IMG/VR virus record: IMGVR_UViG_3300023171_000195 | Span: 1-26,213 of that record | DNA: 26,213 nt | Reading direction: 5' to 3' (one strand) | From: a virus | Part shown: one piece after another, positions 1 through 26,213 of the stretch | Layout: every line of letters starts with the position of its first letter | Position numbering within the stretch: the first letter of the stretch is position 1 | The notes under the pieces: generated by a model | The model's database searches: none | Seen by the model: only the letters and a program-made list of their open reading frames with translations | Told to the model about the DNA's origin: nothing | Program-made: the position numbers and the translations under genes

Positions 1-2
1 GA

Positions 3-512
3 TATGTTCAATTAAATGGTTACTGTATCGTGTCCAATATGCCGTCTAAAATCACTCGTGATGAACGTAATAGATTGCATAATGCAGATGGTTCGGCAAT
101 AGAGTTTAGAGATGGATATGCACAATACTATTGGCACGGAGTGGCGGTTCCGGCAAATTGGATCTTAAGTCCTGAAACGATTACTAAGGAAACTTTAATT
201 AAAGAGCGTAATGCCGAAAAACGCAGATGTATTATGGAAATCTTAGGAGAAAGTAAATATGCTTTGCTTTTAGATCTAGAAACTGTCGAAGTCGATCAAT
301 ATAATGGTCAAGAGGTGGCTTTAATGAAAACCATTAAAGAAGATGATTTAGCTGGCGAATTCGTCTACTTCATTAAAGTGATCTGCAACTCGACACTTCG
401 TAATTACTACCTCTGCGTACCGCTGGAAGCATTTAAACTTGGCGCACTTGGAGCACTCGCTTGGACTTTTGGAATGCAAACAAATGAATACAAATTATTA
501 ATAGAAACATAA
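3..512 (+). CDS. DUF6745-like protein, 5' end outside the window
   Basis: Function unknown. The frame is open to the left edge of the window, so this is the C-terminal part of a longer protein. A GTG at 30 could serve as a start, but the residues before it (ending in NGYCIVS) fit the family, so I take the gene as truncated by the window. The stretch RDERNRLHNADGSAIEFRDG followed by YYWHGVAVP matches the signature I know from DUF6745 proteins (RDE-x-GRLHN-x-DGPAI-x-FRDG, then WHG-x-x-VP). The region after it (NAEKRRCIMEILGE) also fits that family. It is followed after 12 nt by a small gene in the same operon. Family assignment is from memory of the motif; the role in the phage is not known to me. 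Confidence 0.7.
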   Translation, partial: YVQLNGYCIVSNMPSKITRDERNRLHNADGSAIEFRDGYAQYYWHGVAVPANWILSPETITKETLIKERNAEKRRCIMEILGESKYALLLDLETVEVDQYNGQEVALMKTIKEDDLAGEFVYFIKVICNSTLRNYYLCVPLEAFKLGALGALAWTFGMQTNEYKLLIET

Positions 513-524
513 AAATCAAAAACA

Positions 525-857
525 ATGAAAAAACAAGTTTTCATCGCGCGTCAAGGAGATGTGCTAGTAAAAGAAATTTCAATGCTTCCTTCGGGAGCGG
601 TAAAAGTTAAGAGTTCAGTTGTAGCAGTTGGCGAAGGCCATCATGAGCACAAGGTAATTGGAGAGGTTGATGTACTGGAGTTAGACGAACGGCTTTACCT
701 TTCGGTAGATGCGAACGGAAAGTTAGTGCACGTCCATACTGGTACTGATAATATGGCCGAACATCTACCTATTGACCTTCCGGCAGGTACCTATGAAATT
801 GTACATCAGCGCCAGTACAATCCATACGAAAAAGCGATTGAAAGAGTGCGCGATTAA
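525..857 (+). CDS. Small histidine-rich conserved phage protein
   Basis: 110 aa, function unknown. It opens with a short beta-rich segment (RQGDVLVKEI) followed by a histidine cluster (GEGHHEHKVIGEV, about residues 36-48). Further histidines fall at HVHTG and AEHLPIDLPAGTYEIVHQRQY (about residues 69-96). The repeated G-H-x-H and AEH-x-P pattern could bind metal in a small beta-barrel; this is inference. Proteins of this pattern (QGDVL..., LPAGTYE...QR-Y) occur in phages and next to DUF6745 proteins as far as I recall. It starts 12 nt after the DUF6745-like gene and likely shares its transcript. It ends before a strong inverted repeat at 878-916. Confidence 0.7.
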   Translation: MKKQVFIARQGDVLVKEISMLPSGAVKVKSSVVAVGEGHHEHKVIGEVDVLELDERLYLSVDANGKLVHVHTGTDNMAEHLPIDLPAGTYEIVHQRQYNPYEKAIERVRD

Positions 858-877
858 TTAATTATTTTCTAACCAAT

Positions 878-916
878 GGAGGCCACTTAAACGCATGTCT
901 GTAGCGCGTGGCCTCC
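878..916 (+). terminator. Perfect 9-bp inverted repeat between early genes
   Basis: GGAGGCCAC at 878-886 is perfectly repeated inverted at 908-916, with a 21-nt loop that can form a short inner CGC/GCG stem. It is followed by TTAACTTTT, a broken T run, and the next ATG is at 930. It fills the only sizeable gap in the left operon. It could be an intrinsic terminator with partial read-through, or a folded leader of the SSB-tailed gene. The weak T tract leaves the choice open. Confidence 0.5.
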
Positions 917-929
917 TTAACTTTTAATC

Positions 930-1286
930 ATGAGCAATATTAGTACTAAAATAAATCTGGCCGCATTAAAGCATTCGGTTCGTAAAATGAAAGGTCAGAG
1001 CGGAGAAGTGGAATGCTTAATTATTCCAATAGCAGCCAATGGTCTGTTCAAAGGTGAAAAAGGTGTTTATCTAGATTTACAGGGCTTCGAGATCAAGAAT
1101 AAGGTGAACGACAGTAAAGACACCCACTTAGTAAAACAATCTCTTCCAAAAGAAATATACGAAAAACAAACTGACGAAGAAAAGAAAGCTATGCCGGTAC
1201 TCGGTAGTCATGTGCTTTGGCTTGGTGGTGGACTTGGTGATGCGGTTATTGTGGAGCAAAAAGAGGAAGATGATTTGCCATTCTAG
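930..1286 (+). CDS. Small replication-associated protein with SSB-type acidic C-terminal tip
   Basis: 118 aa. The body (ALKHSVRKMKG, VECLIIPI, KGVYLDLQGFEI, DTHLVKQSLPKE) matches a small conserved protein seen in Bacteroidota phages and prophages. Its biochemical function is not known to me. The C terminus is EQKEEDDLPF, which has the form of the conserved tip of bacterial single-stranded DNA-binding protein (acidic run followed by x-P-F). In SSB that tip recruits PriA, RecO, RecQ and other partners. Lying just upstream of the initiator and the helicase-like ATPase, the protein may bind ssDNA or dock onto SSB-binding host proteins; that is inference. No full OB fold could be confirmed by eye. 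It follows a perfect inverted repeat that may control it. Confidence 0.75.
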   Translation: MSNISTKINLAALKHSVRKMKGQSGEVECLIIPIAANGLFKGEKGVYLDLQGFEIKNKVNDSKDTHLVKQSLPKEIYEKQTDEEKKAMPVLGSHVLWLGGGLGDAVIVEQKEEDDLPF

Positions 1287-1288
1287 CT

Positions 1289-1462
1289 ATGTCTTGGAAA
1301 AACATCAACGAAGCCCATAAGCTCGAAGAAATGCACGCACTGGTAAAAATGTGTGAAAGCACTGAAAGTTCACGCATAAAAAAGGCTGCCAAACACAGGT
1401 TGAAAGTATTATCAGAAATACCAAAGGATAACCCCTTTGCAGATAGAATAATCGGTAAATGA
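1289..1462 (+). CDS. 57-aa small protein
   Basis: An ATG two bases after the preceding stop opens a 57-codon frame whose TGA overlaps the ATG of the next gene (ATGA at 1459-1462). The protein starts MSWKNINEAHKLEEMHAL and ends ADRIIGK. It is charged and helical in character, with no membrane segment and no domain I recognise. The support for it being real is the exact packing: it fills the gap between two genes and is translationally coupled to the initiator. Function unknown. Confidence 0.65.
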   Translation: MSWKNINEAHKLEEMHALVKMCESTESSRIKKAAKHRLKVLSEIPKDNPFADRIIGK

Positions 1463-2109
1463 ATTATATAGAATTAATAAGAGGTTTTTGGCGTTCGCAC
1501 GAAGAACATTCATTCAGTACCACAGAAATAGCGCTCTATTTCCATCTTTTGGAAGTATGCAATATCTGTAGCTGGAAAAATCCATTCAAGCGCAACAATT
1601 CTAAAATCGGAGCGGATTTAGGAATTTCATTCAACACGCTTAAAAATTCTAGAAATAGACTTGCACAATGCGGTTTATTAACATTCAAAACCGCTAATGG
1701 TAGCCCAAATGTAATCTACACCTTATCAAAATTTGACAAGGTCACTAACGAGGTTAGTACCGAGGTCAATGATGAGGTTAGTACCGAGGTTGCTAACGAG
1801 GTTTTGCCGACTAAAGATAAACTAAACAAAACAGTAAAGACAAGTAGTATAGTTGATCGAAAATTAAAATTTTCTCAATCTCTCTCTCCTTTTCTTGAAA
1901 CATACGGTAAGGATGTTTTGAACGAATTCTATAGATACTGGACAGAGCCTAATAAATCCAATACAAAATTTAGACAAGAACTTGAAAAGACTTGGGATTT
2001 AAAGCGAAGATTGGACACTTGGACAAAGAATGATTTCAACAAATCTAAAAGCAAACCCTTTTCCAAATTGGCTGTGGACGAATCTGAAAACAAGAACATT
2101 TTCGCATAA
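1459..2109 (+). CDS. Winged-helix replication initiator / replisome organizer-like protein
   Basis: 216 aa. The N-terminal third looks like a winged-helix DNA-binding domain: STTEIALYFHLLEVCN, then NNSKIGADLGISFNTLKNSRNRLAQCGLL as the recognition helix region, then a wing (TFKTANGSPNVIYTL). A low-complexity linker of EVxx tetrapeptides follows (about residues 94-117). The C-terminal half (FLETYGKDVLNEFYRYWTEPNKSN, then TWDLKRRLDTWTKNDF) resembles C-terminal regions of phage DnaD-like initiators and helicase loaders. It sits directly before, and overlaps by 1 nt, a RecA/DnaB-fold ATPase, the usual initiator-helicase order. The linker DNA carries 12-bp-phased repeats that could be the binding site of this protein. 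Initiator rather than ordinary transcription factor is inferred from size, architecture and neighbours. Confidence 0.7.
   Translation: MNYIELIRGFWRSHEEHSFSTTEIALYFHLLEVCNICSWKNPFKRNNSKIGADLGISFNTLKNSRNRLAQCGLLTFKTANGSPNVIYTLSKFDKVTNEVSTEVNDEVSTEVANEVLPTKDKLNKTVKTSSIVDRKLKFSQSLSPFLETYGKDVLNEFYRYWTEPNKSNTKFRQELEKTWDLKRRLDTWTKNDFNKSKSKPFSKLAVDESENKNIFA
1738..1803 (+). repeat. 12-bp-phased GAGGT repeats inside the initiator gene (candidate origin)
   Basis: GAGGTT or GAGGTC occurs at 1750, 1762, 1774, 1786 and 1798, exactly 12 bp apart, with a degenerate AAGGTC copy at 1738. The 17-mer GAGGTTAGTACCGAGGT is present twice, 24 bp apart (1750-1766 and 1774-1790). An AT-rich stretch follows (about 1815-1890). 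This is the layout of an iteron origin lying inside the initiator gene, as in lambda O. The repeat also encodes a tetrapeptide EVxx linker, so a purely protein-level explanation is possible. Confidence 0.5.
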
Positions 2110-3134
2110 TGAAACGGAAGATTTCAGACTATACAGACAGCGTAATGAACCATTACGAGACTGGTGTACAGCGAGGCCAAGATACTGGATTTAAAAGCCT
2201 TGACGAGCTGTTGAGTTTCAAATTAGGCTACTCAACCTTTTACCTCGGTTTTGCAGGAGCAGGTAAAACGGAATTCCATATGGAAATGATGTTTAACCAA
2301 TCCGAACGTTACGGATGGAAGCACGGTTTTTTGTCTGGAGAGATTGGGAACATGGATGATGTGATTGGCGAGCTCATCAGTAAGTACCTGCGTAAGCCCT
2401 TCTTTAAATCAAACCCTTTTTCCGCTACTGAAGCTGAAATTTACAAAGCTATGAACTGGTTAGACGAACACTTTTACCCTGTTGATGGTGATGATACCGA
2501 CCATAATATTGAGAGTTTTTTTGAATACTGGAAAAGCTTGGAAAAGGAACTTGGAATAAAATTGCAAACTACTTCACTAGATCCATTCAATGACTTAGAA
2601 GAGGATTTAACGCGTTTTGGGGGGAGGGAAGATAAATATCTAGCATGGGCGCTTAAAAAAGTAAGGCAAGAGGCCAAAACAAATAATTGGCATAATAACA
2701 TAGTGACCCACGCAAAAGATTTACCTCCGATAACTCTAAAGGACCTTACTGGACAAGAGGTTTATTGCACCGCAATTCCTACACTTAACAGTTTTGCTGG
2801 CGGGGCCGTATGGGGTAGGAGGGCTTTTAACGTAGTTGGAGTATGGCGGCCAGAACACAATCATATCAATGGACAAACCATTTTAACTATGAACCCTGCG
2901 ACCGGAATGCCATTTGATCTCAATGAAGCTATCATCAAAATATTAAAAGCTAAACCAAAGGGAACTGCAAAAAAGGGTTCTATGTCAATTTATTTTGACT
3001 GGAAAAAGAACCGTTATTACGAGAAATATAATGGACACAATTCTTATGCTTTTGAGCATGAAAATAGTACTCCGGTTTTTCACCAAACACTGCTATTACC
3101 AAGCGAATCCTTTAACGAAGATGCACCATTTTAG
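2109..3134 (+). CDS. RecA/DnaB-fold replicative helicase-like ATPase
   Basis: 341 aa. Walker A is LGFAGAGKTE at about residues 46-55, preceded by a DnaB-type entry segment (GFKSLDELLSFKLGYSTFYL). A hydrophobic strand ending in acid residues (LQTTSLDPFND, about residues 178-188) is the likely Walker B. This fits the RecA/DnaB/T7-gp4 helicase core that unwinds DNA at the fork with ATP. At 341 aa it is shorter than a full DnaB (about 450) and has no obvious N-terminal primase-interaction domain, so loading may depend on the upstream initiator, whose stop codon it overlaps. The last residues, FNEDAPF, again resemble the acidic-x-P-F tip of SSB. A RecA-like recombination ATPase is the alternative. 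Confidence 0.7.
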   Translation: MKRKISDYTDSVMNHYETGVQRGQDTGFKSLDELLSFKLGYSTFYLGFAGAGKTEFHMEMMFNQSERYGWKHGFLSGEIGNMDDVIGELISKYLRKPFFKSNPFSATEAEIYKAMNWLDEHFYPVDGDDTDHNIESFFEYWKSLEKELGIKLQTTSLDPFNDLEEDLTRFGGREDKYLAWALKKVRQEAKTNNWHNNIVTHAKDLPPITLKDLTGQEVYCTAIPTLNSFAGGAVWGRRAFNVVGVWRPEHNHINGQTILTMNPATGMPFDLNEAIIKILKAKPKGTAKKGSMSIYFDWKKNRYYEKYNGHNSYAFEHENSTPVFHQTLLLPSESFNEDAPF

Positions 3135-3136
3135 AT

Positions 3137-3520
3137 ATGAGCTACAAAAACTTGAACGGCCTCTCAAAACTGGAACAACACTATTTCGATTTGGCAGAGG
3201 TTTATTTGACACAGTATAACGATCATTTGCTTTCATCCAAAAAGATAATGGTAGTCCAGGGAATTATAGTAACAATGTATAGTGACCTGATGGAATTTTT
3301 AATAAAAAATAAGCCTACCGATAAATCAAACGTACAAAAACAAAGACTGGAAAAATTATTGGAAATCACCACGGAATTTTCAAAAGTATCATCTAACAAT
3401 ATTCAGATGCAACTTGACTTGAAGTGTAGAACGGACGATTATAATAAACTGAAAATTGAAAATAAAGAACTAAAGGATGAGTTGGAGGCCATTAGAAAGG
3501 CATGGAACACGGAAAAGTAA
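3137..3520 (+). CDS. Coiled-coil early protein, unknown function
   Basis: 127 aa, not recognised. The N-terminal half is helical and mixed (LSKLEQHYFDLAEVYLTQYNDHLL). The C-terminal 40 residues have the heptad and charge pattern of a coiled coil (DYNKLKIENKELKDELEAIRKAW). No signal peptide or transmembrane segment. It begins 2 nt after the ATPase stop and overlaps the next gene by 19 nt, so it belongs to the replication operon and may be an oligomerising accessory factor. That role is only inferred from position. Confidence 0.6.
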   Translation: MSYKNLNGLSKLEQHYFDLAEVYLTQYNDHLLSSKKIMVVQGIIVTMYSDLMEFLIKNKPTDKSNVQKQRLEKLLEITTEFSKVSSNNIQMQLDLKCRTDDYNKLKIENKELKDELEAIRKAWNTEK

Positions 3521-3774
3521 GCAAAGCTTTCGATTGGGTAATTAAATACCTGATAGCTATGCCAGAAGGCACCCACATAAAGGTTAAAGATGTACCTGTC
3601 AATGATAAGAAATTATTGGTAGAGCTCGTAAAGGCCTATATCGATTGCTACAATGATGTTGAGTTTAACGCAAATTATACCACCATCTACAAAATAGGAA
3701 CAATTAACATAAAAATCACGCAAGATTATGAATTACGAACAAATTTTAGAGAACAAAAAGCCGATCATTATTGA
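3502..3774 (+). CDS. Small early protein, unknown function
   Basis: 90 aa, not recognised. It overlaps the coiled-coil gene upstream (19 nt) and the helicase-methyltransferase gene downstream (47 nt), an arrangement typical of phage operons. The sequence is of mixed alpha/beta character (KVSKAFDWVIKYLIAMPEGTHIKVKDV), with aromatic residues near the C terminus. The long overlap with the next gene might mean that gene uses a later start, but no better ATG with a supportive context was found before the helicase core. Function unknown. Confidence 0.6.
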   Translation: MEHGKVSKAFDWVIKYLIAMPEGTHIKVKDVPVNDKKLLVELVKAYIDCYNDVEFNANYTTIYKIGTINIKITQDYELRTNFREQKADHY

Positions 3775-5977
3775 CTCTGGTTTCGATATCGATTTAAAAA
3801 AGCTCAACAAAAAAATGAAGGCTTTTCAAAAATTCTGTGTCCAATGGGCATTGAAACGGGGAAAGGCCGCACTGTTCGAAGATTGTGGACTGGGTAAGAC
3901 CTTTCAACAATTGGAATGGGCAAATCAAGTAAGAATTTATACCAACCAACCCGTACTTATTTTAGCGCCTTTGGCGGTTACTGCGCAAACAGCAAAAGAA
4001 GGTGAAAAATTCGGGATTAAGGTCATACCGTTTTTAGATGAATTTTATTCTCTAAATTTTTTACCTGCAGAAATTTATATCGTCAACTATGAGCAACTGG
4101 AAAATATACAAGGGTTTATTGAACAATTCGCTGGTGTGGTGTTGGATGAGAGCTCAATCCTTAAAAACTTTACTGGATCTTATAAAAACCTGATCATAGA
4201 TGCATTTAAACTAACGCCATATAAGTTAGCTTGTACAGCTACTCCATCTCCGAACGACTTAAACGAGATAGGAAACCATAGTGAATTCTTAGATGTTTTG
4301 GACGCTCAAGATATGCGTTCTAAATGGTTTGTTCGTGAAGAGGGAATGAATAATTACCGACTGAAGGGACACGCTAAGAAAGACTTTTACGCTTGGATAT
4401 CAAGCTGGGCGAAGATGTTCTGTAATCCCGCCGATATCGGCTTTCCTGAAAAGGGTTACAATCTTCCAAAACTGGAATACATAGAGCGACATATTGTTAC
4501 GGAAAACCGTAATGACGGCCAGCTATTTAATTCTAAAGCTATTAATGCTACGAATTTCAATAGCGAGCTTCGATTAACCAAAATAGAACGACTAAGCGAA
4601 GTGGCCGATATCGTCAATAATTCATCGGAGCAATTTATCATTTGGATAAAACAGAACGAAGAGGGCGAAGCACTTAGAAAATTGATACCAGATGCAATTG
4701 AGGTAAAAGGATCTGATCAGACCGAAGTCAAACAAGCTAATCTTTTGGGTTTTGCTGAAAATAAATTTCGCGTACTGATCACTAAAGCTAAGATTGCACA
4801 ATTCGGATTGAATTACCAGAACTGCCATAACCAGATTTTCGCTTCCCTAGATTTTTCTTTCGAAGGCCTATACCAAGCTATTCGAAGATCATATAGATAC
4901 GGCCAGTTGCATAATGTAAATATTTACCTCATCACCACCGATACGATGGAGAATGTGATAAAAACGATCCGCAGGAAGGAAAAACAGTTCTTGGAGATGC
5001 AAGCCGAAATGAACCTTAATATCAATTCTAAGGAATACGGTTTGCTCAACACTTATGAATTTAGAGAGTTTAAAAATGGCAAGATCTGGCTAATGAAAGG
5101 CGACACCGCAATCGAACTTGATAGGCTGGAAGATAATAGCGTCGATTTTATGATTTTTAGCCCGCCCTTTAAAGCTTTGTTCACCTACTCGAACTATATA
5201 CATGATTTAGGTAATAATGCCTCTAGCGATGATTTTTGGAGACAATACCATTTTATATTAAAGCAGCTTTATAGGGTTCTTAAACCTGGTAGGCTTATGG
5301 TTTGCCACACCAAAGATCTAGGAGTTTATAAAAATAGCTCTGGATATACGGGAATGGATAACTTCACAGATGAACACACCATGTTTGTTGAAAATTCTGT
5401 TTATCCGAAAGATGCACCAATTGGTTTTAAATTGCATTCTAAGGTTACTATTTGGTGTGACCCGGTATTGGAGATGCAGCGAACCAAAACGCAAAGGTTA
5501 CTGTATAAAACCTTAACTACAAATTCGGCTTTAACTGGAATAGGGATGGCCGAGTATTTAAGGATATTCAAAAAATGGGACGGTACGGACGAATCCAATT
5601 GGGAACCCGTTAACCACTTAAATAAGCAAAATATACCATTAGATCTTTGGCAAAAATGGGCTTCACCAGTTTGGATGGATATTAAACGAACTGATGTTCT
5701 TAACGGTAAAGAGGGGACTGCAATGGGCGATGAAAAACATATTGCACCTCTTCAACTGGAAGTGATCCATAGATGCGTAAATATGTGGAGCAATCCAGAT
5801 GATACAGTTTTTACGCCTTTTTTAGGTATAGGATCAGAAGCTTACGTAGCACTAAACAATAACCGTAAGGTAATTGGTGTAGAATTGAAAGATAGCTATT
5901 TCGACACGGCCGTTAAGAATTTGAAGAAGGCTAATGATTTAAAAGCTCAAGGTTCACTTTTTGATATCGCATCATGA
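3728..5977 (+). CDS. SNF2-like helicase fused to an N4/N6 DNA methyltransferase
   Basis: 749 aa with two enzyme halves. Residues about 30-425 are a superfamily 2 helicase/translocase: motif I DCGLGKT (52-58), motif II VVLDESS (138-143, DExx box), motif III CTATPSPND (169-177) and motif VI QAIRRSYRYGQ (383-393). Residues about 450-740 are a beta-class amino-methyltransferase: catalytic motif IV SPPF at 478-481 comes first, and the SAM-binding motif I FTPFLGIGS with GVELKDSYF comes near the C terminus (about 695-725). SPP[F/Y] is most typical of N4-cytosine enzymes, but N6-adenine cannot be excluded. The polypeptide probably moves along DNA and methylates it, which would protect phage DNA from restriction. 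All key motifs are intact, so activity is plausible. It is followed with a 4-nt overlap by a DndC-like gene, suggesting a joint modification module. Confidence 0.85.
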   Translation: MNYEQILENKKPIIIDSGFDIDLKKLNKKMKAFQKFCVQWALKRGKAALFEDCGLGKTFQQLEWANQVRIYTNQPVLILAPLAVTAQTAKEGEKFGIKVIPFLDEFYSLNFLPAEIYIVNYEQLENIQGFIEQFAGVVLDESSILKNFTGSYKNLIIDAFKLTPYKLACTATPSPNDLNEIGNHSEFLDVLDAQDMRSKWFVREEGMNNYRLKGHAKKDFYAWISSWAKMFCNPADIGFPEKGYNLPKLEYIERHIVTENRNDGQLFNSKAINATNFNSELRLTKIERLSEVADIVNNSSEQFIIWIKQNEEGEALRKLIPDAIEVKGSDQTEVKQANLLGFAENKFRVLITKAKIAQFGLNYQNCHNQIFASLDFSFEGLYQAIRRSYRYGQLHNVNIYLITTDTMENVIKTIRRKEKQFLEMQAEMNLNINSKEYGLLNTYEFREFKNGKIWLMKGDTAIELDRLEDNSVDFMIFSPPFKALFTYSNYIHDLGNNASSDDFWRQYHFILKQLYRVLKPGRLMVCHTKDLGVYKNSSGYTGMDNFTDEHTMFVENSVYPKDAPIGFKLHSKVTIWCDPVLEMQRTKTQRLLYKTLTTNSALTGIGMAEYLRIFKKWDGTDESNWEPVNHLNKQNIPLDLWQKWASPVWMDIKRTDVLNGKEGTAMGDEKHIAPLQLEVIHRCVNMWSNPDDTVFTPFLGIGSEAYVALNNNRKVIGVELKDSYFDTAVKNLKKANDLKAQGSLFDIAS

Positions 5978-7188
5978 AAAGCGGAGTTCAAACAAACTTA
6001 TTCACCGGGTCTAAGAGACTCCAGATGAACGAAAGCATTGAGTTAACTATTCAATCAATGAAAGCATATGGACCTAGATATAATCACTGGTCAATCGCAT
6101 GGAGTGGAGGTAAAGATAGTACTGCTACCCTCACTTTAATAGTTTGGTTGATTCAATCAGGCAAAATCGAGAAACCTAAAACACTAACCGTGCTGTTTGC
6201 AGATACAAGATTGGAGCTAACACCATTAATGGCATCTGCCTATGAAATAATGGATGATTTAAAACAGCTCGGTATTGAAGTCAGGATAGTTATGGCCGAA
6301 ATGGATAAACGTTTTTTTGTGCTGATGTTTGGCAGAGGAATACCACCTCCAGGAGCTGGGTTTCGCTGGTGTACTGGTAATATTAAAATTGTTCCTATGG
6401 AAACTGAACTTAAAGCTCTTTATGAGGAAAAGGGAGAAAAAATTTTAATGATTACTGGAGTTAGGCAAGGAGAATCGGCTGTAAGAGATAATAGGATAAT
6501 TGTTAGCTGCAGTAAAGACGGTACTGAATGCGGACAAGGATATTTTCAACAAACTTTATCTGGATCAATGTGCGATACACTTGCCCCGTTAGTTCATTGG
6601 AGGGTTTGCCATGTCTGGGAATGGTTAAGAACTTGGGCTCCTATGGAGGAGTATGGAGGGTGGAGTACTAAAATGGTAGCGGAAGCATATGGAGGAGACG
6701 AGGCGGAAGAAATTAATGCAAGAACCGGGTGCATGGGTTGTCCAGTTGCTAGTAAAGATAAAGCTTTAGAAACAGTTGTCAAACGTGATTCTTGGAAATA
6801 CCTTACTCCATTATTGCGATTAAGGTCAGTGTTCGAAACTTTAAGACTAAAAAAGTCATTTAGAAAACGTCATCCAGGAGGTGAAACTAAAAAGGATGGA
6901 ACATTAGTAAAAAATCAGCAAAGAATGGGGCCGTTAACGATGGAGGCAAGGAGATGGGGAATATCACAAATTCTAAGTATCCAGAGTGAAGTTAATGAAT
7001 TAGCTATAAAGGAAGGTAGAACTGTAGTTGATATATTAAATCAGGACGAAGTAAATCGCATAGAGAATCTAATTCTTAATAATACTTGGCCGGATAAGTG
7101 GACTGGCGATGAACCTACTGCTGATACGCAAATGGATACCGTGTATCGAGATGGAACAATTCAGCCACTTATAAAATTCGGAGAGTAA
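5974..7188 (+). CDS. DndC / PAPS-reductase-like sulfurtransferase
   Basis: 404 aa. A PP-loop AWSGGKDST (residues 42-50) activates substrates with ATP, as in the PAPS reductase and DndC family. Further family features are FADTRLELTP (75-84), RWCTGNIKI (131-139), GVRQGESAVR (162-171) and a Cys pair GCMGCPVASKDKALE (252-266). The last resembles the DndC motif GCxxC followed by a D-K-(S/A)-(M/L) segment, where cysteines hold an Fe-S cluster. Extra cysteines lie at 133, 179, 186 and 200. DndC works with DndA, DndD and DndE to put sulfur on the DNA backbone; none of those is visible here. The gene overlaps the helicase-methyltransferase by 4 nt, so it probably acts on nucleic acid, not in sulfate assimilation. 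Whether it makes phosphorothioate or another modification is open. Confidence 0.8.
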   Translation: MKSGVQTNLFTGSKRLQMNESIELTIQSMKAYGPRYNHWSIAWSGGKDSTATLTLIVWLIQSGKIEKPKTLTVLFADTRLELTPLMASAYEIMDDLKQLGIEVRIVMAEMDKRFFVLMFGRGIPPPGAGFRWCTGNIKIVPMETELKALYEEKGEKILMITGVRQGESAVRDNRIIVSCSKDGTECGQGYFQQTLSGSMCDTLAPLVHWRVCHVWEWLRTWAPMEEYGGWSTKMVAEAYGGDEAEEINARTGCMGCPVASKDKALETVVKRDSWKYLTPLLRLRSVFETLRLKKSFRKRHPGGETKKDGTLVKNQQRMGPLTMEARRWGISQILSIQSEVNELAIKEGRTVVDILNQDEVNRIENLILNNTWPDKWTGDEPTADTQMDTVYRDGTIQPLIKFGE

Positions 7189-7194
7189 ATCAAA

Positions 7195-7455
7195 TTGAAA
7201 TTAGAACAATTCTATACCGGTGTTACTTGCGAGGATGCTGGTATAGATAATTCCGATATCAAATACTTTTGCCATAAGGTCGGCCGACTGATCATTAAAT
7301 CCTTTAATGTTAAGGAATGGATCGAGGCAGATGTAAACGGTAGTTTTAATGAAAAATATACTGAGTTCACCAAATCTAAAAAGAAATCATCAATTAATTT
7401 GGGTGATATGATCGGGAAAGGTGGAGGCAATTTCAGACGCAAGAGGTTACCTTGA
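7195..7455 (+). CDS. Small basic-tailed protein, last gene of the early operon
   Basis: 86 aa, not recognised. The only usable start is TTG at 7195, because an in-frame TAA lies at 7186-7188 and no ATG is available near the 5' end. It contains CEDAGIDNSDIKYFCHKVGRLIIKSF and ends in a basic, glycine-rich tail (MIGKGGGNFRRKRLP) that could contact nucleic acid. It lies 6 nt after the sulfurtransferase gene and ends the + strand run. No convincing terminator was seen in the 59 nt that follow. Function unknown. Confidence 0.55.
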   Translation: MKLEQFYTGVTCEDAGIDNSDIKYFCHKVGRLIIKSFNVKEWIEADVNGSFNEKYTEFTKSKKKSSINLGDMIGKGGGNFRRKRLP

Positions 7456-7514
7456 TGTACGACTTGCCAAACACTAGGCATCTTTTAACTAGATAAGGAT
7501 TGACTTCTCACGCT

Positions 7515-7760
7515 TTATTCCTTCGAATACTTTTTAAGGACCTCTTCAAATAAACTTTCATGAACCAAATAGAAACCTTCAACTTTTTCTACAGGCACAG
7601 GTTTAGTTTTATCTTCCCACATCTTGTGTGTTCTCCTGGATTCAACTACCGACTGAGCATCCTCCCTTTGCCTGTAGGCATTCGTCATGGTAATATTGTC
7701 TTCAATGACTTTATTGTCTATACACCTAAAAAACATTTTTCTAAACCTATACTTTTTCAT
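7515..7760 (-). CDS. Small charged protein, unknown function
   Basis: 81 aa from the ATG at 7760. The frame is open further upstream to 7826, but that extension runs into the T tract of a terminator, so the later start is preferred. The protein starts MKKYRFRKMFFRC and is strongly charged (AYRQREDAQSVVESRRTHK, ending EEVLKKYSKE). No domain recognised. It lies 64 bp downstream of an intrinsic terminator and converges with the early operon, so it would need its own promoter, and none matching TAnnTTTG was found. Its real existence is uncertain. Confidence 0.4.
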   Translation of the reverse strand: MKKYRFRKMFFRCIDNKVIEDNITMTNAYRQREDAQSVVESRRTHKMWEDKTKPVPVEKVEGFYLVHESLFEEVLKKYSKE

Positions 7761-7824
7761 CAGCCAAAAACTAGGTGACAATAATACTAACATTTTTAGT
7801 AATTTATTTAGGAGACTTCTCCAC

Positions 7825-7857
7825 AAAAAAAAAGCCCTGGCACACGGCTAGAGCTTT
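7825..7857 (-). terminator. Intrinsic terminator after the HEPN-motif gene
   Basis: On the - strand AAAGCTCTAGC (7857-7847) pairs with GCCAGGGCTTT (7841-7831) across a 5-nt loop. The stem has one mismatch and one G-U pair, and a run of nine T follows (7833-7825). It begins 18 nt after the stop of the 7875-8519 gene. The U-rich tract shows that the terminator works on the - strand transcript. Confidence 0.85.
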
Positions 7858-7874
7858 CTTGCTTGGTAATTGAA

Positions 7875-8519
7875 TTATTGAAAAATTAATTTGTTAGCCT
7901 CGAAGTATGCAGACGCCTCTTCAAGTAACTCAATTACTTCGAAGTCGTTATACCTGAGTGTATGTCCCATCATCGACTCGGTGATAGTGATATTTTTCCA
8001 TTTGACTTCATCTTCGGTGATGTATTTTGGAAATCTCCTTTCCGACTTTAATAGCGTTTTACCAAGATTATCAAAGTGTGAAGCATTATTTCTTAGTAAA
8101 TTCAGCACCTTAAACCAAAGCTGATTCCTTAGCTCAATCTGTAAAGCATTTTTTTTACTTGGATCTATCTCAATGAAATTAATAATCAGTTCGTACTGTG
8201 TGTTTATGATTGCTTTTCTTGCCACATCGGTTCCTAACAAAAAAATACTGAATAAGCTGGAACGATCTCCGGGATAATCCACATTTAATTTAGCCATGTC
8301 AATCATAAATTTATCCCTAGATAAACTCACCGGTGCCAATTCCGGCGCACCAACTAAGTATGTACCTTCCGCTTGATATGCACCAGTAAAGTAATAATAG
8401 GTATGCACCCCTGCATACTGCTGGAATTTGAAGCCAACGGTAAAACATTCGAAACGGTGTATGAAGTCATCATACCCATCAATTTCCCGTTTAGGGACTA
8501 TTACTCTTTGATTTGCCAT
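7875..8519 (-). CDS. Unknown protein with a possible HEPN RNase motif (RNxxxH)
   Basis: 214 aa, not a family I recognise with certainty. The first 65 residues are beta-rich and aromatic (HTYYYFTGAYQAEGTYLVG). From about residue 70 it becomes helical. At residues 141-149 it has LLRNNASHF, which fits the R-N-x3-H catalytic pattern of HEPN domains (R143, H148), placed between helices as that fold requires. HEPN proteins are often RNases in toxin, abortive infection and phage-exclusion systems. The gene stands alone between two intrinsic terminators at the edge of the late operon, a typical place for phage cargo (moron) genes. The HEPN call rests on one short motif and could be chance. Confidence 0.6.
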   Translation of the reverse strand: MANQRVIVPKREIDGYDDFIHRFECFTVGFKFQQYAGVHTYYYFTGAYQAEGTYLVGAPELAPVSLSRDKFMIDMAKLNVDYPGDRSSLFSIFLLGTDVARKAIINTQYELIINFIEIDPSKKNALQIELRNQLWFKVLNLLRNNASHFDNLGKTLLKSERRFPKYITEDEVKWKNITITESMMGHTLRYNDFEVIELLEEASAYFEANKLIFQ

Positions 8520-8544
8520 ATTTTTTCCAGAAAAATACGACTAA

Positions 8545-8584
8545 AAAACAGAAACCCTTGCATTTTTACAAGGGTTTCTGTTTT
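8545..8584 (-). terminator. Strong intrinsic terminator ending the lysis/late operon
   Basis: A perfect 16-bp inverted repeat (8545-8560 with 8569-8584, core CAGAAACCCTTG) with an 8-nt loop. It starts 7 nt after the stop of the 8591-9070 gene. On the - strand it ends in a T run (8548-8543). It marks the 3' end of the long late transcript. It also lies only 26 nt upstream of the next start codon at 8519. Confidence 0.9.
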
Positions 8585-8590
8585 ACACAT

Positions 8591-9070
8591 TTAGTTCTTC
8601 TTAACGAAAGTCTGATAGGCAAAGAGCATCAAACTTTCAAAGATGTCCCACTTGGTGCCAGATGGCGCAAGGAAGGCGGCAAAAACTTTTGCCGCTAAAG
8701 CTGTTGCTCCGGCCCAAATCCCACCTTGTTTAGACTCTAGATATTTTGCCAAGTTAGCAACAGTATCTTCCAAACTTTCCGCCTCAATGGCATCGATTAC
8801 ATTCAAACCTTCGGCTACCTTGTTTAGGCCAGCCAGAAGTTTTTCTCTATCCAGAGAAGGAATTGCCAGTTGGATCAACATAATGATCTCGTCTGGAGTC
8901 TTAGACACATGTTGATTGATGATGCTCAATACTCTCGAACCCCCAACAATCGCTTCCTGTATTTCGGGCTGCAAATCGTCCCACGTAGATTCGGCCGCAT
9001 CAAATAGTCCCTCAAAGAAGTTGCCGATCTTCTCAAGCAATCTTCCGATCCAATTTTTGTTCTTTTCCAT
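8591..9070 (-). CDS. Lysis-region protein, unknown function
   Basis: 159 aa, not recognised. The N terminus is amphipathic and helical (IGRLLEKIGNFFEGLFDAAES). The middle (EEIQEAIVGGSRVL-like helices, then KTPDEIIMLIQLAIPSL) reads as a helical bundle. The C terminus has a moderately hydrophobic stretch (WAGATALAAKVFAAFLAPS, about residues 118-136) that could sit in or on a membrane. It is the last gene of the late operon, next to a holin candidate and the endolysin and just before a strong terminator, so a part in lysis or membrane association is possible. That is inferred from position only. Confidence 0.65.
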   Translation of the reverse strand: MEKNKNWIGRLLEKIGNFFEGLFDAAESTWDDLQPEIQEAIVGGSRVLSIINQHVSKTPDEIIMLIQLAIPSLDREKLLAGLNKVAEGLNVIDAIEAESLEDTVANLAKYLESKQGGIWAGATALAAKVFAAFLAPSGTKWDIFESLMLFAYQTFVKKN

Positions 9071-9090
9071 TTTATTAATTTATTAAGTAA

Positions 9091-9369
9091 TTATTCTTTG
9101 TTAGTTTCGTCGCTGGAAATGGTAGCGCTGATTTCTGCAGTAGTAGTCCCTCCCATCTGTTTTGACTTAGGAGCGCTAGAACCAAGCAAGTATCCAATCC
9201 CGCCCGAAACAGCAGTGGATAGCCAGAACATTAGAGCAGTATCTGCAATTCTTTCAGCGATTGGCTGTGGCATTACCAAGATTAGGAATACCGTTAGGAA
9301 AGCGCCGAAGGCACAAACACCAACAATGAACCAGAAGATTTTTTCGAAATGATCATTTTTGTGTTCCAT
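9091..9369 (-). CDS. Two-TM membrane protein, holin candidate
   Basis: 92 aa with two predicted membrane segments: FWFIVGVCAFGAFLTVFLILV (about residues 12-32) and LMFWLSTAVSGGIGYLLGSS (about 46-65). A short hydrophilic N terminus and a polar C-terminal tail frame them. Size, two TM helices and position one base after the endolysin gene fit a class II holin, which would permeabilise the inner membrane and release the endolysin. Family membership could not be assigned by eye, so holin is inference from topology and context. Confidence 0.65.
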   Translation of the reverse strand: MEHKNDHFEKIFWFIVGVCAFGAFLTVFLILVMPQPIAERIADTALMFWLSTAVSGGIGYLLGSSAPKSKQMGGTTTAEISATISSDETNKE

Positions 9370-9370
9370 C

Positions 9371-9910
9371 TTACGAATTATTATAGGCGTCCTTTAGCCT
9401 GGTATCATAATTAAATTTCCTGTATTGTGAGCCATTATAGTAATAGGCTACGGTAGGCCAATCTCTGCTCTTCACCGCCTTGTCCAACTTCGGGTTTAGT
9501 TTGATAAAGCGGATGGCGAGCTCCAGCTGGTTTACTTCTGACACCTTTGCAAAATCCCACATCTCTCCTACTGATTTAAAACCTAGCGCTCGAAAGTGAA
9601 ATCCCATCACCTGCATCAGGCCGATAGATGTACTTTGCATCGCGGCATCGGGGTCTTTTGCGAATGCATCATTAAAGGCTTGCCATTCTCTCGCCTGCCG
9701 CTCAACTCCATTTTGCGACCAGAGGCCCGAAGGAGTATATGGTGATTTACGTTTGAACCATGACGGTTCAAATTGTATTATTATTTTCCCATCGGCTGCA
9801 AAGCCAATTCCTCCGCTCTCCACTTTAATAATGGCATTCAGTGCTTTGAAGTCCCAACCATTATTGATGGCCTTTTCAGCGATTTGCTGTTTAGTAAGTT
9901 TCTTTTCCAT
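9371..9910 (-). CDS. N-acetylmuramidase endolysin (PF11860 type)
   Basis: 179 aa, matching the usual length of a single catalytic domain of this family. It cleaves peptidoglycan at the end of infection. Family marks are ALNAIIKVESGGIGF (residues 23-37, with E31 the likely catalytic glutamate), IIIQFEPSWF (43-52), then TSIGLMQVMGFHFRALGF, ELAIRFIKLNPKL, and the C-terminal WPTVAYYYNGSQYRKFNYDTRL. The same order occurs in N-acetylmuramidase-domain phage lysins. There is no signal peptide, so export would depend on a holin; candidates lie on both sides. The start ATG at 9910 overlaps the end of the upstream gene by 20 nt. Confidence 0.9.
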   Translation of the reverse strand: MEKKLTKQQIAEKAINNGWDFKALNAIIKVESGGIGFAADGKIIIQFEPSWFKRKSPYTPSGLWSQNGVERQAREWQAFNDAFAKDPDAAMQSTSIGLMQVMGFHFRALGFKSVGEMWDFAKVSEVNQLELAIRFIKLNPKLDKAVKSRDWPTVAYYYNGSQYRKFNYDTRLKDAYNNS

Positions 9911-10259
9911 TATCTGTTACTTCTAGTTTACTAATTCGTTTAGCTAATTTTGTTTCCAGCGCTTTGATTTGTTGCCTGTGCTCCCGTTCGGTTTGTTGTT
10001 GCCCATTAATGATTTTCATTAGTTCTACCTCGCGTTCTAGCATTACCTTTAACTGATCCCCTTGGTGGTGCACGGTTTTCCTGAGATCATCAAGCAATTC
10101 CTTATATCCCTCGATTATCAAGTTATTGGTTTCTGCCTTAACGTTTTCCGCTTCAGCCTTAGTTTTACCACGATTCGCAAAAACAGTTATTAAAGAGCCT
10201 AATGCTGCTGAACCAAGTACGACAGAAATTATTTGAAAGGTATATTCTTGTAAGTTCAT
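9891..10259 (-). CDS. Single-TM coiled-coil lysis protein (holin or spanin-like)
   Basis: 122 aa from the ATG at 10259. An upstream extension to 10373 would overlap the previous gene by more than 100 nt and is arginine-rich junk, so it was rejected. One membrane helix near the N terminus (IISVVLGSAALGSLITVFA, about residues 9-27) is followed by a long charged coiled coil (AEAENVKAETNNLI to the C terminus). One TM plus coiled coil directly upstream of the endolysin resembles spanin i-subunits or holin accessory proteins. No lipoprotein partner (o-spanin) was found. Lysis role inferred from position and topology. Confidence 0.65.
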   Translation of the reverse strand: MNLQEYTFQIISVVLGSAALGSLITVFANRGKTKAEAENVKAETNNLIIEGYKELLDDLRKTVHHQGDQLKVMLEREVELMKIINGQQQTEREHRQQIKALETKLAKRISKLEVTDNGKETY

Positions 10260-10266
10260 CGTTTTG

Positions 10267-10590
10267 CTACCATTTTTTTGCGGTGAAAGCTTGTCCTGCA
10301 GCTGTCCCGAGTATATATATCGGTCCCTCCGGCGTATAGCCCTGTGGAAGTTGAAAACATGAAAGCGGTGCAATGCCTATTGAGCCCTGACCGTTAGCTA
10401 CTGCTGCTGCTCCCACATTAATCCACAGCCAGTTCGCAGCATGCGGATTATATATAAAAAATCCCCGTACAGGAGCTGTAGTAGCTCCGGCTGCTATGTT
10501 GGTTAATAGTTGTGACGTGTTGGCTGCGACAATTGTTCCACTGATATTTGTTGATGGAAAATTCATTTCCACAGAAGTGTTATGTTTCAT
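10267..10590 (-). CDS. Small beta-sandwich phage structural protein
   Basis: 107 aa. The pattern TIVAANTSQLLTNI, VRGFFIYNPHAANWLWINVG, GSIGIAPLSCFQLP, GPIYILGTAAGQAFTAKKW matches a small family common behind phage fibre genes. Its members have the layout '(R)GFFIQNP-x-LWIN-x-G ... L-x-PG ... AFTA-x-(E/K)W'. It is probably a virion decoration or fibre-associated protein with a beta-sandwich fold. The start is 1 nt after the stop of the SGNH-hydrolase fibre gene, and the gene precedes the lysis cluster. The exact role is not known to me. Confidence 0.6.
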   Translation of the reverse strand: MKHNTSVEMNFPSTNISGTIVAANTSQLLTNIAAGATTAPVRGFFIYNPHAANWLWINVGAAAVANGQGSIGIAPLSCFQLPQGYTPEGPIYILGTAAGQAFTAKKW

Positions 10591-10591
10591 A

Positions 10592-11773
10592 TTATTTACC
10601 TTTCCAATAGTTGTAAAATTTTGGAGCTAGTGCTTCAGATTTTAAGAAGTTGTACAAACCTGTCGCTTCAATACCGTGACCGATATCGCCCAAGTGCAAT
10701 CGAGAATTAGCCGCGCGCTCACTTAGAGCAAAATTTGTATCGTTCGCTGCCACAGGATTTAAGCTAATTACTGAGGAGGTGTCAAAGTACCATACATTAT
10801 TCGCTGCTCCACCAATGGTGACATCATTGGCCACCTCGCTTATTGCAGCTCTTGCTGTAGCTAGGTTTCCCACTCGTCCTGGTGTATCGCTGGGATGCAT
10901 TCCAATAAAAACTAATGGAACTGCCTTCGAATAGGTTCTATCCCTAAATGAAATCATAGCCAAAAGACGCGCCTTGAAGTCAGGTACAGGCGTTAATCCG
11001 GAATTAGCGTCAAAATCATTCAATCCCATTTTTATCATGACTAGCCCAATATTTTGCAGATTGTACAATCCCTCCCTCATTGCCTTATTCATGCTGTCGG
11101 ATTTAGAGCCGCCAAACCCTTGATTAATCATTCGTACCCTCACGCCATCTTTACCCAACATCTCTTTCAATTGATTTGAAAATAATTTATCCCCAAGTAT
11201 TGGATTTGCATTGGCATCGTAACCCAGTCCATACCAAGCAGAACTATCGGAAATGACCTGGGCATTTATCGGAAAATGATAATCGAAATCTGCGGTTAAA
11301 TTGATGCCATCTCTTATTGCAATTGTACATATTGGCTCAAATCCTGGGCTCAGCATCTTATAGGTTACATTGACCTGTGCGTTAAAAAAAAGCATTGGCA
11401 GGTCTATCTTTTCAGTGCCTCCGCCCGCAGGAATTAGAACCGTAAACGAAGATGAGGCGTTATCGTAACCTTGAACATCTCCGATGTTGGAATGATAGCC
11501 ATTTGTAAAAAAGCCAGTTATAATACATTCGCTAGTCGCTGATAGAATTAATTTCGATTTGTAGGTAGCTTTTACAGCTGAGGTGAAAAATTTTCTAAAG
11601 TAAATTTGGTCGCCTGTATTCAGATATCTAGGGACTGCGGGGTTCCAAATGTAATCGTAAAAGTTTGGATTGAAGCCGAGAGGTGATCCCTCTTTATAGA
11701 GTTGGATATCAGAAGGAAAGTTGTTAGATACTTTCAACTCCGTCCCAGGTCTATTTTCTATTTTTAAAGCCAT
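10592..11773 (-). CDS. Fibre-associated SGNH/GDSL hydrolase
   Basis: 393 aa. The first 165 residues look like a beta-rich attachment domain. Residues about 170-385 are an SGNH hydrolase. The block I nucleophile is in VISDSSAWYG (Ser177, variant of GDS), the block II glycines in INQGFGGSKS, block III is GLND (250-253, with the oxyanion Asn252), and the block V Asp/His pair is in GDIGHG (D363, H366). Such esterase or deacetylase domains on tail fibres remove acetyl or acyl groups from surface polysaccharide during adsorption. The substrate here is unknown. All catalytic residues are present. It overlaps the upstream gene by 1 nt (TAATG) and lies in the fibre cluster. Confidence 0.85.
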   Translation of the reverse strand: MALKIENRPGTELKVSNNFPSDIQLYKEGSPLGFNPNFYDYIWNPAVPRYLNTGDQIYFRKFFTSAVKATYKSKLILSATSECIITGFFTNGYHSNIGDVQGYDNASSSFTVLIPAGGGTEKIDLPMLFFNAQVNVTYKMLSPGFEPICTIAIRDGINLTADFDYHFPINAQVISDSSAWYGLGYDANANPILGDKLFSNQLKEMLGKDGVRVRMINQGFGGSKSDSMNKAMREGLYNLQNIGLVMIKMGLNDFDANSGLTPVPDFKARLLAMISFRDRTYSKAVPLVFIGMHPSDTPGRVGNLATARAAISEVANDVTIGGAANNVWYFDTSSVISLNPVAANDTNFALSERAANSRLHLGDIGHGIEATGLYNFLKSEALAPKFYNYWKGK

Positions 11774-12090
11774 TATTCTGTGTAATTAAAATCTATTCCC
11801 AAGTAGGCTATACCTCCAATTGGTGAATATGTAAAAAAATCATTCTCTTCATTGTAGCTGGACGCTTCGGCCACATATATTTTCTTTGGATTTTGACCCG
11901 ATGCAGCAACAAGCATCTGCTCATAGGTATCTACTATAATTTCACCGCTCAAACTCGCCAGCCACTCCGCTTCAGTACCTTCAAAGCCGTTTTGCACAGC
12001 GATTTCATATGCGCTCTGTCCATCATCCCCCTTTTCACGATAATCAACCGTAATATTGATCGTGTGTAATTCTGAATTATCTAATATCAT
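11773..12090 (-). CDS. Short fibre/baseplate protein with phage fibre motif
   Basis: 105 aa. Its centre has GDDGQSAYEIAVQNGFEGTEAEWLASL (about residues 22-48), a motif very common in phage tail-fibre and baseplate proteins of the form 'G-x-SAYEIA(V/K)-x-NGF-x-GTE-x-EWLASL'. A short acidic beta-rich tail follows. It is likely a virion component linking or extending a fibre. It is coupled to its neighbours by an ATGA overlap upstream and a TAATG overlap downstream. Confidence 0.7.
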   Translation of the reverse strand: MILDNSELHTINITVDYREKGDDGQSAYEIAVQNGFEGTEAEWLASLSGEIIVDTYEQMLVAASGQNPKKIYVAEASSYNEENDFFTYSPIGGIAYLGIDFNYTE

Positions 12091-12455
12091 CTCGAAACAT
12101 CTTGGTTAACCGGAAAAATTCCCTTCATAAATGTTCTTACAAATCCTAATGAATCTGTTACTTGAAGGTCGTATTGGTAATTATCTTTAGGGATATCCCA
12201 GCTCTCAATACGTGGAAATTGGATTTCCCCACTGGAGTTTAATACTAAAAGTTTCAATGGATCTTCCGCTTCGCTAGAAAATTCCCAAATCACTTTACCA
12301 TCTTTTCTATACTCCGGAATACGTAGTTGCATCAAAGCGCTACATCCAGTAAGATCTACAACTTCGCCAGATGGATAGGTTAATTTTAATATAAACCCCG
12401 CCAATCCGTCATCCTTGTAGTGCGGCTCGAAATTATATGTTACTGGTAGATTCAT
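12087..12455 (-). CDS. BppU-like N-terminal baseplate domain protein
   Basis: 122 aa. The layout GFILKLTYPSGEVVDLTGCSALMQLR, then GEIQFPRIE, then YQYDLQVTDSLGFVRTFMKGIFPVNQDVSR, has the pattern shared by phage baseplate-upper-protein N-terminal domains: DLTG-x-x-A-x-MQ(I/V)R, YDL-x-(V/L)T-D, then a G-x-(F/V)-x-V strand before the C terminus. Such domains dock fibres onto the tail tip. Here it stands as a separate small protein between fibre genes. The family call is by pattern only. Confidence 0.6.
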   Translation of the reverse strand: MNLPVTYNFEPHYKDDGLAGFILKLTYPSGEVVDLTGCSALMQLRIPEYRKDGKVIWEFSSEAEDPLKLLVLNSSGEIQFPRIESWDIPKDNYQYDLQVTDSLGFVRTFMKGIFPVNQDVSR

Positions 12456-12457
12456 AA

Positions 12458-14242
12458 TTAATTATGTGAGGCTAAAATGTCCCAAGAAGAGCCATTTGAT
12501 TGAACCATGATGGATTGATTTGGACTGGCTAGGCTATAGTCGGTGGCACCATCTATATTGCCGGCAACAACGACGGTCCCAGCGCCTACATTCTTTATCA
12601 CTAAAATTCGTCCTGATACCATTCCGCTATCAAAGCTTGACGATGCCGAAGGAAGTGTAATTGTTATATTCCCGCTTGCTCGTATGGTATAATCATTTAT
12701 GCTAATGGTATAATTAGTAGTCTTAGGAGTTAAATAAGCCCAAAACTCTCTTGACTTGACTTGTCTAGCTTGTAGATCAGATGTCTCAATATAATTAACA
12801 TACATCTCAGAGCCTTCACCGCCATCATGGCCATTAGCTAATACGCTTTGCAAATCCTGTGTTCCGCCCGCAGCTGAAATAACCCCTGAACCGTCGATCG
12901 TTATGCCAGAACCTTGCTTAACACCTCCTAGCACCGATGAGGTAGCCACCGGCAAAGAGTAGTTGTTTGCTCCAGATGCTATTCCGTCCAATTTTGTTTT
13001 ATCCGTTGCGCTTAGAAGACCGGCCACCGATGTGGTTGAAGCTGGCAAAGTAAATCCAGTACCGTTACTATTTGTTATAGGCTGGGTTGTAGTTGTAGCT
13101 GTGCCTAATGCCAAGTTGGTTGTCCCGCCTCCACCTCCAGAGGGTATCGCTTCGTGACTAACTAAACCAGCCCCGTCAACAGTTAACATGTGCTTAGTCC
13201 CAGTTGTAGTTGGGGCAGTCGTACCACTAGCATAATGAGGTAGTTCTATTTCACCATTTGCCGCTATATATAACCTAGTTTGTCCGCTACTAGTTCTAAA
13301 ATCATATCCACCAAAAGAAGACGTTCCGGCGTATAAAATAAAATCTCTAGAAGTGGGATCAGCAGTAATATAATTATTTGCACCGCTATCCCATGCAATA
13401 CCGTTTGTAATCCTAGCTACCAAATCACCACTATTAAAACCAGTTGTTCCGCCCCCGCTAATCGTTATATTGCCGCTACCTAAAAGACTACTTCCATTTA
13501 CTGTTTTTATAGTGGTACCACTTACTAACGTAGCTTGTTTTGTATTTAATGCCGTTTGTGTTTGGGCTTTTGTCAGTGAGTTAGCAGTTGTTCTATATAT
13601 AGTAGTATCTGGATTTGCACCGCCCGTAGTAGATAGCACATCTCCGGCCATATTTAAACCTGTCCCTATCTTAACTCCGCCCAATACTGAGGCGGACGCC
13701 GTCGGCAAGGTATAACTACCACCGCCACCACCGCCTAACCCGGACCAGCCTGTCGGTAAAACTAACCAATTTAATATACCTGTCGGTGAACCGGATCCAG
13801 CCTGCATCATTACTGAAAAACTTGTAGTCGATCTTGACACCCTTAACGGTATAATATAAGCCCCCGATCCGGATGTACTTTCCCGTACCTGAACAAATAC
13901 GCTATATAAAGTATCAGCTAAAGTTGTACCTAAACTATAAGTATTAGACGTGCCATAGCCTGTACTTGAATTGAATGTGCTACTGCCTGATAAAGCGGCT
14001 GTTCCATCAGAACTAAATTGTGATCTAGGGACTTTAAACACGCGATTATTCCTGAACACCAACACGCTATCGGTGGATAAGCCAGAGGTTAAGTGCGGCA
14101 TCCAAACCCTTCCATTGATTCTGAATTTTGAAGAATTGTTTTTTCCAACGACTACACTATCGAACTTAAGTTCATAGGAGTTTTGTGCGTTTACTGCTAT
14201 TGAATAAATAGCTAATAGAATGAAGATGATTAACTTTCTCAT
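12458..14242 (-). CDS. Tail fibre with N-terminal Sec signal peptide
   Basis: 594 aa. The body carries phage fibre repeats: SLPTASASVLGGVKIGTGL and SLPVATSSVLGGVKQGSGI, the motif TTSVAGLLSATDKTKLDGIASGA, and NGSSLLGSGNITISGGG, with glycine runs and a beta-rich C terminus (IRASGNITITLPS, then VIKNVGAGTVVVAG). This is a trimeric fibre-like adhesin. The surprise is the N terminus: MRKLIIFILLAIYSIAVNA followed by Q is a textbook Bacteroidota signal peptide with a predicted cut after residue 19. A cytoplasmically assembled tail should not need it. The ATG overlaps the upstream stop (ATGA), which supports this start. Host-receptor binding is inferred from the repeats and position after the tail-tip gene. 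Confidence 0.8.
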   Translation of the reverse strand: MRKLIIFILLAIYSIAVNAQNSYELKFDSVVVGKNNSSKFRINGRVWMPHLTSGLSTDSVLVFRNNRVFKVPRSQFSSDGTAALSGSSTFNSSTGYGTSNTYSLGTTLADTLYSVFVQVRESTSGSGAYIIPLRVSRSTTSFSVMMQAGSGSPTGILNWLVLPTGWSGLGGGGGGSYTLPTASASVLGGVKIGTGLNMAGDVLSTTGGANPDTTIYRTTANSLTKAQTQTALNTKQATLVSGTTIKTVNGSSLLGSGNITISGGGTTGFNSGDLVARITNGIAWDSGANNYITADPTSRDFILYAGTSSFGGYDFRTSSGQTRLYIAANGEIELPHYASGTTAPTTTGTKHMLTVDGAGLVSHEAIPSGGGGGTTNLALGTATTTTQPITNSNGTGFTLPASTTSVAGLLSATDKTKLDGIASGANNYSLPVATSSVLGGVKQGSGITIDGSGVISAAGGTQDLQSVLANGHDGGEGSEMYVNYIETSDLQARQVKSREFWAYLTPKTTNYTISINDYTIRASGNITITLPSASSSFDSGMVSGRILVIKNVGAGTVVVAGNIDGATDYSLASPNQSIMVQSNGSSWDILASHN

Positions 14243-15105
14243 ATAAAAATTATTTTAATTGCGTCACCTGATGAAGTGCCGGGTAGCCCTTCGATTAATT
14301 TAGTTGTCTCATCGTAAGTGAAAGGAGCGTTTGCGGTTTTTCCATTAATATATACCGCAACTATTGCGTCGCTTGGTAAGGTTTCGACCGACAGATCAAG
14401 TGAATAATCCGAAACGTCAGCTCCAGTCTTATTAATGATTGTTTTCCCTACACCACTAGAAGAATTTCCACTTCCACTGAACAGATAAGGCAATCCAGTA
14501 CCATCAGCAGGAATATAGATACTATCAACTTCTACAGTATTTACTGGTAAGGTTGGTTTAACTGGAGAGCTTGATGAAGCTCCTGTAAGTATTTGTATCG
14601 ATCCTAATGAATTGGCATAAATTAAGTCTATCCTGCTTACCCCGATTGGTTGCGCATCATAGCTCAGTCCAGTTGAAGTTGTTTTTGTATAAACTACATT
14701 GCTAATCGCCCATGCTCCCTTGGCGACTTCTGTAGATAGGCTAGCGGTATCAATTTGGGTTCTAAGTCCGCTAACTACTCCATCTGGATGGGATATTCCC
14801 AAAGGAATGGTACATTGTTCGAACCAGGCAGAAACTCCTCTACGCCAAAAAATAAGGGAAACCCCGTCGTTAGTCTGCACATAGATATCTCCCTCCAAAC
14901 TTCCAATTGCTCCAGTAGGATTTGCTGTACCTGTGAAGAACGAAAAGGAGTTAATTGCCGCAATAAAGTCAGTCAATAAGGTAGCAAGTGCAATCCCTAT
15001 TGTTCCAACATCTCCAGTATCAACGCTATTTGCAGTCTCCTTAGAAACTACGTCGTTATTTACCTGAAGTATGTAGCTATCCTTTAAACTATTATATCCG
15101 TTCAT
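14239..15105 (-). CDS. Tail/baseplate protein, possible fibre connector
   Basis: 288 aa, no firm family. The N-terminal third is polar and helical with a short hydrophobic stretch (IGIALATLLTDFIAAINSFSFF). The middle has GDIYVQTNDGVSLIFWRRGVSAWFEQC, like fibre segments that carry an 'IYVQ-x-DG' strand, and later ISRIDLIYA-type strands. The C-terminal domain begins near GKTIINKTGADVSD and is beta-rich. It lies between the large tail-tip protein and the signal-peptide fibre, with 4-nt overlaps on both sides, so it is probably a baseplate or fibre-connecting virion protein. Confidence 0.6.
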   Translation of the reverse strand: MNGYNSLKDSYILQVNNDVVSKETANSVDTGDVGTIGIALATLLTDFIAAINSFSFFTGTANPTGAIGSLEGDIYVQTNDGVSLIFWRRGVSAWFEQCTIPLGISHPDGVVSGLRTQIDTASLSTEVAKGAWAISNVVYTKTTSTGLSYDAQPIGVSRIDLIYANSLGSIQILTGASSSSPVKPTLPVNTVEVDSIYIPADGTGLPYLFSGSGNSSSGVGKTIINKTGADVSDYSLDLSVETLPSDAIVAVYINGKTANAPFTYDETTKLIEGLPGTSSGDAIKIIFI

Positions 15106-17546
15106 ATAAATTCAGTTGTAAATTCTTCGGTAAACACTCCGCCAAGCTTTAGTCCGGGGTTATGATTTTGCACGATTGGAGGCTCGATGATGTTACTCGA
15201 ACCAGGTAATTGAGGTGCTGTATAATCGTTGCTGATCAGGTTTTTTGTAAACACCTCTACTAGAGTGCCGTTAGCTTCCCTATTTTTTATATCAAATGTT
15301 ACATCCTTCCAGATGAATATCTTCTGGTCGAAATCAGGATCACATGCCGCGCTAATGTTATAGCTATCCAGATAAGAAAGCTTATTTCCGTATAATGTGC
15401 AATCGAAAATATTATAGGCTAATTGGTAGGCTTTCAAAATGCTTCGAGCTACACAAAGACCAATTGGCACTGGCGCGTTGCTTTCTCCGAACTCATACCA
15501 ACCGGTAGCGTGATCGCCATTCTTTAGAAAAATAGTCTGCAATTGAGATTGTGGTGCAGATGTGTATTCCTGCAAACCAATCAATACCAGATTAAAGTTT
15601 ATATTGGTGAATACGAATTCACCCCATATAATATTTGTTTCGTCTGGTTTTTCGCTATAAAATCCATGTTGAGAACACACATGTACGTTACCACTGGATT
15701 TTTTATCACTAGTTAGCGTACCAGTTATTGCAATGTTGTCAATGGCAATAGGAGAGTACTCGTTTACTTCCAAATATTCGAATGTTGACGGTTGTCCAAC
15801 ATTGTTATTAATTTTTCTTACAATCTCAAGCTTTACAAACCCGAAAAACTGAATCAATAGATCTCCGCTCATTGGAGATTCTGGCAATTCAATATTAATG
15901 GCGAATGAAAAAATATCCCCGATCGTATTATCTACAATAATTGTACATACCGATACTTGAGTAACCCATTCAAAACTTCCACTAACATTACTTAAGTAAT
16001 ATTGGCCGATCTTGAAAAGAACTTTGAAGTTGTGCGGGCCATTGGTCTTACCAATATTAAGCGACACTTTAGATGTCTGTTTTCTAGTTAGCCATGTTTT
16101 TGCACTTTCAATCCATTTACCGCTCACAGCCTTTTCAAGAAAGCTGCACGCCCAATCTTCAACCGGAATTCTAACTCCTGCAGTAGCTTGTATTTCCTTT
16201 TGAACTCGCACGATCTTAATGCCGCCGTATTTTGTCCAAAAGTTGAAGTTTTGCCCATCCCATTGTGAAAAATCACCGTTATAGATGATGTCTGGAGCTC
16301 GTCCAAACTCTTGAGTAACCTTTACGGTTTTGAAAGCATTTCCAATCGATATACTTGGGCTCTCGTCTAGCAATAGTAGGTCAGTTCCAGTTTTTCTTAA
16401 TGTAGTGATTGTGCCGGATTGTTTAAATCTAGCGGTGTTGTCGTAAAGTCTGAACCTGGCATTTCCTTTGGCAAATTCATTTACCCTAAAAAACCTCCAT
16501 ACGCCATCAATCTGGGCAATGGATGCGCCGAACTGTTTGCAAACCGCTTCTAATGCCTGATATGCAGAATATACTTTGCCGCTCGTATCGGTCATTCTTA
16601 ATGGAGATACACGAGCAAGATCAAGTGGATCGTTATCTAAACCGTTTTCCATTCCAGTTGCATATAGATTGCAGATGGTCATGATATCAAGGTTAAGATT
16701 GGTCATCGCTAGAGCGTAGGCCAAAATATGCAGGAACGATTGCCTAATTTCAGTACTGCTTCCCACTGGCAGGGGATAGGTAATTGTTTTTAAAGCGCCC
16801 AAACCATCGGTAGCCCTTATTTTTACAGCATAAGGCGGCGCTTCAAATGGTTCTTGCGCACTATCTGGAGTAATGAAACCTAAAAAATCTACGGTGTTTG
16901 TAGATAGATCTATATGTTCAAGCTTAAATTCACGCTCATCGAACGTGTAGAGATTGGAAAGCTTAAAGTCTTCCTGTGCAATAAATGAGAATTCGAACTC
17001 CAGTCCGCGAATTGGATGTAATTTATGGTCTCCACTGGTATATATTTTTTTAACCGGCGAGGCATCACCAATAAGTATTTGAATTGGCTCACCCGTAAAG
17101 TATCTCTTATAAATATTTACTTTGTAAGATTTGTCTTCGATATCGCAATAGCTGTAATATGCATATAACCCAAAGTCCGCATTTCCAAATGGATTTGGCG
17201 GAATAGCTGGAGTAGGTAGCTGTGTATCGTAACCGCATGCTGGCTCATTAAAAACGGCTTGTGCCGTAGCAAATGGAGTAACGGCAGAGGCTAAAACGCT
17301 GTATTTAGTAAAAGTAACTGTATTGCAAAATGAAGTCAATAAGGTAGCCTCTCCGCCAGTGGTAAAACTCACAGGGTAGTTGTTCGATTTATAATCTTCA
17401 ATGGAAGGAAGTCCGATGTGTTCCTTGCCTGGTATATCCTCGCGGGTGATGTTGCCGTTCTCGTCAACGAAAACACGTACATATCTTTTACTAGCGAGTA
17501 TGCCAGAAGGTTTAACCCAGAATTCCAGTATCATGGTTTTTGCCAT
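15102..17546 (-). CDS. Large tail-tip (baseplate) protein
   Basis: 814 aa, directly after the tape measure. In siphoviruses that position holds distal-tail and tail-associated proteins. A strand-rich region near residues 225-260 (VDFLGFITPDSAQEPFEAPPYAVKIRATDGLGAL) matches a segment I know from large tail proteins of Bacteroidota phages, of the form 'G-x-(I/V)-x-PD-x-x-x-(E/Q)PF-x-(A)PY-x-(V)-x-(I)-x-A-x-DGLG-x-L'. The C-terminal half contains beta-strand rich, carbohydrate-binding-like stretches. No peptidase or lysozyme motif was seen. Its stop overlaps the following gene by 4 nt and its start abuts the tape-measure stop. Confidence 0.7.
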   Translation of the reverse strand: MAKTMILEFWVKPSGILASKRYVRVFVDENGNITREDIPGKEHIGLPSIEDYKSNNYPVSFTTGGEATLLTSFCNTVTFTKYSVLASAVTPFATAQAVFNEPACGYDTQLPTPAIPPNPFGNADFGLYAYYSYCDIEDKSYKVNIYKRYFTGEPIQILIGDASPVKKIYTSGDHKLHPIRGLEFEFSFIAQEDFKLSNLYTFDEREFKLEHIDLSTNTVDFLGFITPDSAQEPFEAPPYAVKIRATDGLGALKTITYPLPVGSSTEIRQSFLHILAYALAMTNLNLDIMTICNLYATGMENGLDNDPLDLARVSPLRMTDTSGKVYSAYQALEAVCKQFGASIAQIDGVWRFFRVNEFAKGNARFRLYDNTARFKQSGTITTLRKTGTDLLLLDESPSISIGNAFKTVKVTQEFGRAPDIIYNGDFSQWDGQNFNFWTKYGGIKIVRVQKEIQATAGVRIPVEDWACSFLEKAVSGKWIESAKTWLTRKQTSKVSLNIGKTNGPHNFKVLFKIGQYYLSNVSGSFEWVTQVSVCTIIVDNTIGDIFSFAINIELPESPMSGDLLIQFFGFVKLEIVRKINNNVGQPSTFEYLEVNEYSPIAIDNIAITGTLTSDKKSSGNVHVCSQHGFYSEKPDETNIIWGEFVFTNINFNLVLIGLQEYTSAPQSQLQTIFLKNGDHATGWYEFGESNAPVPIGLCVARSILKAYQLAYNIFDCTLYGNKLSYLDSYNISAACDPDFDQKIFIWKDVTFDIKNREANGTLVEVFTKNLISNDYTAPQLPGSSNIIEPPIVQNHNPGLKLGGVFTEEFTTEFI

Positions 17547-19690
17547 TATATAGTCCTCCCCATTAGTTTTTCCTCCTGCCTGAACTTTATTACGAGTTCG
17601 CGCATACTGATGCCCATTGATCCTACGATATTGACATTCGATTGGCCTTGTGGCAATAGATCCCTAAGCTTGTTTAATGGCGCAACGACTTCAGGGTTGT
17701 TTGAAGCTCCCGCATATTCACCCATCAATCCTAAAGTAGGACCAGAAATAATTCCGCCGTTTGCGAATGGACGGGGTGTATTTGATTTGCTTTTACTTCC
17801 GTTCATTAAGTTGCCAATTGCTCCGGAAGCTACTTTTAGTGCCAGTCCAGCAGCAATTACCCCTATTGCTGCTCCAATTGAGGTTATAGGATTTGCAAAT
17901 AGAGCGGCTTTCAAACCAGCGAAAGCTTTAGCGGCTAAACCGAATTTTATAAGTTGATCGCCAAACGCACTTAAGAACGTAGACATTCCCTCTAGGATAA
18001 CTTTGCCAATACTTCCGCCTTCACCAGAAAACAATTTACCGATCTCAGTAGCGATATTTGCTATAGTACTACCAATAGAAGACAATATTAAGTCGTTGAT
18101 TACTGAAGTGAACTCCTTTACTTGAGCTTCGGCATCCGACATAACTACAGATACACTCTTTTTTGCTTGAGGAAACGAAACCTGAGCTTCTTTATATTGC
18201 AATCCTTTTGGATTAACCTTAACATTTCCGTTAACTGGAGCTAAGTCTTTTCCTCTAACCAATACAGCTAGTCTTTCCTGTTCTAAAATCAGTTTTTTAA
18301 CCGCTTCACTGGCGGGTGAAAGTCCGTTTGCAATCAAAGATTTTATTGCTGCCTGATATGCATCGATGTCGGCAATTCTTTGCTCGTTAAAAGTAGCACC
18401 AAACTCAACGCTATTTTGTTTTATAGCGATTGCTAAGTCTTTGTAAACATCTTTGATCTCATCGGCCGCACCCTTCAATCCCTTTCCGAAATTCGCATCT
18501 GGCTTGATGTCGGAAAAATTTGCTTGTGCATCATTAATAGCTTGAGCGCTTTTTTGAAACTCATCATTTATAGCTTTTTGCACACCCTGTATTACCGTAA
18601 AGCTTTTAATCTTATCGATAAATGGATCTGACAACAATTTGCTATCCAATTGCTCTAAACCTTTGAGTGCCTTCTTGAAGTCTTCTACGCTTTTAGCGCT
18701 GGCTAAGGTTTTGCTTGTAAATTCGTTAAATTCATTCGCCGCCTCTCCAATTATAAAAACGCCTTTTTCAATATCGGTAGAACCTTTGTCTGCAAATGGA
18801 TTAATTGCCCTGTTTATTTTTCGCCCGATTTCTGTATTAAATCCGAAAGCACCCTGTTCATTATGATCAAGATTATATTTGTTCACCAGTTCAACTTCCT
18901 TATTGAATCTGATAATGCCTTGCAGCATCTTATTTAGCGCATTGAGGGCGTTATTAAACACACCCGTACTATTATTGCCAACAGACAAAAGCATCTGATC
19001 CCAGCTATCGCCAAGATTGGAGATCTTACCTCCGAGTGTTTCAGATATCTTAGCCATCGAACCAGATACCCCCTGAGCAGATCCCAAATTGGTAATGTAG
19101 TCGCGTATAGAGCCTGACGTTTTTTCTACCTGCGTTTGCACGCCCTTGTAGGTAAAGATTACGCTATCACCTGCATCTTTTGCCCTGATACCGAATTCCT
19201 TCAATCTCTCGAACTCTCCAGATTGCGCGTCTAGTATCGCTTCGGCCAACTGATCAAATGACTTGCCAGTACTGGAAGCTAGATCACCCAGATAGGTCAT
19301 TTGCTGCCCAGTAGGCTTAAAACCCCCATTGGCAAGCTTTACAAAACTTGCGGTCAATTCATTTACTGCAAACGGTGTCTTAGCAGCGAAATCTTGAATT
19401 TCCTGCATCTTTAACGATGCTAATGCGGTGCTATTTAAAGTGTTTCCCAACACGGCATTGTACTTTTGGAATTCAGCAGTCACATCGATTACCGCTTTGC
19501 CAAATCCTACGATTGCTGCAGTAGAGAAAATACCAGATAGGTTAGAGGTGACAATGGAAGAAAGCTTGTTAGTAGCTTTATCAATATTCTTCCCGAAAGC
19601 CTCAAATTGTGATTGAGCTTTTTTAAGATTGGCACTTAGGCTGTCAATCCTTGCTAATATATCAATACTTAAAGTTGCGTTCGCTCCCAT
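17546..19690 (-). CDS. Tail tape measure protein
   Basis: 714 aa. It sets tail length and is carried in the tail tube. The N-terminal region is helical with alternating charged and hydrophobic residues (ARIDSLSANLKKAQSQFEAFGKNI), followed by the typical AVIDVTAEFQKYNAVLGNTL and TPFAVNELTASFVKLANGGF segments of the TP901/lambda tape-measure class. Hydrophobic stretches near the C terminus (FGLAAKAFAGLKAALFAN and ITSIGAAIGVIAAGLALKVASG) may cross the host membrane. By the rule of about 0.15 nm per residue the tail would be near 100 nm, a siphovirus-type tail. It follows the frameshifted chaperone gene, the standard gene order. Confidence 0.9.
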   Translation of the reverse strand: MGANATLSIDILARIDSLSANLKKAQSQFEAFGKNIDKATNKLSSIVTSNLSGIFSTAAIVGFGKAVIDVTAEFQKYNAVLGNTLNSTALASLKMQEIQDFAAKTPFAVNELTASFVKLANGGFKPTGQQMTYLGDLASSTGKSFDQLAEAILDAQSGEFERLKEFGIRAKDAGDSVIFTYKGVQTQVEKTSGSIRDYITNLGSAQGVSGSMAKISETLGGKISNLGDSWDQMLLSVGNNSTGVFNNALNALNKMLQGIIRFNKEVELVNKYNLDHNEQGAFGFNTEIGRKINRAINPFADKGSTDIEKGVFIIGEAANEFNEFTSKTLASAKSVEDFKKALKGLEQLDSKLLSDPFIDKIKSFTVIQGVQKAINDEFQKSAQAINDAQANFSDIKPDANFGKGLKGAADEIKDVYKDLAIAIKQNSVEFGATFNEQRIADIDAYQAAIKSLIANGLSPASEAVKKLILEQERLAVLVRGKDLAPVNGNVKVNPKGLQYKEAQVSFPQAKKSVSVVMSDAEAQVKEFTSVINDLILSSIGSTIANIATEIGKLFSGEGGSIGKVILEGMSTFLSAFGDQLIKFGLAAKAFAGLKAALFANPITSIGAAIGVIAAGLALKVASGAIGNLMNGSKSKSNTPRPFANGGIISGPTLGLMGEYAGASNNPEVVAPLNKLRDLLPQGQSNVNIVGSMGISMRELVIKFRQEEKLMGRTI

Positions 19691-19695
19691 CTCAC

Positions 19696-20016
19696 TTATC
19701 TCATGCTCTGTTTGAACTCTTCGAATTCTCTCTTTGTAAGGCGTTTTGCCTTTCTCCTTTTAGTAGCTTGCCTGTTATCTGTCGGCAACGGCCACCAATT
19801 CATTATATTTTTTTCGGCCTTCTGAGGGTCTGAATTCATTCTGTAGACCATCCAGTTAATTGCCCTGGTATGTTCCCATTGTTTTAACTGTGTTTTACGG
19901 AGGCCTTCTGAATAGAAGTGCCATTCCCGCCAAGTCATACAATAGAATTCATTCAAAGAAACGCCAAGCTCCCCGACCGTAGTCAGAATTTCAGCTTCAG
20001 TGGGGAGCTTATCTAC
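19696..20016 (-). CDS. Tail assembly chaperone T part, made by -1 frameshift
   Basis: The frame has no ATG near its 5' end (only TTG at 19956). It is open upstream to the end of the previous gene in the -1 frame. Slipping at A AAA AAG (20022-20016) joins 103 codons of the upstream gene to 106 codons ending at 19699, giving a 209-aa fusion. Translation across the junction reads VDKLPTEAEILTTVGELG and then runs into MNEFYCMTWREWHF. The C-terminal part, with WEHTRAINW and WWPLPTD, matches the T domain seen in Bacteroidota phage chaperones. The stop lies 5 nt before the tape-measure ATG. The G/GT pair chaperones the tape measure during tail assembly. Confidence 0.85.
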   Translation of the reverse strand, partial: VDKLPTEAEILTTVGELGVSLNEFYCMTWREWHFYSEGLRKTQLKQWEHTRAINWMVYRMNSDPQKAEKNIMNWWPLPTDNRQATKRRKAKRLTKREFEEFKQSMR

Positions 20017-20324
20017 TTTTTTCCCTTGGTTTTTTTAGTTTCGCCAAGATTATAGCTAGACTGGAATACATCGAAAACCGTAGTCAATCCTTCTAAACCA
20101 ATATCGTCCGCCCATACGAGCACGTCATCAATGGTAAAATCAGGATCTTCTTTTTTCACAAGGCAATTGTTCAAAAGACCGAAATAAATCAGGTCGGCAA
20201 TCAGGTCAAATGAAAAAGCAAGAGTTTTGAAATCGTACTTAGACATCAAGCTTAATAGTGCTCTGTTCCCGAACTTTATGCCACGGCTTTTACCACCCAG
20301 CTCCAGATTGATATATCCGTTCAT
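20013..20324 (-). CDS. Tail assembly chaperone G-like protein
   Basis: 103 aa. A mostly helical acidic protein (GNRALLSLMSKYDFKTLAFSFDLIADLIYFGLLNNC, then IDDVLVWADDIGLEGL) with a lysine-rich end (ETKKTKGKK). Position between the major tail protein and the tape measure, small size, and the -1 slippery sequence at the 3' end identify it as the G component of the G/GT chaperone system. It coats the tape measure and is released as tail tube polymerises. The ATG at 20324 lies 1 nt from the stop of the major tail gene. Confidence 0.85.
   Translation of the reverse strand: MNGYINLELGGKSRGIKFGNRALLSLMSKYDFKTLAFSFDLIADLIYFGLLNNCLVKKEDPDFTIDDVLVWADDIGLEGLTTVFDVFQSSYNLGETKKTKGKK
20016..20022 (-). promoter_or_regulatory. 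A AAA AAG slippery site for -1 ribosomal frameshift
   Basis: The in-frame codons GGA AAA AAG TAG put the classic slippery heptamer A AAA AAG directly before the stop codon of the G gene. An earlier run AAA AAA (20036-20031) would slip into the same -1 frame. The position, right at the end of G and upstream of the tape measure, matches the lambda G/GT site. No downstream pseudoknot could be judged by eye. Confidence 0.85.
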
Positions 20325-20325
20325 A

Positions 20326-20763
20326 TTAAACTGGTTTTACGATTACTGGAACTCCCAAACCTGCAAACGAGGTTGTGAAACTGAATGGATCTTCGCTGTT
20401 GGCATCTTCCTTATAAGAGGTGATTATAATTTCACCAGCTCTGTAAATAGATCCACTAGCATTGGCCATTTTAGCTTGAACTTTTTCACCCGCGACAGAG
20501 ATTTCCAAAAGCTCCTGATAGTTAGCTTCTGTATCTTCGTCCGCATCCGAAATAGCTTGTCCAGAGGCTTCTAATCCCCAAGTAGCTTTACCAGCAATAC
20601 CGTCCCGATTTTTACCAACACATTTATTGGTGATCTCCTTTAACTCACGGTCAAACGAGAATGAATTGCTATCCAAACACGCTACAGTTCTAAAAACCGA
20701 GTCTCCAGTGCGTTTGATAAAAAGAAATACATCCGCCCCGTCATAATACTCTCTTGTCGCCAT
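20326..20763 (-). CDS. Major tail protein (TP901-1-like tube)
   Basis: 145 aa. The sequence MATREYYDGADVFLFIK, then CLDSNSFSFDRELKEITNKCVGKNRDGIAGKATWGLEASGQA, and the late segment ITSYKEDANSEDPFSFTTSFAGLG follow the layout of TP901-1-like major tail proteins. Those have the form '...S-x-x-x-x-x-I-(D/T)-x-(S/K)-x-KD-x-(G)-x-(W)-x-E-x-x-(A/G)-x-(R/G)-(S/Q)-x-(S/A)...' with a beta-sandwich. The protein polymerises into the tail tube. Position after the tail completion gene and before the chaperone pair supports the call. Confidence 0.85.
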   Translation of the reverse strand: MATREYYDGADVFLFIKRTGDSVFRTVACLDSNSFSFDRELKEITNKCVGKNRDGIAGKATWGLEASGQAISDADEDTEANYQELLEISVAGEKVQAKMANASGSIYRAGEIIITSYKEDANSEDPFSFTTSFAGLGVPVIVKPV

Positions 20764-20769
20764 TTTCTT

Positions 20770-21189
20770 TTAATTTAATTGTCTAATAATATGTTCAAAC
20801 CTTAATAATCGCCTGTAGATACTCTCGGTATCACTTAAAGAATTAAGTTTATTGTCTTCTACTAATTTTATCTTTACTGCCTGTAAATCATCATTGATTA
20901 CAAGCTTTGTTTTACTGTTTATTACCGCTAAAATCTGTGAAGCGATAAGGTCTGCACCTTTACTTCCGCCTGCTGAATTTTTCAATGTCGATGTCACGAT
21001 GTCGAGCAATACATATGCTTTATGTCCGAAATCGGTTTTATTGCTCTGCTCATTTGCCAATTGCCCAGTAATTACCACATAAGGCGTAGTGGCATCATCT
21101 GGAACAGCCCCTTCCTCATATACCTTAAGGCCAATAGCAATAAGCTTATTGAAATAGGCTACACGTAATGGCAATGACACATCTTTCAT
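20770..21189 (-). CDS. Tail completion / tail terminator-like protein
   Basis: 139 aa. VPDDATTPYVVITGQLANEQSNKTDFGHKAYVLLDIVTSTLKNSAGGSKGADLIASQIL matches the layout of the DUF3168 tail-completion family: P-Y-(V/I)-x-(I/L), then a strand with (V)-(L)-(D/T)-(I/V)-(H/V)-(T/S), then G-x-x-(E/D)-(A/V)-(I)-x-x-x-(I). Such proteins cap the tail tube and help join it to the head. The gene lies between the HK97-gp10-like gene and the major tail gene, the standard place. Overlap with the upstream gene is 4 nt. Confidence 0.75.
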   Translation of the reverse strand: MKDVSLPLRVAYFNKLIAIGLKVYEEGAVPDDATTPYVVITGQLANEQSNKTDFGHKAYVLLDIVTSTLKNSAGGSKGADLIASQILAVINSKTKLVINDDLQAVKIKLVEDNKLNSLSDTESIYRRLLRFEHIIRQLN

Positions 21190-21605
21190 CGGTTTAAATT
21201 CCTTTTAATCATTGTTTCAAGCGACTTGATAAGTTCATCTTGATGTTTGTAATAAGCCGGAAAAAAGAATGGCCTAGCTGGTAAATTCACTAATCGATCT
21301 CCTTTTCCAATATATTGCTTTGCATATGCCGACAGGTCCAATGGTACTTGTACATAGGTACCAGTACCAAATTCAACATAGGCGGAATAGTGAGCAAGAC
21401 TAGATATTTTATAGCCTAACCCCCCTCTAACTGGTGTCGATACAATCATACCCTTTAAATAGCCTAGATCAACTGGAGCAGCGTTACCCGCATCCCTTAC
21501 GATCATATCCGCCGCATCTTCAATCTCTGCCTTAGCATCCGCTATAATATCATCAGGCAGTTTTTTTAGTTTTCTAACTAGCGCTTCCAGTCCTTTAATT
21601 TTCAC
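21186..21605 (-). CDS. HK97 gp10-like tail/head-tail joining protein
   Basis: 139 aa, starting at GTG (21605), overlapping the upstream gene by 11 nt. MKIKGLEALVRKLKKLPDDIIADAKAEIEDAADMIVRDAGNAAPVDLGYLKGMI, then SSLAHYSAYVEFGTGTYVQVP, and RPFFFPAYY are the marks of the HK97 gp10 family: an N-terminal helix, AP-x-D-x-G-x-L, H-Y-(A)-x-(Y)-(V)-E-(F/Y)-GT, then RPF-(L/F)-x-PA. These proteins act in tail attachment or completion. The C-terminal RPFFFPA is intact. Confidence 0.9.
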   Translation of the reverse strand: MKIKGLEALVRKLKKLPDDIIADAKAEIEDAADMIVRDAGNAAPVDLGYLKGMIVSTPVRGGLGYKISSLAHYSAYVEFGTGTYVQVPLDLSAYAKQYIGKGDRLVNLPARPFFFPAYYKHQDELIKSLETMIKRNLNR

Positions 21606-21921
21606 GGCCGACTACGATTAATGTCCATTCCTTGCGGCTAAACTCATCGCTTTCGATCTTCACTATCTTCATCTGTTCGCCCCTGTACTCTACGGTATAG
21701 CTTTGCTTAGGATTAAAGCCCCTCCTCATTCTCAACTTTATCTGAAAAGCTTGATTTAATCCTTCCTGTAAATGTTCCAGTGTTTTTTCGCTTCTAACCG
21801 CTTTGATATCCGCAATAGTTTCCAGAACCAAACTTGGAGTGGAAGTGAAGCCGCCAGCGCCGTCCGATACTTTTGTATAGTCAAAGAACTTTATCTTTTG
21901 CTTTAATCTTCCTGCATTCAT
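21595..21921 (-). CDS. Head closure / head-tail adaptor protein
   Basis: 108 aa. AGRLKQKIKFFDYTKVSDGAGGFTSTPSLVLETIADIKAVRSEKTLEHLQ, then KLRMRRGFNPKQSYTVEYRGEQMKIVKIESDE, match the SPP1 gp16 / phage head-closure family: L-x-x-(R/K)-(I/V)-x-F, D-G-x-GG-x-(T)-x-x-W/L, (A)-x-(I/V)-x-(P/A), then a (I/L)-x-YRG-x-x-(Y/M)-x-(I/V) strand. It plugs the connector channel and receives the tail. The gene overlaps its neighbours by 4 and 11 nt. Confidence 0.85.
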   Translation of the reverse strand: MNAGRLKQKIKFFDYTKVSDGAGGFTSTPSLVLETIADIKAVRSEKTLEHLQEGLNQAFQIKLRMRRGFNPKQSYTVEYRGEQMKIVKIESDEFSRKEWTLIVVGREN

Positions 21922-22364
21922 ATTCCAACCCTTCGTCTAAATCCTTTAGAGGCTAATTGGCATAGATCTGAGATATTGAACTTTATATCGGCTCTATTCT
22001 CAAAAGCGGTATGGATCACATTCAACATCGCATCTACCAGATCTTCGTCGCAATTACTGGAAGTATATCCTACTGTTTGCAGGTCTCCGTCCTTTTCGGT
22101 GATTGGTTCGAATGGCATATAGGCCAGCTCGCTAGTATAATCGCCGATAACCTTTATTTTACGCATACCAATGGACAATCCAGTCCATCTTTCAAAGTTT
22201 TTTCTAACTGCTTTTATCAGTTTGGTAATCATCAAATCGAAATCATCGAAATCAATTCCCATATAGTCTTTTGCCTGTTCCAAAGGAATCACCTCTTCAC
22301 TCACATCTTCGATCAGCTCGTAGGTGATTGTAGGCTCTTTACATTTGTCTTCAGGATAAAGCAT
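21918..22364 (-). CDS. Head-tail connector protein (gp6-like)
   Basis: 148 aa. YELIEDVSEEVIPLEQAKDYMGIDFDDFDLMITKLIKAVRKNFERWTGLSI fits the phage gp6-like head-tail connector family. Its features are (P)-(L/V)-(S/E)-x-(E)-(A/E)-(A)-K-x-(H/Y)-L-(R/G)-(I/V)-x-x-x-D-(E/D)-D-x-x-(I/L)-x-x-(L/Y)-(I/L), then the (E)-x-(Y/W)-(T/L)-(G/N) turn. The remaining part (DAMLNVIHTAFENRADIKF) is helical. It forms a ring under the portal and links it to the tail-joining proteins. Its start overlaps the upstream stop (TAATG). Confidence 0.8.
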   Translation of the reverse strand: MLYPEDKCKEPTITYELIEDVSEEVIPLEQAKDYMGIDFDDFDLMITKLIKAVRKNFERWTGLSIGMRKIKVIGDYTSELAYMPFEPITEKDGDLQTVGYTSSNCDEDLVDAMLNVIHTAFENRADIKFNISDLCQLASKGFRRRVGI

Positions 22365-22579
22365 TATTTGTTCTCGATATCGGTTTTTAATTCTTTCGTT
22401 ACCACCTCTTTGGCTAACTTCTTAGCTTTAGGCTGCTTTGGCTTAACAGGCTCTTTAGCTTTCGTTACCACCTCTTTGGCTACACCAAGTCTAACCAAGT
22501 AAGTTGCGGTGCCATCATTTACATCATATTCCTTTCCTTCTACGAAATCGATATGATTTTTGTTAAATCTAATTTTCAT
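22364..22579 (-). CDS. Small lysine-rich head-region protein
   Basis: 71 aa. The N-terminal 35 residues (MKIRFNKNHIDFVEGKEYDVNDGTATYLVRLGVA) look like a small beta-fold common in short head-region proteins of siphophages, of the form 'M-K-(V/I)-x-(F)-x-x-x-...-G-x-x-(Y/V)-x-(V/L)-x-...-A-x-x-L-(V/I)-x-x-G-x-A'. The rest is a lysine/proline/valine-rich tail in which AKEVVTK occurs twice, encoded by a 24-bp direct repeat. Position between capsid and connector suggests a virion or head-completion function, not proven. Confidence 0.65.
   Translation of the reverse strand: MKIRFNKNHIDFVEGKEYDVNDGTATYLVRLGVAKEVVTKAKEPVKPKQPKAKKLAKEVVTKELKTDIENK
22393..22482 (-). repeat. 24-bp direct repeat pair inside the lysine-rich head gene
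   Basis: The 24-mer beginning CTTTCGTTACCACC (plus strand) occurs exactly at 22393-22416 and again at 22459-22482, 66 bp apart. Both copies are in the same reading frame and encode the residues AKEVVTK. An exact 24-bp match including third codon positions indicates a recent in-gene duplication. Confidence 0.9.
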
Positions 22580-22593
22580 GGTCTAAAATTTTG

Positions 22594-22636
22594 AAGGTAA
22601 GAGGGGTAACGATCCCCTCTAATTCCATTTTACCTT
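22594..22636 (-). promoter_or_regulatory. Stem-loop directly after the major capsid gene
   Basis: On the - strand AAGGTAA (22636-22630, covering the capsid stop) pairs with TTACCTT (22600-22594). Inside, AGAGGGG (22620-22614) pairs with CCCCTCT (22607-22601) over a 6-7 nt loop; the two stems compete for one base at the junction. There is no clean T tract after it. It is more likely an mRNA-stabilising or partial-termination hairpin that sets capsid expression above the downstream connector genes. Confidence 0.6.
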
Positions 22637-23861
22637 ATGAAGTAGCTGTAGTTCCTTTGATGAAGTAATCAGGACCATAAACTGGCAATGCATAATTACC
22701 TTCGATACGAGCAGTAATTTTATTGGTCGTAACGTTAGAGCCATCTTGCTCAAAGAATTCGATGTGCATCGCTTCCTGTGTCAATAATTGGGCTCCATTC
22801 TGGAAATCTCCAACTACATAGTCCGGCGTGTTAATTGCAGTTGATGCCCACATTGGAATGCCGAATAAACGAAGTACTCCACCTTCAAAAGTCACTCCCA
22901 TTGGTAAATCATATTCACCAGATCCAGTCGCTTTATTTTTAAAGAAGTTGTAGTAATCTACAGGACGTAAAAGAATACCGTTAGCGTCGCGCTCATATGT
23001 GTCTTCTAATACCGCGATATCAGTAATTAATTTCTCAATCAGTTTATCTGAAAGGGTGGCGGTAGAAGCAACAAAATTGCCAGCCGTCAAAATACCCTTT
23101 AAATTCGGGGTAGTACCGTTTCCGTATAACACCTGAGCATCTAAAACCTTGCGGAATTTCTCTGGCAATCTATTTTGCAAGAACGAGATAAAGCCAGGGA
23201 TATTAGTCATCGCTTTACGGGTAAAACGTAACCATCCTGCAACGGTCTCGATTTGAACAGTCGACTCGATCAAGTCTAAATCCAATTGCGCTTTAGTTCC
23301 GCCTTCTGCTACTGGGGCAATTGCACCTTCGCCATTTCCATTCTCACGCATGAAAGTGAATGAGTTACCTGGTCCAATATTTCCGCCCGGCAAAACCTGA
23401 TCCATATGGATCTTGCGATTTTGATTATAGATGATGCCAGGGGCCATTACTTGACCATAGCGACTACCACCAGTAACATTTGCGGTAGACATGTCGCCAA
23501 CGGCTTTAATATCAATACCAAAAGATTTAATCTCTTTACGAGAGAATTTCTCTAGATCATCTGTTTTCTCTGTGATGGCTTCAGCTAATACCTGGTCAAA
23601 AGATTTGGTTTGTGGAGCAGGGGTAGTAATGGTTACTTTTCCAAGTTTAACATCTAACTTATCTACTTCCACTTTCAATAAGGCAGCAGCGTCATTGATC
23701 TCTTTTAACTTAATCTCTAGATCACTACCTTTTGTTTTTTCGCTTTCAGCTAGCTTGTCTTCCAAAGCTTTAATCTGTAAGCCAATTTCTTTTTTGGATT
23801 TTTCATCCAGTGTTTTTTCAAGATCGGTCTTTAAACCGTCCAACATCTCTTTAATTTCCAT
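22635..23861 (-). CDS. Major capsid protein, HK97 family, with N-terminal scaffold (delta) domain
   Basis: 408 aa, the usual length for HK97-type precursors. Residues about 1-75 are a charged coiled coil (LDGLKTDLEKTLDEKSKKEI ...), the delta domain that acts as built-in scaffold and is removed by the prohead protease. The junction probably lies around residues 100-130 (FSRKEIKSFGIDIKAVGDMS). The capsid core follows: GGSRYGQVMAPGIIYN, then the E-loop region GNSFTFMRENGNGEG, RFTRKAMTNIPGF, the long spine helix around residues 216-235 (FISFLQNRLPEKFRKVLDAQ), LYGNGTTPNLKGIL, and the A-domain strands (GEYDLPMGVTFEGGVLRLFGIPM). Its start overlaps the protease gene by 11 nt. Capsid assembly in the cytoplasm. 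Confidence 0.95.
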   Translation of the reverse strand: MEIKEMLDGLKTDLEKTLDEKSKKEIGLQIKALEDKLAESEKTKGSDLEIKLKEINDAAALLKVEVDKLDVKLGKVTITTPAPQTKSFDQVLAEAITEKTDDLEKFSRKEIKSFGIDIKAVGDMSTANVTGGSRYGQVMAPGIIYNQNRKIHMDQVLPGGNIGPGNSFTFMRENGNGEGAIAPVAEGGTKAQLDLDLIESTVQIETVAGWLRFTRKAMTNIPGFISFLQNRLPEKFRKVLDAQVLYGNGTTPNLKGILTAGNFVASTATLSDKLIEKLITDIAVLEDTYERDANGILLRPVDYYNFFKNKATGSGEYDLPMGVTFEGGVLRLFGIPMWASTAINTPDYVVGDFQNGAQLLTQEAMHIEFFEQDGSNVTTNKITARIEGNYALPVYGPDYFIKGTTATS

Positions 23862-24540
23862 TTCTGTAATTTTCTACTTGAAGTTTTAATTTGAATGATT
23901 TGAAAGCTTCGATTATCTGCGGCTCATCAAATTGGGTGCTTACTGGCGGCGCAATTAGATCAAGTGCTTTTAGCTGCGTTTCTATTTCGGTTAACCTGCC
24001 ATCAGAATAGTTTCTGTTGTACATTTCGGTTAATTCTTTAATTTTTAAGATTAATTCATCTGAAGTCTTGAATGACTTGATGTCGACTAATGGGGTTTGT
24101 TGATTTGCTCCCCAAGTAGTTAGGGTAGAGTACTCCCAAAGCTTATATTCGTAGATTTTAACTGGATCTTTATCGTCCCTACGAATTACTTCAAAGCCGA
24201 TTGAATGCTCGAGAGAACGCTCGTTTTCCTTATAAAGCTTATAATCCTCATAAGCATCTCTACCTATCTCTTTTTTTAGGTTTAGTTGGGAACGAACCAA
24301 TAAACCGAATTCATCTTCTTTGAATTCCAACGGGATGCCCACTAAAAGACGGCCGTCATGATTAAGAAAGTGTTTTATTCTGGAAAAATTGTCTTTGATT
24401 GTTTTTTTGAATGCGCCAGGCATTGTGATGTCGCCATCTGAATCCTTATTATTGAAAGCCGATACATAGATGCTGACAACGCCTTTTTCGTCGATGTCTT
24501 CAACTTCCTTTTCTAAACTCTTAATTTCCACACCCTGCAT
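23851..24540 (-). CDS. Prohead protease (HK97 gp4 / S78 type)
   Basis: 229 aa from the ATG at 24540. A TTG at 24555 would add five residues but sits in the leader repeat, so the ATG is preferred. It matures the prohead by cutting off the capsid delta domain. Family marks are GVVSIYVSAFNNKDSDGDITMPGAF (residues 20-44), the catalytic histidine in FLNHDGRLLVGIP (H61), and the catalytic serine in LEHSIGFEV (S113), followed by EYKLWEYSTLTTWGANQQT. The last third of the protein is variable. It precedes and overlaps the capsid gene as usual. It has its own promoter and a terminator-like leader hairpin at 24541-24671. Confidence 0.9.
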   Translation of the reverse strand: MQGVEIKSLEKEVEDIDEKGVVSIYVSAFNNKDSDGDITMPGAFKKTIKDNFSRIKHFLNHDGRLLVGIPLEFKEDEFGLLVRSQLNLKKEIGRDAYEDYKLYKENERSLEHSIGFEVIRRDDKDPVKIYEYKLWEYSTLTTWGANQQTPLVDIKSFKTSDELILKIKELTEMYNRNYSDGRLTEIETQLKALDLIAPPVSTQFDEPQIIEAFKSFKLKLQVENYRNGN

Positions 24541-24598
24541 AATCCACCACACCAAAAAAAACGGGCTAAATTGTTATCAATTTCACTAATCCACCACA
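24540..24598 (-). repeat. 12-bp direct repeat flanking the leader hairpin
   Basis: TAATCCACCACA (plus strand) occurs exactly at 24540-24551 and at 24587-24598, spaced by 47 bp. One copy is in the loop of the leader hairpin and the other abuts the protease start codon. They may be binding sites for a regulator, or a trace of duplication. Confidence 0.6.
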
Positions 24599-24616
24599 AC
24601 AACGTAACCCGTTTTT
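24554..24616 (-). terminator. Terminator-like hairpin in the leader of the prohead protease gene (possible attenuator)
   Basis: On the - strand a 12-bp stem (24616-24605 with 24568-24557, core ACGGG/CCCGT) encloses a 36-nt loop with a small inner hairpin. It is followed by eight T (24561-24554). One position pairs as G-U in - strand RNA but would be an A-C mismatch in + strand RNA, which supports the - direction. It lies between a full Bacteroidota promoter and the ATG at 24540, so most transcripts could stop before the protease/capsid genes. Confidence 0.6.
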
Positions 24617-24638
24617 CTAATCAAGACCTAAACCAATT

Positions 24639-24671
24639 CAAAGATAATAAAATAACTTATAATAATACAAA
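24639..24671 (-). promoter_or_regulatory. Bacteroidota-type promoter for the prohead protease / capsid operon
   Basis: On the - strand TTTG (24671-24668) is followed after 21 nt by TATCTTTG (24646-24639). This matches both boxes of the Bacteroidota primary sigma consensus (-33 TTTG or TTG, -7 TAnnTTTG), within the spacing I know for that class. The expected start is near 24632, giving a leader of about 90 nt to the ATG at 24540 that contains the terminator-like hairpin. Confidence 0.7.
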
Positions 24672-24688
24672 TGTTTTAAAATAAATAT

Positions 24689-24696
24689 TATATTTG
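24689..24696 (+). promoter_or_regulatory. Perfect -7 box (TATATTTG), + strand
   Basis: TATATTTG matches TAnnTTTG at every fixed position. No TTTG or TTG is found 19-23 nt upstream, so the -33 element is weak or absent. It points to the right, diverging from the protease promoter, and would start RNA near 24703. That RNA would meet an intrinsic terminator at 24730-24760. Confidence 0.5.
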
Positions 24697-24729
24697 CGTA
24701 CAGTTAGTTTAATTTGGTTTTGGGTTGAG

Positions 24730-24760
24730 GCGATGAGAGAGTAATTTCTCGTCGCTTTTT
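24730..24760 (+). terminator. Intrinsic terminator upstream of the 72-aa + strand gene
   Basis: GCGATGAGA (24730-24738) pairs with TCTCGTCGC (24747-24755), 9 bp with one U-G pair, across an 8-nt loop, and is followed by TTTTT. The wobble pair forms only in + strand RNA, which supports + direction use. It lies between a + strand -7 box and the ATG at 24798. It could therefore end a short RNA of about 58 nt or act as an attenuator. Confidence 0.75.
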
Positions 24761-24797
24761 ACTGTTTCAATGATTTATTAATACTAATTTCGGGGAT

Positions 24798-25016
24798 ATG
24801 ACTGGAAAGGAATTATTTGAGTATTACACGCTTTATCGTGACTATAGCGGGGACGAAAGGGACGAGTATGCACAAACTTTATTTACTGCTCTACTGATTG
24901 TAGGAGAGGGCAAGTTATACAGATTTCTAGAAGATGCAGAAGAGCATGACAAGAAAATTAGGCTGGTCGAAGACAAAAACGTAGACGGAGCTCCTTATGA
25001 CATTGAGCTTATCTAA
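24798..25016 (+). CDS. 72-aa acidic protein opposing the MuF-protease gene
   Basis: 72 aa, family not recognised. It is strongly acidic (18 Asp/Glu against 9 Lys/Arg), mostly helical at first (GKELFEYYTLYRDYSGDERDEYAQTLFTALLIVGEG), with the end LVEDKNVDGAPYDIELI. It is the only + strand gene within the late head operon. Its 3' end overlaps the stop of the MuF-like gene by 8 bp, tail to tail. A perfect -7 box and a terminator lie upstream, so it has its own regulation. A small acidic protein next to the toxin-like domain of a polymorphic MuF protein could be an immunity or inhibitor protein; this is inference from position, charge and size. Confidence 0.6.
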   Translation: MTGKELFEYYTLYRDYSGDERDEYAQTLFTALLIVGEGKLYRFLEDAEEHDKKIRLVEDKNVDGAPYDIELI

Positions 25017-26213
25017 GGTACTTTTCGATATGTGCAATCATTTCTTCGTATAAATCTGGTGCAACTTTCTTAAAGTACGAATTACCTATGAACTTGTTTT
25101 CAAATGCATGAGCGATGAATTCGGCTTCTTTTTTGAAAGGATGGCTAAAATACTCTTTAGTATGGCCCGCTCCAAAACTTGGATTTAATGCCATTAATGT
25201 GTCGGCAAAGGAAGATATCTTTTCAATTTCATCGAAATCCTTTTTCTCGAATGCTTTCGATACACTATCAAATACGGAAGTATTGAGATTTATAAAACCT
25301 TTGTTCTTGTTGCTTGAATACTTATTTCTGTATTTGTCCATTAGGTCAGTTACCAGTCCATCGGTACGCATTCCTTTCTGCCAGTCGATTGCGTGACCAT
25401 ATTCGTGATAAACAACCGCTTCCGCTTCCCATTTACTCTTTTCTTCCCTTTGTGATGGCTGAAAATTGATGGATTTGGTTTGAACATTATACGCTGTGCC
25501 TTTAGATCGCAATCTTGTGAATGGCACCGGTATATCGAGCTGATTAAAGATATTCTTATCGATAGTTACCTTCGTTTGTTTTTCGTATTTCTCAATTCCC
25601 TCTGGTATAAATTTATTGGTTGATGGTTTTACGCTTTCGCCCAATAGCTTTTTCGCCATTCGCTCGCTCATGTAATAAATCCTACATCTGCAATTCACAC
25701 AGTTCTTAGCTCCGCCAGCCGGATCACCCGGAGCTTCCATAGCTACACCTCCGACTAAGAACTTTTCTTCTCCTTGAACAATGTGTAATTGCAGCATAGC
25801 ACGATGGGCGTCACGGGTTCTACTGTCATTCGTAGCACTCCATTCCTTCCACTTTTTTTGACCCGTTTCTTTTTCCCACGCTGTAGCTCCTAACTTATGG
25901 CCTTGCGATGCGGATCTCGTAGATTCTGTTCTTGCAATGACAGTGGATCGATAAATTGTAAATTCGCTACTTCCCTCTTTTCTGATCATTCTACCGATCT
26001 CTCTCGCTCCAAGGCCTTCCTGAATTCCTCGATAGTGTATAGACCTAATTTTATCTAGGGTTGTATTTGTGATCTTGGTAATGTGATCTCCAGAGTTTAA
26101 CATCACCCAAGCTTGAACTTGTTTGAGCCATCTGTTAAGTAAACCCGAACCAATCCCCGCCTTGGTTGGATTATTCTTTCTCAAGTCAAGATATTGCCAT
26201 TTGGCACTATCCA
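25009..26213 (-). CDS. MuF-like minor head protein with C-terminal zinc metalloprotease domain, 5' end outside the window
   Basis: At least 400 aa. The frame is open through the right edge. A TTG at 26184 is not taken as the start because upstream residues (DSAKWQYLDLRK) continue it. Counting from 26184, the MuF domain covers about 30-180: GLGAREIGRMIRKEGSS, VIARTESTRSASQGH, WSATNDSRTRDAHRAM, and the closing PGDPAGGAKNCVNCRCRIYY with the Cys-x-x-Cys-x-Cys cluster (162-167). A second domain follows (about 190-391) with VVYHEYGHAIDW, an HExxH zinc site (H260, E261, H264), and a downstream KKEAEFIAHAFE (E353/E355) able to supply the third ligand. MuF proteins sit at the portal and are injected or packaged. 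In polymorphic MuF toxins the C-terminal domain is the toxin. Substrate unknown. Confidence 0.85.
   Translation of the reverse strand, partial: DSAKWQYLDLRKNNPTKAGIGSGLLNRWLKQVQAWVMLNSGDHITKITNTTLDKIRSIHYRGIQEGLGAREIGRMIRKEGSSEFTIYRSTVIARTESTRSASQGHKLGATAWEKETGQKKWKEWSATNDSRTRDAHRAMLQLHIVQGEEKFLVGGVAMEAPGDPAGGAKNCVNCRCRIYYMSERMAKKLLGESVKPSTNKFIPEGIEKYEKQTKVTIDKNIFNQLDIPVPFTRLRSKGTAYNVQTKSINFQPSQREEKSKWEAEAVVYHEYGHAIDWQKGMRTDGLVTDLMDKYRNKYSSNKNKGFINLNTSVFDSVSKAFEKKDFDEIEKISSFADTLMALNPSFGAGHTKEYFSHPFKKEAEFIAHAFENKFIGNSYFKKVAPDLYEEMIAHIEKYLR

Follow-up and report, generated by a model that had tools for sequence, protein, structure and literature searches.

In the known pathways of DNA phosphorothioation, DndC passes sulfur from a cysteine desulfurase, either DndA or the host enzyme IscS, into DNA (PMC10853773; PMC12193691), and the sulfur enzyme depends on partner proteins, namely an ATPase and a protein for DNA recognition (PMC12707154). 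The G-x-P-x-P...RWCT loop of DndC has been proposed as a reader of the DNA major groove, and the residues Cys146, Cys273, Cys280 and Cys283 (E. coli B7A numbering) have been proposed as ligands of a 4Fe-4S cluster (PMC12193691). The SspD/BrxP phosphorothioation proteins likewise contain a PP-loop along with an RWCT motif and a GCxxC-type cysteine pair. DarB of phage P1 and its relatives are helicase-methylase dyads in which an EcoKI/TaqI-like adenine methylase precedes the helicase (PMC5512222). Phage genes annotated as cysH or PAPS reductase, finally, are taken by viral surveys as evidence of phage-steered sulfate assimilation, and phage cysH is counted as an auxiliary metabolic gene (AMG) of this pathway in the literature (PMC10914622; PMC8879888).

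The fusion gene and the DndC-like gene

The window, i.e. the whole stretch of DNA analysed here, is an IMG/VR virus record of 26,213 bp that represents a linear virus fragment. Rightward early genes occupy positions 1-7,455, and beyond 7,455 most genes point leftward and encode lysis, tail and head proteins. The relevant features, all located on the plus strand, are:

2109..3134, +, RecA-fold/DnaB-like replication protein of 341 aa (phrog_5482, 3.6e-39; phrog_239 primase/helicase, 5.7e-19)
3728..5977, +, 749-aa fusion of an SNF2-type SF2 helicase (about residues 10-430) and a beta-order DNA methyltransferase of the N6/N4 type (about residues 455-735) (Pfam, PHROG_16, motif positions, AlphaFold)
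5974..5977, +, ATGA start/stop overlap of the fusion gene and the DndC-like gene, sequence CATCATGAAAAGC, with ATG at 5974 and TGA at 5975-5977
5974..7188, +, DndC-like PP-loop protein of 404 aa, member of PHROG_12882 (profile match, alignment of relatives, AlphaFold)
6331..6375, +, segment that aligns with the specificity loop of DndC, at residues 120-134 of the 404-aa protein, GRGIPPPGAGFRWCT (alignment with DndC)
7195..7455, +, small ORF without a family match in Pfam and PHROG, final gene of the rightward early cluster

The pair formed by the fusion gene and the DndC-like gene is situated where the early replication region ends. Both ORFs and the shared ATGA were found as described in an earlier note on this DNA, and the overlap makes translational coupling of the two genes likely. 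Since dozens of phages and prophages encode homologues and the PHROG matches are full-length, the two ORFs are, as judged by sequence comparison, genuine genes and not chance ORFs.

The SF2 helicase motifs and the methylase motifs claimed for the first gene were all located, namely GLGKT (residue 54), DESS (140), TATP (170), QAIRRSYRYGQ (383), SPPF (478) and FTPFLGIGS (695), in agreement with Pfam matches to SNF2-rel_dom (1.4e-7), Helicase_C (3.5e-5) and N6_N4_Mtase (3.4e-20). The PHROG_16 helicase(-methylase) profile spans both domains (residues 30-747, E 2.6e-68). In an AlphaFold model of fair quality (pLDDT 81.7, pTM 0.71), the helicase half resembles Ino80/SNF2 ATPases (TM 0.68, by length of the target), and the other half resembles the methylase TTHA0409 (TM 0.81). 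The combination of a SNF2-family ATPase and a DNA methylase in a single phage protein is common to the fusion and the DarB-type dyads, and by analogy an anti-restriction role common to both is plausible. However, the order of domains is reversed, with the helicase in front of an N6/N4-type methylase, and the fusion comprises 749 aa, whereas the adenine methylase and the SF2 helicase of the DarB-type dyad are part of a polyvalent protein; the fusion was accordingly not assigned to this type.

Relationship of the 404-aa protein to DndC, SspD and CysH

The product of the second gene is a full-length member of PHROG_12882, a phage family designated 'phosphoadenosine phosphosulfate reductase', from which it shows no sequence difference (residues 6-400, E 1.7e-170). 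The SGGKDST PP-loop and the RWCT, GVRxGES and GCxxC motifs that had been read from the sequence are present in the protein. Across 84 relatives, SGGKDS, RWCT, GVRxGES and GCxxC vary little or not at all, and six cysteines (133, 179, 186, 212, 253 and 256) are invariant. A comparison with the gene of the nearest relative, L010 (85% identity), yielded a dN of 0.147 at saturated dS, i.e. little amino-acid divergence relative to silent change. Literature searches found no published experimental work on the PHROG_12882 family. The PAPS-reductase-like protein of the Thermus phage Tsatsa, of a kind that merits study according to its authors (PMC11437467), has an SC..GGECGQG motif in common with the 404-aa protein; the two are 34% identical, and the Tsatsa protein differs in its annotated length of 319 aa, contains a DndC-like RFGCWTCTVV segment and is encoded without an adjoining methylase.

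The likeness to DndC (TIGR03183) includes the PP-loop SGGKDS, the G-x-P-x-P...RWCT loop, GxRxxES and GCxxC, with 28% identity to the Salmonella DndC. A profile comparison of the hhalign type aligned the family with eight DndCs over 315 columns (99.9%, E 7.5e-34) and with SspD over 122 columns (E 1.2e-11). In the phylogenetic tree, the phage family forms one clade with a support of 95/100 (97/98 without long branches) that is located on the DndC side and apart from SspD. Membership in the SspD group was rejected: the phage family and SspD form separate clades in both trees and share only about 120 alignable columns. No SspB/SspC or BREX partners were seen among the genes of the window, where the neighbours are phage genes according to the Pfam/PHROG annotation. 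Against TIGR03183 the 404-aa protein scores 129-133 bits at a curated cut-off of 290.4, and none of 28 phage relatives passed this cut-off; Bacteroidota DndCs above it reach 322-543 bits. With respect to these profile and tree data, the protein is related to DndC but is not DndC proper, and the earlier description of it as DndC-like was borne out.

Several differences from DndC were apparent. An alignment of DndCs revealed five invariant cysteines (146, 262, 273, 280 and 283). Three of the four proposed cluster cysteines are kept in the phage protein, where Cys146, Cys280 and Cys283 correspond to residues 133, 253 and 256, whereas Cys262 and Cys273 have no equivalents in the phage family, the respective loop is shortened and the proposed fourth ligand, Cys273, is gone. 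The phage family additionally has three invariant cysteines that DndC does not have (179, 186 and 212), which might serve as substitute cluster ligands. Moreover, the C-terminal DndD-binding region of DndC is absent from the phage protein, as the profile alignment stops at column 358 of 464 of DndC and the phage protein comprises 404 aa. The reported absence of visible dnd partners was confirmed in so far as neither DndD nor DndE was detected above the cut-off in 28 phage records, some of which, including the window, are fragments; the DndE model was checked on the Salmonella dnd record.

The retention of DndC-like motifs and cysteines along with the loss of the DndD-docking C-terminus might be expected of a decoy that counteracts host phosphorothioation (Dnd, Ssp or type 4 BREX), for instance by titration of IscS or mimicry of DndC. 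The invariance of the PP-loop core and of the six cysteines in 84 sequences argues against this explanation and implies catalysis; furthermore, DndD exceeded the family cut-off in none of the 31 host genomes searched, with a clear operon homologue in only one of them (Pelobium). A decoy function is accordingly regarded as improbable.

The PAPS-reductase label, which is given in GenBank phages as well as in PHROG_12882, would make the protein an assimilatory PAPS/APS reductase (CysH) and its gene an AMG. Pfam PAPS_reduct is indeed the sole Pfam match of the 404-aa protein (43.6 bits at a domain cut-off of 22.5; 199.5 bits for E. coli CysH), but this domain is common to many PP-loop proteins, including DndC, and the score is far below that of CysH. 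The catalytic C-terminal motif ECG[LI]H of CysH, which reads ECGLH in E. coli, was detected in none of the 84 relatives. Additionally, hhalign of the family with E. coli CysH yielded a probability of 6.6% (E 0.0056), and the CysH branch in the tree has a length of about 6. An identity with CysH is thereby contradicted on motif grounds and is considered highly improbable, and the functional label of PHROG_12882 looks wrong in the light of these comparisons. A firm placement among PAPS reductases, which the earlier note had named as a finding that would speak against its reading, was not obtained.

The AlphaFold model of the protein is confident (pLDDT 88.5, pTM 0.86), and no solved structure was found by sequence. 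A fold search of the PDB returned generic PP-loop matches with tied Z values (11-14), comprising GMP, NAD, tRNA-thiolase and PAPS-reductase structures, and therefore does not discriminate function; a search of the viral structure library retrieved other phage PAPS-reductase-like proteins at weak E values. These similar Z values and the biochemical diversity of PP-loop enzymes would be compatible with a protein that acts through ATP on RNA (tRNA), a nucleotide or a small molecule, for example by thiolation during infection, in which case the closeness to methylases would result from the collecting of genes in early operons. On the other hand, the PP-loop Pfam families of tRNA thiolation gave no match in the 404-aa protein, and the match to DndC is long and strong and includes the proposed DNA-reading loop. 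An RNA or small-molecule substrate is accordingly rated as somewhat unlikely.

Genomic neighbourhood of the DndC-like genes

Relatives of the DndC-like protein are encoded at no fewer than 219 places in IMG/VR and at least 120 places in genomes, including those of Hymenobacter, Pontibacter, Pseudomonas, Rhizobium, Burkholderia and Methylobacterium; named carriers are the Pseudomonas phages Dobby, D14A and phiC725A and the Rhizobium phage RR1-A. The genes most often located directly beside the DndC-like genes encode DNA methylases. At position -1, directly upstream, a C5 methylase was found in 12/73 and an N6/N4 methylase in 2/73 cases, and position +1 is occupied by a C5 methylase in 4/57, by an N6/N4 methylase in two and by a D12-type methylase in two cases. 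Because the controls built on replication genes were small, with 13 and 4 loci, and one of the genes serving as control had itself been picked beside a DndC-like gene, association was tested mainly by the profile of positions within each locus. After removal of near-copies (n=55), methylases were present at positions -1, -2 and -3 in 18, 19 and 12% of the loci and at positions -4 to -6 in about 0-2%, and the difference between near (|offset| <=2) and far (|offset| >=4) positions was significant (Fisher p=1.3e-4). In RR1-A (L003) and in L017, L036, L101, L134 and L165, a C5 methylase gene and the DndC-like gene share a few nucleotides.

The DndC-like gene thus tends to be placed after a methylase, whatever its kind, the adjoining type, C5 or N6/N4, being interchangeable, and most copies lack an adjoining methylase. 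Part of the local association could reflect the wider region: a methylase is present within 3 kb in 8/13 loci of the primase control and in 27/47 DndC-like loci, and a C5 or N6/N4 methylase occurs anywhere in the phage in 20/28 carriers versus 16/25 controls, without a clear difference. Regarding the repeated co-occurrence that the earlier note proposed to look for, methylases do recur beside DndC-like genes in unrelated phages, whereas the specific fusion partner is not general.

The earlier note had envisaged a combined methyl-plus-sulfur machine in which the helicase half replaces DndD. In such a machine the SNF2 helicase would take the ATPase and translocation role of DndD, the methylase would recognize the site and the DndC-like protein would add the sulfur, and the partners needed in known phosphorothioation would thereby be supplied. 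The fusion is followed by the DndC-like gene with the same 4-nt overlap in L029, L100, L120 and L142, and therefore the arrangement is not unique to the record studied; moreover, the two genes adjoin in L095 and L122, and L011 and L092 contain the fusion, a C5 methylase and the DndC-like gene in a row. However, the fusion is present within 3 kb of the DndC-like gene in only 10/47 non-redundant loci, and C5 methylases without a helicase occupy the same place. In L010 no fusion was found within 6 kb of the DndC-like gene; this locus contains none of the other early genes of the record, and a reverse-transcriptase gene is located shortly upstream. A reverse scan from the 80 nearest relatives of the fusion (19 non-redundant loci with 3 kb or more of sequence on either side) detected the DndC-like gene in none of the available flanks, by which an obligate pairing was rejected. 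The context in L010, the reverse scan and the carriage rates therefore indicate that the DndC-like gene moves on its own. Individual phages could possess a joint enzyme with a helicase in place of DndD, but such an enzyme cannot account for the family in general; we regard the combined machine as unlikely.

A predicted route of DNA modification and its implications

PP-loop enzymes activate their targets with ATP, and the DndC-like protein, which carries a metal-cluster-like set of cysteines, would be expected to do the same. From the anatomy of the protein, its relationship to DndC, its loss of the features of CysH and of DndD docking, the lack of DndD and DndE and the position of the methylases, we infer that its substrate may be DNA and that the inserted group would most likely be sulfur, with the host cysteine desulfurase IscS as the probable donor. 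The protein would act without DndD, DndE and DndB. Combined with the methylation carried out by the adjoining helicase-methylase, this modification might allow phage DNA to escape host restriction; the two enzymes would be expressed together from one modification region and would set separable marks, without forming one obligate complex. We give this model about an even chance of being correct. Its main weakness is that the known systems need partners, since no conserved ATPase or DNA-recognition partner gene was found beside the DndC-like genes among the loci compared; the protein might act alone, with host factors or on another substrate.

What makes the locus interesting is the family more than the pair of fusion and DndC-like genes; this widespread phage clade has probably been assigned the wrong function. 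For this DndC-like clade, to which genes counted in surveys may belong, the sequence data speak against a role in sulfate assimilation and point to DNA modification. The role of phage PAPS-reductase genes is testable in the named carriers Dobby, D14A, phiC725A and RR1-A. A further-reaching proposal, which we put forward tentatively as possible though short of probable, is that of a large mislabelled phage family with a single-protein, DndD/DndE-independent sulfur (or other ATP-driven) modification of DNA that is paired with any methylase the phage carries. If a lone protein sulfurates DNA, the system would be far smaller than either Dnd or Ssp and might find use in DNA marking. If the proposal is true, DNA sulfuration would have a simpler route than those known, and DNA marking would be the role of many phage 'cysH' AMGs.

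Genes near the DndC-like genes of related loci

At L016, a locus carrying a relative of the window's DndC-like gene, this relative stands between two methylase genes, and the three successive genes are joined by 4-nt overlaps. Reverse transcriptase genes were detected a short distance upstream of the DndC-like gene at L010, which encodes the closest relative of the window's protein, and at L057; the RVT_1 domain was present in 3 of the 73 upstream neighbours. Both reverse transcriptases contain a GxPIGNYLSQ-type motif, by which they resemble those of diversity-generating retroelements.

L016:3809-8441, DndC-like gene with a C5 methylase gene directly before it and a D12 methylase gene directly after it
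L010:4635-5699, reverse transcriptase gene
L057:261-1406, reverse transcriptase gene

Other genes of the window

The head protein listed below has a zinc-metallopeptidase-like C-terminal region with an HEYGH motif, the matches to M91/SprT being weak.

window:30-512, early region, DUF6745 gene (PF20530, E 1.9e-24)
window:25009-26184, - strand, phage Mu F-like head protein

DndC-like proteins close to the DndC clade

Short DndC-like proteins of 345-357 aa from Bacteroidota genomes (L340-L342) form a separate clade adjoining DndC and score 265-272 bits, slightly under the DndC cut-off (TIGR03183, 290.4 bits); two of them carry a CxxC motif at the start. One genome of Pelobium manganitolerans contains, besides a real dndC-D operon, the DndC-like gene on a prophage (L328/L335 and L343).

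The proteins of two human-gut phage contigs, MT836308 and MT838064 (L344 and L345), were placed inside or beside the true DndC clade, whereas the window's family was not. Since the protein of Thermus phage Tsatsa combines the phage-family motif SC..GGECGQG with a DndC-like RFGCWTCTVV in one sequence, it may represent an intermediate.

L009:1710-2669, Thermus phage Tsatsa protein
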